Part shown: positions 1-64,000 of the stretch, piece by piece | How the letters are laid out: each line of letters starts with the position of its first letter | Numbering within the stretch: position 1 is the first letter of the stretch | Source: Chinchilla lanigera | Lineage: Eukaryota; Chordata; Mammalia; Rodentia; Chinchillidae | Direction: 5' to 3' | Assembly: GCF_000276665.1 (NCBI RefSeq) | Contig: NW_004955516.1 | Location: 3,419,345 to 3,483,344, forward strand | DNA length: 64,000 nucleotides | The notes under the pieces: model-generated | Databases searched by the model: none | What the model was told of the DNA's origin: nothing | Seen by the model: only the letters and a program-made list of their open reading frames with translations | Made by a program: the position numbers and the translations under genes

Positions 1-364
1 AGAATTTCAGGAAACATACTGTGAGTCATAGATGGGTTTATTAGGCAGAATGAGATGGTAAGAAAGAATAGGAAAAAACTCTAGAGGAAACTGGAAGTAG
101 CTGACTGGAAGGGGCTCACTCTGGTGAAGTTCAAAATGGCCTACTCACAAGGAAAAGAGACCAGTTTATTGGGTGGCCTGGAGTCTAGCTGATCATTGTT
201 TCTGTTTTGGTGTCCGTGGTTTTGGATAAATTCTTATGGCCTGAGAGGTGATTTGATTCCCATGAAATGATTATCTCTTCTTGGGAAGGTGATTTCATCA
301 TGGGGTGGTCTGCGAGGTTCTGGTCTTCCTGGAACCCAGATTACACATTTAAGACGATGGATGG
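1..364. other. Unassigned sequence at left edge
   Basis: No SINE, LINE or gene signal that I recognise. An early gtttatta motif followed by purine-rich sequence could be the reverse of an LTR polyadenylation region, but this is a guess. Confidence 0.3.
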
Positions 365-855
365 TGTTATGGTTTGTATCTAGATGTCTCCCCAAAGCTT
401 CATGCGGTCATAGGTGGGGCTTTACAGAGGTGGCTGGATCTAGGGGGCATAAAACTGGGATTAAGGGGGTGGTACTGGGATTAAGCGTGTGTGATTATTA
501 AATGAGTCCACTGATTGGTTTAGCATAGTTCTGGGTGTGAATAATGGGAAGGTCCACCCCAGGTGTGGGTGGCACTACCCAAAAAGCAGGTAGCCTGGAG
601 GAGATAAAAGGGAGAAGCAGGCTGGTGCTGTTGCTGGTGCTTCTGCTGCTGCTGCTGCTTCCTGCTCTGCCGTCTCCTGCCTGCTTGAGATGAACCATTT
701 CTCCTCTGTGATGCCCCTCTGCTGTGCCACCCCGACTTGGAGCCAGCCAACTATGGACTGAAACCTCTATAAACTGTTAACTGAAATAAACCTTCCCTCC
801 TTTAACTTTAGGTATTAGGTATTTTGTCTCAGCAATGAGAAAAGTAACTAAGACA
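365..855 (+). mobile_element. Solo LTR, ERVL-MaLR type
   Basis: It begins TGTTATGGTTTGTAT and ends with the MaLR-like signature agtaactaagaca. Just upstream of the end lie the usual gccaaccatgg-type block and an aataaa signal (ctgaaataaacc). Flanks gatgg (360-364) and gctgg (856-860) look like a diverged 5-bp TSD, which fits ERVL-class integration. A short CTG run (641-660) lies inside it. There is no internal region, so it is a solo LTR. Confidence 0.75.
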
Positions 856-1530
856 GCTGGAGGGGGGCATTTTAGGCATTGCCTCAGGGGGATGTGGAAC
901 TGGACTTTTAAAAGCTTTTAATTGACTGTCCCTGTAAATTCTGAAAACTACTTTAGCTGCTCTGATTTTGATATCGTCAGTCTTAAAAGGGGATGAGACA
1001 GGCTAAGTAAATTTAGGGATAATAAACTTTGTTTTATCAACCGTGCCTAAATAATTAACATATCCAAAGTTTTAAGGTAATAAAAGATACAAAATGAAGG
1101 TCAAACTTTGTTCTACTTTTAGTTTCTTGTTGGACATCTGTTGGTCCAGACTTTAGGTCCCTGTTACAAAGCCTCAGCTTGTTTATGCTACTAACCAAGA
1201 CAAGGGAGGCAGCACGAACAAATCAAAGGAGTAAAGACGTGGAGCACAAATACGGATAACCCGGAGTAACTTTGGTTGTGTCCTGAAGTTGCAGTTTTCT
1301 TAATGGTACAGTTTAAAAATGATTTTCCTTGTCTTCTTTCTACCTATCTCTAGCTCTCCTATCTTCCCTCTATTTGACATATATTTCTATGCCTTTTCTG
1401 TTTATTTTCAACAGATCTGAATTACTTCATTTTGTTACTCTCTGGGTGGAAGTTACTTGGTTTTAGAGCCTACAAGAAATTGAGGAAGCATTCACAGACA
1501 GCCTCGTGAGGCCTTAAAAACCTCAGGTGA
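856..1530. other. Unassigned, AT-rich
   Basis: I recognise no gene or repeat here. No frame is long enough to suggest an exon. Confidence 0.3.
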
Positions 1531-1715
1531 GCTGGATGTGGTGGTACACACCTGTAATCCCAGCACTCTGGGAGGCTGAGGCAGGAGGATTGTAAATTTG
1601 AGCCCAGCCTGGGTAACTTAGCAATTTATTGAAACCCTGTTTCCAAAATAAAATTAAGTAGGGGCTGGGAATGTAGCTCAGTGCAAAGGCCTTGGGGTCA
1701 ATCCCTAGTACCACA
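1531..1715 (+). mobile_element. B1-dID dimeric SINE
   Basis: A 7SL-type monomer (cctgtaatcccagcactc, then gaggctgaggcagg) without the internal duplication is joined through an A-rich linker to an ID-like monomer (ggggctgggaatgtagctca). That order is the B1-dID architecture. The copy is diverged and has a poor A-tail. Confidence 0.8.
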
Positions 1716-1764
1716 CACATACATTCACACAAAATGAAGTGAGGAAGTTGACATGGAGTTTTCT

Positions 1765-2225
1765 ATGTGATAGATTAGAAAAGCACCTGCTTCTGGTTGT
1801 TCAGCCTATGGAGCACCTGAACTCTCATACATGGTTGAGATAAGAGCATGAAATTGTGCTTCTTACTTCAGAAAGAAATTTGGCAAACCTTCAAAAATTA
1901 AATGTGTACTGTTCTTATGACCTGGCGATTCCACTCCAATTGGCAATTCCAATATATTTGGGAGAAATGAAAGCATACACACCTACAAAGACAGCTCAGC
2001 TGATAGAGCAGAGGACTGTAGACCCAACAAAGATTTGTTCTAGAATATTCTCAGCAGTGGTATCTATGATAAGCAAGAACTGGAAACAGCATAGATGTCC
2101 ACCAACAGAAGGAATGAATACACTGTGGTGCATTTTATAATGGACTTTACCCACTTTTGATACACCTAGTATAGATGAATTCAAAATACTGTACTGAATG
2201 AAAGAAGCCTTATGATTCCATTTCC
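1765..2225 (+). mobile_element. L1 ORF2 3'-end remnant
   Basis: The sequence matches the C-terminal ORF2 region of L1: cctggcgattccactcc, then ggaaacagcatagatgtcc, then a gaatgaaagaag-type end. It is frame-broken and ancient. It is interrupted at 1992-2026 by a tRNA-like fragment. Confidence 0.75.
1992..2026 (+). pseudogene. tRNA-Tyr 5'-half fragment inserted in L1
   Basis: This stretch reads cagctcagctgatagagc and then agaggactgtagaccc. It corresponds to roughly nucleotides 8-40 of mammalian tRNA-Tyr (D-arm through the GTA anticodon) with about four differences. The 7-mer acaaaga stands on both sides (1985-1991 and 2027-2033), and removing one copy plus the insert restores the L1 reading. 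The acceptor 5' strand, T-arm and 3' end are absent and there is no A-tail. That fits the known class of tailless retropseudogenes. It is not a functional tRNA gene. Confidence 0.7.
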
Positions 2226-2334
2226 ACATTCCTACATCTGTTTCTTTGCTCCTTTTGCAGCTATAGTTCCAGGCTGCTCCACAGAAGAGAATCTGGCTGA
2301 CAGCCTGGACTGGAAACAGCACCCAGTTATGATA

Positions 2335-2460
2335 ATCACTACCATTACTAAGTGCTTACGGGCCTGGCATTACCCTGAAAGTTGAATGTCGTTCCTATTT
2401 TATGGATGAGAAAACTGGGCCTCAAACAGAGCATATGACTTACCCATGGCTATATAAAAA
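2335..2460 (+). repeat. Ancient MIR/L2-like remnant
   Basis: The series ctaagtgcttacgggcctgg, then tatggatgagaaaactggg, resembles the old mammalian motif of a characteristic-size statement followed by gatgaggaaactgaggc. The family assignment is uncertain. Confidence 0.45.
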
Positions 2461-2648
2461 AATAAGCACTCTATCTGAGTCTGTATCTAAAGACTGCTTT
2501 CTAGAAAAGCACATGGTGTCTCACCCTAAGGGTGCTTTTGTCAACAGGAAAGGGATGGGGACAAAATATATTGTCTTGCAGATCTTTTTAAGAGTAGAGA
2601 GTACTTTCTCTCTCCTCCTTCTAACCGCAGAGCTATATCCAACATCCT

Positions 2649-2764
2649 TTATTTTGAGACAGAGTCTCACTAAGTTGCGTAGGCGGGCCTTGAACTTGCA
2701 AATCTCTCGAGTCAGCCTCCCAAATAGCTGAGATCATAACGATGGGCCCCATCGCACCTGGCTT
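2649..2764 (-). mobile_element. B1-type SINE monomer, no internal duplication
   Basis: Read in reverse it gives the 7SL-like head and ends with gagactctgtctcaaaat. The copy is short and diverged, like the left half of a B1-dID. Confidence 0.7.
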
Positions 2765-3235
2765 GTCACAGTGTTTTGAATGCAGGTCTGCAGAGCCCAT
2801 AGTGAACTTCCTAGTAGACAAAGTTACTATGTGGAACAAAGATAAAAGGCTGTACAGACTCTTTTTATGCTTAGTGGTTTCAGAGGGTAGGAAACAAAGG
2901 TATATTCTTCCTAGTCTCTCTTGAGGACATCTAGGAGTAAGAGTGGAAGTAAATGGAGGTAGTAGGGCAGGTGAGATGTTCAGATTCGGTTTTTCTGTCA
3001 GTACCACTGTGTTTCCATGATGGCTTCTCCTGGTGATTGTAAAGCCTGAGCTTCAGATTTCTTGAGGGAATTCTGCTGTCCTCCAAGATAAGCACCCTCT
3101 GAAGCCACAGCGGATGAACGTGGGACATATGAACTAATTTGCTGAACCTATACCCACAGATCCCTTTGAGAGTAATGAAAACCTTGGAGGCTTCCCTCAT
3201 GCAAATTATCCTACACCTAAAATTCTCCATGTAGG
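2765..3235. other. Unassigned
   Basis: No repeat or gene recognised. Short overlapping frames on both strands show no domain. Confidence 0.3.
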
Positions 3236-3640
3236 TGTTACGGCTAGTGTGTAGATGTCCTCCCTCCCCCGCAAGCCTCATGCAGTCATAGGTGGGGGTT
3301 TTTCAGAGGCGGCTGGATCTAGAGTGTGTGATGCTGGGATTGATTCATGGTTGTAGTGCTAGGCTCAAGGGCACTAGGATTAAGACTGTGAGTGCCACAC
3401 GCCCCAAGTAGCCTGGATAAGGTGTAAAAAATAGAAAGAGCTGTGGTCGTCCCTTGTTGCTTTGCTACCTTTTTCCCACCATGAGCTGTTTCTCCTCTGC
3501 CATGCCTATCTGCCACACCACCTGCCGTGGAGCCAGCCAACTATGGACGGAAACCGCTACACACTGCAAGCCAAAATAAACCTTTGCTCCTTTAACTTTG
3601 GGTGTCAAGTGTTTTATCTCAGAAACAAGAAAAGTAAGCG
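3236..3640 (+). mobile_element. Solo LTR, ERVL-MaLR type
   Basis: It belongs to the same family as the LTR at 365-855. It shares gatgtcctcc near the start, catgcagtcataggtggggg, the gccagccaactatgga block and aaaataaacc before the end. It is diverged from the first copy and has no internal region beside it. Confidence 0.7.
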
Positions 3641-3648
3641 GTACCCCT

Positions 3649-3708
3649 GGGGTGTAGGTCAGTAGTACAGCAGTTGCCTAGCCTAGGTTCCACTCCCAGA
3701 ATAAAAAA
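3649..3708 (+). mobile_element. Old ID-type SINE
   Basis: ggggtgtaggtcagtagtac, then a ggttccactccc B-box-like block and an A-tail. It directly follows the LTR end. Confidence 0.55.
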
Positions 3709-3859
3709 ATCCATGCAATGTAACAAGTTGACAGACTTACTAAGACCCACCTAAGGATTCCCTTGCATTTGTGGCTGATATTCTGGAAATTCATCCAGTG
3801 TACCTTGAGATGGGTGGAAGAATGATCCTAACAGTCTGGTATGTATAGACCCACTGGTA

Positions 3860-4012
3860 CAGAAGAAAGAGTCCTAGATCAAGAGCAGAAATATCAGTTT
3901 TACCACTTTGCCAACTGTGTAACCTCAGCCTTAACTTCCTAATCTACAAAACGAAGGCAATAATGTCTGTCCTGGTCCACATTCCTGTGAAGAATATCAA
4001 TGTGAAACAGTT
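3860..4012 (+). repeat. MIR remnant
   Basis: Contains the MIR core order: ccactttgccaactgtgtaa, cctcagccttaacttcctaa, then gaaggcaataatg. Confidence 0.6.
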
Positions 4013-4014
4013 TA

Positions 4015-4068
4015 TTCTTTCTTTCTTTCTTTCTTTCTGTCTGTCTGTCTTTCTGTCTTTCTTTCTTT
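4015..4068. repeat. (CTTT)n/(CTGT)n microsatellite
   Basis: A pyrimidine tetranucleotide run that has grown out of the tail of the adjacent antisense ID element. Confidence 0.85.
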
Positions 4069-4141
4069 TGTAAAGGGAATTGAACTCAAGATCTTGTGCT
4101 TACCAGGCAGGTGCTGTGCTGCTGAGCTATATCCCTAGCCC
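4067..4141 (-). mobile_element. ID SINE
   Basis: The reverse strand reads gggctagggatatagctcag and then caggcaggc-type tRNA-Ala-derived sequence with a recognisable B box. Confidence 0.75.
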
Positions 4142-4499
4142 AATAATCTCTTTCTTTGCAAACTTTCAATCATTTGACAAACAGTGGGCCACACACTGGC
4201 CCAAGTGCTGGGTTTATAGTGATGAACTGATCACAAAGGATTTCTTGCCCTCTTGGGGTGGGGAAACAGGTAACCAGTAATGAATGAGCGAGTGAGTGAA
4301 ACAAAATGATTCTAGGTTGTTCATTACCATCCTAGCACTTATCACTGAGTGTAGCAATGAGAAAGAACATAGTGGGAAGACAGGAAACTAAAAAGTGGGA
4401 AATTCGTTCTACAAAAAGCTATTCAAGTCACTTTGTCATTAGGAAGACAGAAACGACAGTGGAGATGGAGAGGAATATACAGATTAAAGGTATATTTTA
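4142..4499. other. Possible ancient repeat, unassigned
   Basis: acacactggcccaagtgctg, followed by gatgaactga and tgaatgagcgagtgagtg, resembles an old MIR/L2-like motif. Nothing else is recognised. Confidence 0.3.
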
Positions 4500-4632
4500 T
4501 TTTATTACACTTTATTGAGAGGGTAGATAATACTTTGACATAATTAAAAACTTACCAAAAGAAATACAGTAGATACATTCTGCCTTCTACCCAGCCACTT
4601 AATTGGTCCCCTCACAAGCAACAAATTATATG

Positions 4633-4783
4633 GTTTTTTTGTTTTTGAGACAGGGTCTCGTTACGCAGTTCAGGCTGGCCTTGAGCTCACTTTGTAGCCC
4701 AGGTTAGTCTCGAGCTCCCAAAGACCCTCCTGCTTCAGCCTCCTGAGTGTGGGGATAACAGGCATGCACCACCACACCTGGCT
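4633..4783 (-). mobile_element. B1-type SINE
   Basis: The reverse strand carries the 7SL-type head and the internal duplication. The flanks aattatatg and aattgtatg form a diverged TSD, so it inserted into the older L1. Confidence 0.85.
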
Positions 4784-5911
4784 TAATTGTATGTGTTTAT
4801 GCAGAGATTTTTTTTTCACATGTCAGCAAAAAAATTTCCACAAATGGTAGGGTATTACAGTGTTTGATACCTTTCTTTTTTCTTAACAGTATGACTTGTA
4901 GATCACTCCATATTAATATCCCATCAGCTACCTCATTCATTTTGATGGCTGTGTAGTGTTTCATAGTATGTGTATAGCATAATTCGGTTCATGTGTTTGC
5001 TAGTGAGGGATATTTAGCCTGTTCATGATTTTTGCTATCACAAATAGTGTTGCATATGCCACTTTGTGCATGTGTAAGTGTATCTGTCTATAAATTCCTA
5101 GAAGTGGAATTGCTGGGTTAGCTTACCATGTTGGCATGCACTGTCACTTGCCCTCTCAATGTCTAACTAATTTACAGTTCCAACCAACAATGCTTGAGAA
5201 AGCCCGTTCTCCCACATTTTAGCCAATTATTCAATGATCAAAATTTCGGAGTTTGTGAATCTGCTGAATGAAGAGAGTTTTGCAGTTTTGTTTTCTTTAT
5301 TTCTCTTATGATAACAGATGTTGAACACCTTTCATGTGTTTCAAAGCCAGTTGTATTTTCTTCTGTGTGAATTGCCTACTTGCAGGCTACACCTATTTTT
5401 GTTTCAGCCTGATGGTATTTTATTTTTGATATGTAGAAGACCTTTATATGCCATTTGAGTTGCAGTCATTTCTTTTACAGTTTGCCATCTTTTGACAATG
5501 CTTATGGTGATATTTGCTGTACAGAAACATAATTTGTAGCCATTCATGTCAATCTTTTCTTTCATGGCTCAAAGTTTTGCCTCAACTCACACAGGCCATT
5601 TTGTGATTATAAAAGAGGGATTGTATGTGTCCTTGCATTATTTTTATAAATAATTTGGCTAAAAGTTTTAATCCAATTTATAGTTTGACTTTTGGCATTT
5701 AAACCTTGGATCTATTTGTAACAGGTCAGGGGTATGAAAGAACCATTCACTCACCAGTAGTTCCAATATAATTTATTGAATAACCCAGCATTTCCACACT
5801 GTTTCAACAGTCTCTGGTTAATGATAAAATTTCTGAACTTTCTATTATGTTGAAATGATCTGTCTACTCATGCTTCATTATCCCATGGTGTTAGTCGTAA
5901 TAGCTTTGTAA

Positions 5912-6103
5912 TTTTTTTTTTTCCTTTTTTGCTGTACTGGGGATTGAACCCAGAGCTTTTGCACTGGACTCATCCCTAGCACTTTTTTCTTTTTATTTTG
6001 AGATGGGGTCTCTAAGTTTCCCAGGCTAGAGTTGAACTTGTGATCCCCGTACCTCAGCCTCTCAGAGTGCTAAGATTACAGGTGTGTGCCATCATATTTG
6101 GCT
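5912..6103 (-). mobile_element. B1-dID dimeric SINE
   Basis: The ID half (tactggggattgaaccc) is followed by a linker and a B1 monomer lacking the duplication. The short flanks ctttgtaat and cttgtaat are the TSD. Confidence 0.8.
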
Positions 6104-6382
6104 TGTAATGTATTTTAATATTTTATAAATCTAGTTTCTTATTCTCTTCTTTTGAAAACTGTTTTCTGTCTATTGTTGGTTATTCTTTTTGCCCACATGA
6201 ACTCCAGAAATAGTTTGTCTATTTCCAGAGATAACTCTGCTGGCATTTTTAAATTGGGCTCCATTAAAACCATTAATTTATGGAAAATGAACCATTTTTA
6301 TGATTCTGATTTTTCTTTTCCAAAAATTTATTATTCTTTTCCATTTTTAAAAGTCTTTTATGTCCCTTGGAACATACACAAG

Positions 6383-6434
6383 TTTTATTCATATAGATCA
6401 TATAGATGTTTTATTCATATAGATCATATAGATG
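6383..6434. repeat. 26-bp tandem duplication
   Basis: Two adjacent identical copies beginning ttttattcatatagatc. A third partial piece (catatagatg) follows. It lies in the L1 remnant. Confidence 0.85.
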
Positions 6435-6850
6435 TATAGAACATATAGATGTTTTAAATGTGTTTTTAGATATTTTATCTTTTTCATGGCTTTTGTAATG
6501 GAGTCTTTTATTCCCATACCTCTTCTGCTTGTGTATTATGAAGGCTATATATTGATTTTTGTATATTGTTCCTTTTTATTAACATTTTATTGCATTATTT
6601 TATGATTATTTTAGTTGTTCTTTGGATTTTTCTAATTATACAATTGTATCAAATATCAGCAATGATCATTGTACTTCATCACTTCCTATTTTATATCTTT
6701 AACTTATTTATGTTGTCTAATCACACTAGCTGTATCTCCAGGTTAAGGTTCAATAACGGTCATGATATTAAAGAGCCTCATCTTATTCCAGTTTCAACCA
6801 CTTTTCCATTAAGTATGAGGATGATTTTAAGCAATATAGTAGTTATAGTC

Positions 6851-7163
6851 ATCAATTTTCCTTCACTGGGGTAAAATACCTGACATAAAAACTTAAGGAG
6901 GAGAGGTTTACTTCAGCTCACTGTTTCAGAGGGTTCAGTCCATGGCTGACTAGCTAGAAACATTGTAGTGGAAGGGCACTGCCAGGGGAAATCTTCTGGG
7001 AAGCTGTACAGGGGAATAACACAGAGAGGAAGGGACCAGGGACCAGAATAGTACCCAAGGTCATGCCTCCATGACCTAACCAGACATACCCAGAATTGTG
7101 GTTTACTAATCTCCTAGGTGGCCCTCAAGTCAATCAAGTTCACATTCAAGCTTACCTGTCACA
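6851..7163 (-). mobile_element. MaLR LTR, antisense
   Basis: Reverse MaLR signatures: ggtaaaatacctgacataa, cagctcactgtttcagaggg, ccatgacctaaccag, then the ctgtcaca end. It is inserted in or beside L1. Confidence 0.65.
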
Positions 7164-7350
7164 GTGGGGAAGTATACATAACATCAAATTTCCATTTTAA
7201 CTGTTTCTAAGGGTATAGTTCATTGGCATTAAGTACCGTACATTCAACCATCCCCACCATTCATCTCTAGAACTTTTCCATAATTTGGCATAATATGTTT
7301 CACCATGCTGTGTATTACTTTTACTCTCTGTTTTATAAGGAGACTCTAAA
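7164..7350 (-). mobile_element. L1 3'-UTR fragment, antisense
   Basis: The passage gtatacataacatcaaattt, then ttctaagggtatagttca and a ccaccattcatctctagaac block, matches the antisense L1M 3' end. Confidence 0.6.
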
Positions 7351-7359
7351 ACAAAAGTG

Positions 7360-7455
7360 GGCGGAGGGGATAGGTCAGTAGTAAAGCATGTGCTTAATAT
7401 GCATGAAGCTCTAGGTTCAATCCTCAGCACCAAATAAATGAATAAATTTTAAAAA
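7360..7455 (+). mobile_element. ID SINE, old
   Basis: ggggataggtcagtagtaaa, then ggttcaatcctcagcacc, then an A/T-rich tail. Confidence 0.75.
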
Positions 7456-7573
7456 TTTTAAAATGGACATCAGAGGTTATAAAATGCCTTTTTAGCATTC
7501 ATAAAGAAATTGTATAGGTTTATTTGTTTGATCTATTAATAAAATGTGTTGCTTTAGTAAATTTTCTAAGACT

Positions 7574-8400
7574 GTGGACCCTTGACTTACAAAATCAATT
7601 CGTTTGCAAAGGTTGGTTATAACTCAATTTGGTTGTAAGTCAAGACTATTTTCCCCATAAGAAATAATGGAAATACTTGTAATGAGTTCCAAGCCTCCCA
7701 AAGTACCCCTTACCTAACCTTTTCATAATAAAAAGGATTGTATAATGTGCATAATTTACCAGAAACATCAATAATTTTCCTAGTGTAATCACCAAAAAGT
7801 TATAAAATGTGCCTAGCTTACCAGAAACAAGAATTCCATGCTGTACTCACCATTCAACTTGACATCTTTGGCTTGCAGGAGGAGGATGGAGTGGAAGGTG
7901 GTTACTGTTTGGAAGGAGAGTCTCCTTCCATAAGAACATCAGGACTCTGGCTCTCTGGCATCCTTTTTCTCCTTGGGAGAATCTGTAGCCCACCAGGACC
8001 TGCTTCTGGCTCACTAGGTCTCAGCCTTTTCAGAACTAAAAACTGATCTAAAGTTATCTGTTTCTGTCTTTTCTGTAATACTATTCTCTTTGACTGTGAT
8101 TGTTTTCTTTACCTTCCCTTCCTTCCTTAGCTTCTTTTCTAGCTCTTTTGGCGCCATTTTGATAGCAGTAACTGTAGTGATTACATAAAGCACTCACCAT
8201 GTTCACAGACATGCGCATCTGGGCTCAGACTGATGCTTATGTATGCTTACATACACTTGTTTGGTATTGTGAGTCTTTGTTTTACAACCACACTGCCTGC
8301 ATTCAGGTCATAGCTCAAGACTGGTCTAAATTAAACCTAAAATTCTGGTCATAACACAAGACATTCATATGCTAGGCCATACGTAACTCGAGAGTCCACT
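7574..8400. mobile_element. Candidate non-autonomous DNA transposon with TIRs
   Basis: The left end reads gtggacccttgacttac. The reverse complement of the right end reads gtggactctcgagttacg, giving imperfect terminal inverted repeats about 830 bp apart. Just inside the left end is ttttccccataagaaataat, a motif seen in several old mammalian TIR elements. I see no transposase frame and cannot fix the family or TSD. Confidence 0.5.
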
Positions 8401-8539
8401 CGTATTGAATCATTCTCACATTTGTGGATTTAACCCATTTTGGTCAGGGTTTACTTTTTTTTTGTCATTTTATTAGAATTTTAAAAAAATCTTTAACTTT
8501 AGTTAATTAGGCCTGTAGTTTTCCCCTTTTGCCCAGGAG

Positions 8540-8680
8540 ATGCTTTTAGTGGCAGAAATGGCAGAGCTTTCTGATGAATTAGATGTGGGAAGTGAGGATA
8601 AGGAAGGAATCAAGGACTACACTCAGTTTTATGGTTAGCTAGGAGGACGTGGGTACCTTTCAGGGAGCAGGGGAAGACTG
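8540..8680 (+). repeat. Ancient interspersed repeat, family not identified
   Basis: The series gatgaattagatgtgggaag, then gaaggaatcaaggactacac, resembles a common old mammalian repeat. A longer copy of the same kind lies at 12640-13110. Confidence 0.4.
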
Positions 8681-8899
8681 AGAATACAGGGATCACACTG
8701 TGTTCAAGACACTAGGAGTGTCCAAGGGAACATGCATGGGGGTGTGTTAGAATCACCTCATGAGAGATTTCAAAAATATATACATTCAAACTGCACCTGC
8801 TGAAGTACAAATATGTTGTAGATTTGCAATTCAAGAGAGCATACTGAGCACATCTGTTCATTTTCTATCCCTCCTGAGATCCTATTTATCTTCGTACAT

Positions 8900-9292
8900 T
8901 TTGAATTATTATAATGCCTGAGGTAAGCTACTTTATAAAGAAAAAGGTTTATTTGGCTCACAGTCCTGGAGGTGGGAAGCACAGGGATCGCATCTAGTGA
9001 TGGTATTCTTCCTGGCCAAGTCTTGAGGTGGCTCAGCACAGCAGCTGGTGGTGGACAGGGATTGCGCATGTATATGTGTTTTTTCTGGTCTCTCTCTTCT
9101 TATAAAGCCACCAGGATTCATTCAGTAAGGCTCCACCTTGATGGCTTTATCTAATCCTAATCACCTCCCAAAGGCCCCTTCTCTAACCATCAGAGGTAGC
9201 TTGAGTTTCTACCATTTTAATACCTCACAATGGGGATTAAATTTCAACAAATGAAACCTTGAGGGACACACTCAAATGATATCCATATTAAA
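8900..9292 (-). mobile_element. MaLR LTR (MST/MLT1-like), antisense
   Basis: The order is ctactttataaagaaaaagg, tttggctcacagtcctgg, cctaatcacctcccaaaggc, acaatggggattaaatttc, then a ggacacactcaaat end. This is the typical reverse reading of a MaLR LTR. Confidence 0.8.
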
Positions 9293-9789
9293 GTGGTGAT
9301 AGGAAAGCATATATCAACTATTAACAAAGACCACAGACAAGAATGCATAGTGACAGTGGGAGCTATCTGTGTATGAGGGGTTCTATTAAGTTCCAGGGAT
9401 GGGAAAGCCAGTGGAAGCCTGATGACTAGTGGGAAAGAGGGCCTAGTAGCCTGGAAAAGGTGTAGTCAAGGATGCTACATATCACGGGAAACACGGGATT
9501 GGGCAGAAATGAAAATAAGGGGATTACCAGGTTGCTTCAGAGGAAGTGATGCTTCCTCATCCCTTTTTCATCCTTTCACATAGTGTGTCCAGCAGCTAGG
9601 CATCTAGCATCCTAGCAACATGAGCAATCACAATAATACAATAACAGTAGTGAAATAAAATATTAAAAATTGGCAAGTTGCTTTCTGAATAAACGTAGTG
9701 AATGGTGTATGGAGAAGCAGGACGGCTGAGTACAGGAGCAGCATTAGCCTCTGAGGGCAAAGATGTAGACTTCTAGCATGTAAAGTTTG
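9293..9789. other. Unassigned
   Basis: No repeat or coding signal recognised. Confidence 0.3.
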
Positions 9790-10196
9790 TGCTAGTCAGC
9801 TTTCTGTTGCTATGACAAAATTCCTGAGAAAGACAATTTAAAAGGAAGAGAGATTTATTTTGGTTCATAGTTTCAGAGGGTTTAGTCCATGGTTGCCTCA
9901 TTCACTTTTGGCCCATGATGAGGCAGAACATCATGGTGGTAGGAATATGGGATGGAGGAGGCTGCTCACCTAGTGGCAGCCAGGAAGTGTGTTGGGGGGA
10001 GTTGCTTTTAAAACAAAATCTGTTCCTCACAATTTACTAAACTGCAAATCCATAATTGGATTAATCCTTTCCCAAAGTCCGATCCCTTATGATCCAATCA
10101 CCATCCGAATGTGCCTCCTCTGAACACTGCTGCTCTAGGGACTACGCCTTTGACACATGAGCTTTGGGGGAGATATTTAAGATCCAAACTATAGCA
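9790..10196 (-). mobile_element. MaLR LTR, antisense
   Basis: Starts tgctagtcagctttctgttg and ends gatccaaactatagca. Between these are the reverse MaLR blocks ttcatagtttcagagggttt and ctaaactgcaaatccataat. It is less diverged than the copy at 8900. Confidence 0.8.
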
Positions 10197-10249
10197 GAGA
10201 TCCCTAGGACAATAACCTATTTACTCTAAGATGAATGAAATATAGCCTG

Positions 10250-10680
10250 TCAGCAAGACCTATCAAATGTCCTTAACACATTTTTCTAGTGACTCATTCT
10301 TAAATACGACAATAAACAATCACAAGACATTTAGGAAAAACTTACAACATGCAAAGGAAAGAAATACAAAAAAAATCAAAGCCTGAACCAAAATTATGCT
10401 CTGACTTTATTTGGAGAGGAAGAGGTGCTAGAGAAGGGGTTGTGTAACTGAGCAAAATTCTCAACTGTCATACCAATAAGTCAACAGGTAGTACCCAAAA
10501 ATGATAGATAAAGAAATAGTGCTACCAGCAGATTATTTAGAGATACAGAGATAAACTTCAGAAATAAAGCATTAGAGAAGTAGATAAAAGTAGGTAGGAG
10601 AAGACATTGGATAGCATTTCATATTTTTAACCATGTGCAAATTTTACTTTAATAAAAGACATAAAAATTATTTAAAAATA
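10250..10680 (+). mobile_element. L1/HAL1 3'-end remnant
   Basis: caataagtcaacaggtagta, then gaaatagtgctaccagcaga, ending gcaaattttactttaataaa with an A-rich tail. This fits the 3' end of an old L1/HAL1 element. Confidence 0.5.
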
Positions 10681-10927
10681 GAAACCATAAAATAAAATAC
10701 ACAGAGACAGACTTTACATAGGAGGTGTATGATTAGAACGGGAGAGTCTGGTGGTTGTCTATGAAAAAGGAAAGTGTCCCTAGGCAATTCTGATGAACCC
10801 TGCTCAGCCCACAGTGCTATAGATCACAAGGGAGGCTGATCTTTCCCCTGGGATGATTGTCAAATGGATTCCTGGTCAATTCTAAATTCCTTGGAGTCCC
10901 ATGATGTCCTTTCACAAATAAGTTTGG

Positions 10928-11095
10928 GTTTTTTTTGTTTGTTTGTTTGTTTTTTTTTTTTTTTTTTTTGTCTTTTTGAGACAGGGTCTTGCTATGCAGT
11001 TCAGGCTGGCCTTGAGCTCACTTTGTAGCCCAGGCCGGCCTTGAACTTACAATGATCCTCCTGCCTCAGCCTCCCGAGTGCTGGGATTACAGGCA
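10928..11095 (-). mobile_element. B1-type SINE, slightly 5'-truncated
   Basis: Long T-run, then gagacagggtcttgctatgc and both duplicated blocks. It stops at ggattacaggca, so about 25 nt of the SINE head is missing. TSD aaataagt. Confidence 0.85.
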
Positions 11096-11228
11096 TAAAT
11101 AAGTATTTTGAAAAAGATGAATTACAAATAATGGGAGGGCATCAAGTCCAGGATGATAAAGCCTCATCAGTGAAATATTCCAATTGACTGTCTTAGAGAG
11201 AGGTGTATAGTCCTCGCTAAATTTGTTT

Positions 11229-11327
11229 TTTTTTTTTGTTTTGTTTTTCTCTGGTACCGGGAACCGAACTCACGACCTTGCGCTTGCCAGGCAGGCGCTT
11301 TTGACGCTGAGTTAAATCCCCAGCCCC
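11229..11327 (-). mobile_element. ID SINE, A58G group
   Basis: The reverse strand ends gagttcggttcccggtacc and agagaaaaac. The TSDs read tcgctaaatttgt and ttgctaaatttgt. Confidence 0.9.
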
Positions 11328-11387
11328 CCCTTGCTAAATTTGTAAAAATGAAGCAGTCATGGAATGGAAAGGAAAAAAAATGAGAAA

Positions 11388-11537
11388 AAAAATTTTTTTG
11401 AGACGGGGTCTCACTTTGTAGTTCAAGCTGGCCTTGAACTCACTATGTAACCTGGGGGAGGCCCTGAAAGAGCAGCAATGCCCCTGTCTCAGCCTCCTGA
11501 GTACTGGGATTACAGATGTGCACCACTATGCCTGGCT
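11388..11537 (-). mobile_element. B1-type SINE, internally altered
   Basis: Standard reverse B1 tail and head. About 30 nt in the middle (around 11450-11485) does not match the usual second block, which suggests a small internal rearrangement. Confidence 0.75.
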
Positions 11538-12639
11538 ACAAAAGTAAATAAAATTCTTTTAGCTGTCCCAAAGACTAAATTATATTGGCAAAGAAACTGG
11601 GACCAAAATAGCAAGGAAAGATCTCCTTGCGGAACTTTATTTCCTGTTGTCAACACCTAAAATGTTCTTTCACAAAATCTTTGCCTGGCTAGCTCCTTGT
11701 CATTTGGATCTCAGGTGAAATGGCATTTCACTCATGAGCAGTAATTGAGCAGCTTCCGGTGTGAGGCACTGTGTGAGTGATAGAGACACTACAAAGCACC
11801 TACTCTTAGGAAACGGGGAGGGAGACACAGACCACCAGGAACTAAGTAGATCATCATGGGTGGGATCTGCTAGGTTGCTAGGAAGCAGACTCTGAGATGG
11901 GTCAGAGACAAAAGGCAGTCCATGGAAAATCACCAAAGACTCTTTATTCATATACTCACCACCAGAGAACCCACCTGCCGACCTCACATTCGCATCCCAT
12001 TTGCTATAAAAGTGATAAAGAGTACATTTTAGAGTAAAAAGAGGGAGATGCTGAGATTGTCTTTCACTGGTAAGTGTCCTGTTGTGGCTGGGGGTTTTGG
12101 AAGTGGGGAAACTTTCTAGTTGACCCTCAGGTGTATTTGGCGGTCCCTGGTTGGAGACTTCTGGGAACATTTCGAAAGAGGAGGATTGTTCAACATTGTG
12201 TGTGCCGGGTTTTGTGTGGCCAGCCATTTCCTGGAACAAGCGAAGACAGATGGCGTGCTTTTTCCAGTCCAACCGTCTTGACTGGAGGGCCTGCGGAGCG
12301 GGCATGCTTCCAGGCCAGGTGGTGTGTCCAGTGGAGGTCAGCAGGCCAGCTGTTAGTTGGGGAGTGACCTTAGGGTCCACACCCACAGGAGGAGGGCAGC
12401 AAGCAAGTCTGAGTAGGGAAGAAGTTCAGCTGCCAGATAAAGACTTTGGCCAGCCTCCGGGGCACTCTAGTGCTAGAACAGCTCTTGTGGCTGTCTGGAG
12501 TTGGAAAGAGATGCCCAGGTTTCCATACTACTAAATAACCAGTCATTGGATGCGGCCAAATCAAGTTAGGCCTCAAAAAAAAAAAAAATAGCTTTCATTC
12601 TTCTGGTTCCTTCCTTACTTGCAAGTGCAGAGACCTTGC
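11538..12639. other. Unassigned; holds the longest open frame in the window
   Basis: A 228-codon open frame runs on the minus strand (11700-12386). Its translation shows no domain, signal peptide or membrane segment. Overlapping frames of 97 and 127 codons run on the plus strand. The block 11718-11830 faintly resembles an old MIR-like repeat. I do not call a gene. Confidence 0.3.
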
Positions 12640-13110
12640 ATATTACTCTGAGATGAGACGAGATGTAATTGGAAAATCCTGAGCAAAGAAGTGCCATGAC
12701 GTTACCGGGCTATGATCGCTCTGGCTGCAGTATGCACAACGGTCTGTCTGGGATGCAAGGTGGAAATTGGAGGCTGTCGAAAAACTAGTTGAAGGAAAAC
12801 AAGAGGACAGGAGTACGGACCAGGATGAGAGTAGCGAGCAATGAGGCCAGGACTGATTCTGGATGTGTTTCAGAAGCACAGCCAAGAGGATTTGCTGGAG
12901 GTTAGATGTCAGAGGAAGAGAGACCTCAAGGAAGACAGTGCTTTTGGTGTGAACAAGCAAGTGGCTTTGCTGATTTTTTTGACATGGAAAGTACTGAGAG
13001 GAGACTTGAGACAGGAAGGGACATACTGAATTGGAAATAGATATAGATATTCAAGTGGAGATCTTGACTAGGTAGGTGGATATAAATTGGAAGTTCGGGG
13101 AAGAGGTTAG
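12640..13110 (+). repeat. Ancient interspersed repeat, family not identified
   Basis: A long passage that resembles a widespread old mammalian repeat: gctctggctgcagtatgc, agaggatttgctggagg, then attcaagtggagatcttgac. A second shorter copy is at 8540-8680. Confidence 0.45.
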
Positions 13111-13136
13111 GTTTGGAGATGAAAATATGTGAGTTT

Positions 13137-13309
13137 TGCCAGGCGTGGTGGCACACACCTGTAATCCCAGCACTCGGGAGGCTGAGGCAGGAGGATCACT
13201 CTGTGAGTTCAAGGTCAGCCTGGGCTACAAAGGGCACGCAAGGCCAGCCTGAACTGCATAGTGAGACCCTGTCTCAAAAAGACAAAAAAAAAAAAAAAAA
13301 AAAAAAAAA
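13137..13309 (+). mobile_element. B1-type SINE
   Basis: Full 7SL-type head, internal duplication, gagaccctgtctcaaaaaga and a long A-tail. Confidence 0.95.
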
Positions 13310-13486
13310 AGTATAGGAATTTTTAGCATATAGATGGCATTGGGAAAGTATAAATAATGATTCTTTCTCTTTTATTGACAAGTTTTCAAAATGATGAGTT
13401 AAGTTCCCTAGCATTATCTTAAGATGACTAATAATTTTTCTAAATATCTCATGTTATGAACTCATGAATTTAAATATATACAATAT

Positions 13487-13530
13487 GGGCTGGGGATGTA
13501 GCTGAGTGATAGAGCACTTTCCCCAATGTT
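13487..13530 (+). mobile_element. ID SINE 5' fragment
   Basis: gggctggggatgtagctgag with an A-box, then loss of similarity before the B box. It is 3'-truncated or decayed. Confidence 0.6.
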
Positions 13531-13619
13531 TTCAATGTTTCCAACCTATGCGATGGTAATCCCTACTGATGGGCAAATCTCTGGCTAGTGAGAGTTCCTG
13601 TAAGTTGGCACCTGAATTC

Positions 13620-13715
13620 TTTTTTTTTTTTTTTTTTTGTGGTGCTGGGGATCGAACTCACGACCTCACGCTTGCCAGGCAGGCGCTTATGCCACTGAGC
13701 TGTATCCCGAGCCCA
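13620..13715 (-). mobile_element. ID SINE
   Basis: The reverse strand gives the ID head and gagttcgatccccagc. TSD about 17 nt: gcacctgaattctttt on the left and gtacctgaattctttt on the right. Confidence 0.9.
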
Positions 13716-13744
13716 AGGTACCTGAATTCTTTTGACTCTTTCTC

Positions 13745-14760
13745 AGCACTCCTTGATAATGTCTTTATTTCCTAGTATAACAAAATATTTCTAGCTTATC
13801 ATGTATATATTCTACCCCAAACTTGGAATCATCTATTTTTCTTTTTTTTTTTTTTTTTTTTTTTTGTTGTTGTTGTTTTGTCTTTTTTGAGACAGAGTCT
13901 CACTGTGCAGTTCAGGCTGGCCTTGGGCTCACTTTGTGGCCCAGGCTGGTCTCGAACGCACAATGATCCTCCTGCCTCAGCCTCCTGAGTGCTAGGATTA
14001 CAGGCCTACACAACTATAACCAGCATGAAATCATCTATTTTTCTTTGAGGAACCCTGATCTTTTTTAGGGTGAAAACATATTTGAATACTATAATCTTGA
14101 CACCCTTCACTCCTGGAATGGTCATTGTTTCATGCCTGAAACAGATTTTTTTCTACAAAGATAAAATGCACCATGAGTTCACATATAATGCTTTTTCAAA
14201 TTCAGGGCTGTAGGGTTTTACTTAACCTCTTTGATATTCAATCTCTATCTCTATTTATTCACTCTGAAACTTACTGAAAGTTTTCCTTCCCAATTTCATC
14301 AACCCCACCACTGCTACTAACAGTGATTATGATTATGATTATGGAAGGGAGTTTAAGATGGTTTTGGATGTCCTTTTGCCTGTACCATGTATCCCACTAG
14401 GGATATATAGACAAATTACTATATTTAAAAGTAACTGAAAATAATTACCTTCCATGGGGTTATGCTACCAATTTGATAGTCAATTCATGCACATTTTGGT
14501 TTTTTGGATTTACTTTTATAAATTTAATTTTGTTTTCTAATGAGCTGATGGTTTTGAACTCAAATGTATAAAACAAAGTAAAATCAGAGAAGTCCAGCAT
14601 CCATCCTCAGCCTTCTGTTCCCTGTCTTTCTCTATAGATAACTTTAGAAAATGCTTTGTTTGTCCTTCAAGTAAAATATAAATAAGTATATGTTGAGAGA
14701 CAAGTCTCTGCAGTTCTCACGTTTCTGCACATCTTGCAAATAGAATAGACAGTGTCTCCC
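13745..14760 (-). mobile_element. L1/HAL1 remnant, antisense
   Basis: ctagcttatcatgtatatat, ccaaacttggaatcatc, then gaggaaccctgatc are reverse-L1/HAL1-like. Later, tagataactttagaaaatg follows the typical cctcagcc-type passage. It is very decayed, so only the general class is supported. Confidence 0.4.
13842..14023 (-). mobile_element. B1-type SINE
   Basis: Long T-run, gagacagagtctcactgtgc and the head on the right. TSD of about 18 nt reads gaatcatctatttttctt (left) and aaatcatctatttttctt (right). It lies within the L1 remnant. Confidence 0.9.
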
Positions 14761-15107
14761 TTTGGAGCATAAGACCGACATGCTTACTCTCCATTATAAG
14801 AGACTCAGATTTCCTAAGCTTAGGATTCCTCTCCTGCAGTGCAATCCATTGCATGCGCAAGTGTACCTGATCCTCTTCCTGTCACCCTTTAGGAACTAGA
14901 GTTTGGAGAATTGGTTCAAATGCTGATTTTTTTTTTTTTTTCAAATGCTGATATTCCGATTACTATTATTCTTGGGAGGAATTTTCTTCCTTTGTCTCTA
15001 ACTCAAGGACTGTGTGTCTTCTATTGGAATCCATAAAACTATTACAGGCTGACTTGTTAGACTATAAATAGGATAAAAATCTCAGACCCCTCACAGTTCT
15101 TGACGGT

Positions 15108-15131
15108 GTCTGTGCGCATGCGTGTGTGTGC

Positions 15132-15165
<34 letters not shown>
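15108..15165. repeat. (TG)n microsatellite
   Basis: Almost pure TG dinucleotide run with a few CA/GC interruptions at its left end. Confidence 0.95.
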
Positions 15166-15166
<1 letters not shown>

Positions 15167-15235
15167 CTACTTTACCTATTCCCCAGACAAATATTAGTGT
15201 TCTATATATGCTTTACTCATTTAAATACAGATCAG

Positions 15236-15326
15236 GGCTGGGGATGTTGCTGTGTGGTACAGTGCTTGCTATTGAGGCTCTGGGTTCAATCCATAGTATT
15301 CTGATTAAATAAACAAAAATAAAGAA
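15236..15326 (+). mobile_element. ID SINE, old
   Basis: gggctggggatgttgctg, then gggttcaatccatagtatt and an A-rich tail. Confidence 0.8.
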
Positions 15327-15347
15327 CACATCAAAAAGAAGTTCAAG

Positions 15348-15428
15348 GGCCAGGGATATAGTTCAGCAGCACAAAGCCTGCCTGGCAAGTGGGAGGTCAG
15401 GAGTTCAATTCCCCATCCTCCCCCCTCC
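15348..15428 (+). mobile_element. ID SINE with 16-bp TSD
   Basis: ggccagggatatagttcagc, then gagttcaattcccc. Flanked on both sides by caaaaagaagttcaag (15332-15347 and 15429-15444). The tail is short and C-rich with no true A-run. Confidence 0.85.
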
Positions 15429-15699
15429 CAAAAAGAAGTTCAAGGATGATCCCTGGGGCTTTCCAGTATTTGCAAACTGGAAAGATAAAAGAAATCATGA
15501 TAAAGACTGAGGAGAAGCACTCAGTGAGACTGCAGAGAATACAAAAGAGTAATGGTGCCAATTTTGTAGTCTTTTTAGCTAACTTCTCCAAAAATTTTAC
15601 CTGAGTAGCAGCCGGCCGCAAGCCAGTCACTGTATTTATCACTTGTTTTAAATACTTGACAGCATTTTAACCATCTGAAATTGTTTATTTAACTGTCAC

Positions 15700-15925
15700 A
15701 TTATTAGATCACTTCCTCCATTAGAGCGGAGACCTGGTCTAAAGTCTGTCTCCCCAGCAGCTAAAACGGAGCCTGACATACAGTAAACATTCAACAAACA
15801 GGTCGTGAGTTTGGTTCCCCGTACCGGAGAAAAACCGAAAAACCAAAAAAAAAAAAAAAAAAAACATTCAACAAACATTAGTGAAATGGGTGAATGAAAG
15901 CATTCATGCATGCGTGCGTGAATGA
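15700..15925 (+). mobile_element. L2 LINE 3' remnant
   Basis: Typical L2 tail order: gagcggagacctggtc, gtctccccagcagctaaa, gcctgacatacagtaaacat, then attagtgaaatgggtgaatg. It is split by a truncated ID at 15801-15862. Confidence 0.65.
15801..15862 (+). mobile_element. 5'-truncated ID SINE, A58G group
   Basis: Starts directly at ggtcgtgagtttggttcc. It then has cgtaccggagaaaaaccg and an A-tail. TSD aacattcaacaaaca on both sides (15786-15800 and 15863-15877), so the truncation happened at insertion. The A box and first half of the element are missing. Confidence 0.9.
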
Positions 15926-16109
15926 GCACTTTCTGAAGAAAATTTACTTGGGCAAATTCCTAGATGAGTCCATTATTAGTTTTATACACATGTCCTGTAG
16001 AAATAGGCTAATTTATAGTGACAATCCAGCACAGAATAAAATTGGCAAAATTTGATAATACACATCTTGAGGAATCTAAGGTTGGGCAAATTTATTAGAG
16101 ATCATAGCC

Positions 16110-16304
16110 TTTTTTTTTTTTTTTTCCAGTACTGGAGACAGAATCCAGGACCTTCTCACTGAGCTATATCCTCCACTCTTTTTTAAAGTTTTTAATTTTG
16201 AGACAAGATCTCGCTAAGTCTAAATTGTCTAGACTGGGCTCAAACTTGTGATCCTCCTGCCTCAACCTCCCAGAGTGCTGGGATTACCTGTATCATTCCT
16301 GGCT
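16110..16304 (-). mobile_element. B1-dID dimeric SINE
   Basis: T-run, ID half with the tactggagacagaatcc end, AT-rich linker, then a B1 monomer without the duplication. Confidence 0.8.
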
Positions 16305-16362
16305 TTAAGCCTGCTATTTTTAAGAGCCAACAGGAACTCTATAGGTTAGGACAGGGAAAACT

Positions 16363-16399
16363 GTGTGTGTGTATGTGTGTGTGTGTGTGTGTGTGTGTT
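16363..16399. repeat. (TG)n microsatellite
   Basis: TG run with one TATG interruption, followed by a T/A-rich patch. Confidence 0.95.
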
Positions 16400-17140
16400 T
16401 TAAAATTAAAAAAAAAAAAAGGATAATTACAGGTTCCTAAATACTTGGGAAAATACTGGAACAAATTGTGAACCAATCAATTTTCCTGCACTTAAACAAG
16501 GAAAAATTAGTGTGTATCTAACATTACAATCCCATGTTGAGCCAGTGTGCCAGACTGATTCTGTTTTGTGTTATGAGTGCCATGTCATGCTGATCCTAGG
16601 GAAGCAATAGATGTAATCCATTCAGACTTCATTAAGGTTTACATGTCCTCCAGCAAGCTTTTCTAATCAACAACCTAGACAAATAAGGCCTATAGCTAGT
16701 GTGTCCAGGAAGACTTTCCTGCTTGCCAAAAGCGTAGCGGGAACGCGCTCATATTTATTACTACTATTTAGAGATAGTAGAAGTCCTGGGAAAGAGCAGA
16801 GGAGAAATGATGGGATCATAGGGAAAGGGTAAGCACAACAAAGTCAAGCAAAGGGAAAGGTACGATAATACCGTGGTACGGTGCTAGTCATCATTTATGC
16901 ACAGGAAAAGAGTCAGTTCACACCATATGGTACTTGACAGATACAATGGATGACCCTGGCCTAGCTACGGGGTTTCATAGTAGAGTTTATCAGGTTAAAT
17001 AAATTAATTTCAGAACTAAGATATTTTTTCAACTTACACTACCTTAAACATTATTTTTTTCTTGTGAAGGGTAAAATTAACATCTTCTAAAAGAAGAAAA
17101 ATGCACACAAAAAACCAAAGTATAGTAAAAGGCTATGTAC
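16400..17140. other. Unassigned
   Basis: No repeat or coding signal recognised. Confidence 0.3.
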
Positions 17141-17157
17141 AGTAGTTTAGTATTTTA

Positions 17158-17267
17158 TTTTATTATTATTTTTTTTTTTTTGGTTTTTCTCTGGTACCGG
17201 GAACCGAACTCACGACCTTGCGCTTGCCAGGCAGGCGCTTTTGCCGCTGAGCTAAATCCCCAGCCCC
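17158..17267 (-). mobile_element. ID SINE, A58G group
   Basis: Reverse strand ends gagttcggttcccggtacc and agagaaaaacc. TSD tagtttagtatttta (17143-17157 and 17268-17282). Confidence 0.95.
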
Positions 17268-17294
17268 TAGTTTAGTATTTTAAAAAAACATGAA

Positions 17295-17445
17295 TTCTGT
17301 TGCCAGATAGTACCAGGTCAAAATTGAGGCTCTGTTGTTTGATAGAACTATGTGACTCTTGTATTGCCTGAGCTCCAGTTCCCACAGTAATAAAATAGGA
17401 GTGATAACACTTAATTTGAAGGTTGTTGTGAAGATTACAGAAACT
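17295..17445 (+). repeat. MIR remnant
   Basis: gatagaactatgtgactctt, then taataaaataggagtgataa and gaaggttgttgtgaagatta follow the MIR core order. Confidence 0.65.
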
Positions 17446-17918
17446 TTAATTTTCTACTTCAGATAAATATGAAAGACTAGACAGTTCAATATGCCTTTCT
17501 ATAACAATGCATCTGGAAATCACGGGTAAAATACAAGCTCCCAATAAAATAAAATAAATCACCAGGACCCCAAAAGAAACAGGAAATAGAAACGAAAGTG
17601 ATGTGCGAACCCAAAGCCACTTGTTGTTTCCTTTATTAGGAATGGTGAAATGTGGTTTTTAACGTATGCACAAGGACACAGAGCACAGCGCTCTGAACCC
17701 ACGTAAGAAAGATGCTGAAACTACAATTTCACATGAAGTCAAGACTGTCTAAAAACAACAGCCTAGTGAAATAGTAGGCCAGAAAAGCAGCATTCTTACA
17801 GCAAGGGGAGAAAATGTCTTGTCTATCTCAGTTTTCCCTCTAAGTAGGGAAAAGACTGTCTGGAAAACGGGCAAGTCTATACAGATGTGTGGTGAGAATT
17901 CAAATTTTTATCACCTAC
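17446..17918. other. Unassigned
   Basis: No repeat or coding signal recognised. Confidence 0.3.
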
Positions 17919-18395
17919 TGTCTTAATTCTTTTATGCTTCTCAAAAAAATAAAGACTGGGTAATTTATAAACAAGAGAAATTTCTTTTTCACGGTTCTGG
18001 AGGCTAGGAAGTCCAAGGGCAAGGCACTGGTAGGTTCAGTGTCTGGTGAGGGTTGTTCTCTGTTTCTAAGATGGTACCTTGTTGCTGCGTTCTCCAGAGG
18101 AGACGAACGCTGTTCTTACATGGTGGAAGGACTAGAAGAGATGCACTTGGCCCCTCGAGCCCCTTTATGACGCATTTATTTATTTCTTTAGATTCTGGAG
18201 ATTGAACCCAGGGCCTTGCACATAAATAAACACATGCTTTGCCACTAAATTATACTCTCAGCCCATGCTAATCCATTCATGGGAGGAAAACACAATTTAA
18301 TCACCTCCTAAAGAAAGACCCTGCCTCCTACTACTGCCACATTAATTAACTTTCAACATGAATTTTGGTGGGGATACAACAATGAAACCATAGCA
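17919..18395 (-). mobile_element. MaLR LTR (MST/MLT1-like), antisense
   Basis: Starts tgtcttaattcttttatgc and ends aatgaaaccatagca. Inside are gactgggtaatttataaaca, cggttctggaggctaggaag and taatcacctcctaaag. An ID is inserted at 18178-18264. Confidence 0.85.
18178..18264 (-). mobile_element. ID SINE, old
   Basis: Reverse strand: gggctgagagtataattta, later a gggttcaatctcc B box. Inserted in the MaLR LTR. Confidence 0.7.
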
Positions 18396-18694
18396 GTATG
18401 AATTCCAAGGGGTTTAATTTAACGTGGCCCTGGGCTCATTAACACCTTAGTGCTTGACAGAAGATAATGGAAACTCTTTCTGGAGGAATTTGATCCTCAA
18501 ACCAGATTCATCAGGATTTTTGCAGATGAAGTTTATCCAGACAGAAGCCAATATAAAATTAGAAAACACTTTAGAAAAAAGACACTATAACTAGGATCAA
18601 GAGAAACAAAATCAGCAGAAATGCACCCTGCATTTCAGATATTTAGATATTTCAAATTCAAACTGTAAAATTGGTCTATTTTAAAAGTTTTTAA

Positions 18695-18858
18695 AGTCAG
18701 GCATGGTGGCACACGCCTGTAATCCCAGCACTCAGGAGGCTGAGGCAGGAGGATCATGGCAAGTTCGAGGCCAGCCTGTGCTACAAAGTGAGCTCAAGGT
18801 CAGCTTGAACTGTATAAAGAGACCCTGTCTCAAAAAGACAAATAAATAAATAAATAAA
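18695..18858 (+). mobile_element. B1-type SINE
   Basis: Full head, internal duplication, gagaccctgtctcaaaaaga and an (AAAT)n tail. TSD aaagtttttaaa. Confidence 0.95.
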
Positions 18859-18980
18859 AAGTTTTTAAAATTTAATTTTATTAACTTAATAAATATGAAA
18901 AAGAACTAAAGAGATAGAAGAAAACAATCTTTCCAATTACTTTCCATAGTCATTCAATCTTCTTCTCAAAGGAAATTAGA

Positions 18981-19077
18981 GGGGGCTGGGGATTTAGCTG
19001 AGCGGCAAAGCACCAGCCTGGCAAGCACAAGGTCGTGAGTTCAATTCCTGCTACCAGAAGAAAAAAAAAAAAAAAAA
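18981..19077 (+). mobile_element. ID SINE
   Basis: ggggctggggatttagctga and ggtcgtgagttcaattcc. TSD tcaaaggaaattaga on both sides (18966-18980, 19078-19092). Confidence 0.95.
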
Positions 19078-20340
19078 TCAAAGGAAATTAGAATAACTAG
19101 ATAATTTGTTGAACAAAATACAAATATGAGGAAGGAGCATAAAAAATTCATAAAAAGGTACATAGAGTAATCAGATATATGAGAAAAGTCAATAACATTT
19201 TTAGAAATGGAAAATATAATTGTTATAATTATAAATTCAATGATTGGGTCAGAGAAATTAGATCTGAAGATAGAGACAGTGAGCTGGAAGAAAAATCAGA
19301 AAAAAAATTGCACAGAATTTGGTACTCAGAGACATACAAAAAAAATACAAGAAGATATGAGATAGTGAAATAATTACATATATATTTAAATGAATATCCA
19401 GAAAAAAAAGGATGGAGGAGTGATAACATGTCCATAAAAAATGGTGAAGAATTTTCTATAATTGTTGAAAAACCTAAATTTCCATGTTGATGAATTATAC
19501 AAAGCTCTGAGGACATTAATAAAAACATATGCTGCTAGATTATCATAGCAAAATTGTAGAACACCAGATTGTACAACACTATAAAATTTCAAAATCAGTG
19601 AAAGAAGGAAAAAAACAGAAGGATTACTGAAAAACTGAAAAACAGTTGGATGGACAAAAGACTGTTCAAGAGAAGACAGTGAATTATACCTATAGAGTAG
19701 AAAAACTAAATAACCGTGAACTGAGAATGGTATACCAAGATGAATTATCTCTTATGAGTGAGGTAAAAATAAAATAGTTCCAGATTTTTTAAAAAAATAC
19801 TGAAAATTTGCTACTGTATGTTCCTCAGGAAGAATGATTCCCCCAATGAAGATCTGAGACATAAGACAAAGTGACAAACAAATCAGCCAGTAAAAATGGA
19901 CTAGGCAGAATTTAAACCTATCTTGATGCTTATAAAAATGTTCACTTCAGATCATAAAATTAAGATACAACAAAACCAATTATAAAGAAATAATGTGCAG
20001 GACAGAAGATGACCAACTGGACTTACAGAGTGTTCTAACTTTTTTACGTTGCTCAGGAGGAAGAAAGAGATACTGAATAAAATTAGACTTTAAGCTCAGT
20101 GTGCATCTACAGTACTGTTTTGAGTTACTACATAACTATAGAATTAATGGAAATAGAATGCATAATACCAAAGCAAAAGAGGAAAGAAAATAAAATGTAA
20201 AAACTTAATCCTGAAGAAGGGAGAGAAGAAGAAAAAGAGAAGGCATAAATAAGATAGCAGAAATAATCCCAGATGCCTCAGCAATCACAATAACTACAAA
20301 TAAGCTGCACTTATCAAATGTAAGAGACCATGAAAATACA

Positions 20341-20860
20341 AAATAAAATACAATGCAGGTTTGTATTGTTTATAAGCAACATCTCTGAAAGATTGAAGAA
20401 TATTTGGCTAGCAAGTATAAACCAACAGAAATGTTGTGTGGTTATATTAGTAGCAGACAAAAATAGATTTTAGGATGTGACAGAGATAGCTATCCACTAA
20501 CTCTTCTCTGTTATACAGAGTGATAGCTGGGAAATAGCCCATCTACCAGGTATTACATTTCTGAATTCTCCTTTTATTAGAGTGACTGTGTGACCTGTTA
20601 CTGGTGATCAACAGTGAGTAGAATCAATGCCTGCCAAGCACAGGATTTGGCACATACTTGCACAATATTTGTATGCAGATTTTCTTGATTTTGTTGCTAT
20701 ATACAAAATTTACCCCAAATCTTACCACTCGGTATAAAATTTTATTGTATTGCTTTTTAGGTTCTTCTGTAAATATAATTCTATACATAAAAAAGTAGAG
20801 GTTGTTTACACATAGACTTGTTTTGATTTTTTGATTCCTTTAAACTCTGTATTTCTTCTT
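20341..20860. other. Unassigned, possibly old LINE-derived
   Basis: AT-rich; no convincing match to a repeat or a gene. Confidence 0.3.
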
Positions 20861-20861
20861 C

Positions 20862-21052
20862 TTCACAGTACTGGAAATTGAATCCAGGGCCTTTGCACTA
20901 AGCAAAATCCTCAGCCCATTTTTTTTTTTTTATTTTGAGGCAGGGTCTCATTAGGTTGTTAAATTGCCCATGCTGAACTGGAATTTACCACCTTCCTGCC
21001 TTAGGCTCCCAGAGTGCTGGGATTATAAGTCTGCACCATCAGGCTCAGCTCT
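20862..21052 (-). mobile_element. B1-dID dimeric SINE
   Basis: ID half (tactggaaattgaatcc) on the left, T-run linker, then an unduplicated B1 monomer with ggctcccagagtgctgggat. Confidence 0.8.
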
Positions 21053-21084
21053 ATATTCCTATTTCCTGAATGCTTTTCCAAAGC

Positions 21085-21180
21085 ATGACATTCAAGGCTG
21101 CTACAGCAATTGATGACACAGTACAGTGCTGGACACAGAGTAACTTTTAATAAATGTTAGCAATCAGTGATGAATGCAAG
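21085..21180 (+). repeat. MIR 3' remnant
   Basis: Ends cagtgctggacacagagtaa and ttttaataaatgttagcaat, the classical MIR tail. Confidence 0.6.
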
Positions 21181-21189
21181 GTTGTTGTG

Positions 21190-21420
21190 GCTGATAAGGA
21201 AGAAGATGTAGAATGTAGCACAGTTCACCCAATCCCCCTGTGACCAGTAACGAACATCACCGCCTAAACATATTTGTCTATATCTCTGATAATTTCCTAA
21301 GAATAAATTGCCAGAAGTAGAATTACTGGGCCCATGAACAAGTATGTTTAAGATTCTCACTATATATTGTCAAATTGCTTTCTGGAGAGGTCCCACCGAT
21401 TTTCCTCACAACTATTTGTA
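21190..21420 (-). mobile_element. L1M fragment, antisense
   Basis: gaataaattgccagaagtag and aattactgggcccatg match the antisense L1 motif also seen near 5100. It stops at the MaLR LTR. Confidence 0.6.
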
Positions 21421-21809
21421 TGTTTTTCAGTTTTCTCTTACTGCAATTAAATACCTGAGATAATCAACTTATATGGAGGACAGGTTTACTTTGGCTCACA
21501 GTTTCAGAGGTTTCAGTCCATGGTCACTTGGCCCCATCACATTTGAACCTGAGGTAAGGCAGGACATCATGGTGGGAGCACATGGCAGAGAAAACTGCTC
21601 ACCTCATGATGACTGGGAAGCAAAGAAAGAGGAAGAAGAAGCAACAGGCTCCTAATATTTCCTTCAAGGGGATGTTCTTCATGATTTAACTTCCTTCTGC
21701 TTGGCGCCATTTACTAAAGGTTCCAGCACCTCCCAGTAGCACCATGGACTGGGGACTAAGCCTTCAAAATATGGACCTTTGAGAAACATTCAAGATTCAA
21801 ACTACAGCA
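21421..21809 (-). mobile_element. MaLR LTR, antisense
   Basis: tttggctcacagtttcagag, aggcaggacatcatggtgg, then gattcaaactacagca. Same group as the copy at 9790-10196. Confidence 0.8.
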
Positions 21810-22049
21810 CCTCAAAGTGGACTTCGTTTTTCCGCACTTAACCAATCAGATGACTGAGGCTTACAGATTAAGAAACTTGTTCCAAGTCATGGCAAAAGCC
21901 AGGCTTTGGGTATACCAACAAAGTTGTTTTATTTCATTTTTAATTTGGGATGTAGGGTTTTTCACCCCAAATATATGCCAAAGCTAAAAAACAACTGGCA
22001 TGGATTCTTCAAAAATAGTATTGTCAAAAAAAAAAAAAAATAGTATTGT

Positions 22050-22160
22050 CAGCTGAGAATAGTAGCATGTATTCCAGCTACTAGGGAGCTGAAGCAGAAA
22101 GATCACAAGTTTGTGATTAAGTTGGGCAACTTAGCAAGACCATCTAAAAAAAAGTTGTTG
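22050..22160 (+). mobile_element. B1-type monomer, old
   Basis: agctgagaatagtagcatg, attccagctactagggagct, gaagcagaaagatcac, then agaccatctaaaa. It lacks the internal duplication. Confidence 0.6.
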
Positions 22161-22296
22161 TCCTGAAAGACCAAAAAATGAATGAACAAAAAACCCTAGG
22201 AACTTCTCTGGACTAAAGGAGACAAGACAGACATGCAGTATATGATTCCTTATTAGAAATTTGATTTTGAAAAGTCAGCTATAAAGAGCATTTGGG

Positions 22297-22373
22297 GGGT
22301 GTTGGGGATTTAGCTCAGCGGCACAGCACCTGCCTGGCAAGCACAAGGTCGTGAGTTCAATTCCCTGTACCAG

Positions 22374-22400
<27 letters not shown>
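22297..22400 (+). mobile_element. ID SINE
   Basis: ttggggatttagctcagc, gagttcaattccctgtacc and a long A-tail. TSD aagagcatttggggg. Confidence 0.95.
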
Positions 22401-22406
<6 letters not shown>

Positions 22407-22519
22407 ATTTGGGGGAAAGTTGAGGATATTTAACTGTGGACTATATATTAAATAATACTATTATATCAATGTTTGTAAATGTGGTAACAATATAGTGGTT
22501 ATGTATGATAGTGTCTTTA

Positions 22520-22660
22520 TTCTTTTATTTTGTTTTGTTTTGTTTTGTTTTTTGAGGCAGGGTGTCACGACGTAGCCCAGTCTGGCCTCAAACTTGCGGC
22601 CATCCTCCTGCCTCAGCCTCCCAAGTGTGGGGATTACAGCCGTGGGCTGCCCCATCAGTC
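22520..22660 (-). mobile_element. B1-type SINE, no duplication
   Basis: Reverse head and tail with a (GTTTT)n run. TSD tagtgtcttta on both sides. It is a short monomer. Confidence 0.85.
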
Positions 22661-22935
22661 TAGTGTCTTTACTCTTAAAAGGTACATATTGAAATATTAG
22701 GATTGAAATGTTATAAAATCTGTGATGAACTCTCAGATGGTTCAGAAGAAAGGAAGAAGGAAAGAAAAGGGGAAACAAGGAGAAAAGAGAAATAAGAGAT
22801 GTATGTGAGGGAAGACGGGAAAGAATAAATGTGCTGCATTTGCTGAATCTTGGTGAAGGGTATCTGGATGAGTGTTCGTCGTTATTGTTCTTGCAACTTT
22901 TCTCAAGGTTTGAAATTTTACAAAATAATAAATAT

Positions 22936-24275
22936 TTGCTAAATACAGAAAGGACATCAAAACCCGGCTTCAGTACTGTATTTTTGAAATAATGCCTACC
23001 TAAGGCAGTAAAGATTTTGCAAAGCAATATTTCTTTTCTTTATAAAGCATTTGCAAGGCTGCTTTACACAGAACCTGGTATGCTTTTCATTTGAGGGATC
23101 GTAAAGCATTTTCCCCATAGAGCCGATTTTTAGGCTGTTAAATAATTGCTGCTGACTCATTTGCTTGCAGTCCCCGGACTTCAGAGTTTAGACCTGTGAT
23201 TATTGTTGTCTTGGTGATTAGCAATCTCTTACACAACCAGAACTGGATTTTGTGTATTTTATTTCTCCAACCCAGGGGGCAATTATAATGCATCTCTAGA
23301 AAGATCATGGGGGTGGAGACCAGGCAGCAAGAAGGAATAGATTCTTTTGTATAGTTTTATTCCTTTTTTTTTTATTATTGGCTAGCTGTATCTGTCATAA
23401 ATAGGTTGAGAAAAAAATTAAAGTCTGAAGGTCTAATGTATTTCTCTGGCACATTCTATTTGCCAAGCTAAAATATGCTATCTAGACTGTGCACATTTGT
23501 TGACAATAATTGAGATATGGGTTCCGTAATAGAAAATTCTATTCACAATTGCATAAATGTACACATTGTATTTCCTTTCTAAGAGAGAAACTATTTTAAA
23601 ATATACTATTAAAAGCAGAATTGTTTAAAAATGAAATGGCAAAAAAAGAGAAAGAAATGGCATTACCTTTCCCCTTATCTAAATAAGCAGAATTTAATTT
23701 TATAGTGTTAGCATTGTTATATTTTTGCAATAGCAATAACAATAGTGGAAAAGAGTTGAGACATACAAGTTTCTTAATAAAAAGTTTGGTATAAGGTAAT
23801 TTCTGGGGAGTTGGCAGGTGTATATCTCTGTGACTGCATCTTGTATCTAGTCAGTTACACTTAAAAGTAGCAACGAAATTGGGGTGTAAACAGCTTACAA
23901 GCCTGTTTGCCAGTTTTAGTTCCTCCGAATTGCTAAAGAAGTGCAAATCTCTCAGGTAAATCATTCTGCTCATTGAGGTCTTTCCCTCTATGAATATTCC
24001 ATTGCATAATATTTGTCAGTGAGAAAACAATGAAGCATTGATAAGCAATCAATACTAACTTGGGGAGAAATATTTATATGCAAATTTAACCAAAAGGTTA
24101 AATTCAATATAATTGAATTGAATTAACGTTTACCTCCTTTGGGGCAGAGTATAGAACTGGAGTCTCAGAATTGTCACAATTGTAATTTTTTTAGGTTTAT
24201 CTTTTATGTCACTCTAGCTTTTTACTTTAAAATAATTTTAACTTACAGATGAGTTTGATTTAGAAAAAATAGCTC
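22936..24275. other. Repeat-poor AT-rich island
   Basis: About 1.3 kb without a recognised SINE, LINE or LTR in a window where SINEs average one per 700-800 bp. There are several homeodomain-like TAAT/ATTA cores. Low repeat content is seen; regulatory conservation is inference. Confidence 0.4.
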
Positions 24276-24387
24276 AAAGATTTTTGGTAAATCTTTCCTC
24301 AAGATTTATTTGCGACCTCTGTCTCTTGAGGAAAGATTTTTGGTAAATCTTTCCTCAAGATTTATTTGCGGCCTCTGTCTCTTGAGG
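24276..24387. repeat. 56-bp tandem duplication with internal hairpin
   Basis: Units 24276-24331 and 24332-24387 differ at one base (gcgacc and gcggcc). The unit junction makes a perfect inverted repeat: tcttgaggaaagatt (24324-24338) pairs with aatctttcctcaaga (24346-24360). With one more base pair the stem is 16 bp with a 5-nt loop. Confidence 0.95.
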
Positions 24388-24536
24388 GCTCACACTATTT
24401 TTCTGAGTGTGTACTTACCTAAGTTGGCCTAGTAAAACCTGTCTATGCCTCTCAAAAAAATTTATCCGTTGTTAATATTGTGCCAATCCTCTCTCTCTGT
24501 ATTATATGTGGAGCCGTTTTATATGTACAACATAAG

Positions 24537-24607
24537 ATGGGGATTTAGCTCAGCAGCACAGCACCTGCCCAGCAAGCATGAGGTAGTGGTTCGATTTCCA
24601 GTACAAA
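24537..24607 (+). mobile_element. ID SINE, interrupted by gap
   Basis: gatggggatttagctcagc and ggttcgatttccagtac run into the run of Ns. Confidence 0.85.
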
Positions 24608-24744
24608 NNNNNNNNNNNNNNNNNNNNNNNNNNNNNNNNNNNNNNNNNNNNNNNNNNNNNNNNNNNNNNNNNNNNNNNNNNNNNNNNNNNNNNNNNNNNN
24701 NNNNNNNNNNNNNNNNNNNNNNNNNNNNNNNNNNNNNNNNNNNN
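24608..24744. other. Assembly gap (137 N)
   Basis: A run of N bases. It sits between two ID pieces, so the assembler probably failed on near-identical SINE copies. Confidence 1.
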
Positions 24745-24813
24745 AAGCGCCTGCCTGGCAAGCACAAGGTCATGAGTTCGTTCCCCGGTACCAGAAAAAA
24801 AAAAAAAAAAAAA
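24745..24813 (+). mobile_element. ID SINE 3' part after gap
   Basis: Starts at aagcgcctgcctggcaagc, then catgagttcgttccccgg and an A-tail. The 5' end is hidden in the gap. It is a second ID copy because the first already contains its own B box. Confidence 0.85.
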
Positions 24814-24989
24814 AGACTTCATAATCAAATTTTACCAGTTGTCAAAAGAATCTCCCTTTCTCCCTTTCATGTATGATCCAATCTAAAAGCATACTTCACA
24901 TTTAGCAAATTCTCTTTAACCTTTAAAATACGGAACAATTTCTTATTTTTTCTCTTTCATTTCAGTTGTTCAGTAGAATAGCCCTCAAT

Positions 24990-25096
24990 TTATTTTTTAT
25001 TTTTATTTTTTACTTTTTTTGGCGGTACTGGGGATCAAACTCACGACCTTGCGCTTGCCAGGCAGGTGCTTATGCATTGAGCTATATCCCCAGCCC
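24990..25096 (-). mobile_element. ID SINE
   Basis: Reverse strand: gggctggggatatagctca and gagtttgatccccagtacc. TSD agccctcaattta. Confidence 0.9.
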
Positions 25097-25184
25097 TAGC
25101 CCTCAATTTAGATTTGTATATTCTCCATACTTAGATTCAAATTGTGCATATTTGGCAGAAATGCCAAAGAAGTAGTATTGCGGT

Positions 25185-25275
25185 GCCTGGGATCTAGCTC
25201 AGTGGCACAGAGCCTGCCTGGCAAGCGTGAGGTCCTGAGTTTGATTCCGGATACAAAAAGAAAAAAAAAGAAAGA
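25185..25275 (+). mobile_element. ID SINE
   Basis: cctgggatctagctcagtgg, gagtttgattccgg, A/G-rich tail. Diverged TSD agtagtattgc and agaggtattac. Confidence 0.85.
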
Positions 25276-25803
25276 GGTATTACTGTGTTCTTCTCGACTC
25301 ATGGTATCAGGAAGCAGTTTGTGCAGTTGTCCATAATGCAGATGTCTCCATTATTGATAACAGGAGCAATCTTTGTGTTTTTTCTACAGTAAAATTACTA
25401 TGTTTCCTCTTTAATACAATATGTTTTTGAAGCTGCTATGTACTAATATTACAATAGCTAAGGACACTAGTACAGGTTGAAATAGTGCAAAGTTATTCAT
25501 CTAGTACAAAAATAATAATTAACTATTATTTTAAATAAATTCAGCAATCTGATTATAGATTGGGCTATTGCTACATATATAATCTTAATAAGATTGTGTT
25601 TGCCTCACATAGAATTGTATTATACGATTATTTGTCCTAACACGTTATGTAAACAATCTATTTAATATGTTGTAACTTTGTGTCTAGTCTTAATCTCATT
25701 GGGAATATGGGGAATTGTAGGTAACATAACTATAGTTCTGTATTTTGTGTGCTTATTCTAATATGGCTTCTGGAATAGGGAATATCAAGGCATTAGCATT
25801 TTT
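25276..25803. other. Repeat-poor AT-rich stretch
   Basis: About 530 bp without a recognised repeat. It contains aataataattaactattat and similar homeodomain-like AT cores. Confidence 0.35.
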
Positions 25804-25820
25804 CAAAAAACATTGAAATA

Positions 25821-25940
25821 GGGGCTGGGGATTTAGCTCAGCGGCAAAAGCGCCTGCCTGGCAAGCGTAAGGTCGTGAGTTCGGTTCCTGGTACCGGAGA
25901 AAAACCAAAAAATAAAAAAAAAAAAAAAACAAAACAAAAA
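25821..25940 (+). mobile_element. ID SINE, A58G group
   Basis: ggggctggggatttagctca, gagttcggttcctggtacc and ggagaaaaacc, then a compound A-tail. TSD aaaaaacattgaaata. Confidence 0.95.
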
Positions 25941-25956
25941 AAAAAACATTGAAATA

Positions 25957-26796
25957 AAACAATTGGATGCGTCTTTTTTAGTGCCTACCTGAGAAGTCTC
26001 AAACATCAAAGCAAATATGAGTTTGGTCACGATTTGGTTACAAAGAATGTCTTAGACATAACACAGATAAGAAAAATATGCTTCTGTATTTCAATGTTCA
26101 AAGCATTTTTATTCCTCAAATGATCTCACATGTGCTAGGTAACCATCCAAAGATGATAAGCAATTATTAGTAATAATAAAGAAGCATCTCTGTGGGGTTG
26201 GGCCCCCCACAGCCCGCATCACACATCATTAGGGCACTCGATGCATTTCTTTGTGGCTCCTTCTCTCCGACCACATCAAAGCTTGCAGCAGAACATGGTG
26301 ATTTAAAAAGACACAGTCAATGTATTGACCCCTGAAATCGGCTGTCTGCAAAGCGGGCTGCTTGTAGTTTCTGAGAACCTTTCTTACTAGCTCTGTCTCT
26401 CAATCTCTGCCTGGCTCTCAATGCATTTCAGTAGGCTTTGACTTTGCTGGAATGGGGACTAGGAAACGGCCGCCTCGGGTAATGAGATTGGAATCCTCAG
26501 CTTCTCCATGCTGCAGAATAAAGTATTGGTATCATTTTAATGTAGCTTTATATATTCTGGTCCCTTCACATACAAAGGTGACTATAAATAGTGTTCTTGA
26601 ATTAGAATGTTTCAACAAGACTATCTTTCCCTTTTTCTGTTAAAATGATGATAAATGTTAAATGCTAAGCATCCACAGTCTTTTAAAAGAAAGACTCAAG
26701 AAGCAAGTTGTTAAAGTTAAATAGTACTGAGCCCCATTTCAGCTGGTTTTTAGTAATGCAATAATTGTTTTCTTTTGGAGATTTCTGAACTTATTA
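25957..26796. other. Repeat-poor unique stretch
   Basis: About 830 bp with no recognised transposon. Part of it (26190-26500) is moderately GC-rich and has a 63-codon frame without domain signal. Confidence 0.35.
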
Positions 26797-26945
26797 TTGT
26801 TGTTGTTGTTATTATTATATTATTATTATTTTGGGGTTTTTGAGACAGTCTCACTATATAGTTCAGTCCGGTCTTGAACTCACAGTGATCCTCCTACTGC
26901 GGCCTTCCAAGTGCTGGGATTACAGGTGTGCACCACCATGCCCAG
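26797..26945 (-). mobile_element. B1-type SINE, old
   Basis: (TTG/TTA)n tail, gagacagtctcactatatag and the reverse head. Diverged TSD gaacttatta and gaactaatta. Confidence 0.8.
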
Positions 26946-27077
26946 ATGAACTAATTATAATGATACCATAATCCACATATCAGTACTCTTGGATTACAGA
27001 GACCTCTATGTTTAACATACTAATTAAGCTTAAAGCAGACCTTACTTCTCCAGGGTAGGTGGTGATTACAGGCCACG

Positions 27078-27580
27078 TGTTAGTTTCCACTGCTGTCGTA
27101 ACAGAATACCACAAATTTAGTGGTTTAAAACAACACTCCTTTATTAGTTCACACATCTGTAGATCAGAGGTTTGGGTATAGACAGCACGGCTCTACTGAA
27201 TCTTCTGCTTAGGGTTTCACAATGCCCCAAATCAAGGTTTCAGCAAGAATTTTCTGGAGATTGTCAGGAAGAATCCACCTCCGATCTCATTCAGATTGCC
27301 TGCCTGAATTTAGTTCTCTGTGATTGTAAGAGTAAGATCTCCATTTCCTTGCTGATGGTCAGTCAGGAGCCAGTTTTCACTCCTGGAGGAGGTGTGCATT
27401 CCTTTTGGTGCTTCCCATGTGGCTTCTCTGGCAATAGGAGGTCAGGTTTTTTTCATGCTTCACATCTCTCTGACTTCTGCCATATCTGTCTTTTGCTTCC
27501 AGCCACAGTAAGCTTTAGCTTGTAAAAAGAAAAAAAGGGACTTATGCTTAGAGTGAGCCCATTTAAAAAAAAAAACTCAG
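27078..27580 (-). mobile_element. MLT1-type MaLR LTR, first part
   Basis: Starts tgttagtttccactgctgtc, continues gtaacagaataccacaaatt and tcacacatctgtagatcaga. It stops where an ID and L1 are inserted. The rest of the LTR resumes at 30441. Confidence 0.85.
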
Positions 27581-27720
27581 GGGCTAGGGATTTAGCTCAG
27601 CGGTACAGCGCCTGCCTGGCAAGCACAAGGTCGTGAGTTCGATTCCCGGTACCGGAAAAACAAACAAACGAAAAAAACAAAAAAACAAAAAACAAATAAA
27701 ATAAAGTAAAAAAAATTTTT
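27581..27720 (+). mobile_element. ID SINE
   Basis: ggggctagggatttagctca, gagttcgattcccggtacc, then a long A-rich tail with C/G interruptions. Possible short TSD aaaactcag (left) and aaacctcag (right). Confidence 0.9.
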
Positions 27721-27741
27721 AAAACCTCAGAATTAAAAAAA

Positions 27742-30440
27742 ATCATTCCTGGATGCAAGTATAACCTTGATAGCAAAACCAGAGAAGGATCCAACCAAAA
27801 TAGAGAACTACAGGTCAATCGCTTTAATGAACACAGAGGCAGAAATCCTCAGTAAGATACTGACAAGTAGAAAGCAGGAAATCATCAAGAAGATTATACA
27901 TCATGACCAAGTAGGATTCATCCCAGGGATGCAGGGATGTTCAACATATACAAATCACTAAATGTAATACACCATATCAACACAACCAAGGACAAGAATC
28001 ACATGATTCTCTCAAAAGATATAGAAAAAGCATTTGACAAGTTCCAACATCCTTTCATGATAAAAGCTCTACAGAAAAGATGGAATAGATGATCTTTACC
28101 TCAATCTGATAAAAAGTCATCTATGACAAACCAATAACCAACATCATATTAAATGGACAAAAACTGAAAGCTTTCACTCTAAAATCAGGAATAAGACAAA
28201 GATATCCATTATCACCACTCCTATTCAGCATAGTTCTGGAAACATTAGCCAGAGCAATTAGACAAGAGAAAGAAATAAAAGGAATAAAGATAGGAGAGGA
28301 ATAAGTTAAATAATAATTATTTGAAGATGACATGATACTCGACATAGACCTCAAAAACTCCACAAGACTTCCATATTTAATAATCAAATTTAACACTCAA
28401 AAATCAATAGCATTCTTGTACACAAACAGCAAATTCACTGAGACAAATTAGGGAAACCACACCTTTCACAATAGTATTGGAAAAAAATGAAATAATTAGG
28501 AATCAGTCTAATAAAGGAAGTAAAAAATCTTTACATGGAAAACTATTGTACTCTGAAAAAGGAGATTGACGAGGATATCAGAAAATGGAAAGCTATCCCT
28601 TGCTCTTGGGTGGGAAGAACCAACATAGTGAAAATGGCCACACTTCAAAAATTGTTATACAGGGCTAGGGATTTAGCTCAGCAGCACAGCACCTGCCTGG
28701 CAAGCACGAGGTCGTGAGTTCGATTTCCAGTACTGGAAAAAAATAAAAAACAAAAAAAAAACAAAAAAAAGAAAATTGTTATACAGATTTAATGCAATCC
28801 CAATCAAAATACCAATAGCATTCCTCACAGAATTAAACAATACTAACATTCATTTGGAACTAGAAGAGACCTAGAATAGCAAAGGCAGTTCTGGGCAACA
28901 AAGACAGGGTAGGGGGCATCACAATCCCTGATTTGAAACTGTACTACAAAGCTACTCTGATAAAAACAGTGTAGTACTGGCAAAAAAAAAAACCAGACCC
29001 AAGGACTAATGGAATAATTAGAAGATGCAGAGACACTCCAAGCACAGCCACTTTATCTCTGACAAGGGAGCCAAACACCTTCACTAGAAAAAAAGACAAT
29101 CTCTTTAATAAACGGTGCTAGAAAAACTGGCCTTCCACATGCCAAAGATTAAAACTAGACCCGTGCCTTTCACCATGCACTAAGCTAAAACTGAAATGGA
29201 TCAAAGATCTAAATGTTAAAACAGAAACACTAAAGCCACTGGAAGATAGAACAGGTAGAACTCTTAAAGATATAGGTGTAGGCAAAGACCTTATGAATAA
29301 AACCCTAATAACAGGAAATTTTACAAAGACTCAACAACTGGGATCTTATCTTACTAAAAAACTTCTGTACAGCAAAAGAAATCACCAACAGAGTGAAGAG
29401 ATAACCCACAAAGTGGGGAAAACTTTTGTCAGATGTTCCTCAAACAAAGGAATACTATCTAGAACATATGCAGAACTCAAAAAAATCAGACAGTCCAAAT
29501 TTAAAGACCCAATCTAAAAATGGGCATCTGAAATGAATAGACACTTTTCAGATGAAGAAGTAGAAACAACAAATAAATATATGAAAAAATATTCAACATC
29601 ACTGGTCATTTAAGAGATGCAAATTAAAGCACCGTTGAGATTCCATCTCACTCCAGAAAGAATGGCTATTATCAAGAAATCAACCAAAAACAAATGTTGG
29701 CAGGGCTGTGGGGAAAAAGGAACCTTTCTCCACTGTTGGTGGGAATATAAACTGGAGTGCAGCCACCATGGAAATCAGTGAGAAGATTTCTCATAAAAAT
29801 TAAAACTAGAGGTTCCTATTTGATCCAGCTATTCTCTTTCTTGTACCTTCTCAAAAGAATTAAAAGCAGTATACTACAGTGATATATGCACACCCATGTT
29901 TATAGCAGCATAGTTTGTGATAGCTAAATCTTGGAAACAGCCCAAATGCCCATCAACCAATAAATGGATAAAGAAGATGTGTTTTTTTTAATACAGTGGA
30001 GTACTACTCAGCCATAAAGAAGAATAAACTTGAGACATTTCTAGGTAAATGGATGCACCTAGAGACTATACTCTTAAGTGAAATAAATCAGACATACATG
30101 TGTAAATATCACCTTGTTTCTCTGGTGGGAGAAACCAAAAGTGTAAACAAAGACCAAAATGTGAAATAGGGAGAAAATGTTCAAATGGGAAGGGGAACTA
30201 GGGAGGAGGGAGGGAGAAAGGAGGGAAAGTAAAAGAAAGAATGAGAAAAGAAGGAAAAAATGGAAACAAAGCTTTTGGAAATAAGGAGGGGAAGAGGGAT
30301 TAAAGGGAAGGGAGAAGAATGAGAAATAAAGAAGAATAAAGCTATATGACGTACGGGTACAAATTCCCTATGATGAATGTTATCATTACGTATATCTAAA
30401 CTTTAACAATACACTTAATTAAAAAACAAAACAAAACAAA
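27742..30440 (+). mobile_element. 5'-truncated L1, ORF2 RT to 3' end
   Basis: A 2.7-kb L1 copy starting inside the ORF2 reverse transcriptase region. Visible protein pieces include NYRSIALMN and [13 protein letters not shown] (27767-27961). The catalytic FADD motif is read as FEDD near 28318-28337, an altered residue. Frames are repeatedly broken, so no active enzyme can come from this copy. It is followed by C-terminal ORF2, then a purine-rich 3' UTR and an A-rich end. It carries an ID insertion at 28663-28771. Confidence 0.9.
28663..28771 (+). mobile_element. ID SINE inside L1
   Basis: gggctagggatttagctcag and gagttcgatttccagtactg. TSD aaaattgttatacag (28648-28662 and 28772-28786). Confidence 0.97.
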
Positions 30441-30563
30441 GTCCAGAATTTTTGCTCAATTTTAAATCATGTCTGCAAAGTTCTTTCATCATGGAATGCA
30501 ACATATTTACAGTTTGGGAGATTAAGGTGGGATATCTTTGAGAGATCATTATTCAGCCTACCA
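30441..30563 (-). mobile_element. MLT1-type MaLR LTR, second part
   Basis: Continues the LTR of 27078-27580: tcaattttaaatcatgtctg, gcaaagttctttcatcatgg, then cattattcagcctacca, the reverse of the MLT1 5' end. Confidence 0.85.
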
Positions 30564-30651
30564 TGGGCCAGAAAAAAAAAGGGAGAGGGATTAAATAGTC
30601 AAGGTTTATGATGAACTTGTCCATTTCCAAGCATAAGTATCAGAAACCTTC

Positions 30652-30853
30652 TTGAATTAGTGCATAAAAGCTACTGTAAACCTTGGCACTTGATGGGGTC
30701 TTGTGCATAGCAGGTAAATACAGAAATTAGGGGTCTTGGAGATGAACAACAGACAATCCAGTTCTAACATGGATCGGTTAGTCAGGGCCTCTGAGACCTG
30801 GTAAGGTCAGACTTGTGAAGCGCCTTTTTGAGAACTTGACCCAGACTCCAGTG
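30652..30853 (+). repeat. Local duplication, copy 1
   Basis: About 200 bp that recurs at 31626-32009. Shared stretches include tacagaaattaggggtctt-like, gatgaacaacagacaa, catggatcggttagtcag and gagaacttgacccag. Confidence 0.75.
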
Positions 30854-30961
30854 GCTGGATGAGCCTTCTGGGGATGACAGAGAAGCCTTTTGCGGGAGCA
30901 GTTGAAGAACAAACAGCAACAGTAACTGTTTGCTGACCAAGGCAGATGTGAGACTGTTTTT

Positions 30962-31051
30962 CCTTTTTTTTTCCTTGCATACTGGGGATGGAACCCAGGG
31001 CCTCACGCTCTCTAGGGAAGGTGCTGCACCACTGAGCTACATCCTCCGACC
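30962..31051 (-). mobile_element. ID SINE, old
   Basis: Reverse ID with tactggggatggaaccc and a diverged head. Confidence 0.7.
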
Positions 31052-31085
31052 AGAGGACATTTTAAATGAGGTCAGATATTCTCTG

Positions 31086-31190
31086 ACTCCTCCTTTTTTT
31101 TTTTTTGGTTTTTCTCCGGTACCGGGAACCGAACTCACGACCTTGCGCTTGCCAGGCAGGCGCTTTGCTGCTGAGCTAAATCCCCAGCCC
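31086..31190 (-). mobile_element. ID SINE, A58G group
   Basis: Reverse strand: gagttcggttcccggtacc and ggagaaaaacc. TSD ggtcagatattctctg (31070-31085 and 31191-31206). Confidence 0.95.
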
Positions 31191-31296
31191 GGTCAGATAT
31201 TCTCTGGTTAGCACAAACATTATTTTTGTTTATCAGTTATTAAACAAAATGTTAAAAGATTCAATAAAACGTGAATAACCACAAATATCCTTAATC

Positions 31297-31400
31297 GGGG
31301 CTGGGGGTTTAGCTCAGCCGCACAGCGCCTGCCTGGCAAGCACAAGGTCGTGAGTTTGATTCCCGGTACCGGAAACAAAACAAAACAAAAACAAACACAC
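31297..31400 (+). mobile_element. ID SINE
   Basis: ggggctgggggtttagctca, gagtttgattcccggtacc. TSD aaatatccttaatc and aattatccttaatc. Confidence 0.95.
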
Positions 31401-31625
31401 AATTATCCTTAATCATTTAATGGGGGAAATTTAGTAACAATCAATTCCACTGGCTGATATAATCTCATAAAGTCACAAGAAGAGAAGAAAACGTCAAGAT
31501 TTTTTGTTTTGATTGTTATTGTTTCCCCTCCCCCAAAGGGACAAATACAGGAAACATACATAAATTTTTTTCTTTGTGTTTTTGAGTTTTCAAATTTGTC
31601 TGCTGAACAGTTAATTCTCTGTATT

Positions 31626-32009
31626 CCTAAATATCTTTATTTAGTGCATAACAACCACTGTAAAACATGATACTTGATGGCATCCTCATGGTTAGTAAGG
31701 TGAGTATAGAAATTAGGGCCGGGCGTGGTGGTGCACACCTGTAATCCCAGCACTCGGGAGGCTGAGGCAGGAGGATCATTGTGAGTTCGAGGCCAGCCTG
31801 GACTACAAAGTGAGCTCAAGGCCAGCCTGAACTGCATAGCAAGACCCTGTCTCAAAAAGACAAAAAAGAAAAAACAAATTAAGGGTCTTAGAGATGAGCA
31901 ACAGACAAGTCCAGATGTTCTTCTAACATGGATCAGTTAATCAGAGCCTTGGAGATGAAGATAGGGCCGAACTTGTGAAGCTCCTGTCTGAGAACTTGAC
32001 CCAGGCTTT
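31626..32009 (+). repeat. Local duplication, copy 2
   Basis: Matches copy 1 (30652-30853), interrupted by a B1 (31718-31876). Without the B1 it is about 225 bp. Divergence is substantial, so the duplication is old. Confidence 0.7.
31718..31876 (+). mobile_element. B1-type SINE, close to subfamily consensus
   Basis: gggccgggcgtggtggtgc and both duplicated blocks (ggccagcctggactacaaag, ggccagcctgaactgcat). TSD aaattaggg and aaattaaggg. Confidence 0.95.
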
Positions 32010-32479
32010 TGCTTTTAGCTGCCACGCATCTTTTGGAACCCTTCCTATAACTGTGAATTTCCCAACTCCTGACTCTGGTTCTTACTCCAGTAAGGTAGAA
32101 GACAGTGGTCTATGTTCCCAGCTTGCCTTGCAGCAAAGGGACAAACCTTTGATTAGGTTTCTTGAGACCAGACATAGAAATAGGAGTGAAACTTCTGTTC
32201 AGAAGTCAGTGACTTTAAGAGGCAGACAGCATGTGAAACCCACTCCTGAGAGGCACGCATCCCTCAGAGGCAGGGTCACCTAGCGGACTGATAGCCGCTA
32301 GGATTTCAGAGGAGCCTCCTTGAGGTGTGGCTTGGGTATTCTCTGAGCTGTAGAGCCTCCAGTGTAAATGCTCTTTTCTTCCAGGAGGTTCCGGGCTATC
32401 TTATATCTTTGCATAAATCTTATTTCTGCTCAAACTGCCCAAAAAGAATTTTTCTCACAATGAAGAATCCCGACTTTTA
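32010..32479 (+). other. LTR-like unassigned sequence
   Basis: Ends with tatctttgcataaatcttat and tctgctcaaactgcccaaaa, which looks like an LTR 3' part. The family is not identified. A 102-codon frame (31975-32283) has no domain. Confidence 0.35.
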
Positions 32480-32851
32480 TGAACTGAATGGCCTCCCCTT
32501 GAACATTCATATCTGAAGCCCGAACCCTCAGTGTCAGACCGTGACTGCATTTAGGGGTAAGGCCATTCAAGAGCAATAAAGTTAAACTTCAGTCATTAAG
32601 GCGGGCTCTAATCCAACAGCATTAGCGTACTTATAAAAAGACGGGATGTATATGCACAGAGAAAATGCTACGAGGACATATTACGCAAGTGGCCACGTGT
32701 GATCCAAGGAGAGAGACCTTAGGCGAAACAAGCCCTGTGGACGCCTCGATCTCAGATCTAGCCCCCGGGACTGTGAGAAAATAATTTTCTCTTGCTTACA
32801 AGCCACCCAGACTGTGGCATTTTGTTTCAGGAGCCCCGGAAAACTAGTATA
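32480..32851 (+). mobile_element. MLT1-type MaLR LTR
   Basis: tgaactgaatggcctcccc, cattcatatctgaagcccg, agtgtcagaccgtgactgc, aagccacccagactgtggca, then the aaactagtata end. Confidence 0.75.
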
Positions 32852-33311
32852 TTGATGATCAAGGACACATATGCGGAAGAAAAAAAACCAAAAAAATATT
32901 TGCTTTAGTTCATGCGTTTGTGTGAAACAGCACCAGGGGCCACAGAAGATGAAGGCAAGATGGTGAAGGCCATGAAAAATGTACTCAGGGCCCAAGGAAG
33001 TGTGTGGCCAACTGGGCAGGAACTCAGAATTGGAAGGAATTAAGCACAGAGAACCTATAAGGCAGAAGCCAGGGAGGCAGGCGAGAGACGTAAGACAATG
33101 TCAGCTGTCAAGATGACGGCCTACAGTGAAGACCTGGGGCAAGACTGAGTGGGGGAAAGGAGGGGGCAAGTAATGAAAGATATAAACTCTGAAGAAAAGA
33201 GATCTCAAGGCAAACTCATTTTTGTCTTGTGTTTCAATAACATGCATTTATTTTCATTTGGTTATAACAGAATTATATACTTCTTTGAGAAATACAGAAA
33301 AAAATTAAATT
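32852..33311. other. Unassigned
   Basis: No repeat or gene recognised. Confidence 0.3.
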
Positions 33312-33335
33312 TACACACACACACACACACACACA
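33312..33335. repeat. (CA)n microsatellite
   Basis: Twelve CA units. Confidence 0.95.
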
Positions 33336-33436
33336 AACTCATAAACAACCCTGAGACCCAGAGATATCATAACCACTATTAAAATTTTGGTGCATTTCCT
33401 TGAGGACATTTTTAATGTATATATAGCACATTTTTT

Positions 33437-33540
33437 GTTTGTTTGTTTATTTTTTTGTTTTTCTTCTGGTACCAGGAATCGAACTCACAACCTTGCGCTT
33501 GCCAGGCAGGCACTGTGCCACTGAGCTAAATCCCCAGCCC
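33437..33540 (-). mobile_element. ID SINE
   Basis: Reverse strand: gagttcgattcctggtacc, agaagaaaaac. TSD tatatagcacattttt. Confidence 0.95.
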
Positions 33541-33746
33541 TTATATAGCACATTTTTAAAAAGTCATGACTGTTACATTTGTACAATCCACTTCTATTGT
33601 ATATTCACTTATTTCAGGTAATAATGCAGAGAGAGCACTTTCTTACCTTGAAGTTTTCTTATACGAGTCTCAGGTGCTTGGTCTTCCCACTGCTGACAGG
33701 TGGAAAGGGAATATGGAGGGATACTTGGACTGGAACATAAGGGCAG

Positions 33747-33947
33747 AAGCTGGTAGTTGTGGCACACACCTGTAATCCCAGCACTCTAGGAGGCTGAGGC
33801 AGAAGGATGACAAGTTGAGCCTAGCCTAGGCAACTTAGTGGCTTAGTGAGACCCTGTTTCAAGGTAAGAAAATTAAAAATGGCTGAGGATGTAACTCGCT
33901 GAAAAGGCTCAGGGATCAATCCCTAGTACTGGTAAGAAAAAAAAGGG
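33747..33947 (+). mobile_element. B1-dID dimeric SINE
   Basis: Unduplicated B1 monomer plus ID half (tggctgaggatgtaactcg, gggatcaatccctagtactg). TSD aagggcaga. Confidence 0.85.
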
Positions 33948-34397
33948 CAGACCCTAAAAATAGTATAGACTTGTGTTACATGATTAAAGGAAGTCTGCCA
34001 TGATTTTGTCACTCATTAGCTTCCTACATTTGAAAAACGTAGGTTTTAGCCTGTAGACAGGAGCCGTGCCCATGGACAAAAGCCACAGCTGTGCACTGAA
34101 GCTGTGTGCACCCCTAGCCAACTCGATGCCTGTGGATCCCATGCCCTGGCCACAGCCACCCACCAACTGTGAGATGGCTCTGCATTTTGTTTGTCTTCAG
34201 CATGGGTCAGCAGAGGCATCAACTAACTGACTAAACTGATCATGGATGAGGCCAGTGCCCCAGGAAAGTAAGCCTCTCAGAGAGTCAGAGAAATAATAAA
34301 CTGGACCAACAGGACTAGCCCCAAGAAAAGCCCACAACTACTGTAACCTAAAAAAAAAAAAAACAACAAAAAAAAACAGGGTGGGTTTTACTCTGAC
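33948..34397. other. Unassigned
   Basis: Ends in an A-rich run (34351-34377) that could be a retroposon tail. No source recognised. Confidence 0.3.
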
Positions 34398-34407
34398 AAG
34401 TGACTCC

Positions 34408-34576
34408 TGGGTGTGATGGCACACATCTGAAAATCCAGCACTCGAGGTTGAAGCAGGAAGATCACTGTGAGTTTGTAGCCAACCTGGGCTACAAAGTGAG
34501 TTTAAGGCCAGCCTGAACTACATAATGAGACTCTGTCTCAAAAAAAAAGACCAAAAGAAAAAGAAAGAGAAAAGAA
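34408..34576 (+). mobile_element. B1-type SINE
   Basis: Diverged head, internal duplication, purine-rich tail. TSD aagtgactcc (34398-34407 and 34577-34586). Confidence 0.9.
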
Positions 34577-34586
34577 AAGTGACTCC

Positions 34587-35190
34587 TTCATGGCACACTA
34601 CAGTTGGAGAAGATATCTAGTACAAGGCCCATCACATTACAGAAGGTTTAGTCCAGAGTCATTCTGGGAAGGAGTCGATTGTTTAAGACTAAGCCACAAA
34701 ACAACTTCAGAGTCTCCAGTGTTACCCTACCACAGTGACAAGGTGAGGGACAGCCATAAGAGACAGACATGGAGAGGATGCAGGCTAGACATACACTTCC
34801 TGAGAAGTTCAAGTTTAGTCCAGGAAGGATATGAGGCCCCAACCCCCATGGTGGGAAGCCAAGCCCAGCAATTGTAGCTTTCAGAAGTGGTGGGATCTGA
34901 AAGTGTGGCACTGAGTCTAACAGTCCGCTTGAACCTCCACCCTGCTACTTATATCCACCGGAGACCAGCGGTCTGACTGCTTTCCCCAACTGCCAAGATG
35001 AGCAAGGACACGCCTTGGCTTGGAGTGATTACCACAGTCTGGGGTACACAGACTGAAGTTCCTGTAGACCTGTGAGAGGGGGACGCCTCACAAACCCATA
35101 GGCCATACAGCTAGGTGGACAAAACCATAGTATGCTGGATTCTGAGACTGTAGAGCTTTGGGAAACAATCATTCAGAAATAGAGATTTTT
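34587..35190 (+). other. Possible L1 5'-UTR-like segment
   Basis: GC-richer than its surroundings. The passages ccaccggagaccagcggtct and gactgctttccccaactgc resemble a LINE 5' leader. It joins directly to an L1 3' end, as in an internally deleted L1. Low certainty. Confidence 0.3.
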
Positions 35191-35199
35191 TTTTGGGAG

Positions 35200-35575
35200 G
35201 GGGGACTAGTGGCATTTATGCACAGTGGAATACTACCCTGTCACAAAGAGGGATAAACTTGAGACATTTATAGGAAAATGGATGCACCTTGAAACCATAA
35301 TGCTGAGATAAATCAGACACACAAGCTTAAATATATCACGGCGTCTCTTGTATGAGAAACCCAAATTATAAATAAGAGCAAAATAAAAGCAAGATAATAG
35401 AAAATAGGGAGAAAGATCTTTTGCATAAGAGGAGGGGACCAAGAGATGGGAGGGCGGGGAGAAGAGGGTGAATAAAAGAATTCCGATGCGTTATGGTCAC
35501 GTGCCACCTCGCAAGGAGGAGCACGATCACTGTGTGATGCACACATGTGCTAATGCAAACTGAAAACTGAAAAAA
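35200..35575 (+). mobile_element. L1 3' end
   Basis: gcacagtggaatactaccc, gataaacttgagacatttat, aaatggatgcacctt, then a purine-rich 3' UTR. Related to the L1 ends at 30,000 and 40,000. Confidence 0.8.
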
Positions 35576-36240
35576 GGTTTCGAGTTTCAAAAATCCACAA
35601 TTTTAGTATTTTTCAAACTGTATTAGTGACTTTATGCCAGGGTTCACTGAATTCAGAAAACTTTCTTTCCATTGACTGCCTGCAGCCTTCCCAACCTTTT
35701 CACTACAGCAGCCGACAGTCGGCAAGTGTACCCTATGTAGCTTGTAGACCACTTGAATCTGCCCCTTTTATGTAGTAAAACTGGTCAGTTTCTCAACAGA
35801 AGAGAGAAACTATGGATTGGCAGCAACCAATGCTACCCTGAAAACAACACTGGCTTGCTAGATCCAGAGGTTCTTAGTAGACATAATTATTTGAAGCCTT
35901 CTATGCCCTGGGAAAAGAACGCATTCATTTGTTGGTTTTTGTTTCTGTTTAAGTTCACGGCTATGGTTCCTGATCACGTATGTTGAGCCAATCAGGGAGT
36001 TCAAGAACTGTTCACTAACCAAATCTAAATCCATAGCCCCAAATGAGTGCTTTAAATCGCATCCAGAAGCAAATTGAAAACCCCTGCTTCCTGATAAGGC
36101 TGGATGCAAGGTATTTTATGAAAGGATTTTAACTTTCTGCATTTGGGATTGAACCTGGCCCACACTTGTGTGGTTGCTGCCTGGTAAAGACCTTTTGAGT
36201 TTCATTTCAGACAAAGTAGAGGAATTACTGGTCTCAGAGG
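35576..36240. other. Unassigned
   Basis: No repeat or gene recognised. Confidence 0.3.
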
Positions 36241-36277
36241 CCTGTGCGTGCGTGGGTGTGTGTGCGTGCGTGTGTGT
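36241..36277. repeat. (TG)n with CG interruptions
   Basis: gcctgtgcgtgcgtgggtg and further TG/CG steps. Confidence 0.9.
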
Positions 36278-36284
36278 TCTGAAT

Positions 36285-36740
36285 TGGAGTGAACTATATT
36301 TAACATAAAATGCACCATTGTAACCATGCTAGAAATGATTAATAGTTGTTATGGATTTACAGCAGTGCCTGTAAGATAAACAGTAACTTTTGGTTTGCCA
36401 CTTAACTAGACCTCGGAACCTTTTCTGTTAATTTGTGGAGACATAGCTGAATACTGTTCCATCTTATGGAAATACATAAGTGTATTTAACCAGTGTATTT
36501 TACCATGGACATTTGGATGGTTTCTAGCCATTTACCACTATAAACAATGTTACAACAATTATCACTATATTTACATCGTAAAAAAGTAAAAAATTAATAA
36601 AAGTAAAGTTTCTGAGTCTATTTCATCACACTTAAAGTTTTGATAGACACTGGCAAACTTTGTTTCAACTTATATTCTCAGCAACAATATACAGTATTAT
36701 TGCCTGTCTCACTTTTTGTACTTTGTGAATTTGAGAGGTA
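36285..36740 (-). mobile_element. L1M fragment, antisense
   Basis: aacataaaatgcaccattgt, gctgaatactgttccatctt, then a ttctagccatttaccactat block. Antisense L1M 3' region. Confidence 0.6.
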
Positions 36741-36935
36741 AAAAATTGATCTCTTGGAGTTAACATTTCTTTTTATTCATGAGTGATCTTCTAAAGCAGA
36801 GAGCCCTGAATTACACACTAAACTTTACGCCAGTGATTGGATCTGCTTCCTCATTGATCCCACTTAAACTCTCTTAGCCTATACAAAAAGACTTTCACTA
36901 CTGTCATCTTACTTGAAATGTTGAAGAACACAAGT

Positions 36936-37139
36936 TTTGTTTTTTTTTGGCAGTACTAGGAATTGAACCTAGGACCTTTGCACTGAACTACATACCCAGC
37001 TTAAAGAAAAAATTTTTTTAAATTTTGAGATAGTGTCTTACTAAGAAGCTAAGTTGCCTAGGCTGGACTTGAACTTGCATCCTCCTGCCTCAGCCACCCA
37101 GAGTGCTGGGATTTTAGGCTTGCACTACCACACCCAGCT
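36936..37139 (-). mobile_element. B1-dID dimeric SINE
   Basis: ID half (tactaggaattgaaccta), linker, then a B1 monomer without duplication ending cacacccagct. Confidence 0.85.
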
Positions 37140-38111
37140 AAATAATACATATTTGATCACTGTAAGGATCTGTTAGCACTCAAATAATCTTATCTACTAT
37201 GATGAGAAATGACTATTGTGTCATACAAATCTTATCCTTCGCTTGTATTAGGCAAGTGTTGAAAAACAATTTTTAAATTTACATTTATTTTAAGTGACAC
37301 ATAAAAACATAAAATCGTACTATTTAAGAGGTACCACATGATGTTTTGAAATAGAGATATATATATTTAATGTTTAAATTAGGTTTAACATCTATCTCCT
37401 CAAACACATCATTTCTTTCTGGGAGAAACATTAAGAATCCTTTTTGAGGTATATAATATGTTATCATTATTCATATTCCCCCCGCTGTGCAATAGCACAC
37501 CCGGAGTCCTTACTCCGAATCGTAACTCAGTGCTCACCGACCAACCCCAGCCCCTCCATACTCCCTCGGCTTCTGGTGGCCACCGTTCTACTCAACTTCT
37601 ATGAGACCAACCTTATTAGAGTCCACATAAGATCCTGATCATGCAGTCATTGTCTTTCTGTGCCTGGTTTATGTCATTTAGCATAGTGATCTCCAGCTCC
37701 AATCAAGTTGTCTCAACAGGATTTCATCCTTTTTGTGACTGAATAGTATTCCACGGCATACATGCCACATTTCTTTATGGATTCATCATTTGATAGACAC
37801 TTATATTGTTGCCATTTAGAGGCTATCATGTACAGTGCTGCAATAAACATGCAAGTATGAAAGTCTCTCCGCCACACTGACTTCATTTCCTGTGGGTATA
37901 CACCCAGCAGTGAGGCTGCTGGGTCATGTGGCAGTTGGGTTTTTAATTTCTTTTTTTTTTTGAGGAAACATCAGACTGTTTCCTATAATGACTGTACTCA
38001 TTTATACTCCCACCAACAGTATGCAAGGATTGCCTTTTCTCCACCTCCTCAGTAGTGCTTGTCTCTTAACTTTTTGATTATAATTGTCCTAACAGGTATG
38101 AGATAATTTTT

Positions 38112-38214
38112 TTTTTTTTTTTTTTTTTTTGTTTTTCTCTGGTACCAGGAACCGAACTCAGGACCTTGCGCTTGCCAGGCAGGCACTTTGCCGCTGAGCT
38201 AAATCCCCAGCCCC
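38112..38214 (-). mobile_element. ID SINE, A58G group
   Basis: Reverse strand: gagttcggttcctggtacc and agagaaaaac. TSD tatgagataattttt. Confidence 0.95.
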
Positions 38215-38351
38215 TATGAGATAATTTTTAATCACAGCTTTGATTAGTCTTTCCCTGATTGTTAGTGTTGTTGAGCATTTTTTCATATAATTGTTGGTCA
38301 TTTGTAAGTTTTCTTTTAGGGAATGTATTGTTAAGTCTACTGCCTTTTTCC

Positions 38352-38433
38352 CCTTTTATGAGATGCTGGAGATTGAACCAGGTCCTTATGTATGCTAAGC
38401 AAATGTTCTACCATGGAGCTACACCCCAGCCCT
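38352..38433 (-). mobile_element. ID SINE, old
   Basis: Reverse strand: gggctggggtgtagctcca and a degenerate B box. Confidence 0.75.
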
Positions 38434-38448
38434 ATTGCCTATTTTTTT

Positions 38449-38612
38449 AATTTTTATTTTTATTTTTGTCTTTTTGAGACAGGGTCTCGCTATGCAGTTC
38501 AGGCTGGCCTTGAGCTCACTTTGTAGCCCTAGCTGGTCCTGAACTCGCAATGATCCTCCTGCCTCAGCCTCCCGAGTGCTGGACTTACAGGTGTGCACCA
38601 CCACACCCAGCA
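38449..38612 (-). mobile_element. B1-type SINE
   Basis: Full reverse B1. TSD ctattgcctatttttt on both sides. Confidence 0.95.
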
Positions 38613-39083
38613 CTATTGCCTATTTTTTAATCGGCTTATTTGACTTTTTTTGGCTTTTGAGTTTTTAAAGTTCCTTATATATTCTGGATATTAACCCCTT
38701 GTCAGAAGTACAGTTTACAAATATTCTCTTCAAATCTAAAGATTGTGTCTTCACTTCATTGACTGCTTCTTTTGCCATGCAGAAGTTTTTTGGTTTGACA
38801 TAATCCTACTTGTCTATTTTTGCTTTCATTTCCTGTGTTATTTGGATCTTTAAAAAAACCAAAAAACTCTTGCCATTCCAATGTCCTGAAGCACATCCTT
38901 TGTGTTTTCTTCTGATAGTTTTATAGTATCAGGTCTCACATCTAAGTCTTTAATCCATTACTACTTGATTTTTGTAACTGGTGAAAAAAATAGTTAGGCA
39001 AGGACTTGAGCAAGAATGCCAATGGCACAAGAAATAGTACAAAGAATCAACAAATGAGATCATATCAAATTAAAATTTTTCTG

Positions 39084-39180
39084 GGGCCAAGGATATAGCT
39101 CAGTGGCACAAGTGCCTGCCTGGCAAACACGAGGTCATGAGTTCGATTTCCAGTACAAAATAAAACAAAACAAAACAAAA
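39084..39180 (+). mobile_element. ID SINE, first part of composite
   Basis: gggccaaggatatagctcag and gagttcgatttccagtac, then an A/C tail. It shares its outer TSD with the B1 at 39233. Confidence 0.85.
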
Positions 39181-39232
39181 ACACACTATGTAAGTCAGTA
39201 TGAAGATTACTCAAAAAATCAAGAAAAAAAAA
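39181..39232 (+). mobile_element. L1 ORF2 sliver between ID and B1
   Basis: cactatgtaagtcagtatga and agattactcaaaaaat match the L1 passage found at about 39810-39855 in the host element. It is out of order for the surrounding L1. Confidence 0.6.
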
Positions 39233-39413
39233 TAAGCTGGGTGTGGTGGCACATGCCTATAATCCCAGCACTTGGGAGGCTAAGGCAAGAGGATCATTGT
39301 GAGCTCAAAACCAACCTAGTCTATAAAGTGAGCTCAAGGCCAGTCTGAACTGCATAGTGAGACCCTGTCTCAAAAAGACAAAAATAAATAAATAAATAAA
39401 TTTAAAAAAAAAA
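39233..39413 (+). mobile_element. B1-type SINE, last part of composite
   Basis: aagctgggtgtggtggcac, internal duplication, (AAAT)n tail. The right flank caaattaaaattctg repeats the left flank of the ID. Confidence 0.9.
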
Positions 39414-40234
39414 CAAATTAAAATTCTGCATAGCAAAGGAAACAACCAACAGAATGAAGAGACAACCTACAGAATGGAAAAAAGATTTATGCCAGCTATT
39501 CTTCAGACAGGGGACTAATATCTAGAATATATAAAGAGCTGAAAACAATTAGACCCCCCAAATAAAAGACCCAATCAAAAACGGGCAAGTGAAATGAATA
39601 GATACTTCTCAGAAGTACAAATGGTCAATAAACACATGAAGAAATGTTCAATATTGCTGGCTGCTAGACAAATGCAAATTAAAACAACACTGGAGATTCC
39701 ATCTTACCCCAGAAAGAATGGCCATCATCAAGAAGTCAAATAATAACAACTGCTGGTGAGACTGTGGTGGTGGTGGGGGAATCCTTCTACACTGTTGATG
39801 GGAATGTAAACTAGTACAACCATTATGGAAATTAGTTTGGAGTTTCCTCAGGAAACTAAAACTAGACATTCCACTTCACCCAGCTATTCCCCTTGTAAGT
39901 ATCTTCCCCAAAGAGTTAAAGGCATCATATTACAGTAATTCATGCATATCCATGTTGCTAGCAGCCTATGTGTCCATCATCAGATGAATGGGTAAAGAAA
40001 ATGTAGTATTTATATATACAATGGAGTATTACTCTGCCGTAAAAAAGATAAACTTGAGTCATTTGTAGGAAAATGGATGCACCTTGAGATCACAATGTTA
40101 AGTGAGAGAAATTAGACACACAAGTTTAAATATTGAATAGCTTCTCTTATATGAGAAAACCAAATTATAAACATGAGCAAAATAAAAGATAGAAAATAGG
40201 AAGCAGGGAGATAGATCTTTCTCAAATGGGAAGG

Positions 40235-40704
40235 TGCGATGGTTGATGGATCGTGTCAGCTTGAGTAAGAGAAACTTACCTAAATTGGCTCAGCAATGCC
40301 CACCCTAGGGCAGCTCGGCGCCTGGATGGTATAAAGGGGAAATGAAGAAGGTTGGATCGGCTACTCTTTCTTCAGAGGAGCTCCAATCTTTGCCTTCACC
40401 TTGGATGTCATCTCCTGGCTTCCAGCAGCAGACTCTGGCTTCCGCCGCCGATCCTTCAGCCTTTCAGTATAGACTCTTCAACCTTCCATTGCAGGCCCAT
40501 CGGCCTCCTCATATGAACTCCCACGGGACACTGCAGTGAGCTCCAGACCTTGGCCTGAAACCTTCAGTCTCCAGCGTGCAGACCCCCTCTGCACACTTCC
40601 ACATCCAACTCTGTGGGTGGCCACTGTAAGCCAATCTGGTAGATTTCTGTGTATTTGTAGATCTTGTATTATATCTGTTTCACTAGAAAATGCTGACTGA
40701 TACA
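40235..40704 (+). mobile_element. ERVL LTR (MLT2/MT2-like) inserted in L1
   Basis: tgcgatggttgatggatcgt and gtgtcagcttgag start it, and actgatacag ends it. Flanks gaagg and gaaga are the 5-bp TSD. The L1 3' UTR reads on across the insertion. It contains a 65-codon frame with no domain. Confidence 0.8.
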
Positions 40705-40830
40705 GAAGAGAATCAAGAGGTAGAGGGCGGGGAGGGAGAGGGGATGAAAAAAGGGATTAAATTGTGTTATGTGCACCAACTCCACCCAAGGAATGTAAAC
40801 AGAATTGTATAATTGCTCAAAAAAAAAAAA

Positions 40831-41494
40831 AATTCCCCTTTCCAGCCCGCAAAATGTTATGTGGTACCTGGGCTTGTTTTCAACTCTTCCCCGCTGAGCC
40901 GCCTCCCTCCTGAGTGTGCTAGTGCTTGCTGTTCAGGATTCCTGCTGACTCAAATGAAGTATTCCAGTCTTTGTGGAAATTACAGAGAAGACCTTGCTCC
41001 GGAGGGACCAGTCTGTCTTTAAGGGTGTGATCCACTGTGGGTCCCTGCCGTGTCCGCAGTACAGTATTTATCCTCTGAGGAGGAGCTTCCCTTGCCAGGG
41101 GTGAGGGCAGGAGAGGATGCTGCAGGAGTGAAGCTTCCCCAGTGTTGGGGTGGGCGTGTCAGGGAGAAGGAGCGAGCACACGTGGACACCTAGAACCTAT
41201 TCCAGAAGTCTGCGCTCGGAAGTGCTACTTTGCTCCCTCAGACTGTTTGGGATGCTTCATGATGGCTGCCCCCCTCACCCCACCCAGGGAGCTGCAGCAG
41301 GGGTGATGCAGACCAACCATGGTGTCACTGCATCTTCTTTTCAACCACCCAGATATTTGGTTTGATCTATGTGTATTATCTTTCAGATTAATATTTGGTT
41401 TCAGTGCTAGAGTACCTCTTCCTGTTTCAGAGTACTCCTTGAATGTTCTCTGAGTGTCTCTGGTGCAAATTCTTTAGTCAGCCATTTTGGATTT
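40831..41494. other. Unassigned, GC-richer
   Basis: No repeat recognised. Frames of 69 and 71 codons show no domain. Confidence 0.3.
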
Positions 41495-42180
41495 TTCCTC
41501 CCATGCTGTTTTGATTACTTCAGCTTTCCTGAATATTTTGAAGTCAGGTAATATATTACCCTTAACTTTTTTTTCCCTTCCAAATGGCTTTGGTAAACCG
41601 GGCGTGGTGGCGCATGCCTGTAATCCCAGCACTCGGGAGGCTGAGGCAGGAGGATCGTTGTGAGTTCGAGAACAGCCAAGGCTACAAAGTGAGCCCAAGG
41701 CCAGCCTGAACTGCACAGTGAGACCCTGTCTCAAAAAGACAAAAAACAAACAAACAAACAAAAAAACAAATGAAATGGCTTTGGCTATTGGGAAACTTTT
41801 GTGGATCCATACAAATTTTACAAATTCTTTCCCTAGTTCTATGAAGAGTGTCATTGGTATCTGGGTAGGGACTGCATTGAATTTGAAGATCACTTTGGGC
41901 AATATGAACATGTTTAAAGAATATTGATTTTTCTAAGAAATGAACATGGGACTGCTTTTTTTTTAATGTATCCTCTTCAATTTTTTTCATCAATGTTTTA
42001 TACTGTTTAGGCACTTCTTTCACCTCTTTGGTTAAATTTATTCCTATTTAATTTTTTTGTAGCTATTAAATAAGGTTGTTGCTGGGCACAGTGGCAAGAA
42101 AAATCTTAAAAAACATTAAGAAGGGATGATTTTCTTGATTTCTAGTTCAGGTAATTTGCTGTTGGTATATGAGCATCTGT
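41495..42180 (-). mobile_element. L1 ORF2 region, antisense
   Basis: ccatgctgttttgattactt, tggctttggctattgggaaa, gggactgcattgaatttgaa, ctttggttaaatttattcct. It is 5'-ward of the antisense L1 at 37285-38985 in L1 order, so it may be the same old element separated by insertions. Confidence 0.75.
41595..41772 (+). mobile_element. B1-type SINE
   Basis: accgggcgtggtggcgcatg, internal duplication. TSD aaatggctttgg on both sides. Confidence 0.95.
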
Positions 42181-42189
42181 GTTTTGAGT

Positions 42190-42915
42190 TGGGATGACAC
42201 ACATATAACAAAAAATTTGCAGCTATATCCATTTTTAAGGGTACAGTGGTGTGCCATTAAATATATTCACATTGTTGTGAAACCACCACGTCGTCTATTT
42301 CCAGGATTTTTTTCACATTTCTCGACTGAAACTCCAAACCCATTAAACACCAATTCCCCATTCTCCCTGCTCCTATTCCCGTTCAACTACTGTTTAACTT
42401 TCTGTCTCTATGAATTCAATCAGCTTCAGTCAAACTCCGGGTAACTGAAACAAGTGGAATCATACATTATCTGTCTTTTTGTGCCTGGCTTATTGCACTT
42501 GGCACGATATCTTCAAGGTCCATCAAAGTTGTAACATGTGTCAGTATTTCTTTCCTTTTTAAGGCTGGATATTGTTTGTTTGTGGGTGTGTGTGTGTCCA
42601 TTCATCCATTGGTGGACACTTGAGTTACTTCCACCTTTCCATTATTGTGAATAGTGCCTCTATGAACATGGATATACAAACATTTCCTTGGGTTCTTGCT
42701 TTCTTTTCCTATCTTCAATAAATACACAATCTCCGTTAAATTTTGTGCATTTGCGTCTGATTCTTTGTTCAGGATGAGAACCTAGAAAGGATCTCCATAG
42801 CACTGGAGTAGCTCCTGCAAGGATCTCCGTAGTACTCCGGCGCCCCACAGCAACCCCATTTTCCAGAGTGGCTGCAGCCCCCTCGGAGCATCCCCTACAC
42901 AGGGTTCCAGTTTCT
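42190..42915 (-). mobile_element. L1M 3' end, antisense
   Basis: tatatccatttttaagggta, ttcacattgttgtgaaacca, ctatgaattcaatcagc, gtgtcagtatttctttcc, then ccattttccagagtggctgc. Antisense L1M. Confidence 0.75.
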
Positions 42916-42987
42916 TCAGATAGGTTTTTAAGTACCTACATTTGCATCACCAAATCACCATTTTCATCCTCCAAAACCTTTTTTCAA

Positions 42988-43180
42988 AGTGGTTCCCAAA
43001 CTCTGTACGCATAAGAATCCCCTAAGGAATGCGTTCAAGTGCAAATCGTCGGTCCCACCTTCAGAGATTCTCATTCAGGAGGCCATCAGCCGGGCCCAGG
43101 AACTTGCATTTTCAAGTCAATTGCCCCATAGGGCTCTGAGGCAGGTGGGTTTATGAGCTACAATTTGAGGAAAACTAAGA
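42988..43180 (+). mobile_element. MER5-like hAT-Charlie element
   Basis: gtggttcccaaactctg, acgcataagaatcccctaag, cagagattctcattcaggag, ggcccaggaacttgcatttt. This is the MER5A/B order. Confidence 0.75.
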
Positions 43181-43379
43181 ATAAAGGTCTGAACTCACAA
43201 GTGAATCCCAGAAGAGCCAAAGCTTGAATTTTTGCCTCGGTTGGAATTCAGTCCAGTTTGCTGTGTCAGTGACTTCTTGGTTTGGACCTGACAGGGCGTG
43301 TGCAGCCAAAGTCCAGCACACTGATTATAAGACTGCAGAAAAGAATGCCTTGCCGGAGCTACCTCCTGACTTCTTCAGC

Positions 43380-43640
43380 TGTCTACATTTTAATCCTTCT
43401 CCTAGTTATGCTTCTCTATGCTTCCCAAATTTCCAGCACTGGACATGCATTTCTTCTACAATTAGAAAAATTATTCTCAAATCATCAAACCAAATTAAAC
43501 CGTTTATAAGCCCAAATATTTCCTCTGTGAAGTCTTTTCAGCTCCCACTCCCTTACATGCAAGACATAAATCACTCTGGGGCCATATCTATGTGGCACTT
43601 ACCTTATAACTACTAGACGCTATCTCTCTGGAAATGGCAG
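43380..43640 (+). mobile_element. L2 LINE remnant
   Basis: The ctctgtgaagtcttttcagc and atatctatgtggcacttacc passages resemble the L2 3' end. An overlapping 75-codon frame (43282-43509) encodes a hydrophobic run but has no other support. Confidence 0.5.
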
Positions 43641-44924
43641 TGGTACCATTTAATGCAAACTTCAGAAAGAGAGGTTGGCGGATCTTTCCAACAGGACCTC
43701 GCAGATGATGAGATTTGCTTTGGAGGCTGGGTCATTTGGAGTTTAGCACTGAACTCAGAGATACTGCAATTAGATTCAGGAGAGCCCAAGTTTATAAGAG
43801 GCCAAAATGTCCATTTATTAAATTATAGTAAGAAATGAAGCATCAAGTAAACAGAACTACTTCTGTGAGTTGGTCAGCAAATCCCTTCCTGTGCAGAAGT
43901 GGGTACCTAGGAGGCTGAATGCCTATATCATTGTATGATTATTGGGTGAGCATGAGAATCAGACCACAAGATTTCATACGGTTAAAGTGCTTGGTGTCGT
44001 AAAGCTACTGTCACCTAATAGAGCCATTCTTCCTCTAGGATCATGTTTGCCAAAAATGCCGGAGCACGTAGGCCATGGACTTTCCAGAAGACCACAGACG
44101 CATTTGTCCTTGGCTCTCTTTTTCTACGTTCCATGCAGAATATGTGAACACATCATGTACTTCAGACAAAATGTCTGAACAGATGACTCACATTTCAGGA
44201 AGGCTTTCCTGAGGAGGCTCCCTCACTGCTTCGTATGCATCAGGTAGCAGAACAAGACGAGGCCTTACTGGTGTCAAGACAAGATCTGGGTTAGGGATGG
44301 GATGCAGCAAACTGCAGGAGATGCCAAAGCCTACCTCAAGATACAAAGCGGGTGTTGGAAGTGACCAAAATTGGGTACTGGAGCTGAAAAATAGGAAATG
44401 ACAAGTGAAAAGAACGCAAGAAGTCCCTGGGTAGATGGGAGGCCAAATTCAGGATGCAGAGAGCATGCCCAAACTAATTCTCAGGGATATAATCTCCTGA
44501 GCGTGGCAGGGGCTTGCAGAGAACCCAGCGCCTACCTCAGGAACAACTCCTTCGTCTTTGCTTTTTTATTAAAAAAAAAAACAAAAAACTAACAAAACAA
44601 CAACAATGGAGACAAAAACAAAAACAACACAAGGGCCTAGGCTTTGTTTATTTTATCTGACTCTGGTGGCTTCTAAGTGTCTCTATCTACAGCACGTTTA
44701 CAAACCACCTGTTAGGCATCTTCTGTACATAGCTAAGCTCATCCATTTTATGTCGATTTTCACTCAGAGGGTGACTTCTATCTGACCTTATTCACAAAAT
44801 CTGAAGTCCTATTAGTATTGGTTGCAGTAGAAGTTATTTATATGTCTGTCTGCCCTGTTAAACAGGGAGTTTCTAGGATCCTATATGTTCCCACTAGCAA
44901 AAGCAAGTACTTTATAGAAAACGA
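43641..44924. other. Unassigned
   Basis: About 1.3 kb without a recognised repeat except an A-rich stretch at 44560-44630. Short frames (61-78 codons) lack domains. Confidence 0.3.
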
Positions 44925-45040
44925 GGGGCTGGGGATTTAGCTCAGCGGCAAAGCGCCTGCCTGGCAAGCGCAAGGTCGTGAGTTCGGTTCCTGGTACCGG
45001 AGAAAAACCAAAAAAAAAACCAAAAAAAAAACAACAACAA
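44925..45040 (+). mobile_element. ID SINE, A58G group, near consensus
   Basis: ggggctggggatttagctca, aagcgcaaggtcgtgagttc, ggagaaaaacc and a compound A-tail. TSD tagaaaacga. Confidence 0.97.
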
Positions 45041-46111
45041 TAGAAAACGAAAAGTTTGATAAATAAACAAATAACGTACCTTTTCGCAGTGTAGTGGAAA
45101 GATGGCATGAGAATCTGTGCCTAACCTAGTTTGCAGAGCACGCTCACACCAATTAATGTCAGGGTTTCTGCTCTGCTGTTATGACTCACAGATTTATGCA
45201 TGGTTCAGACCACCCAGTTCTCCTGAAGTATCATTACACTTGACATTTATTTTAAAAATAGCTTCGCTGTTATATAATTCACATACTGTAAAATTCAGCC
45301 ATTTAAAGTACATAGTTCAATGATTTTCATGATGTCCACCAAATGAATAAGTCAAGTTTAAACATTTTTATCACTCCCAAAACAAATTTTGTACCCTTTG
45401 CCCATTGCTCTTCTAACATGCACCCTTATCTCCGTCCTCAGAAATCACTGATCGTATTTTGAATATTTCATATAAATAGAATCACATATTTTTTTTGTTG
45501 ACTACTTTCTTTTACTCAGTGTAGTCATTTTAGGTTGACCCATGGTATAGCGTGTATCAGTACCCCATTCCTTTACATGGATGAATAATATTTCATTGTA
45601 TGGCTACATAGTAGTCTATGTACCCATTCATCAGTTTATAGACATAGGATTGCTCCCACCTTTTGGCTACTATGAATAATACCTCTATGAGCATTCAGTA
45701 CAAGTTTATATGTAGATGTACATTTTCATTTCACCTGAGAATATAACTAGGAGAAGAACTGCTGGATCCTATGGTAATTCTATGTTAACATAGAATCATT
45801 CTGCAGGGCAACTGTGTCACTTTACAATCCAACCAGCAATGTACAGAGGCTTCAACTCCTCCACATTCTTATCAATACTTGTTATTGACTGACTTTTTTA
45901 CTGGAGTCACCTGAGTGGGCGTGAAGTGTTGTCTTATTATGGTTTTGATTTTAGTTTCTCTGAGGACTAATGACGGCATGTTTTCACGTGTTTATTGGCC
46001 ATTTATATATCTCCTTTGGAGAAATGTCTATTCATTTCTTTTGCCCATTTTTTAAATTATGGTGTCTTTCTATCATTAAGTCGTAAGGGTTCTTATCTAT
46101 GTTAGATAAAG

Positions 46112-46200
46112 AGTTGGATGCATGGCGCAGTGGTAGAATGCTTGCCTGGCACATGAAGCCCTAGGTTCAAGCCTCCGCCCTGGAAGAAGAAAAAAAAAAG
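46112..46200 (+). mobile_element. ID SINE, old
   Basis: ttggatgcatggcgcagtgg, gcctggcacatgaagccc, ggttcaagcctccgccc, purine-rich tail. Confidence 0.7.
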
Positions 46201-46464
46201 TTAAAATTTCAGTTACTATACTCTAGACACAAAACCCTTGTCAGATACATGATTTACAGACTTATTCTCCCATTCTGTGTGTTGTCATATCAGTTTCTGA
46301 TGGTGTCTTTTACAAGCACAAAAGTTTAAAATTTGGATCAAGTCCATGCATTTGTTTTTTCTTTTGTTGCTTGTGCTATTGGTGCCATAACGAGAAATTC
46401 ATTGCCAAGTGTGAGCTCATGAAGATTTACTCCTATATTTTTTTTCTAAGAGTTTATAGTTTTA

Positions 46465-46631
46465 ATTTTTTTTTTTCTTTTTTTTTGTCTTTTTGAGACA
46501 GGGTCTCACTGTGCAGTTCAGGCTGGCCTTGAGCTCACTTTGTAGCCCAGGCTGGCCTTGAACTCTCAAGGATCCTCCTAACTCAGTCTCCCAAGTGCTG
46601 GGATTACAGGCGTGCGCCACCACGCCCAGCA
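46465..46631 (-). mobile_element. B1-type SINE
   Basis: Full reverse B1. TSD agtttatagttttaa and agtttacagttttaa. Confidence 0.95.
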
Positions 46632-46686
46632 AGTTTACAGTTTTAACTCTTACTTTAAGGTCTGTGATACACTGTGTTACATTTTC

Positions 46687-46772
46687 TTTTTTTTTGCGGT
46701 ACCAGGGATCAAACTCGCGACCTTCCGCTTGCCAGGCAGGCGCTTATACCACTGAGCTATATCCCCAGCCCC
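46687..46772 (-). mobile_element. ID SINE
   Basis: Reverse strand: ggggctggggatatagctca, gagtttgatccctggtacc. TSD ctgtgttacattttc. Confidence 0.95.
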
Positions 46773-47004
46773 CTGTGTTACATTTTCAATAAGATGTGAG
46801 GTAAGTGTCCAACTTCTTCCTCTCGGATATAGATATTCTTGGGAAGACTGTTCTTTCAGCAACTGCAAGAATACTGGCCTTGGCACTCTCACGGGTTACT
46901 TTATTGCTTTCAACAATGCCTTGAGGCATAAATTGCTCTGCCAACTAATCCAATCCAAACTCTGCCAAACTAATCCAAAAGTTTAGGGTCTTTTGAAAAG
47001 ATAG

Positions 47005-47102
47005 CTGTTTTTTTTTTTTTTTTTTTCCGGTACCAGGAATCAGACTCACGACATTGTGCTTGCCAGGCAGGCGCTGTGCCGCTGAGCTAAATTCCCAGCC
47101 CC
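47005..47102 (-). mobile_element. ID SINE
   Basis: Reverse strand: ggggctgggaatttagctca, gagtctgattcctggtacc. TSD tgaaaagatag. Confidence 0.95.
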
Positions 47103-47537
47103 TGAAAAGATAGTTCTTGAAGTTAGTGTATGAGATTTGCTTTGACCCTGGTAGGGCTCCCCACCAGCTGTTTCCTCTCCAGCAAACTAGCCAGCCTACA
47201 GCCAGCCTATATCCCTCATGAACCTTCAAACCCCTCGCAAAGGCTTTTCACCACAACCTCTATGATTTGGGATCGGCCCTTATGAATGCACTTCTCTATA
47301 CTCTGTTACAGATGAAGTCAGTTCCTTTGGGGAGACATTTATAATCCTCTGTTTTAAGGCTGTCTCCACACTGGAGCAAAATTTCCAAACCATGGCTCTG
47401 GAACTGTGAGTGGGAATAGTCATGTGCTTCGCCCTGCATGCTAGTCCTTGCTGTGTGAGAGCAGTAAGCTCAGGCTTTCTCAGCTTTTCTCTCCCCACAC
47501 GGAGCCTCCATCTAATAAGCTGCAAAAATGACCAAGT
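47103..47537. other. Unassigned
   Basis: An 87-codon frame on the minus strand (47280-47543) has no domain. Nothing else is recognised. Confidence 0.3.
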
Positions 47538-47660
47538 TACCAAGTTTTAGTAGATTTTACCAAGTTTTAGTAGATTACCAAGTTTTAGTAGATTTTCTTG
47601 AGTAAATATTTCTTCCTTACCAAGTTTTAGTAGATTTTCTTGAGTAAATATTTCTTTATT
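47538..47660. repeat. Minisatellite with nested periodicity
   Basis: Four copies of taccaagttttagtagatt (starting 47538, 47558, 47576 and 47618). The last two belong to a larger unit of about 40 bp that also holds tcttgagtaaatatttctt. Confidence 0.95.
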
Positions 47661-47704
47661 TGCTATATGCCCTCAGGACCATTTCCAAGCCTTTGAATAA
47701 TCAG

Positions 47705-47868
47705 GGTTATTTGTTTGTTTGTTTTTTGTTTTGAGACAGGGTCTCACTATGCAGTTCAGGTTGGCCTAGAGCTCACTTTGTAGCCCACACTGGTCTTGAA
47801 CTTGCAGTGATCCTCCTGCTTCAGCCTCCTGAGTGCTGGGATTATAGGCGTGCATCACCACGCCTCAC
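47705..47868 (-). mobile_element. B1-type SINE
   Basis: Reverse B1 with duplication and (GTTT)n run, ending cgtgcatcaccacgcctcac. Confidence 0.9.
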
Positions 47869-47875
47869 TGAATGA

Positions 47876-48053
47876 TTTGTTTTGTTTTGTTTTTCTAAGT
47901 TTTTTTTTTTGTCTTTTCGAGACAGGGTCTCACTATGCAGTTCAGGCTGGACTTGAGCTCACTTTGTAGCCCAGTCTGATCTTGAACTTGCAACAATCCT
48001 CCTGCCTCAGCCTCCCGAGTGCTGGGATTACAGGGGTGCGCCCCCACTCCCGG
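47876..48053 (-). mobile_element. B1-type SINE
   Basis: Second reverse B1 directly beside the first. TSD tgaatgat (47869-47876 and 48054-48061), so it inserted at the head end of its neighbour. Confidence 0.9.
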
Positions 48054-48061
48054 CTTGAATG

Positions 48062-49002
48062 ATGGTTTTTGAAAAATAAATTTGACCAGTTTCTCTGGGG
48101 AAGGATCTGCAGAGCTTCTCGTGCCACTGTCGTGCTGAAAGGGGTGATCCTTGCCTTTTATATTTATATTGATCCATGATTACTACTCTTAAGTATTTTC
48201 TCCTTTAGGCAAAAGTCAAGGTAATGAATTGTAGCCTGCGAGACACAATGCTTCAATGGGCTCAATTACCTTGATAAAGTGGTAGATCATTTGGAAGAAT
48301 TTCCATGAAAAGAGATCTGTCGCTAACAGGTTAACATGGAAAGAGAACCATACACAGAACATGGTATTTTGGGTGATGAACTCACAGTATCACTCTAGGC
48401 TACATTTATCTTTTTTCTTTTTAAATATAACATGTACTGAACTGCTAGAGCTAGTGTTTGATTGATCTGAGCTAGTCATTATCATGCCAAGTGCACTCAA
48501 GGGGGAACAGAACTGTAACTCCTGGCTCAGCATCAAGGTTTAAAAAAATTTTAAAAACTCAATCTCTTTACCACCTACAAAACTACCCTATTAAGCATCT
48601 TCTTTTGCCCTTTTTATTTACCTTCTTTTGCGATAAAACTTTAGTAGCCAATTTATATAATAGCTTGACTTAACCCATGGACTTGTTGAGTGGCCAACTT
48701 CGCAAATACGTTTTTCAGGGAGAACTGTTATTTTAATAACATTGACTCTTTCCAGCAGTGATAATGGCATGGTACTCTTCCTGGACAATGATTTTTGAAT
48801 AGTTCACAATGAGGGACCCAGATTAAGACTGAAAGGTTTCCTAGCCTGAAGGTTTATAAAACTCACTTTGTGTTGAGTCCTTATTAAAGATGATCAAAAT
48901 AGCTCTCTCGCTTTCTCTCTCTACATTTTTGGTTCTCTCCCTTCTTAATAAATCTATTCCTGAGGTCTCTAACTCATATACTATTTTTAAAATCAGCCTA
49001 GG
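48062..49002. other. Repeat-poor unique island
   Basis: About 940 bp with no recognised transposon. The part 48140-48340 is AT/GC mixed with ctcaattaccttgataaagt-type motifs. Function unknown. Confidence 0.35.
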
Positions 49003-49100
49003 GGCTGGGGAATACAGTTAGTGGTAGAGTGTTTACCTAGTATATGCGTGAGGCTCTGGGTTTGATTCCCAGCACCACGAAGGAAAAAAAAAAAAGAAAG
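49003..49100 (+). mobile_element. ID SINE, old
   Basis: ggggctggggaatacagtta, gggtttgattcccagcacc, A-rich tail. Confidence 0.85.
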
Positions 49101-49604
49101 ACTAAAGCCCCAAAATGAAAGACAGCAAGACTGCCGTTTCTCTCCTTTGGGATCGTTGTCCAATGGCATGAAGTCATGAATTAATACATAATAAATGATT
49201 ACTTCTCAGTTCAAGTTCTGATTGACCATATGCTTGAAATAAATACCAATCAAATCATGTACATGTGTTGCAGCTATACTAGTAAGTGCAACAGGAAGAA
49301 AACCATTCTCCAAGGACAGTCTCTCCTCTGAGGGACATTCTGAGAAAAATGAGGACGTATGTGGCTTCCTAAGACTGTACACCAGAAACAACACGAGCAT
49401 TAATGCCACTCTTTTCCCTGGGTAGGAAGAATGCGTGTGCAGATGGGCAGAGCAGGTAGGAGGCCGTGGTGCCAGTTGTCTCATTGTTGATTTTGAGATT
49501 TCACTTTAACCAGTCAAACTCTGGGGAATTTTTTTCTAAAACAACATTTGGCGAAAGATAAATAAATAAAACAAGAACCAAATAAATCTCAGTGCAGTTT
49601 CTTT
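49101..49604. other. Unassigned
   Basis: A 92-codon minus-strand frame (49206-49484) without domain. No repeat recognised. Confidence 0.3.

Positions 49605-49643
<39 letters not shown>
49605..49643. repeat. (TG)n microsatellite
   Basis: About 19 uninterrupted TG units. Confidence 0.97.
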
Positions 49644-49645
<2 letters not shown>

Positions 49646-50639
49646 AAAGTCAATTCCTTTGTAGACAGAAGCTTCTGGTGCAGGAGTCAGTAGGTAACAA
49701 AAGCCTCTAAAGAATTGCTGTTTCCTTCCAGAGCGTTTTGTGGTTGTTGATGTTGCTGTTGGTAAAGCTATAAAAATCACCCTCTTAAAATGTGTCTTTG
49801 AAAAAATAAATTGGTAACACAATTCAATGCCTTAAAATTCTATTTAAAATGCCAACTGATTTCTTTCAGATATGGCTTTGTTTGTTTTAGCCTCCAGAGC
49901 AGCACTGACTTTTATTATTTGCAGTGCAAGCATTTGCAGAGAATTATAGCTGCGCAGTTATATTTAAAGTGAATATTATTTAAGTATTGAAGGCTATGGA
50001 ATTATATTCATTGAAACATAATTAAAGTACAGAGACATATAATAATGAGTGGGTGGAAGTATGTGCAATAATAATTCAAGGTAATCACTGCGTTATGATT
50101 GTGCTGCAGATTAGAGCAGAATATAATGAGGTCTCTCTTTAATGAGAGCACTTTAATTCTGAACCAGATTAGAAGCAAAGAGTGCTTCAGAGAAGTGCCG
50201 GTTACCATTCCTACAATAGAAGCAGGTACAACGATGTTTGTAAAAGAGTTTGCCCTCCGCTTCGGAGCGTGCAGTGAAATGAGAGAATTTCCAACTCACG
50301 CCATCACTTTGATGTGGGGACGCAGAATAGTCTCTGGATCTAACTCCTGAGGGGACTCCCTGAGCCTCTCCCAGTCGATCTCTATCTATCTCTCCAGAGA
50401 ACCGATGCTTTGGCCAAATGGCCTTGGCCTTGGCACTAGAAATACCCCAAATACTCCCTGCAGGATAAGTAGGCTAGGGCCGCTTAGTGCTGTTGAATGA
50501 AGCTAGGTGAAATGGCAGCCCAGGTCTAGGGAGTTAGTTGGCCGGAGTCTTCTGAGTTGTTCTGGGTCAGACCACCCGAGCCCCGCATCTAGTCACACCC
50601 TCTGATTCCTAGGAGGCCTTCAATTTCTGTTTCCGTTTT
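49644..50639. other. Repeat-poor island, candidate conserved noncoding DNA
   Basis: About 1 kb without a recognised repeat. The AT-rich part 49840-50200 holds several TAATTA/ATTA-like cores (cataattaaag, ataataattcaagg). It is the clearest candidate here for conserved noncoding sequence, but conservation is not shown. Confidence 0.4.
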
Positions 50640-51040
50640 TCTTTTGGCCACCCTGCCCACCCTGCCCGCAGCCCCCGGACTGGCTACCTCTTGCATGAGA
50701 AAATGGTCATCCTGAGCTGGCTCTCCTAAACTAGTGCCTAAACTGCGTCTGACTCTTCTACCTCCTGGTCATGGTTCTCCCCAGTCTTAAAGTACCCAGA
50801 AGCCAAACCTATCATCCTAATCTCCCAACAAGTGCACTTTCCCAACCCCTCCTTCCCTGGGAGTCTTCTGAATTCCTCTAATTGTCTGTGGGACTCAGAG
50901 TACAATTTGTGGGTGGTTGCTAAAGTAACATATCACACAAGTCTTCCCAAGAATGTTGTGAGCTCTGTGAGAATTCCTTCAAGACTCTTGGTACCTTCAG
51001 TGACCAGCACAGTGCCTGCCTGCCAGAGGTAGTTCTAGAG
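50640..51040 (+). repeat. Possible L2 remnant
   Basis: The order gtgagctctgtgagaattcc, ggtaccttcagtgaccagc, acagtgcctgcctgcc resembles an L2 tail. Weak match. Confidence 0.4.
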
Positions 51041-51239
51041 CACAGTAGCTAAAACGGTGGGCTCTGTCTATGCAGCATGCATAGAAGGGGAAAGCGGGAG
51101 TGGCAGGTGCCGCCTTCACCGGATGATCATAGGTAATCTCACAGTGACACGGTGGGATAAGCCGTGGGGTAAGCCAGCACCATGTGCCTCCTGATGCGCT
51201 GCACAGAGAAAGACGCAGCATCGTTTTTGTGTCACTTTT

Positions 51240-51520
51240 GCCACAAACGGATAACCTGACTCTAAATAGAAGGGAGTATGAAAAAACCAAATTGAGAGAT
51301 ACTCTATAAAATAATTGGCCTGTACTCTTCAATCATGGCAAGATCATGAGAGACAAAAAATTTGTTTTGAGAGATAAAAATTGAGGAAGCTAAGAGACTA
51401 AAGGATTGTGACAATGGAATACCGCATGTGATCACAGGTTTGATCCTGAGCCAGAAGACTGTTTTTTCCCATGATAGACATAAGTGGAAGAACTGACAGA
51501 ATGTAAGGTAAGATTTGATC
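51240..51520 (+). mobile_element. L1M 3'-UTR fragment
   Basis: ccaaattgagagatactcta, aaaataattggcctgtactc, ttcaatcatggcaagatcat. This is the L1MC/ME 3' UTR order. Confidence 0.65.
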
Positions 51521-51530
51521 ATAGGTACCG

Positions 51531-51690
51531 GATGTGGTGGTGCACAACCGTAATCCCAGCACTTGGGAAGCTGAGGCAGGAGGATTGCTGCAAGTTTAAG
51601 GCCAGCTAGGGCTACATAATGAGTTCAAGGCCAGACTGAACTACATAGTGAGACCTCGTCTCAAAGCAAGACAATATATATATAATAATA
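51531..51690 (+). mobile_element. B1-type SINE
   Basis: ccggatgtggtggtgcac, duplication, gacctcgtctcaaagc, then an (AAT/AT)n tail. Confidence 0.9.
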
Positions 51691-51974
51691 ATAACATTGT
51701 TTTGATGTTAATTGACAATACAGTGACAATTATACCGTATTTATATAAGAGAATGAAACATGTAGGGGTAAAAAAGCTTCACGCTTGCAATTCACTTTTC
51801 AATGGTTCAAAAAAGATTGTATATATTATACATGCATATAACATATATGTAGATAAATGAACATATATATGTGTCCGTATATGTATGTAACATACGTATG
51901 AAGAGATGAATAAAGCAACTTATGGTAAAATATTAACATTTGAGGATGAGGAATACAGAATTCTCAATCATATT

Positions 51975-52118
51975 CTTTTTTTTGAGACAGAATCTTGCTA
52001 TGTAGTTCAGGTAGCCTTAAACTCTGTGTAGCACAGGCTGGCCTCAAATTCATGGCAATCCTCCTGCCTCTGCCTTCTAAGTGCTATGATTACAGGCATA
52101 TGCCACTGCACCCAGTTT
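51975..52118 (-). mobile_element. B1-type SINE, old
   Basis: gagacagaatcttgctatg and the reverse head ending cactgcacccagt. Confidence 0.85.
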
Positions 52119-52191
52119 TAACACTGTTCTTGCAATTTGAATTTGGAAATATGACAAGAAATTTTTTTTTGCTTTTTAAAAACTTTTTTGC

Positions 52192-52390
52192 CATGTGGAC
52201 TCTGATTCGGGGCTTCTCAGATTTAAATCCCAGCTTTGTCACTGACCTCCTGTATGACCTCAGGCACATTATTCAACCTTTGCCGAACTAAATTTCCTTG
52301 TCTGTAGGATAAAGATAAGAACAACACTGTAAAGTGTTCAGCATGGTTCTTAGCTCAGAGTAAGCTCTTAGTGGACGATAACTTCCATTA
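52192..52390 (+). repeat. MIR
   Basis: Well-preserved MIR order: atttaaatcccagctttgtc, cctgtatgacctcaggc, aactaaatttccttgtctgt, gttcagcatggttcttagct. Confidence 0.8.
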
Positions 52391-52602
52391 TTAAAAGGCC
52401 TGGTCCATGTGCTCTGCTGCTTATGGTAAGGATGATGTTGGGGAGTCATGAATTAGTAGGATTGGTAGGTAGCACGTACCACATGTCATGAATCTTGCCT
52501 ACTTCTGGGGGCCTCACTAGCTGCCATGACCGCTGGAAGCCTGTGGAAACTTGTGTCCCTCATCTTTAAGATCATTAGGCTGGATTAAAGAGGATTTAGT
52601 TT

Positions 52603-52706
52603 GGGGCTGGGGATTTGGCTCAGCGGCACAGCACCTGCCTGGCAAGCGCGAGGTCATGAGTTCGATTCCTGGTACCAGAAAAAACAAAACAAAAAAAAAA
52701 AAAAAA
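52603..52706 (+). mobile_element. ID SINE
   Basis: ggggctggggatttggctca, gagttcgattcctggtacc. TSD agaggatttagtt and agaagatttagtt. Confidence 0.95.
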
Positions 52707-53014
52707 AGAAGATTTAGTTAACTTCGGATCCCAATCCAGAGTTCAAACACAATAGGTTGATCACTCTACAAATAAGTTATCTATCAGGCCCCTTAGGGTT
52801 CTATCAGATACATTCCCAGGAGGAGCACACCGCCAGGCATACCACAGGTGCTTTAGACCGGATGCAGAAATCTCTCCTCTCTTCCCTCAGAGAGCTCCAG
52901 TCTTAACGAGGAACATTCTGAATAGCTCAGAATCTTACTTGTTCTGTTGACCCTGAGATCTCATTTCAGAATAATGACTACATGGAAGAGAGAGGGATAA
53001 TTATGGATCATTTA

Positions 53015-53082
53015 CACCACTGATGGCGAACCTTTTAGAGGTTTCAATGATACAAACAGCCCATTCGCCACCGCTAATCTAG
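53015..53082. mobile_element. Possible short hAT-like MITE
   Basis: A 68-bp stretch with inverted ends: actgatggcgaa at left and, in reverse, agcggtggcgaa at right (9 of 12). It resembles the terminal motif of Charlie-type elements. No TSD resolved. Confidence 0.35.
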
Positions 53083-53085
53083 ACC

Positions 53086-53727
53086 AAGACCTTTATTTTT
53101 CTAACGAGGAAACTGAGGCCTGGAAAGCTGATGAGGCATGCTTAGCATTCGTGCGTGGGCTCTGGCACAGGAAGAACTGGAGCAAGTTTCCTAAGTCTCC
53201 TGTCATTATCCTTTCCACGAGGCCACACTGCGTTGCAGGACTGTAATTGGTAAAGCCCAGGAACCACAGGAATGGTTGGCAGTGCTCCCTCATCTTAGGC
53301 TGGTGCCCATCACAATGAAAGGGCTGCTGTGCACAGCACAGTGAGGACCACCTGTCACGGTGATACAGGAAAAGCACAAGAGCAAAGTTGGCAGACTTGT
53401 GGGCAGCCGTTCTCTGTAGGCCCAGGTGGTGAGTTTAATGTTCCCTCAAATTTAGTTGTGCTTCTACTTCACTAGCCAAAATAAAGCCTTTGGATCTCAT
53501 TACACAGTTTACTCCCTTGATTTTTACATCCTCTTTCTTATTTTCTTAATCAAGATGGTTATTAACACTTTTTGTGGTCTAAATTTTTGCCACGCTGCTT
53601 CAGCAATCTTCCTAATTTCTGCTTTGCTTTGACCATCTTAGACTTGAGCTATTGTGTGGTTTCTGTGTGATGCTGACAGTTGTAGAAGGGAAATTAGGAG
53701 TTACTTTTATTATATGTACTTATTTAT
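53086..53727. other. Unassigned
   Basis: A 94-codon minus frame (53093-53377) has no domain. The part 53440-53720 is AT-rich and repeat-poor. Confidence 0.3.
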
Positions 53728-53868
53728 TTTTCCAGACAGGGTCTCACTATGTAGTGCAGGCTGACCTTGAACCCACTATGTAGCCCAGGCTGGCCTCGAA
53801 CTCACAGCAATCCCCTTGTCTCAGCCTCCCAAGTGCTGGGATCACCAACACGTACCACGACGCATGGC
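53728..53868 (-). mobile_element. B1-type SINE
   Basis: Reverse B1 with duplication. TSD aggagttacttttatta. Confidence 0.9.
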
Positions 53869-53972
53869 CCAGGAGTTACTTTTATTATTGATTACTGAAC
53901 CTGTTTTCAAACAACTTGAATGTAAACTTGAAAAACCATAGACTGTTGTAGCTGGACATTTCTTTAGAGTTT

Positions 53973-54130
53973 AGCTGGGCATGGTGACGCATGCCTGTAA
54001 TCCCAGCACTCGGGAGGCTGAGGCAGGAGGTTCGTTGCAAGTTCAATACCAGCTTGGGCTACAAAATGAGCTCAAGGCCAGTCTGAACTACATAGCGAGA
54101 CCCTGTCTCAAGAAGACCAAAAAAAAAAAG
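53973..54130 (+). mobile_element. B1-type SINE
   Basis: gctgggcatggtgacgcatg, duplication, gagaccctgtctcaagaaga, A-tail. Confidence 0.95.
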
Positions 54131-54149
54131 AGCTCATCCTACCCAGGAA

Positions 54150-54238
54150 AGGAGTTGCTGGGCTACTTAGTAAGTTCAAGGTCAGCCTGCACTACATAAT
54201 GAGACCCTGTCTGGAAAAATAAATAAATACATAAAATA
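54150..54238 (+). mobile_element. 5'-truncated B1-type SINE
   Basis: Begins inside the second half (gctgggctacttagtaag), then gagaccctgtctgg and an (AAAT)n tail. Confidence 0.8.
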
Positions 54239-55103
54239 AAAGTAACTCCTACTGCCTATGACAGCTGCAAGTTGGAGCGATTAAATTTTATCAAATCCTC
54301 CTGGAAGGAAGGCACTGTGATTAACACAGAAACATAAGCATCTACTGTCCTTTTCAGTATATGGCTGTCACTTTGAGGTAAGAAAGAAACCGACGGCAAC
54401 CAGACTTTGGAATACCCCCCTGCAATCTATTTTGACTGAAGCCTTCACCCAAAAGAGAGCAAAGCAGACTTCTGAATTTACTGAGGCTATATTATTTGCT
54501 TGGCAAGGTGTTAAAACACATTTTAGAATCTTGCTAGGCATCCAACATAGGCAAGTGCCTTTAAGAAAAAAAATATATATTTATCTCCAAAATATAAGGA
54601 AACAGCATCTTTGAGTCTGAATTTTAAAGCATTGGTATTTTAGAAAAGTCAAACGAACACATCCAAAATCCAGAAGCTTGACTCTCAGCTCTTAGATCTG
54701 AAGGTACTCTGTTAAGTAAAATATTTAGATACCTAAGCTCTAGGATCTGCCTTGATCAGAGTAATCCGTTTCTGTGTAGAAAATTATAAAATTCTAAGAC
54801 ATTTTAATGCTTTGTCTTCAATTTAGTGTGAAAAATTCTGCTGGAAATAGGAAAAAAAATTTTTCAGTAGCCCTTCCCTTCCAGCAGAAACAAGCAGCCT
54901 GCCATGCGCCCTCAGAGCAGACGCCCGAGGGGAGAGGGCGCCCAGAGGCAGCGGCCTGCAGATGTCCGTTCACTCCACATGCGCGGCCCCGACAGCACGC
55001 TCCCTCTGAGGGTCACCATTTGCTCAAGGGGAAAATGAAGAAGAAACAAGCTCCCGGAAATTAGTTCTACTAAGTTTTAAGAAGGCAAGTTTTAAAGACT
55101 AGG
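54239..55103. other. Unassigned, includes a GC-richer patch
   Basis: The patch 54890-55030 contains several CpGs (gacgcccgagg, catgcgcggccccgac). An 85-codon frame (54807-55064) shows no domain. No promoter evidence beyond composition. Confidence 0.3.
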
Positions 55104-55725
55104 AATAGCAAGTAAGCATGTGAAAAGATGTTCCATATCACGTGTCATGAGGGATTTGCGAATTAGAACAAGATACCACTACACATGGAGGGCAGTGGCC
55201 CAAACGTGGAACACTGATAACACTCTAGCCTGGTGCGAAGGTTGAACAATGGGAATTCTCATTACCGGTGGGAATGTAAAATGCTACAGCCACTTTCGAA
55301 AACAAGTTTGGCAGTTGCTTTTACAAAACTAAACAGCTGGGCTTGGGGTTGCACACCTGTAATCCCAGTGTTTGGGACGCTGGGGGAGGAGGATCACTGT
55401 GAACTCAAGACCAACCAGGGCTACAGAGTGAGTTCAAGGCCAGCTTAGACTACACAGTGAGACCCTGTCTCAAAGATCAAACCAAACAAAACAGCTAAGC
55501 ATGCCCTTATCATATGATCAAACAATTGCACTCTTTGAGGGGTTGCAAAGTTATGTCCATACAAAAACCTCCATACAGACATTTATATCAGCTTCGTTCA
55601 TAACAAAAACTTGGAAACAATCAAGATGTCCTTCGGTAGGTAAATGAGTAAATAGCTAGACACTGGGATGTTATTCAACACTGGAAAGAAGTGAGTTTTC
55701 AAGTCAAGAAAAGACATGAAAAACT
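55104..55725 (+). mobile_element. L1M ORF2 3' part, left of inversion
   Basis: gcatgtgaaaagatgttcca, agataccactacacatg, ccggtgggaatgtaaaatgc, gttattcaacactggaaag, then aaaagacatgaaaaact. The L1 continues in reverse orientation at 57436. A B1 interrupts it (55336-55488). Confidence 0.85.
55336..55488 (+). mobile_element. B1-type SINE
   Basis: Diverged B1 with duplication. TSD aaacagct (55331-55338, 55489-55496). Confidence 0.85.
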
Positions 55726-55833
55726 GGGGCTGGGGATTTAGCTCAGCGGCAAAGCGCCTGCCTGGCAAGTGCAAGGTCGTGAGTTCGGTTCCCGGTACTG
55801 GAGAAAAACCAAAAAAAAACAAAAAAACAAAAA
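55726..55833 (+). mobile_element. ID SINE at left inversion breakpoint (ID1)
   Basis: Full-length A58G-group ID with a compound A-tail. Its left TSD is tgaaaaact (55717-55725). The partner TSD is missing on the right and lies inverted at 57436-57444. Confidence 0.95.
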
Positions 55834-55848
55834 TAAATCCCCAGCCCC
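55834..55848 (-). mobile_element. ID2, 5' fragment (15 nt)
   Basis: taaatccccagcccc is the reverse of the ID head. It is followed by the LTR copy of the ID2 TSD (ccagtgatataatt, 55850-55863). Confidence 0.85.
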
Positions 55849-55849
55849 T

Positions 55850-56213
55850 CCAGTGATATAATTCAATGTGAGTCTAAGGGCCTGATGACTGGCCTTGTGG
55901 GGGGCACTGATGTGAGCCCCTGAATTGGAGGCCCAAAAACTAGGAATTTCAAGGGCAAGAGAAGATGAACATCTTCATTCAAGAAGAGAGAAAGAGAATT
56001 CACACTTACTCCATCTTTTTGTTCAGGTTGGACCCTCAATAAATTGGATGATACCCACACATGTTGGGCAGGGCACATCTTCTTTACTCAGTCTACTGAT
56101 TCAAATGCTAATCTCTTCCAAATCACTCTCACCAACACACCCAAAATAACATCTTGCCAGCTATGTGGGTGTCCCTTAGCCCAGTCAAGGTGATACATAT
56201 AATTAACCATCAC
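55850..56213 (-). mobile_element. MLT2-type ERVL LTR, 5' part, inverted
   Basis: Right end reads cagtcaaggtgatacatata and attaaccatcac, the reverse of an MLT2 start. At the left it stops at aattatatcactgg (reverse), the ID2 target site. The 3' part is at 57501-57670. Confidence 0.8.
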
Positions 56214-56916
56214 AGATTCCTTAGAGCATCATCTCTCATATTATCCAGTTGAGAAAGTCTGGTCTGTATCAAATGGTTGGTTGGTTGGTTGGTTTGTATC
56301 GACAATATCTTTTCACCTTTCCAAGTGTGATGAGTGTAGCTAAGTTTATACATAGGTCCTGGTGACCTCATTGAGATCACACAGGTAATGCGATTTTGTC
56401 ACCTAGTGCCCAAGTATGACCGTTGACCAGACCATGAAGAGCTCTTTTAAAGCTCAGCCTTCAATGACTACACAGTCTTTGGTGGCTACAAATAGTCTAT
56501 CCCATGACTGAACCAAGCTACTTACCTTGTGTTGGATATCCTGGCTGCCTCTCATTTTTTACAAAGCTGCTTCTCTTCTCTTCTCCTCCTTCTTTCTCCT
56601 CCTTCTCCTACTGTTCCTCTTAAATTAAAACAATCCTGGAAGCAGTGTAAATTTTGGAGTAGATGAGGGAGAGATTTAAGACTACTTAGCCAACTAGTGT
56701 AATAGCTCAGAATGAGGTCATGAGATCCTACATTCAGATGGAGGCAGAAGGCGTAGAATGGACTAGACCAAGTCAGACTTACAAGGAACAAAGTGAGGTA
56801 TTTGGATCTGTTTGACTCCACATATATGGCTTTCAAATTTTGCTTTTATACTGTGCTCACTTAATCAAGTTCCTGATTCAATTTTTAAAATAATTTTATT
56901 ATTCTAAAGTAGTTTT
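56214..56916. other. Unassigned, inside the inverted block
   Basis: Contains a (GGTT)n run at 56273-56294 and a C/T-rich run at 56565-56620. A 94-codon minus frame (56552-56836) lacks a domain. Confidence 0.4.
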
Positions 56917-57018
56917 TTATTTTTTTTTTTTGGTTTTTTCTCCGGTACCGGGAACCGAACTCACGACCTTGCGCTTGCCAGGCAGGCGCTTTTGCTGCTG
57001 AGCTAAATCCCCAGCCCC
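56917..57018 (-). mobile_element. ID SINE, A58G group
   Basis: Reverse strand: gagttcggttcccggtacc and ggagaaaaaacc. TSD ctaaagtagtttt (56904-56916, 57019-57031). Inserted near the 3' end of the inverted L1. Confidence 0.95.
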
Positions 57019-57031
57019 CTAAAGTAGTTTT

Positions 57032-57435
57032 AAATTCACAGCAAAATTAAGAGGGAGGTACAGAGTTCCCAAATATTTCTTCATCCTCACACAAGCATAG
57101 CATCCTATTGTCAAAGTGGTACATATGTTCCAGCTGATGAACCTGCATTGACACATCATCACCCAAAGCCAGTCATTTACACAAGGGTTCACTCTTAGCG
57201 CTGTACATTCTATGCTGTTACATAAATACATAGTGATGTGTCCATTATTATAGTATCACACAAGAGTAGTTCCGGTGTCTTAGAAATCCTCTATACTCTG
57301 CCTTTTCAACCTTCCCCCACCCCACCCCAGCATCATTTTACTGTTTCTCTAGTTTTCCAGAATGTCATCTACTTGGAATTATATGTTATGTAGCCTTCAC
57401 AGATCACCTTCTTTCACTTAGCAATACGCACTTAA
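57032..57435 (-). mobile_element. L1M 3' end, inverted
   Basis: In reverse: ttaagtgcgtattgctaag, tgaaagaaggtgatctg, gacattctggaaaac, ggttcatcagctggaacata, then a gctgtgaatttaaaactac end. It continues the L1 at 55104-55725. Confidence 0.85.
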
Positions 57436-57444
57436 AGTTTTTCA

Positions 57445-57500
57445 GGTCGTGAGTTCGGTTCCCGGTACCGGAGAAAAACCAAAAAAAAAAAAAAAAAAAC
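57445..57500 (+). mobile_element. ID2, 3' fragment
   Basis: Begins ggtcgtgagttcggttccc, then ggagaaaaacc and an A-run. Right TSD aattatatcactgg (57501-57514) matches the LTR copy at 55850-55863 in reverse. Confidence 0.9.
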
Positions 57501-57670
57501 AATTATATCACTGGCTCCCAGGGTCTCCAGCGTGCAGATGGCTATGGTGAGACTTCTTGGCCTCCATAATTGTGTACACCAATTTCCATAATAAATCCCT
57601 TATATTTCTCTCTATATGTCCTACTGGAACTGTTTCTCTCGAGAACTCTGAGTATATTGACTCATACATT
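57501..57670 (+). mobile_element. MLT2-type ERVL LTR, 3' part
   Basis: ggcctccataattgtgtaca, atatgtcctactggaac, tgtttctctcgagaactc, ending with ttgactcatacatt. This is the MLT2 3' order. Confidence 0.75.
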
Positions 57671-59571
57671 CACTGTGTTAAGTGAAATTTATGGGAAGCC
57701 ATTGTTTTGGATTGAGCTCCTCTACTAGGCCCAACAGACCAAACTAGATAGAGTCACTCTTGCTAGGTGCCATGTAATCAAACTGAACATTGTGCTGATG
57801 GCTGTTGAAATCCGTCCTCCCTCCCCAGAGCGAAGAGTCCTCAAACTGGAGACTACCAAGCACTCCTTCAGGTCCTGAACAGAAATGCCTGGATTTGGAG
57901 CTCACACTGGAGGACAGAGTGCACATAGCTGAGCTATGGGGCATTGTGGGGGGAGGTCACTGTCTGAATTGTCTTATGACAGTTATGAAACTGCCCAAAG
58001 GGCTTGACCAGGTTCCTAAATGGAAGAGTTGACTGAGATGGCAGACATCTGCCCCTGGTGATTGGGGGTAGAGGTGCAAGGTTTTATCTTGTGCCCCTGA
58101 AAAAAGACACTCTAAGCAGAGATGGTTCTTTTCCATTTCAGGTAAAGATTCAGCACAAGGTAAGCACTTGGGGGCCGGGGAGCAACTGAGGCTTAGAGAT
58201 TTGGTAAATGTCAGTGTGTAAATTATAAGAAGACAATGCAAGTGGTAAGAAAAGGAAAGTTCAGAGGGTGTGGGCAAGGTCCCCAGGGAACCTCAAACCA
58301 TCATAGAGAGAAAGAAGCGCTTCTGAGATTCCAGTGCATTTTGAGGGTCTGGAGTGTGAGCTTTATTCATCATCAAAATGAACCTTATTTCTTCCTTTGG
58401 GTGACATAGGCCAATGCAAGTTATTTGTGGAACAAACACTCAAATCCAGGATGATCCTTCCAGTTACTAGCTTTCCAGGACCCATCTCTCAAAGATGGGA
58501 AGGAATGGCATGCGTTTCGCCATTTTCCTTTCTCTTAGCGGCGCTCAACCCTTGAGCAAAAGTCTTTGTCCCTTTTAGCAGGTAGGATGCCTCTATTTGC
58601 AAGGCGGTTGTGTGAGAATGCTGCTGTTCACAGAAAGCCGGAGAGCAGCCAGGCTTGCTTCAGGAGAGGGGGTGGGACCAGGGTGTCCCTTCCAGCGCTC
58701 CACAAGAATGGCCACCACCGTGATGCAGGTACAGGGGAGCCTGCCGTCTTTCTCCCTACTCCAGCTATGCAACCATGCAGCCAGGGCCCCATTAGCTGCA
58801 AAAAGTCAAACGGTCCATCCCCTGCTCACGGAGAGAGCAGCACTAACGTCTCACAGAACCCACGATTTGCTTCCTTACATGAACAATCGGCTCCTTGCCC
58901 ACGAGACAAAGAGAGTCTCACTTCCTCGGCCTATGAGGCTCCCCACCCCAAAACTGATAAGTCACCTACCTTTGGTTTTGATAATGATTCAAAATAAAGA
59001 CATATGTTCACTTTGCATCTTACAAATCAGGCATTCCTGACTCTGAAATGATTTTCTGGGTTCAGTGTCTCAGAACCATAATAATTGACTTGGCAATATG
59101 AAAAGTCATTTACAAGCAAAGTATGATGAGGCTCCTCTTCATTTGATACTAGAAATGTTTTCCATAAATCTAGCTTATTAAAACAAGTCTCTCATAATAT
59201 TTATGCAATTTCCAAATGAGATGGTCATAAACCTGCAGTAAAATATTAAGTCTATTCTCTGCTGATCATAATGATGCAAATATTGATGTGGGCTCACTGA
59301 GACACACCGCACAGATGCCCATCAAAATGAATAGATGGTAATACTGAAATATTTCTTCGTACCATAAACGAGATTATGTGCTTTATTTTTCTCTTAGTCT
59401 TCTCTAATGAGGAGAGACATCTTTGGTATTTCTGAATGTGATATTCACATGTCTTCACATTTTTTATGATGAAGTTTCTGTATAATGTATTTTCACACAG
59501 TCACTCCCCAGCAAACATTTCAAGGCACCTTGCTAGATACTTTAGGGAATAAAAATTCAACAAAGTGATTC
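57671..59571. other. Unassigned stretch of about 1.9 kb
   Basis: No transposon that I can name. A passage at 57700-58150 (gagctcctctactaggccc, ggtgccatgtaatcaaactg) may be an ancient repeat. Two overlapping frames of 143 and 147 codons (58566-58997, 58597-59040) have no domain signal. The AT-rich part 59040-59560 is repeat-poor. Confidence 0.3.
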
Positions 59572-59697
59572 TTTTTTTGTTGTTTTGTTTTGTCTTTTTG
59601 AGACAGAGTCTCACTATGCAGTTCAGACTGGCCTTGAGCTCACTTTGTAGCCCAGGCTGGTCCCAAACTCACAACGATCCTGCCTTAACCACCCCGA
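59572..59697 (-). mobile_element. 5'-truncated B1-type SINE
   Basis: gagacagagtctcactatgc and the duplicated blocks, stopping before the head. Confidence 0.85.
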
Positions 59698-60079
59698 AGC
59701 ATTCATTCATCTCTATGTCATTAAATGAATGTAAAGGAGTCATTGGTGACCCCAGGGCACTTGCAGTGGACCTGGGCACTCATAATCCCTTGTTCGGGCA
59801 GAGCGCCCTAAAGTTATCACCACAGCGGCTTCCAGCTAGGTCTTGGCTCTGGGGATCTGGTTCTGATGAAAGCCATACCTGCAATAAGGCAACCTCGCTC
59901 TCCGCGGAGTCTCCTTACTGCTAAGCCTCTGGGAAAGGAGTGCAACTAATTAAGCCCAGTCATCTCTTCCCTTCCCCTGTTTCAGATTCATCCAAAAATA
60001 AGTAACTAGTCAGCGTACTTGTGAAACTCGATGCATTCTGGGGAGATGCCATGGAGGGTTAGTAGCTGGCTAGGTCTGG
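59698..60079. other. Unassigned
   Basis: GC-moderate; nothing recognised. Confidence 0.3.
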
Positions 60080-60090
60080 AAGCTTGATCC

Positions 60091-60317
60091 CTGCCGGGCA
60101 CTGTGGCACATGCCCGTAATCCCAGCTATTTGGCAGTGGAAGCAGGAGGATTGCAAGTTCAAGGCCAGTTTAGGTGACTTAGCAGAATCTTGCCTCAAAA
60201 TAAAATGAAAAGGGGATGAGGTATAGTTCAGTGAAGACTGCTTGCCTAGTAAGAGTGACACCCTAGGTTCCCAGGACCAACAAAACTTAAAAAATTTAAA
60301 AAGGAAGACGAAGAAGA
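60091..60317 (+). mobile_element. B1-dID dimeric SINE
   Basis: gccgggcactgtggcacatg, unduplicated B1, linker, ID half (aggggatgaggtatagttca). TSD aagcttgatc. Confidence 0.85.
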
Positions 60318-60459
60318 AGCTTGATCTAGCAGCACAGCAGTATCTATCGTCCACTTCTCAAGCAGAGTCTCCAACTGTGGTGTTTTATACCATTCACTAC
60401 AGCCACCGAGATGGAGTCCATTTCCTCCCTGGGAGCCAGCCTCGAGCGACGCGATGGTG

Positions 60460-60955
60460 AATAACTACTGACTTTGAGTCATAAAAGACAACACAGCTTC
60501 TGCGGGGCTCTTATTCTGTTTAGAACACCACCTGCCTTGGAATCCTGGAGCCTTCGTGTAAGAAGTCTGGGCATCTGGAGGCCACCATGTTCGGAAGACC
60601 CTCAGAGAGCCCACATACTGCTGAAGAGACTCCCCAAAGAGCTCCAGCCGTCCAGCCCCAGCTCTCTGACCTTCCAGCATCAAGCACGCACACGAGTGAG
60701 TGAGCCTTGGGTGAACAGCGAACAGTCAGCAGTGCTGGATCCCGAAATTAAGATCCAGCATTTGCACCACCCTTGCCCATGCCAAGGGGAGCCGGCCTGT
60801 GGATCAGTCACCCCAGCTGACACAGTGGCGCAGAGGTGAGCCGTCCCTGATGAGCCCGGCCTGCAATGCACGCACGTCGGTGAGCAAAATGAATGCTGCT
60901 GTCTTAAACCAGTAAGTTTTCAGGCGGTTTATTCTGCAGCCAAGGTAATGGCAGT
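60460..60955 (+). mobile_element. MLT1-like LTR
   Basis: ctttgagtcataaaagacaa, cacagcttctgcggggctc, ending with aaaccagtaagttttcagg and a cggtttattctgcagc-type 3' end. It contains a 121-codon frame (60474-60839) that runs through the LTR and has no domain. Confidence 0.55.
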
Positions 60956-61305
60956 GCCTACTTAACTTTGCCGTGCACTTGATTTTATTTTTCCCTGAAA
61001 TGACCAGTCGGACTGTTGTTTAGCCAGGGAAAACAGAGCCAGACTTCTTGTTATGTGGGGAGATTAAGTTTCTAGTGTGGGTCTTCATGTCAGAGACATA
61101 AAGATCACAGTCATACCAATCTACTTGTTTAACAGCAGAGAAGTGGGCTGATTTTTCCCTCTCTTTTTATTATCCATAGTGAAAGCAGGATCTCTGTGTT
61201 TGAATTCAGATTTTTTTTCACAATTCCATGTGGGTTATGTTGCATGCTTTCTTCTTTACAAAGAAGTGCTTTAATTAATTTCTGGTATCCAACACTGCTC
61301 ACTAG
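60956..61305. other. Unassigned
   Basis: No repeat or gene recognised. Confidence 0.3.
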
Positions 61306-61404
61306 TCTTTTTTTTGGTTTTGTTTATTTTTGGTATCAGGAATCGAACTCAGGACCTTGAGTTTGCCAGGCAGACACTGTGCCACTAAGCTATAGCCCCG
61401 GCCC
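61306..61404 (-). mobile_element. ID SINE, first of a pair
   Basis: Reverse strand: gggccggggctatagcttag, gagttcgattcctgatacc. Confidence 0.9.
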
Positions 61405-61415
61405 CCACTGTTCAC

Positions 61416-61504
61416 TTTTTTTTTTTTTTTAGTACCAGGAATCAAACTCAGCACCTTGCGCTTGCCAGGCATGCGCTTATGCCGCTGAGCTATTTCCTCG
61501 GCCC
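61416..61504 (-). mobile_element. ID SINE, second of a pair
   Basis: Reverse strand: gggccgaggaaatagctca, gagtttgattcctggtact. The 11-mer ccactgttcac/t stands before and after it, so it inserted at the edge of its neighbour. Confidence 0.9.
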
Positions 61505-61727
61505 TTCCACTGTTCATTTGGAAATCACAAATTTTAATGGTGATTTATCTATAGAAAAATTATCTCTAGTTTTCACTTTCTGTGGCAGGAAGCTGCTGGG
61601 TCAATGAGAATTTTAATGCTATCCTCCCCAGCCCCTGCATATTCACTTGCTGATTGAAAGGGAGAACAGGTTTTTGACTTGCTGGAAATGGCCACAGTCA
61701 GATGAATGCTTAAAAATAAAAAGTAGG

Positions 61728-61880
61728 CCAGGCATGGTGGTGGACACCTATAATCCCAGCACTCAGGAAGCTGAGGCGGGAGGATTGCTGTGACTTTGAT
61801 GCCAGCCTGGGCTACAGAGTGAGTTGAAAGTCAGCCTGAACTACATCATGAGACCCTGTCTCAAAAAAACTAAAGGTGGG
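61728..61880 (+). mobile_element. B1-type SINE
   Basis: ggccaggcatggtggtggac, duplication, gagaccctgtctcaaaaa. Confidence 0.95.
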
Positions 61881-61887
61881 GAGGGAC

Positions 61888-61964
61888 AGGGAGAGAGAGA
61901 GAGAGAGAGACAGAGAGACAGAGAGACAGAGAGACAGAGAGACAGAGAGAGAGACAGAGAGAAA
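61888..61964. repeat. (GA)n/(GAGACA)n microsatellite
   Basis: gagagagagagagagagac, then about seven GAGACA units. Probably expanded from the SINE tail next to it. Confidence 0.95.
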
Positions 61965-62247
61965 CTAATTTTATTTTTCTCATGGTTTTGGAGTTTGCAG
62001 TCCAAGCGAGATGGGGAAGACTCATTGCTATGGGCCACTGTGGGTGGTAATGGTGGGCAGCGTGTGACAGAACAAACTGCTTACTTTGTGGCCAGGAAAC
62101 AAAGGAGAGGAAGGGGTTGGAGTCCCGCAGTCCCCTCCCAAGCCAAACCAGGACACTAGGTTCCATCTCTTAAAGGTCCACAGCACCGTCCGACAGTGCC
62201 ACCTGGGAACTGAGCCCTTAACACACGGGGCTGGAGGATATTCAAGG
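61965..62247 (-). mobile_element. MaLR LTR, antisense, first part
   Basis: cattgctatgggccactgtg, gtggccaggaaacaaagg, ctcttaaaggtccacagc, ending ggatattcaagg. It resumes at 62572. Confidence 0.75.
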
Positions 62248-62571
62248 TCTCGGGCTGTATATCCGGATGTCCCCTCAAAGTCTCGCGCACTCGGAGGGGG
62301 GGGCTTGGAGAAGGTGACTGGAATATGGGGGCTGGGAGGTGGGGCCTGCTTGGAAGAGGCGGATGTTTCTCCCTCCCGGGCTCCTCCCTTCTCTGTCTGC
62401 TTCCGGGCTGCCGAGACCCGAGCAGCCTTTCCCCTGCTCTGTCCCTCTGCCACGCCATCCTGTCTTGGAGCCAGCGCACCATGGACGGAAAATGTGAGCC
62501 AAATTAAACCTCTCCTTTAAGTTGTGGGTGTCGGTGTTGTGTCCCAGCAACGAGAAAGGAAGCAAGACAGG
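62248..62571 (+). mobile_element. MaLR LTR inserted into MaLR LTR
   Basis: gtatatccggatgtcccct, gcttccgggctgccgagac, ttggagccagcgcaccatgg, then aaattaaacctctcc and an aaaggaagcaagaca end. Same general family as 365-855, but younger-looking. Confidence 0.75.
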
Positions 62572-62586
62572 ATCCAAACCATAGCA
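62572..62586 (-). mobile_element. MaLR LTR, antisense, end part
   Basis: ggatccaaaccatagca completes the reverse LTR begun at 61965. Confidence 0.7.
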
Positions 62587-62906
62587 GCAAAGGCCTTAGA
62601 AATTCCCTGTAAATGTTAAGGAGCGCTCATCATTGATTCATAGACAAGTTCCCCAGCTTCCATTCCGTGACTATTTCTTCACAAGGCAGTACATTCTGCC
62701 TTCCAAATTGGCAAACATTGCACACAGCAGCGTAACATTTCCAGTCACGTGATTTTTCTAATCCGTAGGAGATTAGAATTAGCAAATAAGCAAAGAGATG
62801 CTAGAGACAGGCACAGCAACAGCAGTGGGAAACAATGTTTGAGAACATGAGACCAAAAATTTAAACATGACATTAAAACACAAAACATGTGTGGCGTACT
62901 ATCCAG
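62587..62906. other. Unassigned
   Basis: No repeat or gene recognised. Confidence 0.3.
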
Positions 62907-63328
62907 TGCGTCAGGTCCCGTGACCGAGGTGCCCGCGGATGATAAGGAAAAGACAGACAAGAAAAACGAGAGGCAAAAGTCTGGGATCGGGGGCTTACAG
63001 CCTCTCGGGCTGCAGCCTCAAATACCAATTTCAGTCACCTTTTCTTGAGGGAGAACCTCGGGCGTAGCGTAGCGAGTACTCATGGGCGGATACCACACGT
63101 TTTAGCAAGGATAATCAAAGGGTTATCCTTTTCCACATGGAATCCAAGACACGCCTGTAATCCCAGCACTCAAGAGGCTGAGACAGGAGGATCGTAAACT
63201 CAAGGTTAAACAAATCATTGTGTCCTTAATGCATTCTAATCAAAGAATGTCCTTCTCCACACATTGCAGTCCGGTGCCCCTGCTATAGGGACAAACAACT
63301 CTACACACCCCAATAGTTCAGGAAAACA
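62907..63328 (-). mobile_element. Probable class II (ERVK-like) LTR, antisense
   Basis: In reverse it ends cttttgcctctcgtttttct, tgtctgtcttttcc, then gggcacctcggtcacggg and acctgacgca, a class II U5-like pattern. No coding region. TSD not resolved. Confidence 0.45.
63145..63208 (+). mobile_element. B1-type SINE, 5' fragment
   Basis: gacacgcctgtaatcccagc and gaggctgagacaggagg. Inside the putative LTR. Confidence 0.75.
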
Positions 63329-63352
63329 TCACTGATATCCAAAAGGATAGGT

Positions 63353-63872
63353 ACTGTAGTCCCTCTTTATCTTCAGGGGAGATGTTCCAAGATCCTAGTG
63401 GATACCTGAAACCACGGTAGACCAAACCCTATACATACTATGTTTGTTTTTTCCGTAGGTCCTGCAAAATTGCTACAGGGTATCAGAGGTTATCTGTTCT
63501 CTGTGTTTTAGATACTGGCCCCTCCTTTGTAACTCCACTGTGCAGCTTCTGAAACATTGTTAAGAAAAATAAGGGTTACTTGAAGATAAGCACTATGATA
63601 GCATGACAGTCTGACAATCAATGCCGCTACTAAGCGACTAAAAGGAAAGCATTCACAGCATGGATACACTACAAAAAGGGCCAATTCATATTTTAAGTGG
63701 GGTGGATCAGGACAGCATGAGATTTCATCATCCTACTCAGACCTCCCTGCAATTTAAAACTTGCAGATTGCTTATTTATGGAACTTTCCACATAATATTT
63801 TCAGACCAAGGCTGATGGTGCGTAATTACAACTGTGAAAAACAACACTGTGGATAAGAGAGACCACTACAAT
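63353..63872. mobile_element. TcMar-Tigger-like element (MER8-like)
   Basis: Left end ctgtagtccctctttatc, gttccaagatcctagtggat, cctgaaaccacggtagacca. Right end ggaactttccacataatatt, gtggataagagagaccacta. The reverse of the right end (tgtagtggtctctctta) pairs with the left, so TIRs are present. Confidence 0.7.
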
Positions 63873-64000
63873 GGTTAAATTATATTCGGGATACTTGTTA
63901 TAAATTCAAGAAACCATATTTCAGAGGGACTTCATGGGAAATGGACTATAAAAAGCCTTGACATTTAAAGAGATCAAATTCAGTTACCTAGAAAAATTGC

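Follow-up and report, generated by a model that had tools for sequence, protein, structure and literature searches.

A probable young 1.6-kb inversion with ID SINEs of one direction at both ends in Chinchilla lanigera

Inversions with retrotransposons at both ends are a known kind of event. In a human-chimpanzee survey (PLoS One 2008, PMC2603318), 49 of the 252 inversions had inverted pairs of L1 or Alu elements and 75 of the 252 had also lost DNA, the losses given in the part of that article drawn on here being at least 94 bp. One of its 41 L1-associated inversions lies between two L1 elements that point the same way; its authors propose that both elements broke and that the fragment was repaired in backward orientation. 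All 15 inversions in the relevant passage of a human survey (Nat Commun 2022, PMC9675761) have TEs in opposite orientation, 73% of them with joints consistent with homologous recombination; ten rearrangements with junctions in poly-A tails are also mentioned, although the passage does not state their types. Same-direction element pairs at the ends of inversions are rare in these sections of the two surveys (1 of 252 and none of 15, respectively). Among the literature matches listed, in which subscription journals are thinly covered, no title or opening of an abstract names the present locus or inversions bounded by ID elements.

The locus considered here lies in a 64-kb stretch of the Chinchilla lanigera genome (contig NW_004955516.1), which was analysed as a whole and is termed the window. 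Between about 55.7 and 57.5 kb, part of an L1 element and a complete ID SINE (ID1), both on the plus strand, are followed by a block on the reverse strand and then, again on the plus strand, by the 3' part of a second ID (ID2) and the rest of an LTR (Table 1). The block contains, on its reverse strand, the head of ID2, a copy of the TSD of that element (TSD2), part of the LTR, DNA that has no second copy within the 64-kb window, a third ID (ID3) and further L1 sequence. The original prediction was that this segment has been flipped, and a letter-by-letter check bears this out, in that turning the block around restores two ID SINEs together with their TSDs. Both ID1 and ID2 had been recognised in that prediction, which missed ID3. 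With the block turned back all three IDs point in the same direction, ID1 and ID2 both being on the plus strand. This common direction, the rearranged order, the split TSDs and the loss of 33 nt from ID2 are established directly.

Table 1. Features of the rearranged locus, in positions of the window
Feature	Positions	Strand	Remarks
L1 5' part, old, end of ORF2	55060-55725	+	interrupted by a SINE; weak ORF2p match
7SL-type (B1-like) SINE inside L1	about 55336-55492		SRP-RNA-like match at 55336-55473, below the Rfam gathering score
TSD1, left copy, TGAAAAACT	55717-55725	+	as matched, 9 nt
ID1	55726-55833	+	complete copy of the young group, with A-rich tail
Inverted block	55834-57444	-	1,611 bp; split TSDs, ID2 halves, L1 join placement
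ID2 head	55834-55848	-	15 nt, inverted; identical to young ID consensus 1-15
TSD2, inverted copy, AATTATATCACTGG	55850-55863	-	exact match
LTR 5' part, inverted	55864-56213	-	read from sequence; putative MLT2-type
ID3	56913-57018	-	young ID inside the block; 13-nt matching TSDs AAAACTACTTTAG, 13/13
L1 continuation past ORF2 end, inverted	57019-57435	-	placement test of the first 60 nt
TSD1, second copy, TGAAAAACT	57436-57444	-	inverted
ID2 3' part with A-tail	57444-57500	+	57444-57480 identical to young ID consensus 49-85
TSD2, right copy, AATTATATCACTGG	57501-57514	+	exact match
LTR 3' part	57515-57670	+	read from sequence; outer end not firm

The case for an inversion is carried by ID2 and the TSDs. 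ID2 had been described as split into an inverted 15-nt head and a 3' end with about 33 nt lost between them, and the two halves do correspond to positions 1-15 and 49-85 of a young ID consensus, which was read off the alignment of the ID copies in the window. The halves do not overlap, positions 16-48 (33 nt) are absent, and there are 0 differences from the consensus over 52 positions. The 14-nt TSD2 occurs twice in the window, once on each strand, and each occurrence lies beside one half of ID2; a single extra base, 55849, separates the head from the inverted copy. Under a flip after both ID insertions, as had been proposed, the halves of ID2 each regain the TSD copy that belongs to them and ID1 recovers its second TSD; this is supported as the simplest history found for these pairings, and the modest L1 evidence given below is in agreement with it. 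The proposed order of events, with L1 and LTR followed by ID1 and ID2 and then by an inversion with a small deletion, also holds. The breakpoints, which had been placed in two IDs, do fall within the body of ID2, but at ID1 the break lies at the border between A-tail and TSD and not in the ID body.

SINEs are abundant in the window, which has 24 near-full ID copies including ID1, as well as 7SL-like (B1-type) elements. ID1, ID2 and ID3 fit the description of an ID SINE, with many like copies, an A-rich tail and TSDs. The head of an ID SINE is tRNA-derived, and an Rfam scan of 53000-59500 (E up to 1) gave no tRNA match to ID1, ID2 or ID3. In the alignment of copies, ID1 and ID2 fall in the least diverged ID group of the window and ID3 belongs to the same young group; the two differences of ID1 from the young consensus are both C>T at CpG. 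Since the inversion would be later than the near-consensus ID1 and ID2, it appears recent on the scale of the young ID group, a relative age to which no absolute date is attached.

The TSD of ID1 (TSD1) had been said to have its partner only in inverted form at the far end of the block, and the partner is indeed found there on the minus strand; a search of the whole window gives a third copy of the 9-mer at 19628-19636, which is unrelated. Base 57444 is common to the second TSD1 copy and the 3' part of ID2, an overlap of 1 nt. TSDs that exceed a 99% null (the 99% score from 200 random positions) were measured for 18 of the 23 other IDs in the window and are 10-17 nt long, with a median of 15; eight of the 18 begin with AAA. 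At 9 nt, TSD1 is shorter than all 18, a comparison to be read with the five of the 23 IDs that have no clear TSD, so that shorter TSDs may exist. The DNA before ID1, at 55709-55725, reads AAAAGACATGAAAAACT and would fit as a 17-nt TSD, of which the left TSD1 copy is perhaps the end. Because 9 nt is short against 10-17 nt and AAAAGACATGAAAAACT precedes ID1, the second copy was probably trimmed, the break having removed about 8 of 17 nt. The alternative that the insertion of ID1 and the inversion were one event, joined exactly at the ID1 tail, is disfavoured by the same comparison with the 18 measured TSDs and by the poor L1-endonuclease site that a TSD of 9 nt would entail. Elsewhere in the window, at 61308-61504 on the minus strand, two tandem IDs apparently have a common target, for which TGAACAGTGG scores above the null and AGTGAACAGTG, mismatched at one position, falls short of the 99% null; this tandem looks as if one ID had inserted at the TSD of the other.

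Two older repeats are divided between the block and its surroundings. The LTR halves would be the two parts of one putative MLT2-type element (an ERVL LTR), and within the 64-kb window the LTR has no second copy. The L1 had been claimed to stop at 55725 and to resume in reverse from 57435. When translated, 55490-55725 matches human LINE-1 ORF2p at about residues 1185-1242 in the PDB (E 0.22, which is weak alone). With human ORF2p from the PDB as the target, the left piece aligns to residue 1242 with 15.3 bits and the joined pieces to residue 1266 with 20.6 bits, so that joining gains 5 bits over the left piece alone. The first 60 nt of the inverted piece were also placed against five other L1 copies, and the highest of 3,222 placements in the block falls at the true start, for which the best of seven adjacent starts (57437) was used. 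Of the 126,893 placements in the whole window, 62 reach the score of the true start. They cluster at 12 places, the true one among them; the other 11 include one L1 end, at 35288, only some of them are L1, and several look unrelated. The five references had been found by ORF2p peptide or by the left piece, their junctions were set by eye after the inverted piece had been seen, and the L1 end at 35288 was known and left out. Further L1 ORF2 ends are present in the window at 30053, 40077 and 35288 on the plus strand and at 37704, 42523 and 45540 on the minus strand, five of these six having served as references.

Other searches did not recover the L1 join. The right piece alone has no match in the PDB, and a 21-residue ORF2p target missed the place, its best score in the block (26) lying elsewhere and the maxima of shuffled blocks having a mean of 26. 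In local DNA alignment the right piece rose above shuffles at none of nine candidate L1 places, and the left piece outscored every one of 40 shuffles at two of the nine. Pfam matched none of three L1 peptide pieces, and an exact-pattern search of viral contigs for stray copies of the L1 or the LTR returned 0 and 0. The claimed continuity of the L1 therefore draws on its top placement in the block and on the gain in the ORF2p match, and fails in the tests of the right piece; we regard the join as supported but not proven, by evidence that is modest and mixed.

The explanation that we consider probable is a young 1.6-kb inversion produced by two breaks and end joining. The starting point would have been an old L1 and an LTR lying near each other, where three young IDs of the same group inserted, all in one direction, with ID3 presumably present before the flip; turned back, the order would run from the ID1 tail through TSD1 to TTAAGTGCG. 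Two double-strand breaks, one at the border of the ID1 A-tail and TSD and the other in the 5' half of ID2, would have freed a fragment that was rejoined backwards by end joining, ID2 having lost 33 nt and TSD1 probably about 8 nt together with some tail A's. Read by eye, the junctions each have at most 1 nt of microhomology (A at 57444 and possibly T at 55834), with 33 nt lost at one and presumably about 8 nt at the other. Breakage and rejoining are among the parts of the history that we infer, and end joining fits best because microhomology is limited to 1 nt or less and bases have been lost.

The same inversion could also have arisen through replication template switching of the FoSTeS/MMBIR type between the two ID neighbourhoods, which we think unlikely. 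In the passage cited above (PMC9675761), human Alu-mediated inversions with deletions of 38-251 bp and small insertions are taken to show signs of replication-based repair, but the joints at the present locus show, by eye, no inserted or copied-in bases beside their minimal microhomology, a reading made, past the end of the ID1 tail, on the present bases and not on ancestral ones. It is more doubtful still that the order is an artefact of assembly, in which a 1.6-kb contig bounded by two IDs was placed backwards. Both block ends are at ID copies, and the assembly does break at IDs, since the sole N run of the window (137 N, 24608-24744) sits between two same-direction ID pieces (24538-24812); both junctions of the block are nevertheless without N, and no overlap of more than 1 nt is present at which contigs might have been merged.

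The presence of SINEs at both breakpoints, and the fact that ID1 and ID3 are inverted repeats today, might suggest non-allelic homologous recombination between inverted SINE copies, which is highly improbable here. Recombination between direct copies gives a deletion and not an inversion; ID1 and ID2 stood in direct orientation before the flip, and homologous recombination between them would therefore have deleted the intervening DNA. Two IDs at the breakpoints had been noted previously, but their direct orientation, which argues against recombination, had not been drawn out. This explanation is further contradicted by the joints, which lie at non-matching positions (the A-tail/TSD border against positions 15 and 49) and yield no chimeric full-length ID, as ID1 is whole and ID2 is split, and by ID3, which keeps its own matching TSDs and so has exchanged no flanks. 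Inversion of the L1 5' end by twin priming at insertion would account for two L1 parts in opposite orientation, but it has practically no chance of being correct, as it leaves the split ID2 and its TSDs unexplained and is contradicted by the geometry, the minus-strand reading putting the 5' part beyond the 3' end of the L1 and not before it as in the twin-priming layout.

Within the preferred account of two breaks and end joining there are hints that breakage was favoured at ID sequences. When intervals of 500-5,000 bp were drawn at random, 580 of 200,000 had an ID within 10 nt of each end, a chance figure that is open to ascertainment, as inversions with split TSDs are easier to notice. This variable-length control was preferred to one with intervals fixed at 1,611, in which 0 of 60,490 did so, a count that with 32 ID pieces mostly reflects ID spacing. 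It is conceivable, though in our estimation improbable when all its steps are taken together, that the like-oriented IDs paired as in an abortive direct-repeat deletion and held the 1.6-kb segment as a loop, and that end joining closed this loop backwards after cuts at the A-tail border of one ID and within the promoter half of its partner. If so, young direct ID pairs would carry a predictable risk of inversion besides that of deletion. A hairpin formed by the lost 33 nt was rejected as a cause, the matching stretch of ID1 folding no better than shuffles (z 0.99), and the body of ID1 likewise folds no better than shuffles (z 0.68).

The inversion has placed two ID heads (55726-55740 and 55834-55848) as a perfect 15-nt inverted repeat, and 55727-55870, taken as single-stranded DNA, exceeds 199 of 200 shuffles in folding stability (z -2.37). 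Because this stability derives from the palindrome made by the inversion, it is a consequence and not a cause. ID1 and ID3 now form an inverted pair about 1.1 kb apart, and an inverted SINE pair is the usual substrate for further inversion. In this base-resolved example the ancestral order, the type of joint and the relative timing can all be read from nested repeats and split TSDs alone, the inversion falling after two insertions from the least diverged ID group. Although nothing known is overturned, the locus lends itself to the question of whether SINEs can serve as sites of breakage and not just as recombination partners.

The closest described systems resemble this locus in different respects. 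Like inversions in the passage cited from the human survey (PMC9675761), it is small and has TEs at its ends, and some of those inversions lost 38-251 bp; the ten rearrangements with poly-A junctions are a further likeness. In contrast to the 15 inversions described there, all with TEs of opposite orientation, ID1 and ID2 were direct. With the retrotransposon recombination-mediated inversions (RRMI) of the human-chimpanzee survey, as described in the part of the article considered (PMC2603318), it has in common a kilobase-scale inversion, like retrotransposons spanning both breakpoints and a loss of DNA, which amounts to 33 nt here as against the stated losses of at least 94 bp. The 49 inverted pairs of that survey gave chimeric elements, whereas the pair at this locus is direct and its joints do not match; of the features by which RRMI are recognised, like elements are found at both breakpoints, and opposite orientation and chimeras at matching positions are not. 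The same-direction L1 pair mentioned in that article (PMC2603318) likewise consists of two like elements in one direction, L1 in that case and a pair of ID SINEs in this one.
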